Source: Candidatus Cloacimonetes bacterium HGW-Cloacimonetes-1 (GTDB lineage: Bacteria; Cloacimonadota; Cloacimonadia; Cloacimonadales; Cloacimonadaceae). From it: 43,219 nucleotides of DNA. The DNA is taken from positions 1-43,219 of the forward strand of contig PHBQ01000016.1 of the NCBI GenBank assembly GCA_002841975.1. The letters run 5' to 3'. Below the pieces are notes generated by a model. That model saw nothing but the letters and a program-made list of their open reading frames with translations, made no database searches and was not told the DNA's origin. A program made the translations under genes and the position numbers. This document shows positions 1-43,219 of the stretch, one piece after another; position 1 is the first letter of the stretch; each line of letters opens with the position of its first letter.

Positions 1-386
1 CATGCCGTGTATGATGGTGCTGTGTAGATGATTGCGGTAGTAGTACCGGCTTTGAATAGTGCGGAGAAAAACCGCTCTGCAATAGATGCGGCATATTCAG
101 GATTGGTGGATTTGTTTTCTGCCGGGAAAACTACGTCGTTTAACCAGGGTAGTAATGCCGGACGGTACTGCCCACGAATATCAAACTGCGAAAGGTGGAC
201 ATGCATATCTATCAAGCCGGGTAGGCATGCAAAGGCAGTTTTGTCTTCGTACTCATTATGAATGGAAGCGTCAAACGGTTCAATAGATACAATGATACCT
301 GCTTCAATCGCGATTACAACATCGTTCAAGTATGTTGTCTTTGCCGAGTCTATGGGCGTGATAAGATTAGTTTTTATCTTTCTCAT
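1..386 (-). CDS. Guanine deaminase-like amidohydrolase (N-terminal part, cut by window edge)
   Basis: The first 128 codons are present and the rest lies beyond the left edge. The start ATG at 386 gives MRKIKTNLITPID, and a short beta-rich N-terminal stretch leads to LPGLIDMHVHLSQF. The HxH there is the metal-binding pair at the start of the amidohydrolase TIM barrel. The next stretch, LLPWLNDVVFPAE, resembles the segment after the HxH in guanine deaminases, which turn guanine into xanthine in purine salvage. Other deaminating amidohydrolases remain possible because the rest of the active site is missing. The start lies inside the 3' end of the upstream FG-GAP gene (20-base overlap, different frame), so translation is probably coupled to it. 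It is the last visible gene of the run that begins with lysC. Confidence 0.72.
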   Translation of the reverse strand, partial: MRKIKTNLITPIDSAKTTYLNDVVIAIEAGIIVSIEPFDASIHNEYEDKTAFACLPGLIDMHVHLSQFDIRGQYRPALLPWLNDVVFPAENKSTNPEYAASIAERFFSALFKAGTTTAIIYTAPSYTA

Positions 387-3108
387 AAGAAATCCTTTTT
401 AGCGCTTTTACTTTCAAATCTCCGATCCCAAAATGCAATATCGGAGCATTCTGGGAGCTTGTTCCCTTGGCAGAAGACAGTTCACGTATCAAACGTGTTT
501 CCTTGCCCTTTCTATCTTGTAAGATCAGCTCTACTCTGGTTCCAAATGCCGGAGAGTTGGGGTTTGAGGTATATTCTGTAGGATCTCTCAGCAAGAGGAT
601 CTGCTCATTTTTCCAGACGGGTTTAATCTGAATAGATTTGTTTTTGGTCACGGTTTGATTAATCAGAATCTTAGTGGCATTACCGCTACCGACAACGAGA
701 TCAAGTAGACCGTCGTTATTGAGATCACCACTGGCATTTCCCCAACCGTTAAAGACCCTTGCACCCGCTAGCCATGTAATATCCTCAAAAGTACCATCTC
801 CCTTATTGTGGTAAAGATATGAGCGGTCATGTTCGTAAACAGAAGTGATAAAGAGATCAAGCAGGCCGTCGTTATCTGCATCAAACCACAGAGGATCCGA
901 ATGCAATTCATCATAAGTAATGCCCGCCAAAGAAGTAACATCTGTAAACTGCCAGTAATAGATAGTGTCGTTCTCTACTACATTGTACTGTAAGCCATCA
1001 TTGCGTAGCAACATACTGACGTCCGAGATATCCATGTAACGAGGATGTGCCAGATTTGCAATGAACAGATCCAGGTCTCCGTCGTTATCATAGTCGCCCC
1101 AGTCTGCTCCGATGCTATGCCCGAAGTAGCCGTCCTTGTTTTTGCCTTGCAGACCAAACAGTGAAGCCACATCTACAAATAGGCTGTCGCTTTGCTTCCA
1201 ACAAAAGTTGCGATTCAGACGATAATTAGTTACCAGGATTTCCTGTTTACCATCATTATCAAAGTCTGCGGGAGCCACACCCCTTCCAGCTAAGCCGGGG
1301 TCGGCTGTATAATCCGGGTCACGGAAACCCCTGCTTACAGACTGATCTGCAAAGTAGCCGTCTTGATTGTACCAAAAATAGTCCGGATATCCGGATCGCA
1401 CTTGCCATTTCTCATAGTTTGCCACATAGAGGGAGGGATAGCCTTTACCATAAATATCTACCCAGGCAAGGCCTTCAGAGGGAGACTTGTCGTCCACATC
1501 CCCGGCTTTGTCATTCACTGTGACAAAGCGGATGTTGCCCATGTTCTTCAGCAGTGTATCTCCGCGACCTTGATCGGCTGAGGAGGCACAAAATATATCC
1601 AGCAAGCCATCTTTATTGAAGTCTGCAAACAAGCCACCAGTTGTTTTGTACTCTCCTAAACCAGCACTCTCACTGATATCAGAAAAACCACCGTTAAGAT
1701 TATTGAGATACAGTTTATTGCCATTGAACAGGATATCTGTCCAGCCATCATTATCTACATCACCCAAAGCCACTCTGCTATATCTGGTACTATCCAGTCC
1801 GGCAGCATCGGTTACATCAGCAAATCGGATGCCATTATAGTTCCTGAGCTTTCGCACCCAGGTCATGGTTTCTTGCTTGATGCGTAACGACTTGTGAATT
1901 GCCACAATGTAGTTCCAAGCATCAGCATCATACCGCTTTCTGGGAGACCCGTATGATAGAGAGAGGGACATGTATTTGACAGCCTGTAAGAGGGACGCTT
2001 TATCAGTTGATAAGGCTTCCACTTTCCCTTTCCAGTAATACAGCTCCGATAGCTCCCCCGCATCGTTATCAGCAAAGATCAGGGATTCACACAACACTCT
2101 CAGATCTACCAATTGGCTTTTCGAAATTGATAACGATAACATTAAGGAATCCTCATCCCCATAATACCCATACTGGTTGATGAGAGCGTAATACTTTGCT
2201 TTTAACTGCATGAGTTTGAGCTTGTTAGCCCACGTTGTGGCATCAATTTGATCGAACAGTATCTGATGCTCCGTTTGGTTATCTTTGAGGAGTGTATCTA
2301 TTTCAGACACGATAGACTCCAAGACTATCTTGTTTTCAGTTTGGGAACTGAGACTCCTACGTAACTGAGGGCTCAAGAGATAGATACATGAGATATAGCT
2401 GTATTCAGGACTTTGTCCCAAACCAGAGCCAATACGGGATATCAACTGCGCATAGTTCTTTGAGCTTGATAGATGGTAGAGCTCATAATAGTATGCAGCT
2501 TGTGCCCATTGCGATCTGGGAAAGTTATCCATAAACTCCTGGATGCCCTGATATGCCAGCGAGTCACTGCGCTCCACGCTAATCTGGTCTATCCACGCCT
2601 TCGCCAATTCCTCGATCACAAAGTTATAGGATTGGAGACTGCGAATCACCGGGAAATACTCATCCTCTTTCAAGCCCTCGTCATAGACCTTGATGACCAA
2701 TGAATCAGCTGGATTTGGAAAGCAGGATTTGAGAGTATCCAATTCAGATTGATAAGTACTGAGATAGCTTTCATCTATCCGCAAATAAGATTTGGAGAGT
2801 AAGATCCACTGAACTGCGCTATCCAGATCCTGATAATGAGTAGCCAGCAAGTAGTGGCAGTCCGCAGCCAGATCCGGATCCTTGATCACTTTTGAATATT
2901 CAAATGCGAGTTTGAGCCATTCAGCACGGGGTGATGGGGTTTTGATACTATCAAATATGCTAACCTCGTATCGCTTCAGGACGCTATATAGCTCTTTATC
3001 CATGCAGAATCTGGCATCCTCGAGCGTCAATCCCACCAAGGGCTTACCGATACCAATTAACACCAATAGCATCAGAGTTCGGACTATAAGCTGTTTTATC
3101 AAATTCAT
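367..3108 (-). CDS. Secreted FG-GAP/VCBS-repeat protein with C-terminal ASPIC/UnbV domain
   Basis: 913 residues from the ATG at 3108. This start gives a clean signal peptide (MNLIKQLIVRTLMLLVLIGI), has AAGG upstream and leaves 16 bases after hslO; a longer frame to 3171 would overlap hslO. Residues about 30-440 are helical and TPR-like. From about 449 to 800 there are at least six calcium-binding-type FG-GAP/VCBS motifs of the form DxDxDG: DVDNDGWTD, DFNKDGLLD, DFDNDGKQE, DYDNDGDLD, DADNDGLLD and DLNNDGLLD, consistent with a beta-propeller. Residues about 850-910 match the ASPIC/UnbV pattern (FGTRVEL, SSQNAPILHFGIGD). The family is known as large exported proteins, mostly without assigned function. 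It is probably periplasmic or surface-exposed. No substrate can be named. Confidence 0.85.
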   Translation of the reverse strand: MNLIKQLIVRTLMLLVLIGIGKPLVGLTLEDARFCMDKELYSVLKRYEVSIFDSIKTPSPRAEWLKLAFEYSKVIKDPDLAADCHYLLATHYQDLDSAVQWILLSKSYLRIDESYLSTYQSELDTLKSCFPNPADSLVIKVYDEGLKEDEYFPVIRSLQSYNFVIEELAKAWIDQISVERSDSLAYQGIQEFMDNFPRSQWAQAAYYYELYHLSSSKNYAQLISRIGSGLGQSPEYSYISCIYLLSPQLRRSLSSQTENKIVLESIVSEIDTLLKDNQTEHQILFDQIDATTWANKLKLMQLKAKYYALINQYGYYGDEDSLMLSLSISKSQLVDLRVLCESLIFADNDAGELSELYYWKGKVEALSTDKASLLQAVKYMSLSLSYGSPRKRYDADAWNYIVAIHKSLRIKQETMTWVRKLRNYNGIRFADVTDAAGLDSTRYSRVALGDVDNDGWTDILFNGNKLYLNNLNGGFSDISESAGLGEYKTTGGLFADFNKDGLLDIFCASSADQGRGDTLLKNMGNIRFVTVNDKAGDVDDKSPSEGLAWVDIYGKGYPSLYVANYEKWQVRSGYPDYFWYNQDGYFADQSVSRGFRDPDYTADPGLAGRGVAPADFDNDGKQEILVTNYRLNRNFCWKQSDSLFVDVASLFGLQGKNKDGYFGHSIGADWGDYDNDGDLDLFIANLAHPRYMDISDVSMLLRNDGLQYNVVENDTIYYWQFTDVTSLAGITYDELHSDPLWFDADNDGLLDLFITSVYEHDRSYLYHNKGDGTFEDITWLAGARVFNGWGNASGDLNNDGLLDLVVGSGNATKILINQTVTKNKSIQIKPVWKNEQILLLRDPTEYTSNPNSPAFGTRVELILQDRKGKETRLIRELSSAKGTSSQNAPILHFGIGDLKVKALKRISYEKDKN

Positions 3109-3124
3109 TTCATTTAACCTTTTT

Positions 3125-4003
3125 TCAGGACTCAAACAGTGACAGTAGGTGTTCCATGTCCGCAGTGTCAAACTTGTACTCTTGGTTACAATAGGAACAG
3201 ACGGGGGATATCCCTTCTTTCATCTCGTTCAACTCAGCATACCCCAGCGTAATCAACGCCTTTTCAAAGCGATCCTTTGAGCAATTGCACCGGAACTCTA
3301 TTGACTGCTCCTTTGTCACATTCCAATCCAGATCCTTCAGAACAAACTTATCCAGAATATCAATAATACTGTAACCCATGTCCATCAAATCCGTAATATG
3401 AGGTGTTTTGTTGATATTGTCTATAATCTGATCTGCCAGCTTTGGATCTGCATGGGGCATTTGCTGGATGATATATCCACCGGAAGCACGAACTTTGGCA
3501 TTGTTGTCAAAGAGTACACCCAGGCTCACAGCTGTGGGAATTTGCTCTGATTGAAGGTAATAATTGGCAATGTCTTCACCGATTTCCCCTGATACGATCT
3601 CCGATATTCCATTGAATGGAGTTCCGGTACCAATATCCCGAATAATCGTCAATGTCCCTGTGCCGATATGCTTTGCCAATAAGTAGTTATCCGCCACTTC
3701 ATCGAAGAACAGGGAAGGGTTTTTGGCATAAGCACGGATAAATCCGCCGTGTTCATAAACTACTATTGCACCATGTAAAGGGCCATCACAGTTCAGATTG
3801 ATGCTGACGTTTGATTTGGGGCTCTTCAATTCTATGCCCATCATAGCAGTGGCAGAGATCAAGCGACCGATCATCACTGTTGCCAGGGGTGAGAGATCGT
3901 GAAGATCTCTGGTAGTTTGGACTGTTTTTGTAGAATCCACTGCAAAGATTCTAAACTGTTCACCACATGCAGTGGCTCTGTAGATGATATCTGTACTGTT
4001 CAT
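3125..4003 (-). CDS. hslO: Hsp33 redox-regulated chaperone
   Basis: 292 residues, the normal Hsp33 length. The N-terminal domain matches the family (YRATACGEQFRIFAVDST, LHDLSPLATVMIGRLISA). The C-terminal zinc-binding switch has the four expected cysteines as CxC (FRCNCSKDRF) and CxxC (VCSYC), about 27 residues apart. In characterised Hsp33, oxidation of these cysteines releases zinc and activates holdase activity against unfolding proteins in the cytoplasm. The ATG at 4003 overlaps the stop of the SpoIID-like gene as ATGA, so translation is probably coupled. It is not next to oxidative-stress genes here; it sits in a housekeeping run downstream of metG. The call is firm. Confidence 0.96.
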   Translation of the reverse strand: MNSTDIIYRATACGEQFRIFAVDSTKTVQTTRDLHDLSPLATVMIGRLISATAMMGIELKSPKSNVSINLNCDGPLHGAIVVYEHGGFIRAYAKNPSLFFDEVADNYLLAKHIGTGTLTIIRDIGTGTPFNGISEIVSGEIGEDIANYYLQSEQIPTAVSLGVLFDNNAKVRASGGYIIQQMPHADPKLADQIIDNINKTPHITDLMDMGYSIIDILDKFVLKDLDWNVTKEQSIEFRCNCSKDRFEKALITLGYAELNEMKEGISPVCSYCNQEYKFDTADMEHLLSLFES

Positions 4004-5499
4004 TTATCTTCCTTCAACCAATTATCTATGATATGAGTTCCTGGGTAGAAAAAAGACAAAATACTCTGCCAGCTTTCTCCACTGCGTGCCATCTGTAAAG
4101 TGCTGACTTGACAGAGCCCCACTCCATGCCCGGATCCTTTCCCATTGAGTAGCAAATCGCCACCGACATTGATCACCGGATTGCCATCAGCGCTCAAGTC
4201 GTAGTCTCCATTTATATAGAAGAATGAACTGGGGAGATTTCCAAAAGCCCCACGTATTTTGTATTCACCGTCGATTACCACAGAGTTATTTATCTTGATG
4301 GAAAGCACTCTACCGGAGTATCCTCTTTTCAGGATTTCGATAGTCCGGATTTTGTCGATTTGCGTGTTTTTTTCCAGTTGACTTTTACTAATACGATTGC
4401 TCCAGGCGACTGATGCCCTTTCCCAACTGGACATGTCGTTAGTATGGACCTTCATATCTATCCAATATCTGGCATCTTCTTCAATGGTCAGATCCAAGCT
4501 ATCTGTTTCAGCGTAAACGGATACACCCATCAAATACTCTATGGGCTTTCCTTTCCAAATATTCCGGGAAGAATCTGTCTTCCCACCGCTGCTACTATGG
4601 TATGGAGTTTCTGCTAACTGCGTGCCAAATGCCAGGACACAGTTTTGAGTGTCTGTGACTGCTTGCAGGACGCTACTATTCAGCAAATGCTTCCCTTTAT
4701 AGACTTGGCAATGAGTGGCATTACACAAGTCATATCCGTCATCTTTGTGGCGGTTATATAGTAACAAGCTGACGGCATGAGAACGGGCTGCAACGGCTTG
4801 AGCTTTCATGGCTTCGAGCGGGGCATTATTGCCGATCTCATTTTGGATAACACCCGCGACATAGTCTTCCAGAGGGAGTCTATGACACACCAAGAGGCGA
4901 TTCTCTCCAGACTTGACGAAGAAATCGCCGGAGTATTTGAGCGGTTTGTTGTTAAAAGAGATATCGTTATTGGACGACATCTTCAGCGGTGATTCCAGGT
5001 AGTAAACATTGGATTTCGCTACGGTAATTTTAACCAAAGTACCTGCCATTGGTATCGTTCGGATTCTATTACTTGGGAATCCGGCAGAACTGGCATATTC
5101 TTCTGCCTCTGCTCTGGTATCAAAGAAAATATCCTCAAAAATCAAGCGTTCTTTTTGGATTATCAATTGTCCATCACGCCATTTGTAAGAAGTAACGACG
5201 TTTTCCGCTTCATCACCGGTATAGTCTGCCGGCAGCTGCTCGGTACGAGTTAATAATCCATACACACTGTGTATATTAGACTCGTACGGTTCAATTACAA
5301 ATGAACCGGTCAATTCGCGGCTGATAGCAGAGCCTATCTCGGAGACTATCACTACCGTTGAGCTTTGTACACTGATACTGTTTCCTGAATCTAGCATAAC
5401 ATCCAGGATCAGAGTATTATCTACGATTTCGGCAGCATAAAAAGCCTGGACTCCTGCTAATGCAAAGATTAACAGGAGCAAGGCAATTTTACTGTACAT
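4000..5499 (-). CDS. SpoIID/LytB domain protein (probable exported peptidoglycan-acting protein)
   Basis: 499 residues with an N-terminal signal peptide (MYSKIALLLLIFALAGVQAF). The SpoIID/LytB core runs from about residue 205 to 490: PLEDYVAGVIQNEIG, MKAQAVAARSHAV, HCQVYKG, YHSSSGGKT and finally GKGSGHGVGLCQ. SpoIID of Bacillus is a lytic transglycosylase acting on denuded glycan strands. Gram-negative relatives with the same fold are exported and usually uncharacterised. The organism shows no sporulation genes here, so a role in cell-wall turnover or division is more likely than sporulation; that is inference. The N-terminal 200 residues are beta-rich and not recognised. It starts 17 bases after metG with no clear Shine-Dalgarno site and ends in an ATGA overlap with hslO. 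Confidence 0.88.
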   Translation of the reverse strand: MYSKIALLLLIFALAGVQAFYAAEIVDNTLILDVMLDSGNSISVQSSTVVIVSEIGSAISRELTGSFVIEPYESNIHSVYGLLTRTEQLPADYTGDEAENVVTSYKWRDGQLIIQKERLIFEDIFFDTRAEAEEYASSAGFPSNRIRTIPMAGTLVKITVAKSNVYYLESPLKMSSNNDISFNNKPLKYSGDFFVKSGENRLLVCHRLPLEDYVAGVIQNEIGNNAPLEAMKAQAVAARSHAVSLLLYNRHKDDGYDLCNATHCQVYKGKHLLNSSVLQAVTDTQNCVLAFGTQLAETPYHSSSGGKTDSSRNIWKGKPIEYLMGVSVYAETDSLDLTIEEDARYWIDMKVHTNDMSSWERASVAWSNRISKSQLEKNTQIDKIRTIEILKRGYSGRVLSIKINNSVVIDGEYKIRGAFGNLPSSFFYINGDYDLSADGNPVINVGGDLLLNGKGSGHGVGLCQVSTLQMARSGESWQSILSFFYPGTHIIDNWLKEDK

Positions 5500-5516
5500 A
5501 TTGTACTAAACTATTG

Positions 5517-7535
5517 TTATTGAACGGTTGATCCGGGCTCGGTGTCACGCTGAGGAATCGTCAAAGACAATACACCATCGTATTCAGCAGCCAAAATCAT
5601 ACCCTGTGAGACGATGCCACGGATCTTGCGTGGTTCCAGATTGACCAGCATCAGTACTTTTTTACCCACGATATCCTGAGCTTGGTAATAGGCAGCTATA
5701 CCCGCCACCAGTTCCCGTTGTTCGGAACCAATATTCACTTTCAAATGTAGCAATTTATCTGTCTTTGGCACCGGCTCAGCGGCCAAAATCTCCGCAATCC
5801 GAATGTCCATCTTGGCAAAGTCATCAAAGCTGATTGATTCTTTGATGGGTTTATAAACCTTCTCCGGAGCGATTTTCGGAACTGCTCCCAATTTGGCTAC
5901 TTGAAGCTCGATCTCACTATCCTCAATCTTTCTGAAGAGGGGTTTGACCTCACCGATATACACTTTTGTATTGATCAATTGCTTAGCTTCCTGCCAGGAT
6001 TGCACAGGTTCCAGACCCAGCATGTCTCTCAGTTCTTTCATAGCCAGAGGCATAATAGGGCTGAGGACCACTGATATCTTATATGCCAAACACAGGCAAA
6101 CATATAGAGTTTCCTTTGCTGAATCCGGGTTGGATTTGATCTCCACCCATGCCTTGCGTTCGTCGAAATATTTATTACCGATCCTGGCAATGTCCATGAT
6201 CAGTTTTGTGTTCTTCTTTACTTGATATTGTCTATACCCATCGTAAATCTCGGATACGATATTGTCTGCATCATTCAAAACGGCTTTACTCATGTCAGAT
6301 AGCTCTACAGGTTCGATGAAGCCTTCAAAGTGCTTCTTGGAAAAGGCAAGCACGCGGTTTACCAGATTTCCGAGTACGTTATTGAGTTCACCATTGATCC
6401 TTTGCTGAAAGTCTTTGAACCCAAAGTCAGAGTCCTTTGTCTCCGGGGCATTTGCAGCCAGGTAATAACGCAGGTATTCACCGGGGAAATCCTGAACAAA
6501 TTCATCCACCCAGATTGCCCAATTGCGGCTGGTAGATATCTTTTGCCCTTCCAAATTCATGAATTCATTGGCAGGAACATCGTGAGGAAGGCAGTACTTT
6601 TGGTCCTGTCCCATCAGCATTGCCGGCCAGATGATAGAATGGAAAATGATATTGTCCTTTCCGATAAAGTGAATAAGCTTGGTTTCCGGATCATGCCAAT
6701 AATCCTTCCAGCGCTCCGGTTCTCCGATATTTTTGGCCCATTCGATAGTGGAAGAAATATAGCCAATAGGCGCATCGAACCACACATACAAAACCTTGCC
6801 CTCTGCTTCAGGAATTGGAACCGGTACGCCCCAGCTGAGGTCACGTGTGATCGATCTTTCGATCAAACCTTGTTCGAGTAGATTGAGCATAAAGTTGCGG
6901 ACATTTTCCTTCCAATAGGTTTTATGTGCAATCCAATCTCCCAACTGGGATGTAAATTGGTTCAGTTGCAGAAACCAATGTCTGGTGTCGCGAACAATCG
7001 GAGTATTCCCGCAGATTTTACACTTGGGCTCTTTGAGGCTGATAGAATCATAAACTTGGCCGCAAGCATCACACTGATCGCCTCTGGCACCTGTGGCGGA
7101 GCATTTGGGGCACAAGCCCTCTACATAACGATCCGGAAGAAACCTTTTGTCGTGTTCACAATAAAACTGTTTTGTATCTTTGGGTTTGATGTATCCTTTG
7201 TTAAAGAGGTTAGTAAAGAAACCTTGTGCCAGCTGGTAATGATGTTCTCTGGCGGTTCCGGAGAAATTGTCGAACTCGATGCCAACGCCGTCAAACGCAC
7301 TTTTGATGGAATTATGATACCTTTCCACGACCTGATGAGGTGTGATTCCTTCGTTATCGGCACTGATCGAGATCGGTGTGCCATGCTCATCGGTTCCACA
7401 GATATAGATTACATCCTCATGATTCAGACGCAAAAAGCGTACAAATATATCAGCCGGGAGATAAGCTCCGGCGACATGTCCAACGTGCAATTTGCCATTT
7501 GCATAGGGGAGAGCACTGGTTACCAAATATTTCAT
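5517..7535 (-). CDS. metG: Methionyl-tRNA synthetase with C-terminal tRNA-binding domain
   Basis: 672 residues from the ATG at 7535, chosen because GGAGG lies 6 bases upstream and the protein then begins MKYLVTSALPYANG as in the family. It charges tRNA-Met. The HIGH motif is HVGH (residues 17-20). The zinc knuckle region has CPKC, CDACG and CKICG. The KMSKS loop reads KISTSRNWAIW, a form known in Bacteroidetes and archaeal-type MetG, so it is not a defect. The last 105 residues form the EMAPII/Arc1p-like OB-fold (FAKMDIRIAEI, LVAGIA, NLEPRKIRGIVSQGMILAA) that binds tRNA and makes the enzyme a dimer in E. coli. The ATG overlaps the lysC stop as ATGA. Confidence 0.97.
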   Translation of the reverse strand: MKYLVTSALPYANGKLHVGHVAGAYLPADIFVRFLRLNHEDVIYICGTDEHGTPISISADNEGITPHQVVERYHNSIKSAFDGVGIEFDNFSGTAREHHYQLAQGFFTNLFNKGYIKPKDTKQFYCEHDKRFLPDRYVEGLCPKCSATGARGDQCDACGQVYDSISLKEPKCKICGNTPIVRDTRHWFLQLNQFTSQLGDWIAHKTYWKENVRNFMLNLLEQGLIERSITRDLSWGVPVPIPEAEGKVLYVWFDAPIGYISSTIEWAKNIGEPERWKDYWHDPETKLIHFIGKDNIIFHSIIWPAMLMGQDQKYCLPHDVPANEFMNLEGQKISTSRNWAIWVDEFVQDFPGEYLRYYLAANAPETKDSDFGFKDFQQRINGELNNVLGNLVNRVLAFSKKHFEGFIEPVELSDMSKAVLNDADNIVSEIYDGYRQYQVKKNTKLIMDIARIGNKYFDERKAWVEIKSNPDSAKETLYVCLCLAYKISVVLSPIMPLAMKELRDMLGLEPVQSWQEAKQLINTKVYIGEVKPLFRKIEDSEIELQVAKLGAVPKIAPEKVYKPIKESISFDDFAKMDIRIAEILAAEPVPKTDKLLHLKVNIGSEQRELVAGIAAYYQAQDIVGKKVLMLVNLEPRKIRGIVSQGMILAAEYDGVLSLTIPQRDTEPGSTVQ

Positions 7536-8716
7536 ACTGATCCTCCGATAAACTTTTGGTGAAGTGTAGTGACGCATTGATTTACCATTGCAGATGGCAA
7601 CAGTAATTCAATCGTTTTCTCGCTGTGAGAAATATCCATGACCTGATAATCTTTCGTAGCTTCCATAGTTTGTGCCAGATAGTTCAGATCGAGGTTGATC
7701 CCGATTCCCACCAGGATCACAAATCCCAAATCCGGAGTTCTTTTCATGATCTGTACTCCATTCGAATCCAGGTAGTGCACAATCTCACTATCATATTTGT
7801 CTTCTACATAGATCATCAGACTATCGTTCTGCATATGGAACTTAAAAATCTCATGGATCCAGTTTTGGAGTACAAGGGGAGTATTCTGATCCGCAGGTAT
7901 CTGGTAGCATACCAGTTTGTCTTTGTGAGCAATAGCACTTATCTTTCTATCTTCCATAATATTATCCTTGTATTGTGGGTCGTGGTCGGGATCAAACAGC
8001 ATGGTCCCGGGTGCAAATGTGAATGAAGATTTTATCTCCACCGGTATTCCAAATTTATATCCAAATTCTACGGCTCGCGGATGCAGTACTTTGGACCCAT
8101 TGTAAGCCAGTGCTAACATCTGGGCATAGTCCAATTCCGGGATCAAACGGGGTTTATCGATGATACGAGGATCGGCACTATAAACACCATCCACATCAGT
8201 ATAAATCTCGCATTTCTCTGCCTTCAGATAGCATGCTAATGCAACAGCAGAAGTGTCAGATCCGCCCCGTCCCAAGGTTGTGATCTCTTTGGATAAGCTT
8301 ACGCCTTGAAATCCTGCCACGATCACGATTTTTCCCTTGTTCAGTTCTTCCAGGATGCGGAAGGCATTGACTCTCAAAATGCGTGCATTTCCATGCTTGT
8401 CATCGGTGATAATGCCGCTTTGAGAACCGGTAAACGAAATGGAAGAAAATCCCTCTTCCTGGAGCGATAACGATAACAGGGACATCGTAATACGTTCTCC
8501 GGCTGTCAGCAGCATATCCAGTTCCCGACGGGAAGGATGATCCGTGATCTGATATGCCATTCCAAATAGTTCGTCAGTTGTCTTACCCATTGCGGATACG
8601 ACTATTACGACCTGTTCTCCGCTGTGAGAGCCCTGAGCGATCTTACGCGCAATATTTCGGATTCGATCGATACTGCCGACCGATGTTCCACCAAATTTCT
8701 TTACAATTATAGCCAT
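7532..8716 (-). CDS. lysC: Aspartate kinase
   Basis: 394 residues, a monofunctional enzyme phosphorylating aspartate as the first step to lysine, threonine and methionine. It begins MAIIVKKFGGTSVGS, the nucleotide-binding signature. It contains the substrate/ATP segment GRGGSDTSAVALACYL and IYTDVDGVYSADPRI, and ends in about 125 residues with two ACT-like regulatory repeats, the usual site of feedback inhibition. It is the first gene of the run that continues with metG, so an early methionine/lysine pathway enzyme is co-transcribed with a methionine charging enzyme. A TTGACA sits on the minus strand at 8754-8749, but no good -10 follows it and the leader would be only about 10 bases. I therefore do not call a promoter. 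No riboswitch fold was recognised. Confidence 0.95.
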   Translation of the reverse strand: MAIIVKKFGGTSVGSIDRIRNIARKIAQGSHSGEQVVIVVSAMGKTTDELFGMAYQITDHPSRRELDMLLTAGERITMSLLSLSLQEEGFSSISFTGSQSGIITDDKHGNARILRVNAFRILEELNKGKIVIVAGFQGVSLSKEITTLGRGGSDTSAVALACYLKAEKCEIYTDVDGVYSADPRIIDKPRLIPELDYAQMLALAYNGSKVLHPRAVEFGYKFGIPVEIKSSFTFAPGTMLFDPDHDPQYKDNIMEDRKISAIAHKDKLVCYQIPADQNTPLVLQNWIHEIFKFHMQNDSLMIYVEDKYDSEIVHYLDSNGVQIMKRTPDLGFVILVGIGINLDLNYLAQTMEATKDYQVMDISHSEKTIELLLPSAMVNQCVTTLHQKFIGGSV

Positions 8717-8769
8717 AGAAACTCACAAAACACAGAGAGATTAGTAAATGTCAAGAGAATTATGCTCCC

Positions 8770-8850
8770 TTACTCAAATCTCAGGTGATTCCCTCGTACT
8801 TCCCTCGTGAAGCCCTTGTGAGCACAAGGGAATCGCAAGAGAAGCACCTC
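8770..8850 (+). repeat. Intergenic CCCTCGTG palindromic repeat, copy A
   Basis: One of four copies of the same element; the others are at 19236, 28747 and 37532. It reads TTACTCAAATCTCAGGTG, then ATTCCCTCGT and ACTTCCCTCGTGAAG, then a perfect hairpin CCCTTGTG-AG-CACAAGGG (8813-8830), then AATCGCAAGAGAAG. GATTCCCT at the left pairs with AGGGAATC at the right, so the whole unit can fold. It lies upstream of lysC and downstream of the DUF3795 gene. Confidence 0.85.
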
Positions 8851-8948
8851 TGTAAGACTTGGGGTTCAAATATACAAGAAAGATCCGTGAACGCGATTTC
8901 TTTCGGATTAAAAACGAGTAATACCTGAATCAGGCTTATTGAATAACG

Positions 8949-9389
8949 TTATACTGTATTTGGAAACAGCGGCTCCCAAGTGTTTCCGCACCCGGGGCAC
9001 TGAGTCTGATACCAATGTGTTCTGTTGCCACATTGCTTGCAGCTCCAGTATTCTTTTTGCTCTGCCAACCAAGCCTCAACCCCTATTTTCTTGATCCGTT
9101 TCAGGTTGTCCAAAACGACGATATGATGTGCCCATTCATCGGTTTGAAAGTTAGAGATCATTTTGCAGGGGAACTCGGGACAAAAGGCACAGCTCTCGGT
9201 GCCATGTGCTAGGTTGCAGACTACAAATTCGCAGTTCTCCAAATTGGGCGAACAGCATCCCGGGCAGGCTGTTTCTTCGGGGTCGATATCATGGGTGGGC
9301 AGGTTTGTTTCACCCTGGCTTTGGTCATGAAGGATCATGCTGCTGCACGCGCCGCAATATAATCCGCAGTAAGTCATGTATTTTTGCAT
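8949..9389 (-). CDS. DUF3795 family cysteine-rich protein
   Basis: 146 residues. The beginning, MQKYMTYCGLYCGACSS, and the following cysteine pairs (CPGCC, CEFVVC, CAFCPEFPC) are typical of DUF3795 proteins, whose function is unknown. The C-terminus carries an extra rubredoxin/zinc-ribbon-like knuckle, CKQCGNRTHWYQTQCPGCG, so at least two metal sites are likely. AGAGGA lies just upstream of the ATG and supports this start. The DUF899-type gene lies 85 bases upstream on the same strand and may be co-transcribed. About 230 bases of non-coding DNA, including repeat copy A, separate it from lysC downstream. A short hairpin at about 8919-8940 follows the gene but lacks an adjacent T-run. Confidence 0.75.
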   Translation of the reverse strand: MQKYMTYCGLYCGACSSMILHDQSQGETNLPTHDIDPEETACPGCCSPNLENCEFVVCNLAHGTESCAFCPEFPCKMISNFQTDEWAHHIVVLDNLKRIKKIGVEAWLAEQKEYWSCKQCGNRTHWYQTQCPGCGNTWEPLFPNTV

Positions 9390-9474
9390 ATTATCCTCTG
9401 GTTTGTTTATTAATTTCTGAGTGTCGTTGAATGTTAACTCCTCTGGAGCGGTAAAATCATGAAAATCCTAGGCC

Positions 9475-10053
9475 TTAGTATTGGAACTTCGGTTCCCACT
9501 CCGGATTCTCTGTGGGTAGCATATCAAAGAAATACCATAGAGCGCAGAAGTCGTCTCCAGGTCCAAAGAACGCCTTTGCGATGTGATAGATCTTGCCATC
9601 GGCGGATTTTTGCAGAGTCGAAACTCCGGGATAGTAGGAGCCATCTGCCAATTGAAATCCCAGATCCGGTTTCAAAGTGCTGCCTTGGGTACTGACCACG
9701 GTAAAATCCCAAGCTCGGCTGTCTGCAAACTTCTTCATCACATCTGGGGAATCAGGTGTGCTGACTACGAAAGCGGCACGGTCTTCCAAATGATGATACA
9801 TCCCCTTGAAACCATCTGCCCATAGGGTGCAGTATGGACAAAAATGCCCCATATTGTGCACCAGGATCATTTCGGATTTATTCCCAAACAAATCGAGCAA
9901 AGTGATTGGCTTCCCATCCCTGTCAATTAGAGTATAGTTCTGCACTTCGAAGCGGGGGAGTGTCTTTTTGAGATCGTAAAGCTCGGTTTTCTTCCGAATG
10001 ATTTCCTGTTCCAAGCTGCTGATTTTATCAGTAATAGCTTTAGTGTCAGTCAT
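9475..10053 (-). CDS. DUF899-type thioredoxin-fold protein
   Basis: 192 residues. The start is well supported by AGAGGAG seven bases before the ATG. A coiled N-terminal segment (about residues 8-32) is followed by a thioredoxin-like fold: MILVHNMGHFCPYCTLWADG with a CPYC pair (C72, C75), then FVVSTPDSPDVMKKFA, and near the end FGPGDDFCALWYFFDML. This is the pattern of the DUF899/AhpC-like family, cytoplasmic proteins of unknown substrate that look like peroxiredoxin or thiol-oxidoreductase relatives. The CxxC suggests a redox role, but that is inference. No signal peptide is present. A GC-rich palindromic stretch just after the stop has no T-run, so no terminator is called. Confidence 0.78.
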   Translation of the reverse strand: MTDTKAITDKISSLEQEIIRKKTELYDLKKTLPRFEVQNYTLIDRDGKPITLLDLFGNKSEMILVHNMGHFCPYCTLWADGFKGMYHHLEDRAAFVVSTPDSPDVMKKFADSRAWDFTVVSTQGSTLKPDLGFQLADGSYYPGVSTLQKSADGKIYHIAKAFFGPGDDFCALWYFFDMLPTENPEWEPKFQY

Positions 10054-10101
10054 AGTGATCTCCTCTGGTACATGATTTTATAAACTATGAAGTATTAATT
10101 C

Positions 10102-10155
10102 TTGACAACAAATAACACTTGATTTCACGATATCTCAGTTGTGTTGTGTTGTCAA
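10102..10155. repeat. Inverted repeat TTGACAACA / TGTTGTCAA
   Basis: TTGACAACA at 10102-10110 is repeated as its exact complement TGTTGTCAA at 10147-10155, centres about 45 bases apart. It sits about 50 bases upstream of the DUF899 start on the minus strand. It could be a pair of operator half-sites or chance; no T-run makes it a terminator. Confidence 0.4.
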
Positions 10156-10336
10156 AGAGAATATTAGGGGATAGATGGCAGCCTAAAGCTCAGTCGTTCT
10201 ATCTGACATTAAGTCGTAATAGTAAAACTGCTGTTTCAGGCAGACGGTATAGCTCATCATTGATATAGGATGCCTATATTAAATTGATATAAATCCCTGC
10301 CAAGAGGTTGTTATAAAGCTTACAAGGATATCTTAC

Positions 10337-10364
10337 TTGATGATGTAACAGCAAGTGATATAGT
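10337..10364 (+). promoter_or_regulatory. Candidate sigma-70-type promoter for sppA
   Basis: TTGATG and TATAGT are separated by 16 bases, about 94 bases before the sppA ATG. The match is reasonable but not perfect and has not been tested. Confidence 0.4.
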
Positions 10365-10457
10365 GATATAAGAAAGACCACAGATTTTCATTGCAATGTG
10401 GCATGAGCATTGCTCTTACTAGAGACATTACAAACATGATTCAGAGAGGAGAAAACA

Positions 10458-12914
10458 ATGAACAAACGATTATCGTGGGTTTTACTTATCGTATTAACGG
10501 TGTGTGTGTCGGTCTCTTATGCTCAAATGGCAAATTTGGCGGACATTGATGCACCGATAGCAACTTCAGACAATTTATTTGCACCTTTTGTCAATCCGGC
10601 ACTTGTCGGCACTGACGGGGCTAATGGCTTAGGGTGGATTCATTATTACGATGATTCCGAATGGCAAAAGCACTATTGGTTTGTTGCAAATATGGATGGT
10701 CTATCCTATGTATTAGAAAACAACGACGGTACCAACTACCATACCTTTGCTACAGGTTCAGAACTGTTTCCACGGCATATCATGCCAAACCTGTATTTCG
10801 GATCATCCTATCGTTGGATAAATTCCAAAACCAATGAAGGAGATTGGAAGAATGGTTTGGTGTATAGACCCCATGGTTCGACATCACTGGCAATGACTTT
10901 GGATAATGCTTACAATCAATCACCTGGCTACAAATTTGGCTTGGGTATTCGCCCCGCAGCATTTATCCCCGGTGCAGCAGCATACCGTTCAGAGCTGTCG
11001 ATAGATCTGCCATATACAAAGAATCTGATAGTGGCAGATGCCAACTATGGTGATTATGAAATGTTGAAACCTACTTTTGGAGTAAATACTCAGATCTTTG
11101 ATGGAGTGAATATCAGCGGTACTTACAACATGGAAACTGAAACTCCCATGCTCAGTTTCAGTATTAGTTCGGGTAAATCTGTGATGGGTACAATAGCCAA
11201 AGTAAAAGATGATTACAAAAATGCCTATGGCTACGTCCATCTCACAGACGATACATTTAAGCCATTCTTGGGCTTGGCTCCCAAGACCTGGTACAAGATG
11301 GATATCAAAGGCAGTTTGGTGACATACCGTGCCCCGAAATATACAGTGGGTCCGTTCAATTTATATGAAGGTAAACAGAAGTCGATTGAATCCGTAATAG
11401 CTGAGATCAAAAAGGCTCAAAAGGATCCGACAGTCCATGGTATCCTCTTTGAAAATACTTCATTTGCTACATCCTTGGCCTTACAACAGGAACTTATTAG
11501 TGCAGTTAAAGAGTTCAAAGCATCTGGCAAAAAGATAGCTTTCTATTATGACAACATGACAAATGGTAATTTCATCTTTGCCGCATCCATCGCGGACAAA
11601 ATCTATCTGAATCCCCAGGGTTCTCTGGATTTGAGGGGATTTGCCATCAGTTCACCTTACTTTAAGGATATGTTGAATTCACTGGGTATTGAAGTGATGA
11701 ACTTTAAGAGTCATGAATACAAAACTGCCGGCAATAACCTTTCCGAATCTGAAATGACAGATGCAGAGCGACAGGTTTATGAATCCTTACTGGGCGACAT
11801 CTATGTAGAAGTTCAAAAGCAAATCAATGCAGGTCGCGCAGATCGTTTAACAAAGCCAATCGCACAGCTCATCGATGAGGGTCCATATTGGATCGCTCAA
11901 GAGGCTTTGGATGCAGGGCTGGTAGATGGATTGATTTACAAGGACGAACTAGGTAAGCAGTTGAAGACAGATTTTGCCTTCAGTAAGACTACCAAGGAAT
12001 TGCCCGACTATATCGATTACACGTGGTGCTATCCCAAAGAAGCACAAGTTGCTGTGATTTATGCTCAGGGAAACATCGTCATGGGTAAAGGAACTCCAGG
12101 ACAGAAGATCGCTCAGGAAACTACAGTTGATATGATCCGTGCTGCCAGAAAAAACAAAGCCTACAAAGGGATCATCCTCCGTGTAGACAGTGGCGGTGGG
12201 AGTGCTCAAGCCTCTGATATTATCTATCGGGAACTGATCCTGGCAAAAACTGAGAACAAAATGCCGGTAGTCGTCTCCATGTCCGGAACGGCTGCATCAG
12301 GTGGATATTATATTGCCTGCGAAGCAGATAAGATCGTTGCAGAGCCTACTACTATCACTGGATCGATCGGTGTTATAGGTTTATCGTTCAATGCTGAAAG
12401 ACTATTTCAAAAGATCAAAGTCAATTGGTCCACAGTCAAAGAAGGCGAAAGAGCTGATTTCGGCACTATGAATCGTGCTTGGAAAGATGACGAAAAAGCC
12501 CTGATGAGCAGAATGATCAAGGCTACTTACGAAGATTTCGTAGGTAAAGTTGCCATGGGCAGAAACCTCCCCATCGAAAGAGTTCATGAATTAGCTCAAG
12601 GCAGAGTATGGACCGGGAATCAAGCCAAAGAAAGAGGTTTGGTCGATGAGCTTGGTGGAATGGATGAAGCAGTTCGCCAAATGCAGAAAGTGGCAGGAAT
12701 CAAGCACAAGATCAAATTAGTCAATGCCACCAAGACGGATAGCGATTTCAGTATTGATATCAATATGGATAAAATGGCAAGTGTCCCTGCACTAAACATG
12801 CTCGTAGATGTTACGGCGGATTATGCCAAAGTATATGAATTGTGGAAAGACTTTGATAACGACAGTGTCCTGATGCTGTCTCCCACAGTCTTTGACGAAA
12901 TTGGCACTAGATAG
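10458..12914 (+). CDS. sppA: SppA-type signal peptide peptidase fused to a beta-rich N-terminal domain
   Basis: 818 residues, about 200 more than E. coli SppA. A signal peptide (MNKRLSWVLLIVLTVCVSVSYA) is followed by about 270 residues rich in alternating aromatic/polar strands (DNLFAPFVNPALVG, LYFGSSYRW, YKFGLGIRPAAF), which look like an outer-membrane porin-type or beta-sandwich domain. The two tandem S49 peptidase domains follow. The Lys of the first (HEYKTAGNNLSESEMTDAER) and the Ser of the second (MSGTAASGGYYIAC) match the Lys/Ser dyad of E. coli SppA; TGSIGVIG is also conserved. The family cleaves leftover signal peptides and membrane protein fragments. Here the export signal implies a periplasmic or outer-membrane location. 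AGAGGAG lies before the ATG and a strong terminator follows. The gene is monocistronic. Confidence 0.9.
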   Translation: MNKRLSWVLLIVLTVCVSVSYAQMANLADIDAPIATSDNLFAPFVNPALVGTDGANGLGWIHYYDDSEWQKHYWFVANMDGLSYVLENNDGTNYHTFATGSELFPRHIMPNLYFGSSYRWINSKTNEGDWKNGLVYRPHGSTSLAMTLDNAYNQSPGYKFGLGIRPAAFIPGAAAYRSELSIDLPYTKNLIVADANYGDYEMLKPTFGVNTQIFDGVNISGTYNMETETPMLSFSISSGKSVMGTIAKVKDDYKNAYGYVHLTDDTFKPFLGLAPKTWYKMDIKGSLVTYRAPKYTVGPFNLYEGKQKSIESVIAEIKKAQKDPTVHGILFENTSFATSLALQQELISAVKEFKASGKKIAFYYDNMTNGNFIFAASIADKIYLNPQGSLDLRGFAISSPYFKDMLNSLGIEVMNFKSHEYKTAGNNLSESEMTDAERQVYESLLGDIYVEVQKQINAGRADRLTKPIAQLIDEGPYWIAQEALDAGLVDGLIYKDELGKQLKTDFAFSKTTKELPDYIDYTWCYPKEAQVAVIYAQGNIVMGKGTPGQKIAQETTVDMIRAARKNKAYKGIILRVDSGGGSAQASDIIYRELILAKTENKMPVVVSMSGTAASGGYYIACEADKIVAEPTTITGSIGVIGLSFNAERLFQKIKVNWSTVKEGERADFGTMNRAWKDDEKALMSRMIKATYEDFVGKVAMGRNLPIERVHELAQGRVWTGNQAKERGLVDELGGMDEAVRQMQKVAGIKHKIKLVNATKTDSDFSIDINMDKMASVPALNMLVDVTADYAKVYELWKDFDNDSVLMLSPTVFDEIGTR

Positions 12915-12938
12915 AATCTAAACATACTATTCAATACT

Positions 12939-12968
12939 GGTGGTAGTCGAAAGATTGCCACCTTTTTT
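12939..12968 (+). terminator. Rho-independent terminator of sppA
   Basis: A 10-bp stem GGTGGTAGTC / GATTGCCACC (two G:U pairs) with a GAAA tetraloop is followed by six Ts. It lies 25 bases after the sppA stop. Confidence 0.92.
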
Positions 12969-13032
12969 GTGTCTGGATTTCTGCCTTCTATATGGTAGGA
13001 TATTTGCTGTGGTGGTTGTATCTGGTTATAGG

Positions 13033-13932
13033 TCAGGATTTACGGAAGCGGGCGGGGATCAATCTCTCCCAGCCAAGGCTGAGAATGATGAGCATTATCC
13101 CGATTACTTGGTATGTTACCAATGTCTCACTTAACCAGATTACTGCCAAAACTGATGCAATAACGGGCTTCAGAAAGAAGTACATGGAGGCTTTGGAAGC
13201 TGTGATTCCCTTCATCCCTTCAAAGTACAAAAGGTAAGCTATACCGGTAATCACTATTCCGAGATAGAGCACGATGGTTATGTTGTTTGGTGTAAGTTCA
13301 AAGAGTAATGGTTTGCGGAGGGTCGCGGTCAAGATCATCAGAGTAACAGATCCAAAGAGGAAGGAGAAGCAATTCGTCACTATGTTACCACAAGTGGCGA
13401 TCGTCTTCTTGGTCAGAACTGTGTAAAGTCCAAACGTCATTGCAGCGGCTAAAGCAAAGAATACACTCAGTGTAAGATTGGGGAATGTTCCGCTCTGAAA
13501 ATCACGCTCACTCCATATGATCGTAAGCATCCCTATAGCTCCGATAGCGAGCCCGATTGTTTGAACCAGGTTGATTCTCTCTTTGATGATAATAGATGCG
13601 AAGATTGTAACAAACAGGGGATTGAGGCTGACAATGATGGCACTCATGGAGGCTTTGCCATAAAAGATGGATAATTGTAAAAGCAGCATACTTGCACAGA
13701 CGTTTAGGATTCCCAAAACGCCCATGTAAAGTATGCTGCTAAATGTCAGCTTTTTGTTATCAACCTTAATCTGCCGGATCGCAAAGGGTAAGAGTATCAA
13801 TCCACCGATCAGAAACCGCCATGCCGTCAGGGAAAAGGGTGAAATCCCATTTCCTATTTTCTTGCCGACTATTTCCAACGTGGAGAATATGCATATCGCA
13901 AACAGGCAATAAAGGTGATACTTGAGCTTCAA
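13033..13932 (-). CDS. EamA/DMT-family transporter
   Basis: 299 residues with about ten hydrophobic segments in two EamA repeats (roughly 5-140 and 150-290), as in drug/metabolite exporters of the inner membrane. Family hallmarks are PFSLTAWRFLIGGLILLPFA early, ASMSAIIVSLNPLFVTIFA near the middle and the second-half repeat ending in MYFFLKPVIASVLAVIWLSE. The substrate cannot be predicted. The start is a TTG at 13932, one base after the stop of the upstream secreted-protein gene, with no clear Shine-Dalgarno site. Re-initiation after the upstream gene is therefore likely. No in-frame ATG lies near this start. Last gene of the prfB-uppS-cdsA run and convergent with sppA. Confidence 0.88.
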   Translation of the reverse strand: MKLKYHLYCLFAICIFSTLEIVGKKIGNGISPFSLTAWRFLIGGLILLPFAIRQIKVDNKKLTFSSILYMGVLGILNVCASMLLLQLSIFYGKASMSAIIVSLNPLFVTIFASIIIKERINLVQTIGLAIGAIGMLTIIWSERDFQSGTFPNLTLSVFFALAAAMTFGLYTVLTKKTIATCGNIVTNCFSFLFGSVTLMILTATLRKPLLFELTPNNITIVLYLGIVITGIAYLLYFEGMKGITASKASMYFFLKPVIASVLAVIWLSETLVTYQVIGIMLIILSLGWERLIPARFRKS

Positions 13933-13933
13933 G

Positions 13934-15676
13934 TTATTTCATTAATATCATTTTCTTGGTGTTTGTGTACTTGCCGGATTTCATACGGTAGTAGTAAATA
14001 CCACTGCTAACTTCTTTACCGGAGTTGTCCTGGCCATTCCAAACTACTTCATGTATGCCTTTACCATTGCTGATAAGGTCAAAACCCTTAACCAATTGTC
14101 CTTTTTGATTGTAGATATTGATCTGGACAGGTTCTGATTTTGCAGTAGAGAATTGGATGGTAGTAGTAGGATTGAAAGGATTGGGATAGTTACCAATCAA
14201 ACCGGCTACAAAAGGAGTATTGATGTTGTCATCATTTGGCACAGGTGGATTGAAGTCTGCAAGTGAACGCGCTGTTACTTGAGCAATGTTACCTGTGAAT
14301 TGGTTTACGATGACTTTCATGGGGATGTTACCTGTAGGAATCGGTGAAGTATTCACTACATAATCTACATCTGTATAAGATGTTCTGAATGCGATAGTTC
14401 CAGTTGCATCAGTTACTGTGTAACCTGTTAATCCGGCAAAAGCACCTGTCTCATTAAAATGAGCGGCGTTGACGCGTACTAACATTGATTGATACATTTC
14501 CAAGTTCGCATTGATCTGGGAAACAGTAAGAGTAGGGATAACTAATGGAACGTTGTGTGCTGTAGCTGCACCAGGATCTGCTACTGGAATAAACTGAAGC
14601 ATACCTGTGGAATAGCGGGAAAGCTTACCGATAATACCGGTTACTCCGTCCATTGGTGCATAAATGCTAAGGATAGCACTGCTATAGTCATCAACTAAGA
14701 TACCAGCAGTAGTGTCTTGGAAGTATTTCTGATGTCTCCAGTTTTGTTGGAAAGTCATCACAACCTGATTGGTCACCATATAAATAGTGCTGTTATCAGC
14801 GTTTTGTGCACGGAGGGTAGCAATATTAGGGACCATGACAGGGAATACATACTCTGCTGTTGCGATGTAACTGGGATCCAGTCCGGCTGCAAAAGCGACC
14901 GCTTTAATTGTAGTATTGGCAGTTACGTTGATAGGAGCTGTATAGAGGGTAGAAGTAGATGTAGGGTTGGATCCGTTCAAGGTGTAACGTATGGTCGAAC
15001 CTGGAGTTGTGGAAGCGAGAACTACATTCTGAGCAGTTGCATAAGCACCAGCCGGGGGAGTGAAAGTAGGGGTTGCAGCGCTTTGTCCTGCATTCGGATT
15101 GAAGTAGTGCATTCCCAAGTCTGTGATATAATCGATAGGTTGTACTATCCACTGGGAATCATCAATAGTGGTACCAGCGCTGGTTGCCCAGTTAGTGGTT
15201 CCTGATGTGATTTGAGGTTTACGAATCAAGGTGTGATTCAATGTTGCGCCAACAACACCTGCGACGTCCCAAGCTGTTCCTGGATCAACCTGATAAACAC
15301 CGATAATGTCAATCATAGTAGTACCATGGAAGAGACCTAGGCAATCATCACCGTTGTAATAAGTAACAGTACTAGTCAAATCTGAAAGACCCAAAATAGT
15401 TGCATTAGCAGATGCATTTGCAATCACATAAACATCGTTATTGGCAAGTGTACCGCTTAATGTGATGGAGTTCGTAGCACTCCATTCGCCACCATTGGAT
15501 CCCAATTTCAAAGAATACTGGGATAAATCAACTGCAGCACCGGTTCCGTTGAAGATTTCGATAGCTTTGTTGTTCGAAGATCCTTCAACATATTCAGAAA
15601 TAAATAAGTCGGAAGCTTGAGCAAACATACTCAAAGCAAAACCGAGCATTAGGATGAGTGTTAGAGTTTTTTTCAT
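13934..15676 (-). CDS. Secreted lamin-tail-domain protein with T9SS/FlgD-type C-terminal sorting domain
   Basis: 580 residues. Signal peptide MKKTLTLILMLGFALSMFAQ. Residues about 20-150 are a lamin-tail domain (LFISEYVEGSSNNKAIEIFN, FNGTGAAVDLSQYSLKL). About 195-280 form a chitobiase/FN3-like repeat (TPGSTIRYTLNGSNPT, TTIKAVAFAAGLDPS). About 285-480 resemble the OB-like DUF5689 region often found beside lamin-tail domains. About 495-580 are the C-terminal domain NYPNPFNPTTTIQFS ... GQDNSGKEVSSGIYYYRM ... KKMILMK, the FlgD-like/type 9 sorting signature of FCB bacteria. A cell-surface or secreted role is inferred; lamin-tail proteins often come with extracellular nucleases, but no nuclease domain is visible. 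AGAGAGG before the ATG overlaps the cdsA stop region (11-base gap). Its place in a lipid/translation operon is unusual. Confidence 0.88.
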   Translation of the reverse strand: MKKTLTLILMLGFALSMFAQASDLFISEYVEGSSNNKAIEIFNGTGAAVDLSQYSLKLGSNGGEWSATNSITLSGTLANNDVYVIANASANATILGLSDLTSTVTYYNGDDCLGLFHGTTMIDIIGVYQVDPGTAWDVAGVVGATLNHTLIRKPQITSGTTNWATSAGTTIDDSQWIVQPIDYITDLGMHYFNPNAGQSAATPTFTPPAGAYATAQNVVLASTTPGSTIRYTLNGSNPTSTSTLYTAPINVTANTTIKAVAFAAGLDPSYIATAEYVFPVMVPNIATLRAQNADNSTIYMVTNQVVMTFQQNWRHQKYFQDTTAGILVDDYSSAILSIYAPMDGVTGIIGKLSRYSTGMLQFIPVADPGAATAHNVPLVIPTLTVSQINANLEMYQSMLVRVNAAHFNETGAFAGLTGYTVTDATGTIAFRTSYTDVDYVVNTSPIPTGNIPMKVIVNQFTGNIAQVTARSLADFNPPVPNDDNINTPFVAGLIGNYPNPFNPTTTIQFSTAKSEPVQINIYNQKGQLVKGFDLISNGKGIHEVVWNGQDNSGKEVSSGIYYYRMKSGKYTNTKKMILMK

Positions 15677-15687
15677 TTTTACCTCTC

Positions 15688-16479
15688 TTAGTTAATAAGT
15701 ACTAAAGCACAATATAAAAAGGCACCAGACAGCAATGCGCTGTCCATCCTATCTAATATACCTCCGTGTCCGGGGATAATATTTGAACTATCTTTGACAT
15801 TACAAAAACGTTTCAACATGGACTCAACCAGATCTCCCACTTGACCTACGATTCCAGCAGCAACAGCTACTAAGGCAAGGTTGATCATGCTCAAGGGTCG
15901 ATAACCCACAAAATAATAAATCACTACTATAAAAAGCGGGGCCAAACATCCTGCCACGAAACCCTCAAGAGACTTCTGTGGACTTACCTTGATTACATTT
16001 CGATGTTTGCCATATTTCATTCCGACGAAATAAGCCACGGAGTCCACTATCCAGATCATTAGAATCAAGGCAAGTAAAATTTTCTGTGCATGGTAGACTA
16101 AACTGATTTTTACCATTAAAGCTGGGAAAACAGCCGTGTAGATCAGTCCAAATACTACTGCAAACATGGAAGTTAGAGACTTGTTCTGTTCCCATCGTAC
16201 CAGCGCAGTCGTTGATATGAATAACAAACTAAATACGAGAATCACGATATCGTAGCCTTGGCTGAAGACAAATCCAGCAAACACCAAAGCCTGTAAAACT
16301 ATCCAATTGTAGCTGACGGCGATTTTTGCATGGTTCATCATAGTGATATATTCATAACTACCAAAGATAGTAAGAAAACCAAATAGTGCTACGAGAGGTA
16401 TTCCGCCATGGAACAAAATCCAAAGCAGTGGTGGCAAAAAAAGAACGGCGATCATTACTCTTTTGCGGAGCTCACTCAT
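15688..16479 (-). CDS. cdsA: Phosphatidate cytidylyltransferase (CDP-diglyceride synthase)
   Basis: 263 residues, integral inner-membrane protein with about eight hydrophobic segments. The C-terminal family signature is complete: KVSPQKSLEGFVAG, VGQVGDLVESMLKR and KDSSNIIPGHGGILDRMDS. It makes CDP-diacylglycerol from CTP and phosphatidate, the branch point of phospholipid synthesis. The ATG at 16479 overlaps the uppS stop as ATGA, the usual uppS-cdsA pairing in bacteria, so translation is coupled. A secreted lamin-tail protein follows instead of the more common dxr or rseP. Confidence 0.97.
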   Translation of the reverse strand: MSELRKRVMIAVLFLPPLLWILFHGGIPLVALFGFLTIFGSYEYITMMNHAKIAVSYNWIVLQALVFAGFVFSQGYDIVILVFSLLFISTTALVRWEQNKSLTSMFAVVFGLIYTAVFPALMVKISLVYHAQKILLALILMIWIVDSVAYFVGMKYGKHRNVIKVSPQKSLEGFVAGCLAPLFIVVIYYFVGYRPLSMINLALVAVAAGIVGQVGDLVESMLKRFCNVKDSSNIIPGHGGILDRMDSALLSGAFLYCALVLIN

Positions 16480-17219
16480 TTAGCTTTCACTCCTCCAAAT
16501 CTGCGTTTTCGGTTCTGGTAGTCCAATAGGGCAGAGAGAAATGCCACTTTGTCAAAATCCGGCCAGTAGAGGGGAGAGATCAATATCTCCGAGTATGCGG
16601 ATTGCCACAAGAGAAAGTTTGACATGCGTGATTCTCCACTGGTGCGGATGATAAAATCCGGATCCGGTAGCCCCGCAGTGTAGAGATAATCTCCAAAATT
16701 CTCCGGAGTCAACTCCTGGATGAGTTCAGGATTTAACTCTGCTTTGGCATATAGCTTTTTGATCCCGTCAATGACTTCCAATCTACCGCCATAGTTAAAG
16801 GCAATATTCAGTCTCAACCCGCTATTATTGTGGGTAGTAGACATGCTGCTATCGATCTCGTTTAGGTATTCATCACTAAGGTTCATATTGCTGCCGATGC
16901 GATGCACGGAAACGTTGTTGTTATGCAGTACAGGCATTTCATCATACAACTTTTCTTTGACGAGCTTTAGTAAACCATCCACTTCTTTCTTGGGACGTGA
17001 CCAGTTTTCAGTAGAAAAAGCATACAAGGTCAAAACTTCCAGCTTGATTTCCACAGCCAGTTCCACAGCTGTACGGGTGGCTTTTGCACCGGCTCGATGT
17101 CCAAAGAGACGAGGTCTGTTGTGTGCTTTGGCCCATCTTCCGTTACCGTCCATAATGATACCAACGTGATGTGGCATCCGTGCCTGGTCTAGTTTTTCTA
17201 TTAGTTCTTTATAATCCAC
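16476..17219 (-). CDS. uppS: Isoprenyl transferase (undecaprenyl diphosphate synthase)
   Basis: 247 residues. Cis-prenyltransferase motifs are intact: HVGIIMDGNGRWAK with the catalytic Asp, GHRAGAKATR, TLYAFSTENWSRP, NIAFNYGGR and the C-terminal DFIIRTSGESRMSNFLLWQ. It condenses isopentenyl diphosphate onto farnesyl diphosphate to give the C55 lipid carrier for peptidoglycan and other envelope polymers. The start is GTG at 17219, supported by AGAGGT inside the end of prfB, three bases after the prfB stop. Operon with prfB upstream and cdsA downstream. Confidence 0.97.
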   Translation of the reverse strand: MDYKELIEKLDQARMPHHVGIIMDGNGRWAKAHNRPRLFGHRAGAKATRTAVELAVEIKLEVLTLYAFSTENWSRPKKEVDGLLKLVKEKLYDEMPVLHNNNVSVHRIGSNMNLSDEYLNEIDSSMSTTHNNSGLRLNIAFNYGGRLEVIDGIKKLYAKAELNPELIQELTPENFGDYLYTAGLPDPDFIIRTSGESRMSNFLLWQSAYSEILISPLYWPDFDKVAFLSALLDYQNRKRRFGGVKAK

Positions 17220-17222
17220 CGC

Positions 17223-18339
17223 TTACCTCTGCGCTTTGTTCATTGCCACGAATTTGAGCCAGGCATAAATAAACCCATCCAGATCGCCATCCATCACTCT
17301 ATCTACAGTACCGGATTCAAAACTGGTGCGATGGTCTTTGACCATTTGATAAGGTTGAAACACATAAGAGCGGATTTGATTGCCCCAGCCAATTTCTGTT
17401 TTGCTGGATTCGATATCTTTCTTTTCCTTATCTCGCAAATCTTCATAGTATTGGTAGAGTCGAGATTTCAGCATAGCCATGGCTTTATCTTTGTTTTGGT
17501 TTTGAGAGCGTTCATTTTGGCAACTCACTACTATATTCGTAGGGAGATGAGTAATGCGTACGGCAGAGTCTGTAGTGTTGACATGCTGTCCACCGGCTCC
17601 ACTGGCACGATATGTATCAATTTTGATATCCTTGGGATCAATTTCGACGTCTATTTCATCATCAATTTCGGGATACACATAAGCGGATGCAAAAGAGGTT
17701 TGGCGTTTCCCTTGAGAATTGAAAGGAGATATTCGAACCAGTCTGTGAACTCCACTCTCTGCTTTGAGTAAGCCATAGGCAAAGCTACCGGTTACTTCTA
17801 CTGTCACGCTTTTGATGCCAGCTTCCTCACCGTCCAGAATATCAACAATGTTAAATCCAAATTTGTTTTTCTCTGCCCAGCGTGCGTACATACGGAGCAG
17901 CATTTCTGCCCAGTCTTGAGCTTCGGTGCCGCCTGCTCCCGCATGAATGGTAAACAAGGCATCATAATGATCGTACTTTTCATTGAGCAAGCAAGAAACT
18001 TCGGCTTTTTGGATAAAACCACGGTATTCGTCAATATGCAAAACTGCTTCTTGAAACAACGAGGCATCAAATTCTTCTTCCAGCATCAAGATATAAGTAT
18101 CAAGGTCGTCTTTGATGCCATCTAATTTGACAATATGATTGATCTCTTCACGAGTCTGACTGATTTGCTTGGTGGTCTTTTTGGCAGTTGCCTGGTTGCC
18201 CCAAAAATCCGGGACATTCATCAACGCTTCAAGTTCTTTTAATTGTTCCTGCAGCCTCTCCAGGTCAAAGTAACCTCCGGATTTCTGAGATTTGCTCTCC
18301 CAGTTCCTTATTGATTTTTTTGTAATCTACGAATTCCAT
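17223..18339 (-). CDS. prfB: Peptide chain release factor 2, joined by a programmed +1 frameshift
   Basis: Two frames joined. Frame one starts at the ATG at 18339 (GAGGATAT upstream) and runs 24 codons, MEFVDYKKINKEL...IRRLL, to an in-frame TGA at 18267-18265. Skipping the T at 18267 puts the ribosome into the frame that continues DLERLQEQLKELEALMN and ends at 17223, for about 371 residues in total, the normal RF2 length. The protein has the SPF codon-recognition tripeptide (RISPFNSQGKR), which reads UGA/UAA, and the GGQ catalytic loop (GAGGQHVNTTDSAVR). Low RF2 lets the ribosome stall at UGA and shift, so RF2 controls its own level. Annotating only from an internal start near 18224 would lose about 38 residues. 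Confidence 0.96.
18264..18280 (-). promoter_or_regulatory. RF2 programmed +1 recoding site
   Basis: On the minus strand the sequence is CCGGAGG-TTA-CTT-TGA-C. GGAGG is the internal Shine-Dalgarno-like stimulator, CTT the slippery codon and TGA the in-frame stop. The arrangement and spacing match the classical E. coli prfB site. Confidence 0.93.
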
Positions 18340-18530
18340 TGTATATCCTCAGGTTTATCAAACGAATCAGTGCTATCACAAGCCGTATATTTGATCAATA
18401 ACGGTAATACCTCAGTACACGCCGAGACATGGTCTTCACTGATCTGATCCGATATTCTATATTCTGATACCATAGTATCATCTATGGTACTAAGATTGAA
18501 AGTTAAGACATTAGTCAAGTTAATAATCAC
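18327..18530 (-). CDS. Small hypothetical open frame overlapping the prfB start
   Basis: A 67-codon frame with a GTG start, between the lipoprotein gene and prfB, overlapping the first 13 bases of prfB in another frame. The translation (IINLTNVLTFNLSTIDDTM near the start, SDQISEDHVSACTEVLPLL in the middle) has ordinary soluble-protein composition but matches no family I recognise. The frame stays open a little further upstream without a standard start. The prfB Shine-Dalgarno site lies inside its last codons. It may be a real coupling leader, a remnant or chance. Confidence 0.25.
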   Translation of the reverse strand: MIINLTNVLTFNLSTIDDTMVSEYRISDQISEDHVSACTEVLPLLIKYTACDSTDSFDKPEDIQWNS

Positions 18531-18549
18531 TACGCCGTCACCCAGTGAA

Positions 18550-19134
18550 CTACGCTCTGAATTTCCACTTCTCTTTGAGGGCTTTCATTACCAGTTTGGC
18601 ACCATCTTTTCGATTTAAGGGATTCAGCTCCTTATACAAGCGAGTAGATTGATCAAGTTGCTCTGTTTCGACTATTTTACCATCTGCAGTTACGAGAGTA
18701 TAGTTTGCACGGAAGATCATCTTTTCAGTTGAATTACTGTGTAGCTCCACCAAAAGTGCATAGCGTGTACTGATGGCATCTGTTCGAACTTGGCTCGCAA
18801 AGCCTTTGGCACTGTTTCTGGCTTTGGATGCATCACTTTGCCAAAACATCGGGGAGTAGATATGCTTACGGTCACCAACTACAGGATTTGCCAAAAACTC
18901 TTCTTCCAAATAAGCGGCAATGAGATTGGAGAGATATTTATCCTGAATGGTCATACTTCCCTTGATGATGTTCACGGGGTAAACAGTGAGAGTAAAAGAA
19001 TCGTGATTTTTGTAAAAGACTTCATTTGCTGCCTTGTCCACACAGGATCCACAACCGGAAACAAATAGTATTAACCCAGATAAAACTATAAACCATATAC
19101 AGGATTTCAATGAGAAATGTTCTATTTCTATCAT
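18550..19134 (-). CDS. Hypothetical lipoprotein
   Basis: About 194 residues. GGAGG five bases before the ATG at 19134 decides the start; a second ATG at 19137 is too close to it. The hydrophobic segment IWFIVLSGLILFVSGC ends in a lipobox, so the mature protein begins at Cys and is membrane-anchored. The rest includes FTLTVYPVNIIKGSMTIQD, LIAAYLEEEFLANP and RYALLVELHSNSTEKMIFR, mixed alpha/beta. This is weakly reminiscent of small envelope-assembly or DUF4136-like lipoproteins, but no family is recognised. It lies upstream of prfB on the same strand with about 200 bases between, and repeat copy B lies upstream of it. Confidence 0.7.
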   Translation of the reverse strand: MIEIEHFSLKSCIWFIVLSGLILFVSGCGSCVDKAANEVFYKNHDSFTLTVYPVNIIKGSMTIQDKYLSNLIAAYLEEEFLANPVVGDRKHIYSPMFWQSDASKARNSAKGFASQVRTDAISTRYALLVELHSNSTEKMIFRANYTLVTADGKIVETEQLDQSTRLYKELNPLNRKDGAKLVMKALKEKWKFRA

Positions 19135-19235
19135 CATGACCTCCAAATGTACCTTTTGAAGAATAAGGAAATTGTCAAGCTTTCTTTACCTGACCGGATA
19201 AGGGCTCTGTTTATCGGTCACCTTATAGTGACGAC

Positions 19236-19313
19236 GCACTTGCCTTGCGATTCACTGGTGTTCACTAGGGCTTCACGAGGGAAGCACGAGGGAATCACCT
19301 CGGGTTCAAGTAA
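19236..19313 (-). repeat. Intergenic CCCTCGTG palindromic repeat, copy B
   Basis: On the minus strand: TTACTTGAACCCGAGGTG, then ATTCCCTCGTG, CTTCCCTCGTG, AAGCCCTAGTGAACAC, and CAGTGAATCGCAAGGCAAGT. It is the cleanest copy; the ends form a short inverted repeat (ACTTG ... CAAGT), and GATTC at the left pairs with GAATC at the right. Intergenic between the lipoprotein start and the mnmA end. Confidence 0.85.
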
Positions 19314-19380
19314 GAAAGCATCAGGAAAGACGGTTATTCGAAACATTGATGGATCTTTGCTTATATTGATATTCTGAGGT

Positions 19381-20460
19381 TTAGCGGATTATCCCGCCTC
19401 CCAGAACTATATCGCCATTGTAAATTACTACGACCTGCCCCGGAGTAATAGAAAGCTGAGGCTCATCGAAATGAACGCTCACGGCTGATTGATCGATTAT
19501 CCGGACAGTGCAGGGAGATGGATCGCTGCCCAAACGAATCTTGGCAGATGCGGTAAAATCGGCAACAGGTGTCTCTATAGAAATCCAATTCATACTATGC
19601 GCTTCAAGATCATGTGTGTAGAGGTATTGCTTGGGACCCACGACAATGGTGTTGGTCTTGGCATTGATTTCCAAGACATAATATGGCTCTGTCTGACCGG
19701 GGATGCCCAGATTTTTCCGCTGACCAATGGTATAATGGATCAAGCCTTGATGGGTGCCGATCTCAGTTCCGTCGATGTTGATGATCTTTCCGGCGGCAAA
19801 TGTTCCCTTTTCAAAAAGGATTGAATAGTCGTCGGTTTCCAGAAAGTCTTGGCTTTCCTGCTTTGTTGCCAGCTCTTCGAATCCGTATTGGATTGCCAAA
19901 GCCTTTGTCTGTTCTTTGAGAAACTCACCCATAGGAAAAGAGGCTTGAGCAAGCTGGGCTTGAGATAGAAAAGTGAGGAAATAGGATTGATCCTTAAAAT
20001 GGTCGATAGCGCGCAGTAACTGCCAACGACGAGAGCTTTCGTCATAGCGAACCCGGACATAGTGTCCGGTAGCAAATTTCTCAAATTGCAAACCCATTTC
20101 CCTGGCTCGCTGTGGTAAAAACCCAAACTTGAGTCGTTGATTGCACATCACGCACGGATTGGGTGTCTTTCCTGAAGTATATGTGGAGCAAAAATAGTCT
20201 AGGACATTAGTTCTAAACTCGTCTTTCAGAGAGATTACGTGATGCTCAATACTCAGTTTCTCACAGGCACTTACAGCCGCTGCAATATCCTCGCTTTCCC
20301 CGGGGCCAAAACAACCACTTTTGCTCGACTCTGTGAGCGGTATGGTGTCGTCCCAGATCGCCATGGTTAGACCGATGACGTTGTAGCCCTGTTCTTTGAG
20401 GATCAGAGCAGCCATCGTGGAATCTACTCCACCGCTCATTCCAATAGCTATATTATTCAT
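19381..20460 (-). CDS. mnmA: tRNA-specific 2-thiouridylase (variant without the second catalytic cysteine)
   Basis: 359 residues. MnmA activates U34 of Lys, Glu and Gln tRNAs with ATP and replaces O2 by sulfur. The PP-loop is MNNIAIGMSGGVDSTMAALI. The first catalytic region is TPNPCVMCNQRLKFG, with C103 and C106 forming CxxC. ATGHYVR, KDQSYFL and HYTIGQRKNLGIPG are conserved. Where most MnmA proteins read like ESQEVCFIPDGDY, this one reads ESQDFLETDDY (residues 202-212): two residues are missing, including the second catalytic cysteine (Cys199 of E. coli). An added SGCFGPGESED near residue 48 goes with it. I believe this form is a known subfamily of anaerobes, possibly iron-sulfur dependent; that part is recollection and inference. 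Thirteen bases follow the HgdB-like gene. Confidence 0.93.
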   Translation of the reverse strand: MNNIAIGMSGGVDSTMAALILKEQGYNVIGLTMAIWDDTIPLTESSKSGCFGPGESEDIAAAVSACEKLSIEHHVISLKDEFRTNVLDYFCSTYTSGKTPNPCVMCNQRLKFGFLPQRAREMGLQFEKFATGHYVRVRYDESSRRWQLLRAIDHFKDQSYFLTFLSQAQLAQASFPMGEFLKEQTKALAIQYGFEELATKQESQDFLETDDYSILFEKGTFAAGKIINIDGTEIGTHQGLIHYTIGQRKNLGIPGQTEPYYVLEINAKTNTIVVGPKQYLYTHDLEAHSMNWISIETPVADFTASAKIRLGSDPSPCTVRIIDQSAVSVHFDEPQLSITPGQVVVIYNGDIVLGGGIIR

Positions 20461-20473
20461 TTAATGCTCCGTG

Positions 20474-21466
20474 TTAACCGTGAATTTCAAAGAAACTTTC
20501 CAAGCGCAATAGTGTCCGCGAGTCGATATCTTCTGGCTGATCTCCCTCTAAAGTAAGGAATGGCAAGTCGATATGTCTTTTTAAGATGATATTATCGATC
20601 TGCAAGTGGCAGAAGGATTGCGTATAGCTGATCACTGCATCTATATGTCTTTTGAGAAGTTCATATTCTATATCTTTGAGCCTGTCAAATACGCTGTAGG
20701 GATACGTATAATGCAGATATTGCTCCACAATGTCACTCTTGAGATAAGGCATGGCGAATTGGCGCTGCACTTCGTTAAAAACGATGTCTCCACCCAAGTC
20801 GGAGATTACTTGATATAGATTTGCATAGATGGGAGGAACACCTATATAGGCGATACGGAGGCGGGTGGGCAAAGGATCTCGTTGCTGGGCTTGATTCATA
20901 AAGTGCTCGAGATCTTCTTCAAAGCGATCCGGATTTCCCATAAAGTCCGATGTGTTCACCAGCCAATAGTGGTTTTCAGCACCGCTCACCAGTCGTTCTT
21001 TCCAAGTCCATTCATCCAAAACAATAAGACGTTCACGAATCTTATCAAGTCTTTTCTTGACTTTCATGACTTCGGAACGATCGACTTCAAAATGGGCTTC
21101 GAGTTTTTTGATTTCAGCGTCCATAGCGGTATAGGTCTTGTCCAGAGGAAACGAAAAGTGAGACACTTTGATGCCTTCTTCAGTCAGCATATCTAGCAAT
21201 GAGTGAGTATTTGAACAATCGCCTTGCACAATCCCGATCAGTTCATCCAGATTGGAAGTCAGACTTGCTACATAGTTGCCTTTAATCCATGAACACACTG
21301 TACGTGGAAAGCCTGTCATTTCGGCTTTGCGGATAAACTCGGAGCTGGCACTAGTAATAAACAAATTGTTTACATCCACAGGTGTATGTCCTGCAGCCAG
21401 TATCACTTCCACCGGTAATGATGTAGTGAATCCTATACGTTTGTTTTGTCTTTCGGTTTTAATCAT
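20474..21466 (-). CDS. 2-hydroxyacyl-CoA dehydratase (HgdB/BcrC)-family protein
   Basis: 330 residues. The N-terminus has the family pattern KRIGFTTSLPVEVILAAGHTPVDVNN. Three spaced cysteines (TVCSWIKGNY, QGDCSNTH, QSFCHLQIDN) are placed like those that bind the [4Fe-4S] cluster in 2-hydroxyacyl-CoA dehydratase subunits. Known members dehydrate hydroxyacyl-CoA or reduce benzoyl-CoA and need an ATP-dependent activase. No activase or second subunit is adjacent, and only a single component is present. The substrate is therefore unknown; it may be a stand-alone member. It starts inside the end of the ABC-F gene (8-base overlap) and is followed by mnmA after 13 bases. A link to tRNA thiolation is only suggested by position. 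Confidence 0.8.
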   Translation of the reverse strand: MIKTERQNKRIGFTTSLPVEVILAAGHTPVDVNNLFITSASSEFIRKAEMTGFPRTVCSWIKGNYVASLTSNLDELIGIVQGDCSNTHSLLDMLTEEGIKVSHFSFPLDKTYTAMDAEIKKLEAHFEVDRSEVMKVKKRLDKIRERLIVLDEWTWKERLVSGAENHYWLVNTSDFMGNPDRFEEDLEHFMNQAQQRDPLPTRLRIAYIGVPPIYANLYQVISDLGGDIVFNEVQRQFAMPYLKSDIVEQYLHYTYPYSVFDRLKDIEYELLKRHIDAVISYTQSFCHLQIDNIILKRHIDLPFLTLEGDQPEDIDSRTLLRLESFFEIHG

Positions 21467-23369
21467 CGTAACTCATTTCAAGGTATTTATTCTCGAGGTC
21501 GTGTATCTGTACTTTGATCTTGTCAATTCTCTGTTCTGTTTCTAACATCTGATCTTGCAGGAGGATAACCTGATTTTGGTTTGCATAGGTCTCGCTATTT
21601 GAGAGCCGATCATGAATCATGTTGAGTTGAATATTCAAGGTGCTTAAGTCATCATGCTGGTCATCTATCTGCTTTTGCAGTTGTTCCAAGTGCCAGGGAT
21701 TGATTTTACGTTTTTTCTCACGCTGGATCGCCTGGGGTTTGGGGACTTCCGGGATTTGAAAGCTCAGCTCGAGGGCGGTGTCAAGGTCATCTTTGATCTC
21801 TTCTATTGTAGTAAAGACTCTTGTACGATCCAGCTTCTTTCGGAATACCCAATACTTGTTGGCCAACTCCCGCATCAGATAACGGTCATGACTGACGAAG
21901 ATGATGGTGCCACTGTAAGACTGCAGGGCAGTTAACAAAGCATCTGTCATATCGATATCCAGATGATTGGTAGGTTCGTCCAGGATCAGTAGATTGGGAC
22001 TTTGGTGTATCAAAACTGAAAGGTTGAGGCGGGATTTCTCACCACCACTCAGTATTCCTACTCTTTTCTCGACGTCATCTCCCCGAAACCCAAAGCGGGC
22101 GAGCCACGTCAGGATATAGCCATTGGTGGCATCCGGTACGATTTGCCATAAAGTGTTCATTACTGTTAATGATTCGTCTAGGCCAAATTGATGTTGATCG
22201 TAATATCCGATATCCAGGCTGGCTCCTATCTTGAGGTAGCCGTCCAATATCTCATTTTCATCTAGCAAGGTTTTTAGTAAAGTAGTCTTGCCGCAGCCGT
22301 TGGGTCCAACGATGCAAATTCTATCCTTGTAATGTGCACGCAAAGATACAGCTTCTGCCAACACAAAATCCTCATCAATCCCAAAGCGTACATCTTCCAG
22401 TACAAACACATCATTGCCGCTGCGATCGACGTTCTGGATGTTGAGATTTAACATACGGTGATTCTTGGGTTTCTTGATTATCTCCGTTTTATCGAGCATC
22501 TTCTGCCGGGATCTGGCTTGAATGGTTTTCTGACTGCCTATATTGCGGGCGATAAAGTCCTTGGTCTCTTCGATCCACTTTTGATGCCGTTCGTACATGC
22601 GTTCCTGCGACATTAGTGATATTTCTTCGGCTGCTTTATAGGAACTGAAGTTACCTTTGGTGATTGCCAGTGTACCGCCATCCAGATTGTAGATGGTGGT
22701 CACGGTGTTGTCGAGAAATACGCGATCGTGAGAGACTATTAAATAGGGACGATCCAGCTTGTTCAAGTACTTTTCCAGCCAACTGATCATGGACACATCC
22801 AGATGATTGGTGGGCTCGTCCAGGATCAGTACGTCAAAGGGTTTTAACAGAATGGCAGCCAGGCAGATCCGGGTCTGTTCTCCACCACTGAAGTCACCGA
22901 TTCGTTTCTCCCAAGTATCCGGCGGAAAGTTCAGGGAGGTAAGAACAAACTTCACTTCGTTCTCAAATTCATAACCGCCAATAGCATGAAACTGTTCGAT
23001 GGCGATGGCGAGCTTTTTCTCTGTCTCCTCTTCGTGCTTTTGATGCAGAGCTGAAGAGAGGCGATCGATGGCGTCCCAGATACCTTTGATATCTTTCCTG
23101 GCATCCTTGATGTAATCTATCATAATCAAGCCGGGATCGAGCTTCATGTTTTGGGGCAAATAGGCAATTTCACAGCGCTTGGCAATCGCGATTGTACCCT
23201 CTGTGGGTGTCAACATGCTCAAGATGATCTTGATCAAGGTAGATTTTCCACATCCGTTTGGGCCTATCATGCCAATTCTGCTGTTCTTTGCCACTGTGCA
23301 GGAAATATCTCTGAGGATGTAATTCCCGCCAAATTCTATCGATACACTGTTCACTTGGATTAAGCTCAT
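21459..23369 (-). CDS. ABC-F family ATPase (Uup/YdiF type)
   Basis: 636 residues, soluble, no membrane segments. Two ATPase domains: Walker A GMIGPNGCGKSTLI and CIVGPNGCGKTTLL; signature FSGGEQTR and LSGGEKSR; Walker B with LLILDEPTNHLD in both halves. The linker between the domains carries the long helical ABC-F arm (YERHQKWIEETKDFIARN). The last 80 residues form a coiled coil (LEQLQKQIDDQHDDLSTLN) as in Uup. ABC-F proteins act on ribosomes, some in relieving stalls, some in drug protection; which applies here is unknown. First gene of a three-gene unit with the HgdB-like protein and mnmA. Confidence 0.95.
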   Translation of the reverse strand: MSLIQVNSVSIEFGGNYILRDISCTVAKNSRIGMIGPNGCGKSTLIKIILSMLTPTEGTIAIAKRCEIAYLPQNMKLDPGLIMIDYIKDARKDIKGIWDAIDRLSSALHQKHEEETEKKLAIAIEQFHAIGGYEFENEVKFVLTSLNFPPDTWEKRIGDFSGGEQTRICLAAILLKPFDVLILDEPTNHLDVSMISWLEKYLNKLDRPYLIVSHDRVFLDNTVTTIYNLDGGTLAITKGNFSSYKAAEEISLMSQERMYERHQKWIEETKDFIARNIGSQKTIQARSRQKMLDKTEIIKKPKNHRMLNLNIQNVDRSGNDVFVLEDVRFGIDEDFVLAEAVSLRAHYKDRICIVGPNGCGKTTLLKTLLDENEILDGYLKIGASLDIGYYDQHQFGLDESLTVMNTLWQIVPDATNGYILTWLARFGFRGDDVEKRVGILSGGEKSRLNLSVLIHQSPNLLILDEPTNHLDIDMTDALLTALQSYSGTIIFVSHDRYLMRELANKYWVFRKKLDRTRVFTTIEEIKDDLDTALELSFQIPEVPKPQAIQREKKRKINPWHLEQLQKQIDDQHDDLSTLNIQLNMIHDRLSNSETYANQNQVILLQDQMLETEQRIDKIKVQIHDLENKYLEMSYDD

Positions 23370-23501
23370 GCTATCTCATCTTTCCTATTTACTGTTAGTT
23401 ATGCTGACCAAACATGGGGTTGACCATAATTTAGGTAGCATATGGTCGTCAATGTTGTGATAATTTGGGGCAGCCTTGTGGGTGTCAATTACAAATTTTA
23501 C

Positions 23502-23530
23502 TTGTCAAGAAATGCAGTCTGAATTTTAAG
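23502..23530 (+). promoter_or_regulatory. Candidate promoter for tRNA-Pro
   Basis: TTGTCA and TTTAAG are separated by 17 bases, 16 bases before the tRNA 5' end. The -10 is weak, but position and spacing fit. The upstream 23370-23500 stretch holds nothing else recognised. Confidence 0.35.
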
Positions 23531-23545
23531 GTATCTTCATAAGGT

Positions 23546-23623
23546 CGGGATGTAGCGCAGCCCGGGTAGCGTACTTGAATGGGGTTCAAGTGGTCGCTGG
23601 TTCAAATCCAGTCATCCCGACCA
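23546..23623 (+). tRNA. tRNA-Pro (anticodon GGG)
   Basis: A complete cloverleaf was found by hand. The acceptor stem is CGGGATG/CATCCCG. The D stem is GCGC/GCGT with one G:U pair. The anticodon stem CTTGA/TCAAG encloses the loop ATGGGGT, with anticodon GGG at 23581-23583. The T stem is GCTGG/CCAGT around TTCAAAT. A discriminator A is followed by an encoded CCA at 23621-23623. The GGG anticodon reads CCC and CCU proline codons. A hairpin terminator follows. Confidence 0.97.
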
Positions 23624-23635
23624 TCACTTTAAATA

Positions 23636-23672
23636 AGCCTTTGCACAATTAATGTTGCAGAGGCTATTTTTG
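23636..23672 (+). terminator. Terminator after tRNA-Pro, probably bidirectional
   Basis: Stem AGCCTTTGCA / TGCAGAGGCT (one G:U pair) with a 10-base loop, followed by ATTTTTG. On the minus strand it is followed by TATTT, so it may also end the convergent lipoprotein transcript. Confidence 0.85.
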
Positions 23673-23761
23673 TATACGCACTAAACTAGGAAAGTGCGTG
23701 TGATGGATTTAACGTTTAAAAATGAATGAAAGATATGTTAAAGGAGTAGGCTGAAGGTAGA

Positions 23762-25048
23762 TTAGTGGCGATACAAGGGCAAAAACTCCAGACTGAAATC
23801 TGTTTCCAGTTTGTTGCCGGAAATATCCGCAGTATCAGCTTTAATCACCAAGTAATATGTCTTATAGTTCTGCAAGTCTTTCTTGGGCTTTAGCTTGTAT
23901 ATCCGCCTATCTTTTTGAATCAATTCCAAGGAGATATCCTCTTTGCTGTCTGCTGCTTGTAAAGAATATCGGAAGTTGGCGGCGGGAATGATCTCGGAAA
24001 AGTGCACTTCAATCTCGGGTCTCAGGCTATTTACCGATGTTCCTCGCCGGGGATTTGTATAAGTCACGGTGGGTGCAGTCTCATCCGCTCTGGATGTTCC
24101 GTTAAATGGGTAACGGATCACTTTACTGGCATTGCCTTTCAGATCTGTGGCGTTATCCAGATGGATAGTATATCTGGAGGTATCTGCCTCCTCCGTCAAC
24201 ACAAACAAACGATCACCTTCAAAATTGACGATCTTGGTAGGAAGCAATCGCTGGTCACTATTACGAATAATATTGAACCGCTCGTAGCCGGAAAGTTCCT
24301 CAGAAAAGTCGATCTCGAGTTCCCTATTAGAGATGGCTTTTACGCCCCTAATAGTCGGCTTTGTGGAATCTGCATAAGCCAGATTGAGATCAAGTGTGCT
24401 GATTTCCCGCTCACCGGATTTACCCTCAAAATAAGGTTCCTTGGAGAAGTCATAACGTCCGTTGCTATTAAGGTCGATGTATGCTTTCAAAATGTGTATT
24501 CCGGGATTCAAGGCTTCTACGGTGTATGTATTGCCGGTCAGCACTTTGCTAAGTATGATCAGTGAATCAGCAGAAAGCAAGCTGAGATTGATAGGTTTCC
24601 CATTGTCTCGGGCTTGCTCATAAATCAGGTTTCCTGAGATGCGTCGCTCACTCAGCTTTCCGTTTCTATAGATGATAGTCTGATTGGATTCGAGGGCATT
24701 GTCGTGAGTATCCTTGATTCTGGAGGTGAGAGTGACATAGTAGTTTGTATTATCCTGTAGTTTTTCCAGAATACGGATGGTAATGGTATTGGGAGCGTAG
24801 GTGATTTTCTTGGCATCAATGGGCGGATAGATATAGATTCCCTGTGTAATTGAAGCCTTATCCAGAGGTTTGGAAAAGATCAGCTCGATCTTGCCTCCGG
24901 AGATGTCTCCATACTCTTCCGGCAGAGAAGAGAGGATTGTAGGCTTAGCCGTATCAACAGGACCACCCGTAGGGGCCTTTTTGCTGCCACATGCATAGAT
25001 TGATACGCAAGCGACACCGATGATAAGTAATCTAAAAACCTTGTTCAT
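23762..25048 (-). CDS. Lipoprotein with bacterial Ig-like (Big_5-type) domains
   Basis: 428 residues from the ATG at 25048; a GTG at 25063 is the alternative. The signal MNKVFRLLIIGVACVSIYAC ends in a lipobox, and the mature N-terminus reads CGSKKAPTGGPVDTAKPT, close to the CxxxxxPTGGPxD start common in Bacteroidetes lipoproteins. It has three Ig-like repeats with the IxLxFSKPLD / IDFSEEL / VHFSEIIP strand motif at about residues 50, 240 and 340. NSNGRYDFSKEPY in the middle is a domain-of-unknown-function-type loop. Probable outer-membrane or periplasmic surface lipoprotein of unknown role. It overlaps the end of riboflavin synthase by 17 bases, so translation is probably coupled. Confidence 0.82.
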   Translation of the reverse strand: MNKVFRLLIIGVACVSIYACGSKKAPTGGPVDTAKPTILSSLPEEYGDISGGKIELIFSKPLDKASITQGIYIYPPIDAKKITYAPNTITIRILEKLQDNTNYYVTLTSRIKDTHDNALESNQTIIYRNGKLSERRISGNLIYEQARDNGKPINLSLLSADSLIILSKVLTGNTYTVEALNPGIHILKAYIDLNSNGRYDFSKEPYFEGKSGEREISTLDLNLAYADSTKPTIRGVKAISNRELEIDFSEELSGYERFNIIRNSDQRLLPTKIVNFEGDRLFVLTEEADTSRYTIHLDNATDLKGNASKVIRYPFNGTSRADETAPTVTYTNPRRGTSVNSLRPEIEVHFSEIIPAANFRYSLQAADSKEDISLELIQKDRRIYKLKPKKDLQNYKTYYLVIKADTADISGNKLETDFSLEFLPLYRH

Positions 25049-25664
25049 ATAGCCATTTCTCACTGATCTTGGGGTCCTTTGCTTGCTGCATATTCAGGAT
25101 ATATTTGCCCAACACATCATATTCGATATTGATGGTTGATTGGCTGTCCAGAGCGTCTAAGTTTGTATTGGACTCAGTATGTCCGATCAATGCAACGGAA
25201 AAACTGTCGGATCGAATACCGGCAATTGTCAAGCTGATGCCATTGATAGCGATCGAACCTTGAGCCACGACCAGTTTCCTGTCTGCATCTGGAAGCCCGA
25301 ACCAGAGATACGTTGTGCCGGAGAGAATCTCTCTTTTCAGCAGCTTTGTCGTGGTATCAATGTGTCCTTGCACCCAATGCCCATCGAGGCGTGAACCCAC
25401 TTTGAGTGCTCGTTCCAGATTGATCAGAGCCCCTGCTTTCCAATACCCCGCATTGGTCTTTGCTTTGGTTTCGTTCATTACTTCTACACTAAAAGTCTTG
25501 CTGTCGAACTTGAGGACAGTCAAGCAAATCCCATTGCATGCAATGCTGGAGCCATAGCTGAGGTCATCAAATGCAGATGGCCTTTCCATTGTAACGATAG
25601 TTTTGTTCTGAGAGCTACCGATACTCAGTACGGGCTTGGTTGCTTCGATAATTCCAGTAAACAT
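25032..25664 (-). CDS. ribE: Riboflavin synthase alpha chain
   Basis: 210 residues from the ATG at 25664 (MFTGIIEATKPV), whose A is shared with the recR stop as TAATG. A longer frame upstream would run into recR. It shows the two similar lumazine-binding halves of the family: SIACNGICLTVLKFDSKTF with MNETKAKTNAGYW, and SIAINGISLTIAGIRSDSF with IGHTESNTNLDAL. GHWVQGHID is the conserved segment between them. It converts two 6,7-dimethyl-8-ribityllumazines into riboflavin. It stands apart from other rib genes here, in the operon with recR and ybaB. No FMN riboswitch was seen upstream. Confidence 0.96.
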   Translation of the reverse strand: MFTGIIEATKPVLSIGSSQNKTIVTMERPSAFDDLSYGSSIACNGICLTVLKFDSKTFSVEVMNETKAKTNAGYWKAGALINLERALKVGSRLDGHWVQGHIDTTTKLLKREILSGTTYLWFGLPDADRKLVVAQGSIAINGISLTIAGIRSDSFSVALIGHTESNTNLDALDSQSTINIEYDVLGKYILNMQQAKDPKISEKWLYEQGF

Positions 25665-26263
25665 TATTGCACCGAATAGCGGCGTTTCCACGCATTTGTT
25701 AAGGTCAAGGAACTGGTATATTCCAGATCTCCGCCAAAGGGTATTCCTGTGGAGAGACGGGTGATCTTGACCGCCTTGCCAGCTAATATTTCGGAGATAA
25801 AGTGGATGGTGGCCTCGCCCTCGGCCGAGGGTTTCAATGCCAAAACCACTTCCTGAGGTTGCAAATCTATGATCAGTTTCACAAGCTCTGAAGCCCGGAT
25901 TTGCTCCGGACCAAAGCCATCAATGGGGGAGAGCAAGTGACCCAAGACAAAATACTTGCCCTTGAATTCATTCATGTTCTCTACTAGAAACACATCGGCA
26001 GAACTTTCCACCACACACAGCTGAGTCGTATCCCGCTCTGCAGAGTCACAGATCGGACAGGGATCAGTTTCCGCCAGCATATAGCACTTTCCGCATGTAC
26101 AGAAAGCATCTACAGCTTGCTGAATCGTCTCTGCCAGTTCCGTGGCATAGCGTTTATCGGACGAGATCAGATGCCAAGCAAGGCGTTGAGCCGTCTTTTT
26201 CCCAATTCCGGGAAAGCGGCTCAAGACTTGAACCAGACGCTCAAATTGGACGGACAAAATCAT
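25664..26263 (-). CDS. recR: Recombination protein RecR
   Basis: 199 residues, the standard length. Helix-hairpin-helix LSRFPGIGKKTAQRLAWHL; a C4 zinc finger with CTCGKC and CPIC; then a Toprim domain (LCVVESSADVFLVEN, SAEGEATIHFI) and the C-terminal STGIPFGGDLEYTSSLTL. With RecF and RecO it loads RecA at single-stranded gaps. It follows ybaB by three bases, the pairing seen in many bacteria. A perfect 14-base palindrome CCCTCGGCCGAGGG inside the coding sequence (25819-25832) is not a copy of the intergenic repeat. Confidence 0.97.
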   Translation of the reverse strand: MILSVQFERLVQVLSRFPGIGKKTAQRLAWHLISSDKRYATELAETIQQAVDAFCTCGKCYMLAETDPCPICDSAERDTTQLCVVESSADVFLVENMNEFKGKYFVLGHLLSPIDGFGPEQIRASELVKLIIDLQPQEVVLALKPSAEGEATIHFISEILAGKAVKITRLSTGIPFGGDLEYTSSLTLTNAWKRRYSVQ

Positions 26264-26266
26264 TTA

Positions 26267-26590
26267 TTAGAACAATCCGGGTATCTTCATTCCGCCGGTG
26301 AGCTTACTCATGGCGTCGGAAGAAGTAGTAGCAACGCGTTCCTGAACTTCTTGCAATGCTGCCAGGATCAAGTCTTCCAGCATTTCCACATCTTCAGGAT
26401 CCACGGCTTGAGGATCTATTTTGATACTTTTAACTTCGTATTTACCATTCATTTGAACTTTAACCATGCCGCCACCGGAAGAGGCTTCAAATATCTGATT
26501 TTCAAGATCTTCCTGAGATTTCATCATCTCTTGCTGCATGCGTTGTGCCTGTTTCATCAGGTCTTTCATGTTTTTACCACCGGGAAGCAT
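26267..26590 (-). CDS. ybaB: YbaB/EbfC-family nucleoid-associated protein
   Basis: 107 residues. AAGGAG placed correctly before the ATG at 26590 supports this start over the internal Met before KDLMKQAQRMQ. The family core is present: MKQAQRMQQEMMKSQEDLEN, SSGGGMVKVQMNGKYEV, MLEDLILAALQEV. These small dimeric proteins bind DNA and often precede recR. A short inverted repeat ACGAAAC/GTTTCGT (26621-26639) lies just upstream, between this gene and the oxidoreductase, without a T-run. Confidence 0.93.
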   Translation of the reverse strand: MLPGGKNMKDLMKQAQRMQQEMMKSQEDLENQIFEASSGGGMVKVQMNGKYEVKSIKIDPQAVDPEDVEMLEDLILAALQEVQERVATTSSDAMSKLTGGMKIPGLF

Positions 26591-26676
26591 AAGGACTCCT
26601 TTTGATAGTTCATTTCAGACACGAAACACACCGTTTCGTATCGTGTATATCATCAGATTTTAGCGTTCAGTTTCCG

Positions 26677-27795
26677 TCAAGCATTTATGCCGAGCTGATA
26701 CTCCTGCTGCATCTGATTCATCAAATCGTGTACACTCAAGATTTCGTTATTGAGATATCCGTTTACACCGCTACAACACACACCCTCATCGATTTTGCCA
26801 GATTGGGCGTTGATCAAGGCACTGGCGATACAAAATGAAACATTGTGGTAGTCACATGTATGCAAACATTTATAGTAGCATCCAATCGGTTTCTGGACAC
26901 CATTCATGATGTCTTCTACAAATTTTGTCTTAATCACGCGGAGCGGTAAACCCACAGGACTGGGGATTACTACGATATCTTCCGGCTTTTGGGCAGCAAG
27001 ATATTGGTTTTTGAATTCCAGGCTGGCATCACATTCATCTGTAGTAATAAAGCGCGTACCAATCTGAGCACCGGCAGCACCCATCTCTACATATTTACGG
27101 ATGTCTGCACCGGTTTGTACACCACCTGCCACGAATACCGGGATTTTCTTGTCATATTGCTTTTCATAACCTTCCAGCAATGCCAGCACTTTGGGAAGCT
27201 GCTGATCCAGATTGAATTCATCCTTCCCGACCTCGTCCATCTTTACGCCTTGATGTCCACCGCTGTATGGGCTTTCGAGCACTACAGCATCCGGAAGGCA
27301 GTTATAAGCTTTGAGCCATTTACGGATGATAATGTTCAGGGCACGATCGGTAGACACAATCGGCACCAGCTTGGTCTTGCTGTCTGCAGGGCGATATTCC
27401 GGAAGATTGAGCGCTAAACCGGCTCCGGAGATGATCACATCTATCTTTTCCTTGATTGCTGTTTGTACCATATCTGCAAAGTTCGTGAGTGCAACCATGA
27501 TATTGACGGCCAGGATGCCCTTTGTGAGCTCGCGTGCCTTTTGGATCTCTTTGGCCAATCCCCGCATGTTTGCTTCCCGAAAGTTGGTCAGAAAATCCGG
27601 CTCTCTGAAACCCGGAGCCACGCCGGAGATAGTTCCCACTCCGCCTTCGTTTGCCACAGCTGCAGCTAATCCGGACATGGAGACACCGATTCCCATTCCA
27701 CCCTGAATTATAGGGATGTTGAGGACCAGTTCGCCAATATTTATCTTTTTCATGGAGTTTATTACATCTTGAATCACCGGTATTGTTTTCACCAT
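26677..27795 (-). CDS. Nitronate monooxygenase / FabK-like FMN enzyme
   Basis: 372 residues. GAGGT eight bases before the ATG at 27795 supports this start rather than the internal MKKINIGEL. FMN TIM-barrel features are IIQGGMGIGVSMSGLAAAVA, GVGTISG, VIISGAGLALNLPE, SPYSGGHQGV, PVFVAGGVQTGADI and GAAGAQIGTRF. The C-terminal 80 residues add a cysteine-rich tail (IGCYYKCLHTCDY, EGVCCSGVNGYL) that is longer than in basic nitronate monooxygenases and may bind metal or a cluster. Members include nitronate monooxygenases, FabK enoyl reductases and uncharacterised enzymes; the substrate is not set by the sequence. First gene of the run leading to ybaB and recR. Confidence 0.85.
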   Translation of the reverse strand: MVKTIPVIQDVINSMKKINIGELVLNIPIIQGGMGIGVSMSGLAAAVANEGGVGTISGVAPGFREPDFLTNFREANMRGLAKEIQKARELTKGILAVNIMVALTNFADMVQTAIKEKIDVIISGAGLALNLPEYRPADSKTKLVPIVSTDRALNIIIRKWLKAYNCLPDAVVLESPYSGGHQGVKMDEVGKDEFNLDQQLPKVLALLEGYEKQYDKKIPVFVAGGVQTGADIRKYVEMGAAGAQIGTRFITTDECDASLEFKNQYLAAQKPEDIVVIPSPVGLPLRVIKTKFVEDIMNGVQKPIGCYYKCLHTCDYHNVSFCIASALINAQSGKIDEGVCCSGVNGYLNNEILSVHDLMNQMQQEYQLGINA

Positions 27796-27988
27796 TTTGT
27801 AAACCTCGAATCTAATATTTTGAGAAATTCATTATATTTATAAGTCAATATACTGTCAATGACAATCGGGTATCCCGGATTATGATGCAGTGTGTGAGCG
27901 AATTGACTCAAAGCCGGAGCAAAATAAACTTGACACCTGTGACCATCTTAATCCATGCTCCACTCTACTAATGTAATAGGATGTGAAC

Positions 27989-28705
27989 ATGACAACGAAA
28001 TCTTGGAGAAAACTGCTCAGCTTTGATGAAATAGTGTCCGGCTCGATAGGTGTGCTCAGAATCACCATATTGTTGATTGTAACTATCGGCATGCTGTCAT
28101 GTTCAAAATCCAATAGTCCCACCATGCCGGATTTTAGTATTGATGGCTGGGAAACCTCTTTTGATGCGATTATGGAAGTAGATGTATCCGGGCGTCAGGC
28201 CAGCGTGAAACTGATCACTGCCACCAATCCCGGCACCAGAAGCCTCATCATTAATGATGAAGTAAGTGCATTGGGGACTTCTGCATACAGTGATGAGGAC
28301 TCGGCATGGGTGTCTTATTTTCAGTTGGGTTATATCACTTCAGGTTCCACAGTGTCTTTTGTACTGGTCTATGATGGTAAAACAATCAGTGGAGTTTTGT
28401 CGATTCCCAGCAGTGTCGAAGGCGTCTTCCCATTTTTTGGAGATAGTAACTACACCTTTGAATGGACAACCCTGTACTCGCCACAGCTCTACCTGATAGA
28501 CCTTGATTACTATTCTCACAACGAGCTTCATACTATTCGGGAGCAGATCGATGGTAGCGCTTTGCAGCACTCAATCAAATCCCAGCTGTGGGGTGGGGGA
28601 TTGGTGTATCCGGACCGCTTGGTACTGCAAGCGATCAATTACAAACAAATTAGCTCCGGCTTTATAGCCATAGCAAAAGTAACCGCAACTCACAACTTTC
28701 GTTAA
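27989..28705 (+). CDS. Hypothetical lipoprotein
   Basis: 239 residues from the ATG at 27989, with AGGA upstream; a GTG two codons earlier is less likely. A basic N-terminus is followed by LRITILLIVTIGMLSCSKSN, a lipobox signal. The mature part is beta-rich (WETSFDAIMEVDVSGRQA, SWVSYFQLGY-like strands) and suggests an Ig-like or beta-sandwich fold. No family is recognised. It stands alone between a divergent oxidoreductase and a convergent histidine kinase, with repeat copy C 42 bases after its stop. Confidence 0.6.
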   Translation: MTTKSWRKLLSFDEIVSGSIGVLRITILLIVTIGMLSCSKSNSPTMPDFSIDGWETSFDAIMEVDVSGRQASVKLITATNPGTRSLIINDEVSALGTSAYSDEDSAWVSYFQLGYITSGSTVSFVLVYDGKTISGVLSIPSSVEGVFPFFGDSNYTFEWTTLYSPQLYLIDLDYYSHNELHTIREQIDGSALQHSIKSQLWGGGLVYPDRLVLQAINYKQISSGFIAIAKVTATHNFR

Positions 28706-29024
28706 ATTGAGGCTCATTACAGCCCTGACAAGCGGCTTGATTCCCCTTACTTGAATCCGAGGTGATCCCCTCGTGGTTCCCTCGTGGGAGCCTGCGAAGC
28801 GCAAGGCAAGTATCTCGAAATCACCAGAGTGAGATTAAAGGAATAACAGGCGATATGTCCTTGTGGAGCAGCACGCAGACGCTGCTAAAAGATGGTTCGT
28901 GATAGAAGTTGTGGTCCAGTCCGACATGAAGAACCATACCTGAAGCAATCACATTCGGCATGAACTCCCTGTGGCTTATCCTACTTTCATCAGCTTTAAG
29001 ATATCAGTTAACTGTTCCAATCAG
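28706..29024. other. 319-base convergent intergenic region with repeat copy C and a structured stretch
   Basis: It contains repeat copy C (28747-28816), then two hairpins: AGCAGC/GCTGCT (28867-28886) and ATGGTTC/GAACCAT (28892-28937). A 46-codon minus-strand frame (28961-28821) beginning MPNVIASGMVLHV overlaps the hairpins. It has no family match and its AGGGAG lies only three bases before the ATG, so it is not called as a gene. Confidence 0.5.
28747..28816 (+). repeat. Intergenic CCCTCGTG palindromic repeat, copy C
   Basis: TTACTTGAATCCGAGGTG, then ATCCCCTCGTG, GTTCCCTCGTG, GGAGCCTGCGAAGC and GCAAGGCAAGTATCTCG. Same order of parts as copy B with a shorter middle. It sits between two convergent genes. 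Confidence 0.85.
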
Positions 29025-30968
29025 CTAAACCTTGGGGAGAGTGATGGTAAAGGTCGAGCCCTGTTTGAGGACAGATTTGATCGACAGTTTACCATGAATC
29101 TGTTTAATGTATGTGAGACATAGTCCGATGCCAAAGCCGGTTCCACTTTCGGTATTGGTGCCGTGCATGGATTGGGCAGTTCCGGAAAGCAACTGTTTGA
29201 TTGTAAGAGGAGCCAACCCGATCCCCGTATCAATGACCTCGATCATGATTTTGGTTTTAGTGGCGCGAGTTTTGACAATTATTGCACCGTGCTCGGGAGT
29301 AAATTTGATCGCATTGTGAACCAGATTTCTCACAATGGTATGGAGGCAGTTTTTGTTTGTCATGGCGAATACTTCGGGATTACCTTGGTATGAAAGATCT
29401 AAAAACTTGAGCTGGGCAGAACTGCGGTACATAGACAGGCAATCCGAAATTATTGAAACGATATTCAGGACAGTGAGGTTAGTTTCCAGAGCCTGTTGTT
29501 TGACGTTGCTCCAAGACAGCAAGTCTCCTAGGAGATTACCGGTGTTACTGAGCGAAAGTGCTATATCGATGAGCAAGCTTTCCGATTCCTCTGTACTCAT
29601 GACGTTAGTTTTGATGAGATTGAGTGCCTGGACCGCAGTTAGCACGGGACCACGGATATCATGACCAATGATGGAGAAGAGTTTGCGCATCAGAGCATTT
29701 GTGCTTTCCAGGTCCTTATTTGCGATATAGAGCAATCTCGATTGATCGGCGATCACACGGTTCATCTCGGTAAGCTCAATATTCTTTTGGCGATAGATTT
29801 CGGCTTGTTCTTCAGTCTTTTTGCGATAGAAATCTGCTTCGGAACGAGCTATCATGATTTTGGGGTTGTCTGCAAAGATCTTTTTAAAAGTTTCAGAGTA
29901 TATGTGAAGATACTTGAATGCTAGCTCAAACTGCTGCTGATCTGCATACACCGTACTCAAGAATTTTGCTGATTCTTGAATGATATGTAGGGAATTGATC
30001 TCTTGGGAAAGATCGTAGCTTTTGATTCCGTATTCAATTGCCAGTTTGCTGTCGGTTGTGTTATAATGTAGCCATGCAAATTTAATATACAAGCCAGAAA
30101 GTGCTATCTTATCCTCGCCAATAATGAAGATTTCTTGAGCTTTTTGATAAAATTCCAATGCCAGGTCATATTGCTTTTGACTGTTGTAAATACTGCCAAT
30201 ATTGGCATAGGTATTTGCGATTTCAAGCTCGTTTGAGAACTTCTGTTTCAGCTCCAGAGAACGGTTTGCAAAGTCAATTGCCCTTTCATAATCACCCATG
30301 TCACAAAGCACCATGCTCAAATTGCTGTAGGCAAATGACAAATACCTTTGATTATCGGATTTGATAAAGCTCTCAACAGCTTTATTGTAAAGCTCCAGGG
30401 AAGTATCGAATTGTTTTAGCTTCATGTAAGAGCTTGCCAAATTGAAATAATCAGTAGCCATCTCTGTCTCACGATCTAATTCATCATCGATTTTGAGGCA
30501 TTGATATTGGCAGTCCAGCGCTTCTTGATGTTTGTCAGTCATGGAAAAGGCAATCCCCAGGTTGTTATATATATCGGCACGTGTTTTGAGATCATCAATC
30601 TCATTCAGTAGGTTTTGCCAGCCTTCAATGGCCTTGAGGTAGTTTGAATGGATAGCGAAGAGGATGCAAATGCCATTTACGGCTTTGACTTTATAGGTAG
30701 GGTCTGTGACAATGGGACAAAGCGTCAGGGCAGTTTGATAAGCCTTCTCTGCTTGCTCAAAGGCTCCTATCTTGGTACTGGCATCTCCAATCCCTAGATG
30801 TAGCTTGAGTTTTTCAGGAGCATCAATCAAGTCCTCATGCTGAGCTAAAACTGATTGAGCGTTTGTGATATATGTCTCGATTTGGGATCGATCCATTTTG
30901 TTAACATCTGAACTTTGTTCGATGACGGCTTGAACTCGGCGTTTTCCCTGTGCTATGCTATCTTTCAT
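29025..30968 (-). CDS. Cytoplasmic TPR-domain sensor histidine kinase
   Basis: 647 residues, no signal peptide or membrane segment. Residues about 40-370 hold roughly eight TPR repeats (DIYNNLGIAFSMTDKHQEAL, YSNLSMVLCDMGDYERAIDF, NTYANIGSIYNSQKQYDLAL). A coiled coil follows (about 385-430). The H-box is LFSIIGHDIRGPVLTAV near residue 434. The ATPase domain has the N-box VRNLVHNAIKFTPEHG, G1 VIDTGIGL and G2 GTGFGIGLCLTYIKQIHG. The phosphoryl acceptor and ATPase motifs are intact. No response regulator is adjacent, so it is an orphan kinase sensing through its TPR part, perhaps by protein contact. AGGGA precedes the ATG. Confidence 0.9.
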   Translation of the reverse strand: MKDSIAQGKRRVQAVIEQSSDVNKMDRSQIETYITNAQSVLAQHEDLIDAPEKLKLHLGIGDASTKIGAFEQAEKAYQTALTLCPIVTDPTYKVKAVNGICILFAIHSNYLKAIEGWQNLLNEIDDLKTRADIYNNLGIAFSMTDKHQEALDCQYQCLKIDDELDRETEMATDYFNLASSYMKLKQFDTSLELYNKAVESFIKSDNQRYLSFAYSNLSMVLCDMGDYERAIDFANRSLELKQKFSNELEIANTYANIGSIYNSQKQYDLALEFYQKAQEIFIIGEDKIALSGLYIKFAWLHYNTTDSKLAIEYGIKSYDLSQEINSLHIIQESAKFLSTVYADQQQFELAFKYLHIYSETFKKIFADNPKIMIARSEADFYRKKTEEQAEIYRQKNIELTEMNRVIADQSRLLYIANKDLESTNALMRKLFSIIGHDIRGPVLTAVQALNLIKTNVMSTEESESLLIDIALSLSNTGNLLGDLLSWSNVKQQALETNLTVLNIVSIISDCLSMYRSSAQLKFLDLSYQGNPEVFAMTNKNCLHTIVRNLVHNAIKFTPEHGAIIVKTRATKTKIMIEVIDTGIGLAPLTIKQLLSGTAQSMHGTNTESGTGFGIGLCLTYIKQIHGKLSIKSVLKQGSTFTITLPKV

Positions 30969-31321
30969 ATAAACATCCCTTGAGCGATAGAAAATTTCGG
31001 TATTGTAGAGTAGTCAAGACAAATTTAATTTGAATATGGAAATGGTTCTTGTGCATGGTATAATTATAGTATATATTATCAAGATGGATGAGATTCATTG
31101 CATTATCCAATATCTCAGCTGAAGACCTCAAACTCGTAAATGCCACAATGGAGAAAACTCAGAAGCCAATATCATATCCTGAAATCCCTTGATATTATGG
31201 GTTGGACCCCAAAGCTCCCGTGTAATCCTACAAGGGTCTGGATACATTGAGACGATAAAAACCTTTACAAAATCAGCACTTAAAAAAGTATGGCATTTCT
31301 AAATGTCGTTAGGAGTTACTT
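30969..31321 (+). promoter_or_regulatory. Divergent intergenic region with long rpsA leader
   Basis: 353 bases between the histidine kinase and rpsA. TGGTATAAT at 31056-31064 is a perfect extended -10 on the plus strand but lacks a -35; used as a promoter it would give a leader of about 250 bases. A second candidate, TTTACA-17-AGTATG at 31264-31292, would give a short leader. Between them lie a hairpin AATATCA/TGATATT (31168-31196) and a long-range pair GGACCC/GGGTCT (31205-31239). S1 is known to bind its own leader in E. coli, so translational autoregulation is plausible. On the minus strand TTGACT at 31017-31012 may serve the kinase. Confidence 0.4.
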
Positions 31322-32875
31322 ATGTCTGACAAAGTGCGAGAACAAAATAGCAAACTTGCTATCAAAGAATTAAAGGAAGATTATCTTCGAATGCTCGAAG
31401 AATCTTTCCAGCAAACTGCAGAAATCAACAAAGGCGATGTAATTGAAGCTGCCATATCCAAGATCGACGAGAGTTATATCTTCGTAGAACTGGGTGGTAA
31501 GTTCGATGCCTATGCCGAGATTAACGAATATTCCGATGAAAAAGGAATTCTGAATTTGAAAGTTGGCGATACCCTCAAGGGTTTTGTCGTCGATAAAAAC
31601 GATCAGGGTTACGTTATCGGTAGAAGCCTCACCAAACAATATGTCGATAAAGCGTCTATCATGGATGCCTACGAAAGAAAGATCCCGATTCAAGGTAAAA
31701 TTCATACTTTGACCAAGGGTGGTTTCAACGTTGATGTATTGGGTGCCAGAGCTTTTTGTCCGCTTTCACAGATCGCTATGCGTTTCAGTGAAGATAATAG
31801 TGCCTTTATCGGTAAAACAATGGACTTCCTGGTCATTGAATGCTCGGAAAACTGTCGGCGCATCGTTGTATCGCACCGCATTTTGGAAGAACAAGTATAT
31901 GATGAACAACGCTCGAAAGCTATGGAAAACCTCAAAGTAGGTGCTGTGCAAGCCGGTAAGGTAATGCGCATGACTACTTTCGGTGCATTCGTAGATTTAG
32001 GTGGCGTAGAAGGCTTGATGCACGTATCCGAGATTTCTTGGTTACACACTGTCAAACCTCAAGATGTTTTACAGATCGGCCAAGATATCGAAGTAAAAAT
32101 ACTGGATATCAAAGGCGAGAAGATATCTCTGTCCATGAAGGCTTTGCAAGAGAATCCTTTTGTGCAAGCCATGAGTGAGATCAAAGAAAATGATATCGTA
32201 AATTGCCGCGTCTTACGCCTGCACAATTTCGGTGCATTTGCAGAGATTAAACCGGGTGTAGAAGGTTTGATTCCTGTTTCCGAGATGTCCAGAAACCGTA
32301 ATGTCGGCCATCCCAAAGAAATCCTCAAAGAAGGTGATTTTGTACAAGTACAGATTCTGCGGATCGATACCGATACCCAGAAGATCTCCTTATCTTTGAA
32401 AGCTTTGCAAGAAGATCCTTGGGACAAGATAGATGAAATCATCAAAGTCAGCCAAATAGTCGAAGGTATCGTAGAAAGCTCCACCAATTTTGGTGTGTTC
32501 ATTTCTATCAGCGACGGAGTGACAGGTTTACTGCCTCGTTCACGCATTCGTAAAGACGATGCTTTCAAAGCTAACGATCAGGTTTCCATGGTAATCTCTG
32601 CCATCGATAAAGACAATCGCAGAATTACTCTGGATTATTCCGATCGTACAGAAGAAGAAGCATTGGAACTGAAACAACGCGAAGAAAGGCCTCGTGAACC
32701 ACGCCGGGAATTTAACAATGACCCCCGTGATTCTCGTGACTCTCGCGGAAACACCGGTGACCGTGGACGCAGAAGCGGCGGCAGTGGAGGCGGCAGAGGC
32801 CGTTCCGATGAAGAATGGCGTAAATATGCCAATCAGAAGGAAGTGGACGAAGATAATCCGTTCAAAGACTTATAG
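31322..32875 (+). CDS. rpsA: Ribosomal protein S1 with Arg/Gly-rich tail
   Basis: 517 residues. Five S1 RNA-binding OB repeats at about 36-103, 119-186, 204-274, 286-360 and 374-441; the third and fourth are the most typical (MTTFGAFVDLGGVEGLMHVS, LHNFGAFAEIKPGVEGLIPV). S1 brings mRNA to the 30S subunit. E. coli S1 has six repeats; here the sixth is replaced by a 75-residue charged, disordered tail rich in Arg, Asp and Gly (DSRDSRGNTGDRGRRSGG), an RGG-like segment that could add RNA affinity. GGAGTTACTT before the ATG supports the start. The lysyl-tRNA synthetase gene begins three bases after its stop. Confidence 0.94.
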   Translation: MSDKVREQNSKLAIKELKEDYLRMLEESFQQTAEINKGDVIEAAISKIDESYIFVELGGKFDAYAEINEYSDEKGILNLKVGDTLKGFVVDKNDQGYVIGRSLTKQYVDKASIMDAYERKIPIQGKIHTLTKGGFNVDVLGARAFCPLSQIAMRFSEDNSAFIGKTMDFLVIECSENCRRIVVSHRILEEQVYDEQRSKAMENLKVGAVQAGKVMRMTTFGAFVDLGGVEGLMHVSEISWLHTVKPQDVLQIGQDIEVKILDIKGEKISLSMKALQENPFVQAMSEIKENDIVNCRVLRLHNFGAFAEIKPGVEGLIPVSEMSRNRNVGHPKEILKEGDFVQVQILRIDTDTQKISLSLKALQEDPWDKIDEIIKVSQIVEGIVESSTNFGVFISISDGVTGLLPRSRIRKDDAFKANDQVSMVISAIDKDNRRITLDYSDRTEEEALELKQREERPREPRREFNNDPRDSRDSRGNTGDRGRRSGGSGGGRGRSDEEWRKYANQKEVDEDNPFKDL

Positions 32876-32878
32876 AAA

Positions 32879-34378
32879 ATGCAACAAAACATAAATCAGT
32901 TTGTCAAGCTACGTAAAGAAAAGCTTGAAAAGATAAAGGCTCTTTCAATAGAGCCTTTTCCTATTACATCCGAACGTACTCACATAATATCTGCAGTACT
33001 GCAAGACCAGCAAAACTGGATTGATCAGGAAACTGTGGTTACTCTATGTGGTCGCTTGGTCGCAATGCGCCGCCAAGGCAAGATCGGCTTTGGAAATCTG
33101 GAAGATCAGAGCGGAAAAGTTCAGATCTATGTCCAAAGAGATATCGTCGGTGAAGACAACTACGAATTGTTTAAGCTTTGTGATGCCGGAGATTTTGTCC
33201 AAGTCTCGGGCTCTATGTTCCTTACTCAAGCCGGGCAGTACTCCATCAAAGCAGATGTGGTTACCTTACTGGGTAAAAACATCCGTCCTTTGCCGGCTGT
33301 GAAAGAAAAGGTGATCGATGGCAAGACTGTTCGTTACGACGAATTTGCAGACATCGAACTCCGCTATCGGAAACGCTATCTGGACCTCTTGCTCAATCCC
33401 GAGCACAGAAGAGTGTTTGAAATGCGTTCCCGTATAATCTCTGCTATCCGCAGTTTTATGGATGCAGAGGGTTATATGGAAGTCGAAACACCCATCCTCC
33501 AGCCTCTTTATGGCGGAGCTAATGCCAGACCATTTACCACACATCACAATACACTGGATATGGACCTGTATTTGAGGATTGCCACAGAACTCTACCTCAA
33601 ACGCTTAATCGTCGGTGGCTTTGAACGTGTTTATGAAATTGGCAAGAACTTCCGTAATGAAGGAATGGATAGAACGCACAATCCGGAGTTTACGCTCATG
33701 GAGTTCTACCATGCGTTTTCAGACTTGAACGGAATGATGGACATCGCGGAAAGGCTGTTCAAAGACCTCGCCACAAATGTGATCGGCAAAGATATATACG
33801 CCTACCAGGGGCATCAAGTAAATCTGACGGGACCTTGGAGACGAGTTTCAATGCTAGATTTGGTGACAGAGCATAGTGGTTACGATGCGTCGGATATGGA
33901 TTTTGAACGGGCAGCAGCATTTTGCAATGAACACAAGATCGAGATACCACCCGGAAGTGGGATAGGTAGATTGATCGCACTCTTGTTCGAGCATTATGTG
34001 GAAAGCAAATTGATCCAGCCTACCTTTGTTTGCGATTTCCCCAAGGAGATTTCTCCTCTGGCCAAGTCCTTACCAGGTAATCCCCAATTTGCAGATCGCT
34101 TCGAGCTGTTCATAGCCGGGAACGAATTTGCCAATGCATTCAGCGAACTGAATGATCCCTTTGATCAAAGAGATCGCCTGGAAGCTCAGGCAAAGCTGCG
34201 AGAAATGGGCGATGTAGAAGCTAATGTGGTCGATGAAGACTTCCTGGAAGCGCTCGAATATGGCATGCCACCAATGGGCGGACAGGGTATCGGGATCGAT
34301 AGACTTGTGATGCTGCTTACCGAGAATGACTCGATCAAAGAAGTGATCCTCTTTCCCCAAATGAAACCAGAAGTATAA
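32879..34378 (+). CDS. lysS: Lysyl-tRNA synthetase, class II
   Basis: 499 residues. The N-terminal OB anticodon-binding domain includes VVTLCGRLVAMRRQGKIGF. Class II motifs are present: the motif 1 region SFMDAEGYMEVETPIL, motif 2 IGKNFRNEGMDRTHNPEFT and motif 3 GMPPMGGQGIGIDRLVML. ATELYLKRLIVGGFERVYE and NAFSELNDPFDQ are LysRS-specific. It charges tRNA-Lys. It starts three bases after rpsA with no obvious Shine-Dalgarno site, so coupled re-initiation is likely. A perfect terminator follows. Confidence 0.98.
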   Translation: MQQNINQFVKLRKEKLEKIKALSIEPFPITSERTHIISAVLQDQQNWIDQETVVTLCGRLVAMRRQGKIGFGNLEDQSGKVQIYVQRDIVGEDNYELFKLCDAGDFVQVSGSMFLTQAGQYSIKADVVTLLGKNIRPLPAVKEKVIDGKTVRYDEFADIELRYRKRYLDLLLNPEHRRVFEMRSRIISAIRSFMDAEGYMEVETPILQPLYGGANARPFTTHHNTLDMDLYLRIATELYLKRLIVGGFERVYEIGKNFRNEGMDRTHNPEFTLMEFYHAFSDLNGMMDIAERLFKDLATNVIGKDIYAYQGHQVNLTGPWRRVSMLDLVTEHSGYDASDMDFERAAAFCNEHKIEIPPGSGIGRLIALLFEHYVESKLIQPTFVCDFPKEISPLAKSLPGNPQFADRFELFIAGNEFANAFSELNDPFDQRDRLEAQAKLREMGDVEANVVDEDFLEALEYGMPPMGGQGIGIDRLVMLLTENDSIKEVILFPQMKPEV

Positions 34379-34400
34379 ACCAACAGACACTAATAAATTA

Positions 34401-34433
34401 AAGAGCTTAGCTGTAATGGCTAAGCTCTTTTTT
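34401..34433 (+). terminator. Rho-independent terminator of rpsA-lysS
   Basis: Perfect 11-bp stem AAGAGCTTAGC / GCTAAGCTCTT with a 7-base loop and a T-run. The opposite strand is also A/T-rich after the stem, so it may serve the convergent peptidase gene too. Confidence 0.95.
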
Positions 34434-34470
34434 GTTGAGCGGATAAAACTATGTAGGCAAGCAGTGAAAT

Positions 34471-37392
34471 CTAATCTTGTATCTCTCGTCGTGCATATAC
34501 TCCCATTAAGCCGTTAAATGAACTCAGTAAAGGTATATCTATCAGGAAATAGTCTGCGAGCTTCTCGAACTTCTTGTCATAGGCAATTCCATATTTTAGT
34601 ACAGTTTCGATCCCCAAAATCGAAGTCTCTACTTTCACTTCAAATCCACTTGCCTGATAAGTGTATTGGTCATTTGCTTCAGCCAAGACATCTTTTAGGA
34701 CAGTATAATCATGCCACAAGGAAACTCCGGCATAACCTGTGGATACGATATTGTCATCCCAACCCAGTCCAAACTTCAGGTCATCAGTCAGTTTGACATT
34801 GATTTGGTTCTGCACATTCAGAATCTTTTTACACAGATGGTCATCCTCATACCCACGTAGATAATAGCGCCGGAACGCAGGTTTATTGTTGGCTTGGAGG
34901 ATGGCATAATGATCTGTTCCCGGGAGCAGCTGATCGATTTGATCTCCATTCACAAACTCATAGGTGCTACGATTTTCAAAGGCTATCGTACGTAATTGCT
35001 CACTCTTCACAGAATGCAAGAGTGGTGCAAAGACCAATCCTGCTTTGAATGTATGCTGATCAAAATCCATGTTCATGGCGAGCTTATCTGTGGCAGCTTG
35101 CAAAGAATAATCCAGATTGAAAGCACACACGGGATGTAGCACAGAGTTTTCCCAGGGAAGGTTGTAGCCGTATCCGAGGCTCGACACAAAGGAGGAAAAG
35201 TTCTTGCTTTTAAAAATGGGATTGGCGTTCACATTGTGGAATTCGTCATATTTCCAGCCTATGTTAAACTTTGCAAAGGTGAAAGGTCGGTTGATGGTGA
35301 TTGGGAAATCTGCAGAAACAGCCACTTCATCGATGTCTTGATAGTAAAGCTTGTCTTCTTTCAAGCCGGAAAGCCACTGATAGCGCGCATAGATCACCGA
35401 GATGGCAGGGTCATAGCATTGATTCAAATACATAAATGTCCACCAAGCCTTGTCCCGAGAGCTGTAGGGGAGATAAGCAGCTCCACCCAGTACATGCTTG
35501 CCCAGAGCTTCGGAAACCACAAACCCACCAATTACAGAGTTGTAAGTCGGAATAGCCAGTCCTCCTCTCCATTTGATGGCACGCAAAGAGTTGTACCGAA
35601 CAGGTTGAGATACCAGTACACTATCAAGATCATTGGAAATGGTATATTGAGGCTGTGCCATGATCCATTTATTGTAGTAGTTCTCAGAAAAAGTCATTGG
35701 CTCGGTAGCTTTGATCTCCGGTTTAAAATAGCCCAAGATCGCTCCGCCTCTTTTGAATTCTGCCATGCCTATCAATTTATCATCGATGTATCTCAAGGGA
35801 ATTGCATTGTAAGCATTGTCTGAAAACTTCAGATCCACTCCGCTATCCAGATTCCGTTGAAAGATATCAAGGCTAAAATCAACGGCATTTTCCACAGTAT
35901 AGATCAAGTCCAGATCAGTGCTCCACAAAATGGATTGTGGCATATTTTGCAGAGTAATAGTATGCATTATTGAGGCACTTGCCGTATCCAAGATGAAGAT
36001 ATGAAACTCTTTGGAGTGGTCAAACACTGTTACTGCCAGTTTACTGTTATCAGGAGAGAGCTTGATATTGCTGATTTGATCATCAGAATTCAGACTAAGC
36101 CACTTGAAGATTGAGAGGTCCGGTTTTATGTAGTAGATGTCGTTGGTGGATTTCCCCAAGGCCTGATAATAAATGCCACCCAAGCTGTCAATTGCTGCTA
36201 GGTTCCCCTCTCCAAAGGACTTCAGCTTTCGGGAGGCAACATCATACTTAAACACTCTGGGAGCCATTCTTCCTTTATTGTGGCGTGAATATGCACAGTA
36301 TGCTATCCATTTGCCATTATCACTCAAGGAGATGGATGTCATACTACCATACTTCACTATCTTGCGCGGGTTCTCCAACTTGAGCTTATTGCTACTCAAG
36401 CTATCAGTCAGTACTTTTGCCAAGACCAGGTCATAATATTTCTGCGCTTTGGTTTTACGCCCCAATAATAGTAGATTATCTTTTTTCCAATCCAGCTTTG
36501 ACAGATCGCAGTATTCGGTTTTTAGTTTGGTAAAATCGTTGATGTTGCCGATGGATGTTGTATCAGAATCCGCTGCTTTGGCATTATAGACTTCTCCATA
36601 ATAATATGTTGCGACGTAGCGTCTCCACTCTTCTGTAAAATCCTTGTAGGATTTGTGAAAAACATCTTCAAAGGCTTCCTTAAAATCGTACATCTTGGCT
36701 TTGGAACGATAGTTTAACAGTTTCGCCAAACTTTTCTCGCCATACACTTGGTCGATATAGCGAACCATCGAAAAGCCTGCTCCATAAAGCAATCCACCCT
36801 CATACATAGGAGATGTGGTATCTGCGGTTTGGGACAATATCGAAGCCTTCAAAAAGCGGTCACCCCGGTTATAACCCCAGGGCTCGCCACTAAAGAATTG
36901 AGCGTAACCCTCATTTAATGAATGTGGGAAGGACAAGCTCGATACGGGGAAGATCGGAGACATCCAATCTCGAATTGAAGTACTAACAAACCAATGCGAC
37001 ATCTCGTGGGCAACTACTTTGCGTATCCATTTGTCGTTACCGGTAAACATCGTAGTGAAATCATTCTGATTGACCCAGATAAATATGTAATAATTGAAAA
37101 CTGTCGCCCCATTGGGGATGTTATCCTGATCAGAGACATAAATAATGCACTTGGTCTTGGGCTCTATCTCATAGCTTTTGCAGAGCGCATCAAAGGTGTT
37201 CTGAGCTATCTGTGCCGTTTCAGTTGCTTCTGCCAGGAGAGGGTCATGGTAGATAATCTGGCAGTTTGTGGTCGTGAGGCTTTTCCATTTCAATTCGGGA
37301 TGATTACGGTCATTCATTCCACTATACGCTACTAATCCAAAGGCTTGCACAGCAACAATGACAATTACTAAGAACAATAAGCATTTTTTCAT
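34471..37392 (-). CDS. Zinc metallopeptidase - TolB-like propeller - outer-membrane barrel fusion
   Basis: 973 residues from the ATG at 37392, chosen for CAGGAGAGC just upstream. Signal peptide MKKCLLFLVIVIVAVQAFGL. Residues about 35-260 form a gluzincin-type peptidase: RKVVAHEMSHWFVST carries HExxH (near residue 128), and LNEGYAQFFSGEPWG about 30 residues later supplies the third zinc ligand Glu. Residues about 270-560 contain TolB/WD-type repeats (SISLSDNGKWIAYCAYS, IKLSPDNSKLAVTVFD). From about 600 to the end, strands of alternating hydrophobic and polar residues (FMYLNQCYDPAISVIYARYQ, FSSFVSSLGYGYNLPW) and FRRYYLRGYEDD suggest a BamA-like or similar outer-membrane barrel. The C-terminus, ARREIQD, lacks the usual final aromatic. 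A surface or periplasmic protease anchored in the outer membrane is inferred; its substrate is unknown. Confidence 0.82.
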   Translation of the reverse strand: MKKCLLFLVIVIVAVQAFGLVAYSGMNDRNHPELKWKSLTTTNCQIIYHDPLLAEATETAQIAQNTFDALCKSYEIEPKTKCIIYVSDQDNIPNGATVFNYYIFIWVNQNDFTTMFTGNDKWIRKVVAHEMSHWFVSTSIRDWMSPIFPVSSLSFPHSLNEGYAQFFSGEPWGYNRGDRFLKASILSQTADTTSPMYEGGLLYGAGFSMVRYIDQVYGEKSLAKLLNYRSKAKMYDFKEAFEDVFHKSYKDFTEEWRRYVATYYYGEVYNAKAADSDTTSIGNINDFTKLKTEYCDLSKLDWKKDNLLLLGRKTKAQKYYDLVLAKVLTDSLSSNKLKLENPRKIVKYGSMTSISLSDNGKWIAYCAYSRHNKGRMAPRVFKYDVASRKLKSFGEGNLAAIDSLGGIYYQALGKSTNDIYYIKPDLSIFKWLSLNSDDQISNIKLSPDNSKLAVTVFDHSKEFHIFILDTASASIMHTITLQNMPQSILWSTDLDLIYTVENAVDFSLDIFQRNLDSGVDLKFSDNAYNAIPLRYIDDKLIGMAEFKRGGAILGYFKPEIKATEPMTFSENYYNKWIMAQPQYTISNDLDSVLVSQPVRYNSLRAIKWRGGLAIPTYNSVIGGFVVSEALGKHVLGGAAYLPYSSRDKAWWTFMYLNQCYDPAISVIYARYQWLSGLKEDKLYYQDIDEVAVSADFPITINRPFTFAKFNIGWKYDEFHNVNANPIFKSKNFSSFVSSLGYGYNLPWENSVLHPVCAFNLDYSLQAATDKLAMNMDFDQHTFKAGLVFAPLLHSVKSEQLRTIAFENRSTYEFVNGDQIDQLLPGTDHYAILQANNKPAFRRYYLRGYEDDHLCKKILNVQNQINVKLTDDLKFGLGWDDNIVSTGYAGVSLWHDYTVLKDVLAEANDQYTYQASGFEVKVETSILGIETVLKYGIAYDKKFEKLADYFLIDIPLLSSFNGLMGVYARREIQD

Positions 37393-37531
37393 TCGCTCTC
37401 CTGAGGGCAATTCTCAAACTTCACTGTTAGGCGAGTTCTGATGCCGAGATGTGATTATATTTGTGACACTTTCCAGAGGATATGAGTTAACAGTCAAGAG
37501 GAATCGCTTTCCGGAAATTTGCAGTAGGTCC

Positions 37532-37599
37532 CTTGCTCAAATCCGAGGTGCTTCCCTCGTGACTCCCTCGTCAGACTTGCGAATCACGAGGGATGTGCC
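37532..37599 (+). repeat. Intergenic CCCTCGTG palindromic repeat, copy D
   Basis: TTGCTCAAATCCGAGGTG, then CTTCCCTCGTG, ACTCCCTCGT, CAGACTTGCGAA and TCACGAGGGATGTGCC. In this copy CCCTCGTGA pairs directly with TCACGAGGG to give a 9-bp hairpin. It sits between divergent genes. Confidence 0.83.
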
Positions 37600-37763
37600 A
37601 CTGAATTAGGAGGTATATCTATAACCTAAATATAAATATTCCCATTTCTCCCCATACTGTTCCCCATACCAAAAAATAACACGACTTCCCGGTGAAGGCC
37701 GGGATTTAGTTCTTTATAAAAGATTACTTTAGATGTACTTAAGCATGAAAATAGTGACTCGGG

Positions 37764-37784
37764 CTCCCAAATCAAGTTTGGGAG
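37764..37784. repeat. Perfect hairpin CTCCCAAA / TTTGGGAG
   Basis: 8-bp perfect stem with loop TCAAG, intergenic, no T-run. It is next to the C-rich element and may be part of the same mobile or repeat unit. Confidence 0.55.
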
Positions 37785-37789
37785 TAGTC

Positions 37790-37833
37790 AAGACACCCTC
37801 ACCCCCAGCCCCTCTCCCAAAATGGGCGAGGGG
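37790..37833. repeat. REP-like CCCTCACCCCCAGCCCCTCTCCC element
   Basis: CACCCTCACCCCCAGCC runs into the hairpin CCCCTC-T-CCCA / TGGG-C-GAGGGG (37809-37833). Similar CCCTCACCCC...CTCTCCC palindromic elements are scattered in many bacterial genomes. It is distinct from the CCCTCGTG family. Confidence 0.6.
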
Positions 37834-38115
37834 AGAATGAAACCCAGACACCCAGAACGTGAGAGGGGAGCTACGCAACTGCGAGTTTCCGAGATGGGCT
37901 TGGGGATAACTGGCATCTTCCGGAGCGGAGCCCCAAAAATGCCTTGACAAAACAGATATGATCAAATTTCTTTTAAAATGGGGGTTTTGTAAACATGTTG
38001 TTGATCAAAGCCTTGGATAGATTTTAATCTACCTATCTTACAGTCGCGTTTAGGGTGACATGCTAATGTAAGGTGAGTGTTCATTTTAAGTATTTGTAAC
38101 GCTGGAGAGAATAAT

Positions 38116-39672
38116 ATGTTTTGCAACAAAACGACGCTGGGTTTGATATCGGTATTATTGATTGGGTTTATACTCACTTCCTGTGTTTCCTACAAACCAC
38201 GCACAGTCGAGGTCAATCGGCGTAGTAATTATTACAGACGTGATGCGCATCTGATCTGGCCGGGAAGTACGGAAAGCGACCTCTATATGAAAGATATGTC
38301 ATTCGCCGGCAACACCCTCAGCGGGACTGTCTATCAGAAACCAACACCGAAAGCTCAGAGGAACAATGGCTTCATGGCAAATCTGTATCTGGATAGTTCA
38401 GTTGTTTATCCCGATTCACTGCCCTGCAAACTTGCCATTACAACAGACAAAATACTTAAATTGGAAGTCTATGACAGCAGCGTAGGGAAGACGATTGTTT
38501 ACACTTTTCTTTCTGCCACAGCAGTTGCCGCTGTCATCTTGGTGATATTCCTGGCAACCAAAGAATCATGTCCCTTTATCTATAGCTTTAATGGTAGTAC
38601 TTACGATTTTATCGGGGAGATTTATAGTGGAGCTATATTACCGGGATTGGAAAGGGATGATTATCTACCGCTTCCAGGCCTGAAGCCAGTAAATGCCAGT
38701 TATCAACTGAAAATGACCAATGAAGTTCAAGAGATTCAGCATACAAATATGACCGAGTTACTTGTGGTTGATCATTCGGTGGGGACGAACGTCCTGATAG
38801 ACAAATACGGAAAATGTCACAGTTATCAAGCCCTGCAAGCTCCGATATTGGCACATGATGCAGATGCAAACAACATCTTGGATCTGATCAGCAGCCGGGA
38901 CAGCCTGCGCTATCTGGGAGGTTCGAATAATCATGCGAAAGCCAGTGATGAGATGTATTTGACATTTGATCGACCAAACGAAGAGGATGAAGCCCTCTTG
39001 GTGTTTCGTGGCAAGAACTCCTTTTGGCTAGACTATACGATGGGGCAGTTCTTCAATATGTTCGGCAGTAAATATGCCAAGTGGTTCAAAAATCAAAAGA
39101 CTTCTAAGAATCAAATACAACCAAACTGGGCATTGGAACAAGATATCCCACTATCGGTGTTTCTACGTGAGCATGGAGAGTGGAAATTCGTGGATTACTA
39201 TTATGTAGTAGGACCAATGGCGGACAAAGATATGGTGATGCCAATCGATATCAGTAATGTGGGCTCGGACCAGATCGAAATCAAGCTGGAATCCGGGTAC
39301 TTATTTTGGGAAACGGATTACGTGGCACTGGGCGTTGGTTCCCGTTCACCGGTTTATCAAGAAGCTGTTCCTATCTCAAAAGCCGTTAGTCATGATGCAA
39401 AGGACCTAAGCGGGATTTTGAAAGTCTCCGACAAAAAGTACTTTACTATGCCCCAGATCGGTAACTATGCCGTCTTGAACTTTGCAGTTCCGGCACTTCA
39501 TCAGGATTGTGAGAGAACGGTGTTCCTGCATAGCCGGGGTCACTACGAAGTGCTCCGTAAGCCTTCCGGCAATCCTGATGTGAAGTATCTGGAAAGCTTC
39601 CGGCAGCCCGGTAAGATGGGTCAATTCTCTCGGGAATTGTATCTGCAAAAACTAAAACTGGCAGGCAAATGA
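38116..39672 (+). CDS. Lipoprotein with internal membrane helix, paired with a radical SAM gene
   Basis: 518 residues from the ATG at 38116 (GGAGAGAATAAT upstream). The signal LGLISVLLIGFILTSC ends in a lipobox. Residues about 126-146 (TIVYTFLSATAVAAVILVIF) are a second hydrophobic helix, followed at once by a motif I have seen in other FCB lipoproteins but cannot name: SCPFIYSFNGSTYDFIGE, then SGAILPGLERDDYLPLPGL. The remaining 350 residues are beta-rich and include LLVFRGKNSFWLDYTMGQFF and YYYVVGPMADKDMVMPIDI. Four cysteines lie beyond the lipobox (near 102, 152, 235 and 475). Function unknown. The stop overlaps the start of the radical SAM gene as ATGA, which ties the two together. Confidence 0.75.
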   Translation: MFCNKTTLGLISVLLIGFILTSCVSYKPRTVEVNRRSNYYRRDAHLIWPGSTESDLYMKDMSFAGNTLSGTVYQKPTPKAQRNNGFMANLYLDSSVVYPDSLPCKLAITTDKILKLEVYDSSVGKTIVYTFLSATAVAAVILVIFLATKESCPFIYSFNGSTYDFIGEIYSGAILPGLERDDYLPLPGLKPVNASYQLKMTNEVQEIQHTNMTELLVVDHSVGTNVLIDKYGKCHSYQALQAPILAHDADANNILDLISSRDSLRYLGGSNNHAKASDEMYLTFDRPNEEDEALLVFRGKNSFWLDYTMGQFFNMFGSKYAKWFKNQKTSKNQIQPNWALEQDIPLSVFLREHGEWKFVDYYYVVGPMADKDMVMPIDISNVGSDQIEIKLESGYLFWETDYVALGVGSRSPVYQEAVPISKAVSHDAKDLSGILKVSDKKYFTMPQIGNYAVLNFAVPALHQDCERTVFLHSRGHYEVLRKPSGNPDVKYLESFRQPGKMGQFSRELYLQKLKLAGK

Positions 39673-40814
39673 GAAGACATCTCAGCTTTAGCCAGCTTGT
39701 CTATGAGTATAGTATTCGAGCCCTCTTGAGGCTAAACATTTTAACTATAGCCTTACGAGTTTATCGCAATCCTGTGAGTGCCATTCAGACTCTCAGAAAA
39801 CTGATGTGCCTTAGAGCAAGCATCCAGGGTAATTCCAGAATTGCCAAACTGGCAAGAGTGGGGACCAAGTACTACTGGTCTATTTCAGCAGCAGCGTGGC
39901 CTTCTCCTGCCTTCAATCATTTTATCAGCAATGAGTTGCACCGTATCAAGGCTCACCAAAAGTCCACGCAGCTCCAGACTATGATCTTCTCCATCACCAA
40001 TCGGTGTCCACTGGAGTGCGAACACTGTTATGAATGGAACAATCTCTCCGCCCAAGATATCCTGAGTACAGAGGAACTACTTCATATATTGCAGAAAGTA
40101 CAGAATTACGGTGTATCAAACATTCAGTTCAGCGGGGGAGAACCACTTGTCCGCTTTGATGCTCTGATCCAGTTAATCACTGCTACACGGGCCGAGACAG
40201 AATTGTGGGTGTTAACATCCGGTTTCGGCTTGAGCCTTCCCAAAGCAAGAGCATTGAAGAAGGCGGGGCTAAGCGGTGTGGTCATTAGTTTGGATCACTG
40301 GTCTGAAGATCTGCACAATCAATTCCGAAATCATGAAAAGTCTTTTTCCTCTGCATTAGAAGCCATTGGAAATGCCAAGCAAGCAGGCTTGGCGGTAGCA
40401 CTTTCGCTGTGTGCAAGCCGTGATTTTGTCTCAAAAGACAATTTGGAAAAATACTATCGGTTAGCCCATGAAATGGGTGTGGATATTGTACGGATATTGG
40501 AGCCACGACAGGTGGGGCATTACACAGGTCTATCCGTGGAATTGGATACCGCCCATTTGGATATATTACATAAATTCTATCTGGAGACCATCAATTCTCC
40601 CGGCTATTGGCATATGCCTATCATCGATTATACAGTTTACCACCAAAGATTGCATGGCTGTTTTGGGGCCGGCGACAGATATCTATATATAGATTCCCGT
40701 GCCGATGTCCATGCTTGTCCATTCTGCCAGGGAGCTGCCGGTAATGCCCTAATCGATGAAATAGAGGCCTGTATCAACAAGCTACAAATCCGAGGATGCC
40801 ACAAGTATCACTAA
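39669..40814 (+). CDS. Radical SAM protein (SPASM-like C-terminus)
   Basis: 381 residues. The cluster motif CPLECEHC (C113, C117, C120) is in the order CxxxCxxC; SGGEPLVRF supplies the GGE SAM-binding motif. The 105-residue N-terminal extension is hydrophobic and helical (LLRLNILTIALRVYRNP, AAAWPSPAFNHFISNEL). The C-terminus has further cysteines, GCFGAGDRYLYIDSRADVHACPFC and RGCHKYH, resembling a short SPASM/twitch region that may bind auxiliary clusters. Such enzymes modify peptides or proteins, but the substrate is unknown. The 4-base overlap with the lipoprotein makes that protein the obvious candidate partner. No maturation peptide or protease is nearby. Confidence 0.87.
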   Translation: MRRHLSFSQLVYEYSIRALLRLNILTIALRVYRNPVSAIQTLRKLMCLRASIQGNSRIAKLARVGTKYYWSISAAAWPSPAFNHFISNELHRIKAHQKSTQLQTMIFSITNRCPLECEHCYEWNNLSAQDILSTEELLHILQKVQNYGVSNIQFSGGEPLVRFDALIQLITATRAETELWVLTSGFGLSLPKARALKKAGLSGVVISLDHWSEDLHNQFRNHEKSFSSALEAIGNAKQAGLAVALSLCASRDFVSKDNLEKYYRLAHEMGVDIVRILEPRQVGHYTGLSVELDTAHLDILHKFYLETINSPGYWHMPIIDYTVYHQRLHGCFGAGDRYLYIDSRADVHACPFCQGAAGNALIDEIEACINKLQIRGCHKYH

Positions 40815-40864
40815 GAATCTTTACCTTAATTTACTCAATGACGTCACTCATGAGATTATCAAAG

Positions 40865-40889
40865 ACAGATCGGATGAAGTTCGATCTGT
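40865..40889. repeat. Inverted repeat ACAGATCG / CGATCTGT
   Basis: 8-bp perfect stem with a 9-base loop in the gap between the radical SAM gene and the phosphate transporter. There is no T-run, so it is not called as a terminator; it could be an operator or a processing site. Confidence 0.45.
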
Positions 40890-41070
40890 ATGCCTTTATC
40901 AAATCAGATTCAAGCGATATCCTGGTAAGAAGAGTGATTGTAAGTAATCCTCCTAATCACTGACTTGCTAAAAACAATATTTCTTAACACTAACGAAATC
41001 GGTACAATTCAGCTTGACGAATTATCGGTTCATTTAGCCTAAGTGTATCATTAAAGACATAGGATTTGGT

Positions 41071-42771
41071 ATGAACTTTATTGACATTCTCAATTTCTTC
41101 GGGAGTTTGGCGTTGTTCCTCTTTGGAATGACGAAGATGAGTGATAACCTGCAAGCCGTTGCCGGAAACGAGATGCGGCGGATATTGAAGAAACTGACGA
41201 ATACTCCTCTGCGAGGTGTGTTTGTAGGTATTGCTGTGACGGGAATAATCCAAAGCAGCTCTGCAACTTCGGTGATGTTGATAGGCTTAGTTAATGCCGG
41301 TATCATGTCCCTCAATCAAGCAGTGGGCGTGATAATGGGTGCCAATATAGGTACTACGGTTACGGCTCAATTAATCGCTTTCAAACTGGGAGACTATGCT
41401 TTTGCATTCATCATCATTGGTGTAACTCTGCTTCTTTTGAAACGAAGTAAATCGATGGAAAAATGGAGCCAGATCATCTTGGGCTTTGGCCTTATCTTCA
41501 TTGGTTTGAATGGTATGTCTTCAGCAGTGGGGCCTCTCAAGGACTCTGAAATCGCTCGGAGCTTCATGGTAAATCTCAGTTCAAATCCCATTACTGGAAT
41601 TCTGACCGGGGCTTTATTTACGATGCTAATCCAAAGCTCATCGGCATCAATCGGTATTGTAATAGTACTGGCAATGAATCAGTTAATTCCCTTTGAAGGA
41701 GCCTTGTATTTGGTCTTTGGGGACAATATAGGGACGACTGTAACGGCTTGGATGGCAGGGATCGGTGCCAATACGACTGCCAGGCGAGTTGCCATGGTAC
41801 ATACCGTTTTTAATGTCCTGGGGACCATAATCTTTGCCATTCTTACCTACATAGGTATATATCCAAAGATCATCAACATGATCACGCCCGGGGATATTTT
41901 GAGAGGTGAGAATATTGCACGTCATATTGCCAATAGCCACACCCTCTTTAATGTAACCAACACGCTCTTATTTTTACCTTTCACAGGGTTTCTGGCTACC
42001 CTCGCTACCAGGCTCATCCCCCAGAAAGCTTCAGACACTGTATCCATGGGAGAACCCCGCCATCTGAACTATCTTTTGGTCGGAAATACGGAATTGGCTA
42101 TCGAGCAATCCATCAAAGAAATGAGAGAAATGCTGATTTTGGTGCGCAAAGCTTTCATCCTCTCCTTTAAGGCTTTTCATCAAAAAAACTACCGGATGCA
42201 GAAAAACGTAGATAAAATCGAAAGTGCGATTGATAACCTGCAGAAAGAAATCACACTCTACTTGGTGGCAGTTAACGACAGATCAAATTCAGACGCGATT
42301 ACCAAGAAAATCCCCGCTTTGCTGCATACGGTGAATGATATAGAAAAGCTTGGTGATTATGCCGAAGAGATCAATAAGATATTAAACGAACAAATCCTCA
42401 CTCAAAAGATACCCTTTCATCCAGAGTTTATGGTGATGATCGAAGAGATACATGGCAAGATGATGTATATGCTCGATCTCTCTATCGAATACTTGGTGAA
42501 TTTTGATAATGACTACACTTATAAGATAATCGAGATGGAGGGTAGGATAAACCAAATGCACCACGATCTGCGGATCAGGGTTATGGATCAAATTCAACAG
42601 GCATGCTGTGATTCTACCAGTGGACTCAATACTATAGACTATATAGATGCCATAGAGATGATAGCGGACAAGATGAAAAACCTCGTCAAAGCCGGTAGTC
42701 ATAAATTCGTTTATGATCCACTTTATGAGAGATTGCCGTTGGAAGATCTTGCCGATTACGATGATGATTGA
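41071..42771 (+). CDS. Na+/phosphate cotransporter family protein with PhoU-like C-terminus
   Basis: 566 residues. The first 320 form two inverted Na/Pi cotransporter repeats, each with the QSSS motif (GIIQSSSATSVMLIGL and MLIQSSSASIGIVIVL) and the GxNIGTT segment (MGANIGTTVTAQ, FGDNIGTTVTAW). Residues about 340-545 are helical with PhoU-like repeats (MREMLILVRKAFILSF, DIEKLGDYAEEINKIL, IEMIADKMKNLVKAG). The layout matches YjbB/NptA-type phosphate transporters of the inner membrane, where the PhoU part is thought to regulate activity. AGGATTTGGT precedes the ATG. It is followed by the decayed C39-like stretch and the rRNA promoter. Confidence 0.93.
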   Translation: MNFIDILNFFGSLALFLFGMTKMSDNLQAVAGNEMRRILKKLTNTPLRGVFVGIAVTGIIQSSSATSVMLIGLVNAGIMSLNQAVGVIMGANIGTTVTAQLIAFKLGDYAFAFIIIGVTLLLLKRSKSMEKWSQIILGFGLIFIGLNGMSSAVGPLKDSEIARSFMVNLSSNPITGILTGALFTMLIQSSSASIGIVIVLAMNQLIPFEGALYLVFGDNIGTTVTAWMAGIGANTTARRVAMVHTVFNVLGTIIFAILTYIGIYPKIINMITPGDILRGENIARHIANSHTLFNVTNTLLFLPFTGFLATLATRLIPQKASDTVSMGEPRHLNYLLVGNTELAIEQSIKEMREMLILVRKAFILSFKAFHQKNYRMQKNVDKIESAIDNLQKEITLYLVAVNDRSNSDAITKKIPALLHTVNDIEKLGDYAEEINKILNEQILTQKIPFHPEFMVMIEEIHGKMMYMLDLSIEYLVNFDNDYTYKIIEMEGRINQMHHDLRIRVMDQIQQACCDSTSGLNTIDYIDAIEMIADKMKNLVKAGSHKFVYDPLYERLPLEDLADYDDD

Positions 42772-43009
42772 GCAAGGATAGGTAACTGTGGTGGGCATGA
42801 CCAGTCCGTAATAGGCTGCATAGCAAGATATTATGGCTGCAGTGGCGGAATATTGATTTCCAAGAAATACTTATAAGTGATTATGCACCAGGTACATAGT
42901 GTGGTTTAGAGTACCCCTAGCAGATAGAAGTATGACTGAGACTGTAGAAACAGCAAAAAAACTTCACTATTATAAGTCTATGATTCGTATGTATATACAG
43001 TGCCTTTAG
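42772..43009 (+). pseudogene. Possible remnant of a peptidase C39 (bacteriocin-processing) domain
   Basis: In one frame (42787-42876) the translation is CGGHDQSVIGCIARYYGC, like the HDQTDCGxxCLASIARYYG core of C39 peptidases but lacking the DCG cysteine. In another frame (42932-43009), MTETVETAKKLHYYKSMIRM resembles the following LxxAAEKLGFRT segment of the same domain. The order and spacing fit a frame-shifted, decayed domain of about 80 residues. C39 domains sit at the N-terminus of bacteriocin ABC exporters. No ATPase or other exporter part remains. The similarity is short and by eye. Confidence 0.35.
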
Positions 43010-43042
43010 GCAGTGAAATAAGAAAAAGAGGCAAGATAATTC

Positions 43043-43071
43043 TTGACAAAAAAGGGGCGGTAAAGAATATG
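43043..43071 (+). promoter_or_regulatory. Promoter of the rRNA operon
   Basis: Perfect -35 TTGACA, a 17-base spacer, and AATATG as the -10, about 115 bases upstream of the 16S 5' end. No second promoter of equal quality was seen. Confidence 0.7.
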
Positions 43072-43120
43072 ACAAAACGCTTCCGTGATTGAGTGATTCA
43101 AGAGCGGTTAGCCGGAACCA

Positions 43121-43132
43121 AGATCTTTAAGA
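43121..43132 (+). promoter_or_regulatory. boxA-like antitermination element in the rRNA leader
   Basis: AGATCTTTAAGA resembles the boxA consensus TGCTCTTTAACA bound by NusB/S10 in rRNA leaders, and lies about 55 bases before the 16S start. Confidence 0.5.
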
Positions 43133-43186
43133 AAGTAAATAGAGTGCTATAGATGTTTGAGCGAGCCAAAGTCAATTATTTTATAA

Positions 43187-43219
43187 ATGATGGAGAGTTT
43201 GATCCTGGCTCAGGACGAA
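43187..43219 (+). rRNA. 16S ribosomal RNA, first 33 bases (cut by window edge)
   Basis: AGAGTTTGATCCTGGCTCAG (from 43194) is the universal 5' 16S sequence, E. coli position 8 onward. The gene continues beyond the window, so the identity of the organism could be read from the next 1.5 kb. Confidence 0.97.

Follow-up and report, generated by a model that had tools for sequence, protein, structure and literature searches.

The four palindromic repeats lying between the genes of the window (the whole stretch of 43,219 nucleotides analysed here, contig C92 of the draft genome G000, 2.78 Mb in 128 contigs) belong to a family that is itself one member of a wider class of intergenic inverted arrays, about 70-110 bp long, phased at 11 bp and occurring about once per 7-12 kb. 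We tentatively regard these arrays as helically phased, two-fold-symmetric DNA sites that may organise the chromosome, perhaps wrapped by gyrase or by a nucleoid protein. The preliminary description of the window had pointed to a new-looking, strictly intergenic family of palindromes, and the existence of such a family, in high copy number and apparently undescribed, is confirmed here; a literature search on this class of repeats in Cloacimonadota returned nothing specific.

All four copies were recovered with a profile and each lies between genes, the best further profile match in the window reaching 1.7 bits. The profile placed them at 8769-8872, 19219-19314, 28746-28838 and 37532-37622. Copy A (8769..8874, + strand; 84.1 bits with model R1, 92.2 bits with the profile) stands in a tandem setting, flanked by an amino-acid-kinase gene and a DUF3795 gene according to Pfam, and its forward units CCCTCGTA, CCCTCGTG and CCCTTGTG are found at 8791, 8802 and 8813, 11 bp apart. 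Copy B (19212..19314, - strand; 77.4 and 81.8 bits, respectively) is also in tandem, between mnmA (19381-20460, -; Pfam) and an ORF at 18550-19146 (-). Copy C (28746..28842, +; 53.9 and 60.7 bits) is placed between convergent genes (27983-28705, +, and 29025-30968, -) and copy D (37532..37624, +; 53.2 and 56.1 bits) between divergent ones (34471-37410, -, and 38077-39672, +), the centre being shorter by one 11-nt unit in C and by about one such unit in D. The variety of settings and the lack of a transposase beside the copies of the window were thus correctly described. Of the parts said to be common to the four copies, the head is a consensus and not an identity, since copy A reads TTACTCAAATCTCAGGTG. 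The span originally given fell about 25 bp short on the 3' side, and the ACTTG/CAAGT inverted repeat taken for the ends is not the true end of the element, which is a degenerate GATTGRAGTAAG mirroring CTTACTYCAATC. The sole Rfam match in the window was a tRNA gene (23546-23620, +), and the MnmA protein encoded in the window had its closest match in a Candidatus Cloacimonadota MAG, with 51% identity.

Alignment of 127 copies among the matches listed describes the repeat as an imperfect palindrome of about 106 bp, with arms of four 11-nt units such as ATTCCCTCGTG. The consensus of the 5' arm is AATCCGAGGTG ATTCCCTCGTG ATTCCCTCGTG AAGCCCTTGTC, that of the 3' arm, once reverse-complemented, is approximately AATCTCAGGTG CTGGCGAGGTA CTTCCCTCGCG ATTCCCTGGTC, and outside the arms stand the degenerate ends CTTACTYC / GRAGTAAG. 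The top pairing registers are exactly 11 apart (i+j = 135, 124, 113, 102, and 146), GT steps are conserved at alignment columns 31, 42, 53, and 64, and AC steps end at columns 71, 82, 93, and 104. These GT steps, repeated each 11 nt, and the CCC ahead of them are the most constant bases of the 5' arm: GT at columns 53-54 and G64 are found in 100% of the copies and T65 in 99%, while columns 63 and 66 agree in only 41-54%. GC content showed a power peak at 11 bp in G000 (20.7 vs. a 99th percentile of 14.8) and a weaker one in G007, a genome of another genus. In the window CCCTCGTG was counted 7 times vs. 0.63 expected, and the exact doublet CCCTCGTGNNNCCCTCGTG occurred 87 times in the whole genome, vs. 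0 for the reversed control, and was absent (0 occurrences) from 40 relatives.

A sequence-only model built from 70 copies returned at least 150 matches, collapsing to at least 128 places in G000, and the complete scan of six contigs (404,789 bp) yielded 27 copies, equivalent to about 190 when scaled to the genome, far from a family limited to the four copies of the window. Scores in the scanned 405 kb were bimodal, with copies at 50-99 bits, the next match at 8 and none between 8 and 49. Though about 90% of the DNA is coding, 126 of the 127 copies among the matches listed are intergenic, at odds with an equal rate of occurrence inside genes (genes were called with our own script and checked on the window, where it missed the DUF3795 gene at 8949-9389). 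One copy overlaps a gene end by 97 bp, with an ORF running into the element, and two others by 4-7 bp. Tandem (50), divergent (46) and convergent (22) settings were all represented among these 127 copies, orientation in the tandem settings was free (28 vs. 22), and the distances to the genes were equal on both sides (medians 162 and 166.5 bp). On another contig of G000 (C80, L031:33-1145), the last residues and the stop codon of a 368-aa ORF lie inside an element, which looks as if it had replaced the original gene end, and a Y1 transposase gene is located about 250 bp away. At four loci (L017, L027, L029, L030) a GTAG-type REP-like hairpin (GGGCGAACGCAATTCGCCCCTAC) directly precedes a copy, its CTAC overlapping the first bases of the element.

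The copies are constrained in a column-specific way. Divergence ranged from 0 to 60% among columns, with a standard deviation of 0.188 vs. the 0.039 expected from a binomial with a common mutation rate, and the same pattern was found in 49 copies without the exact doublet, a few of which, including copy A, had been in the seed alignment. Relations among the 127 copies come close to a star: identity between pairs had a median of 0.642, vs. 0.641 once columns were shuffled; for nearest neighbours the median was 0.753 vs. 0.739 ± 0.006 in shuffled sets (maximum 0.85), and 14 copies had a neighbour above 0.8 vs. about 3 expected, so that a slight relatedness exists. Uneven constraint, star-like relations, bimodal scores and, as detailed below, the absence of covariation suggest that the copies are held in place by selection acting on DNA sequence and phase, not on base pairing. 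Neutral decay of a mobile family in G000 was discarded on the basis of unequal columns, star-like copies and the lack of part-decayed copies, because a decaying mobile family should leave intermediate scores.

The initial estimate of about one copy per 10 kb was borne out, and spacing proved to be the most informative feature. In the complete stretches of G000 the minimum distance between copies was 6.4 kb and the coefficient of variation (CV) 0.46 vs. about 1.0 expected, a regularity that was not reached once when copies were placed at random in the intergenic gaps 2000 times; repeats that could serve as a spacing control were few in G000. Genome-wide, all 56 spacings among the matches listed were of at least 6.4 kb. 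G007 carries a related family with unit ATCCCCTAGTG, 36 copies of which were found in 388 kb, with a minimum distance of 4.0 kb and a CV of 0.54, and again 0 of 2000 random placements were as regular. Regularity of spacing was also seen in G018 (P = 0.009 for the CV with the stricter cut) and in G004, a genome of the same genus (P = 0.03 to 0.05). In G009 the CV was not significant (P = 0.13, and 0.22-0.30 in a rerun), and a shortage of short gaps observed once (P = 0.0145) was not reproduced, a weak extra match lying 0.3 kb from another.

Even placement extends across families. In G000 there is a second family, GTGGCTATGATGTGGCTATG..., whose palindrome is almost perfect; its copies, about 25, are nearly identical and hence young, and they fall in the gaps of the first. 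In the complete stretches the distances from second- to first-family copies were 8.2-14.3 kb (P = 0.033), and genome-wide 18 of the 18 testable second-family copies were at least 8.2 kb from the first-family matches listed, a result reached by 0 of 20,000 random placements; adding the second family lowered the CV of G000 from 0.46 to 0.34. Seven elements of other families in G007 were likewise 6.0-11.7 kb from the first (P = 0.0001). Because the families were noticed after spacing had been examined, these exclusion tests depend in part on the observation that prompted them. Self-avoidance specific to each family is unlikely to be the only cause, since unrelated families also exclude each other.

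The comparison relied on other genera of the same family, because none of the genomes listed among 125 of the phylum belongs to the same genus. Weak matches in these genomes had different cores with the same rhythm, e.g., ATTCCCTCGAG, GTTCCCGGGTA, and GATTCCCATAT, and for this reason a detector was written that ignores sequence and requires arms with a constant repeat lag and an inverted counterpart close by. With the lag set to 11, it found 54 elements per Mb in G000, 98 in G007, 50 in G009, and 100 in G004, with lags 9, 10, 12, and 13 giving 0-13 per Mb in the same genomes; in a control of 496 kb from other phyla, lag 11 gave 2 per Mb. When the cut was lowered slightly, 25 of 26 elements were intergenic in G000, 43 of 43 in G007, 12 of 12 in G009, and 16 of 16 in G004. 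G018 had 67 lag-11 elements per Mb, and one weak but clearly phased match was the only one in G001, of a further genus. The class is accordingly represented in five genera, four through the detector (g1, g8, g10, and g5) and one through this single weak match (g2). Lag-11 elements were not detected in samples of G003 and G010, from two genera of the same family, nor in those of three other families of the order, so the lineage can do without them. Individual genomes contained several families whose cores are unrelated; the stretches of G009 and G018 (L348-L359, L395-L400) held at least three unrelated phased-palindrome families in each genome, such as ATTCCCATATC, CTTCCGTAACA, and CATTGCTTACC in G009.

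A core repeated each 11 bp in an inverted array around a short centre would bring the cores to the same side of the helix in a two-fold-symmetric arrangement, and the fact that the families share helical phase, symmetry and distance but not sequence fits sites that a symmetric multimer wraps or contacts from one side. The elements may then be double-stranded sites for a multimeric DNA-wrapping protein that would mark or anchor segments of the chromosome; the first candidate binder would be DNA gyrase or a nucleoid protein of the lineage. Supercoil domains of about 10 kb have been proposed; the elements, spread by some copying mechanism, would be kept at roughly this spacing, one per segment. 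It is conceivable that the genome holds a lattice defined by architecture and not by sequence, whose vacant slots new families can take, and in such a lattice the cell, or the insertion machinery, could be sensitive to helical phasing and to how far away the next site lies; we put forward both suggestions with reserve. Several observations speak against a wrapping site. The clearest signal is a minimum distance, gaps of 15-25 kb being tolerated, and exclusion at insertion therefore fits as well as a functional lattice; the period is 11.0 and not 10.5-10.75; the copies of G007 resemble each other and share downstream modules; regularity was not significant by CV in G009; and the elements went undetected in the samples of two genera of the same family and of three other families.

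The strongest rival, which we consider possible but rather doubtful, is a non-autonomous mobile superfamily in which each arm would consist of an array of sites bound by the transposase; a single machinery would read the architecture, and target immunity within about 5-8 kb would lead to a packing-like filling of the chromosome. Dispersed copies must stem from copying, the families are lineage-specific and patchy, the spacing has a hard lower bound, and the second family of G000 is young, nearly identical and seated in vacant slots. The G007 copies, more alike than those of G000 and accompanied by common downstream modules, are a sign of recent spread. With regard to insertion sites, synteny is interrupted where the elements lie, even among members of the genus of G007, which left no empty site in which to look for a target duplication. 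Positions common to G000 and G007 gave a weak signal (Fisher P 0.04 to 0.22) and included no convincing pair with both flanks in common. On the other hand, immunity leaves unexplained the constraint and the full length of old, independent copies, no autonomous partner, half-element or long element was seen among the at least 128 copies listed, and target immunity acting across families with unrelated cores would be unusual. Neither do Y1 transposases, the only kind searched for, follow the repeat. Three of the five Y1 genes of G000 have a copy or a relative within about 0.5 kb, a proximity that we judge compatible with chance given the intergenic density; across 50 genomes, a single Y1 gene was counted in G007, with its 36 copies in 388 kb, and up to 7 in genomes lacking a detectable CCCTNGTG-type copy, the element-poor G051 having 7. 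An association with RAYT, considered in the preliminary description, was discarded on these grounds.

The downstream modules of G007 deserve a separate mention. In L308-L327 repeats follow many elements on the 3' side in fixed order and orientation, namely stretches of AACAAGGAG and of CCACAGAGAAAGC, then a hairpin GGGAGCGACATC...GTCAGGATGACGC that is perhaps the Acido-Lenti-1 RNA (RF01687) reported by Rfam in L253, and lastly a unit whose inverted ends are TGTTTTGACTTA / TAAGTCAAAACA. Within the scanned stretches these repeats were mostly confined to sites 3' of elements. In G000, a Y1 transposase gene on contig C17 (L032:1000-3333) is accompanied by an unrelated repeat cluster (AAAGCCCTTTACGGGCGTCAGATCATAGCGAGGGTGTGCAGCGC...) in many copies, several of them about 99 bp apart.

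We regard it as unlikely that the elements act in RNA, as long hairpins stabilising, terminating or processing transcripts. Eleven base pairs are one turn of A-form RNA, the copies fold better than shuffled sequence (z -1.7 to -3.7), and the arms are near-perfect in other families. Covariation in the pairing registers of the palindrome was nonetheless absent in 70 and then in 127 copies, pairing in the main register being 61.8% vs. 61.9% expected from the columns alone (z = 0.45, 127 copies). The compensatory change formerly read from copies A and D thus does not hold across the family, and a folded RNA maintained by compensation was rejected; the four window copies have no common predicted fold, the element has no Rfam match, transcript ends and orientation are not preferred, and no terminator-like site was found around copy A. 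A site in DNA rather than in RNA is favoured because covariation is lacking and all gene settings and both orientations are occupied. An ordinary REP/MITE-like family, inert, slowly decaying, randomly placed and without a role, would account for intergenic, palindromic, high-copy repeats that are patchy between species, but it is very improbable in view of even spacing and cross-family exclusion, by which it is strongly disfavoured, of strong column-specific constraint with no decayed copies, and of the lack of a RAYT link and of a conserved GTAG tag.

Dispersed bacterial palindromes are usually viewed as randomly scattered parasites or as incidental binding sites, while here unrelated families share an 11-bp architecture, are evenly placed and avoid each other. 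If the elements are functional, they would mark segments of roughly supercoil-domain size, and what sets the domains would become directly testable; if they are mobile, exclusion across unrelated sequences would imply a transposition system that reads architecture and not sequence. A lattice defined by architecture, if real, would be a chromosome-organising system with diverse sequences and regular spacing, different from the REP, ERIC and MITE families.

ERIC sequences are imperfect intergenic palindromes of about 100-130 bp with no known transposase. Their copy numbers range from tens to hundreds (PMC10969869). Compared by description, the element is similarly a palindrome of about 100 bp, imperfect, intergenic, present in many copies and with no known transposase, but it differs in its four-unit 11-nt arms, even spacing, unrelated sister families and different phylum. 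REP/REPIN sequences with RAYT (PMC2817692, PMC3116915) and the GTAG/CGTC repeats (PMC3733652) measure 20-40 bp and carry a GTAG or CGTC tag, the RAYT link applying to GTAG. High copy number, intergenic palindromes and genome-specific sequence families are common to both; unlike a GT(A/G)G-headed REP palindrome of 20-40 bp, the element is about 106 bp long and has no Y1 link and no conserved tag, the first base at the CTAC (GTAG reversed) positions being T in 74 and C in 38 of the 127 copies. MITEs and repeats with terminal inverted repeats (TIR) occur beside tyrosine transposases (PMC3733652, PMC10969869). The element resembles them in being short and non-coding with inverted ends (degenerate CTTACTYCAATC / GATTGRAGTAAG together with the palindromic arms), and departs from them in its in-place constraint and its cross-family exclusion; no autonomous partner was seen among the at least 128 copies listed. 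A further parallel concerns gyrase, whose motif in E. coli is symmetric, about 130 bp long, with a 10.75-bp GC periodicity in two 47-bp arms, and which binds BIME-2 repeats (PMC6379681); other gyrases likewise show a periodicity of 10-11 bp (PMC12324340). The element is intergenic like BIME-2/REP clusters and, like the strong gyrase sites (Mu SGS, pSC101) and the E. coli motif, has two-fold symmetry and helically phased GC, besides a size of about 100-130 bp and a proposed role in chromosome topology (PMC6379681). In symmetry, size and GC periodicity the element resembles a gyrase-type wrapping site, a resemblance and not membership: the motif of gyrase is degenerate and can do without near-invariant bases, whereas the phase of the element comes from repeated units of exactly 11 bp with near-invariant bases, evenly spaced and with several families on one lattice.
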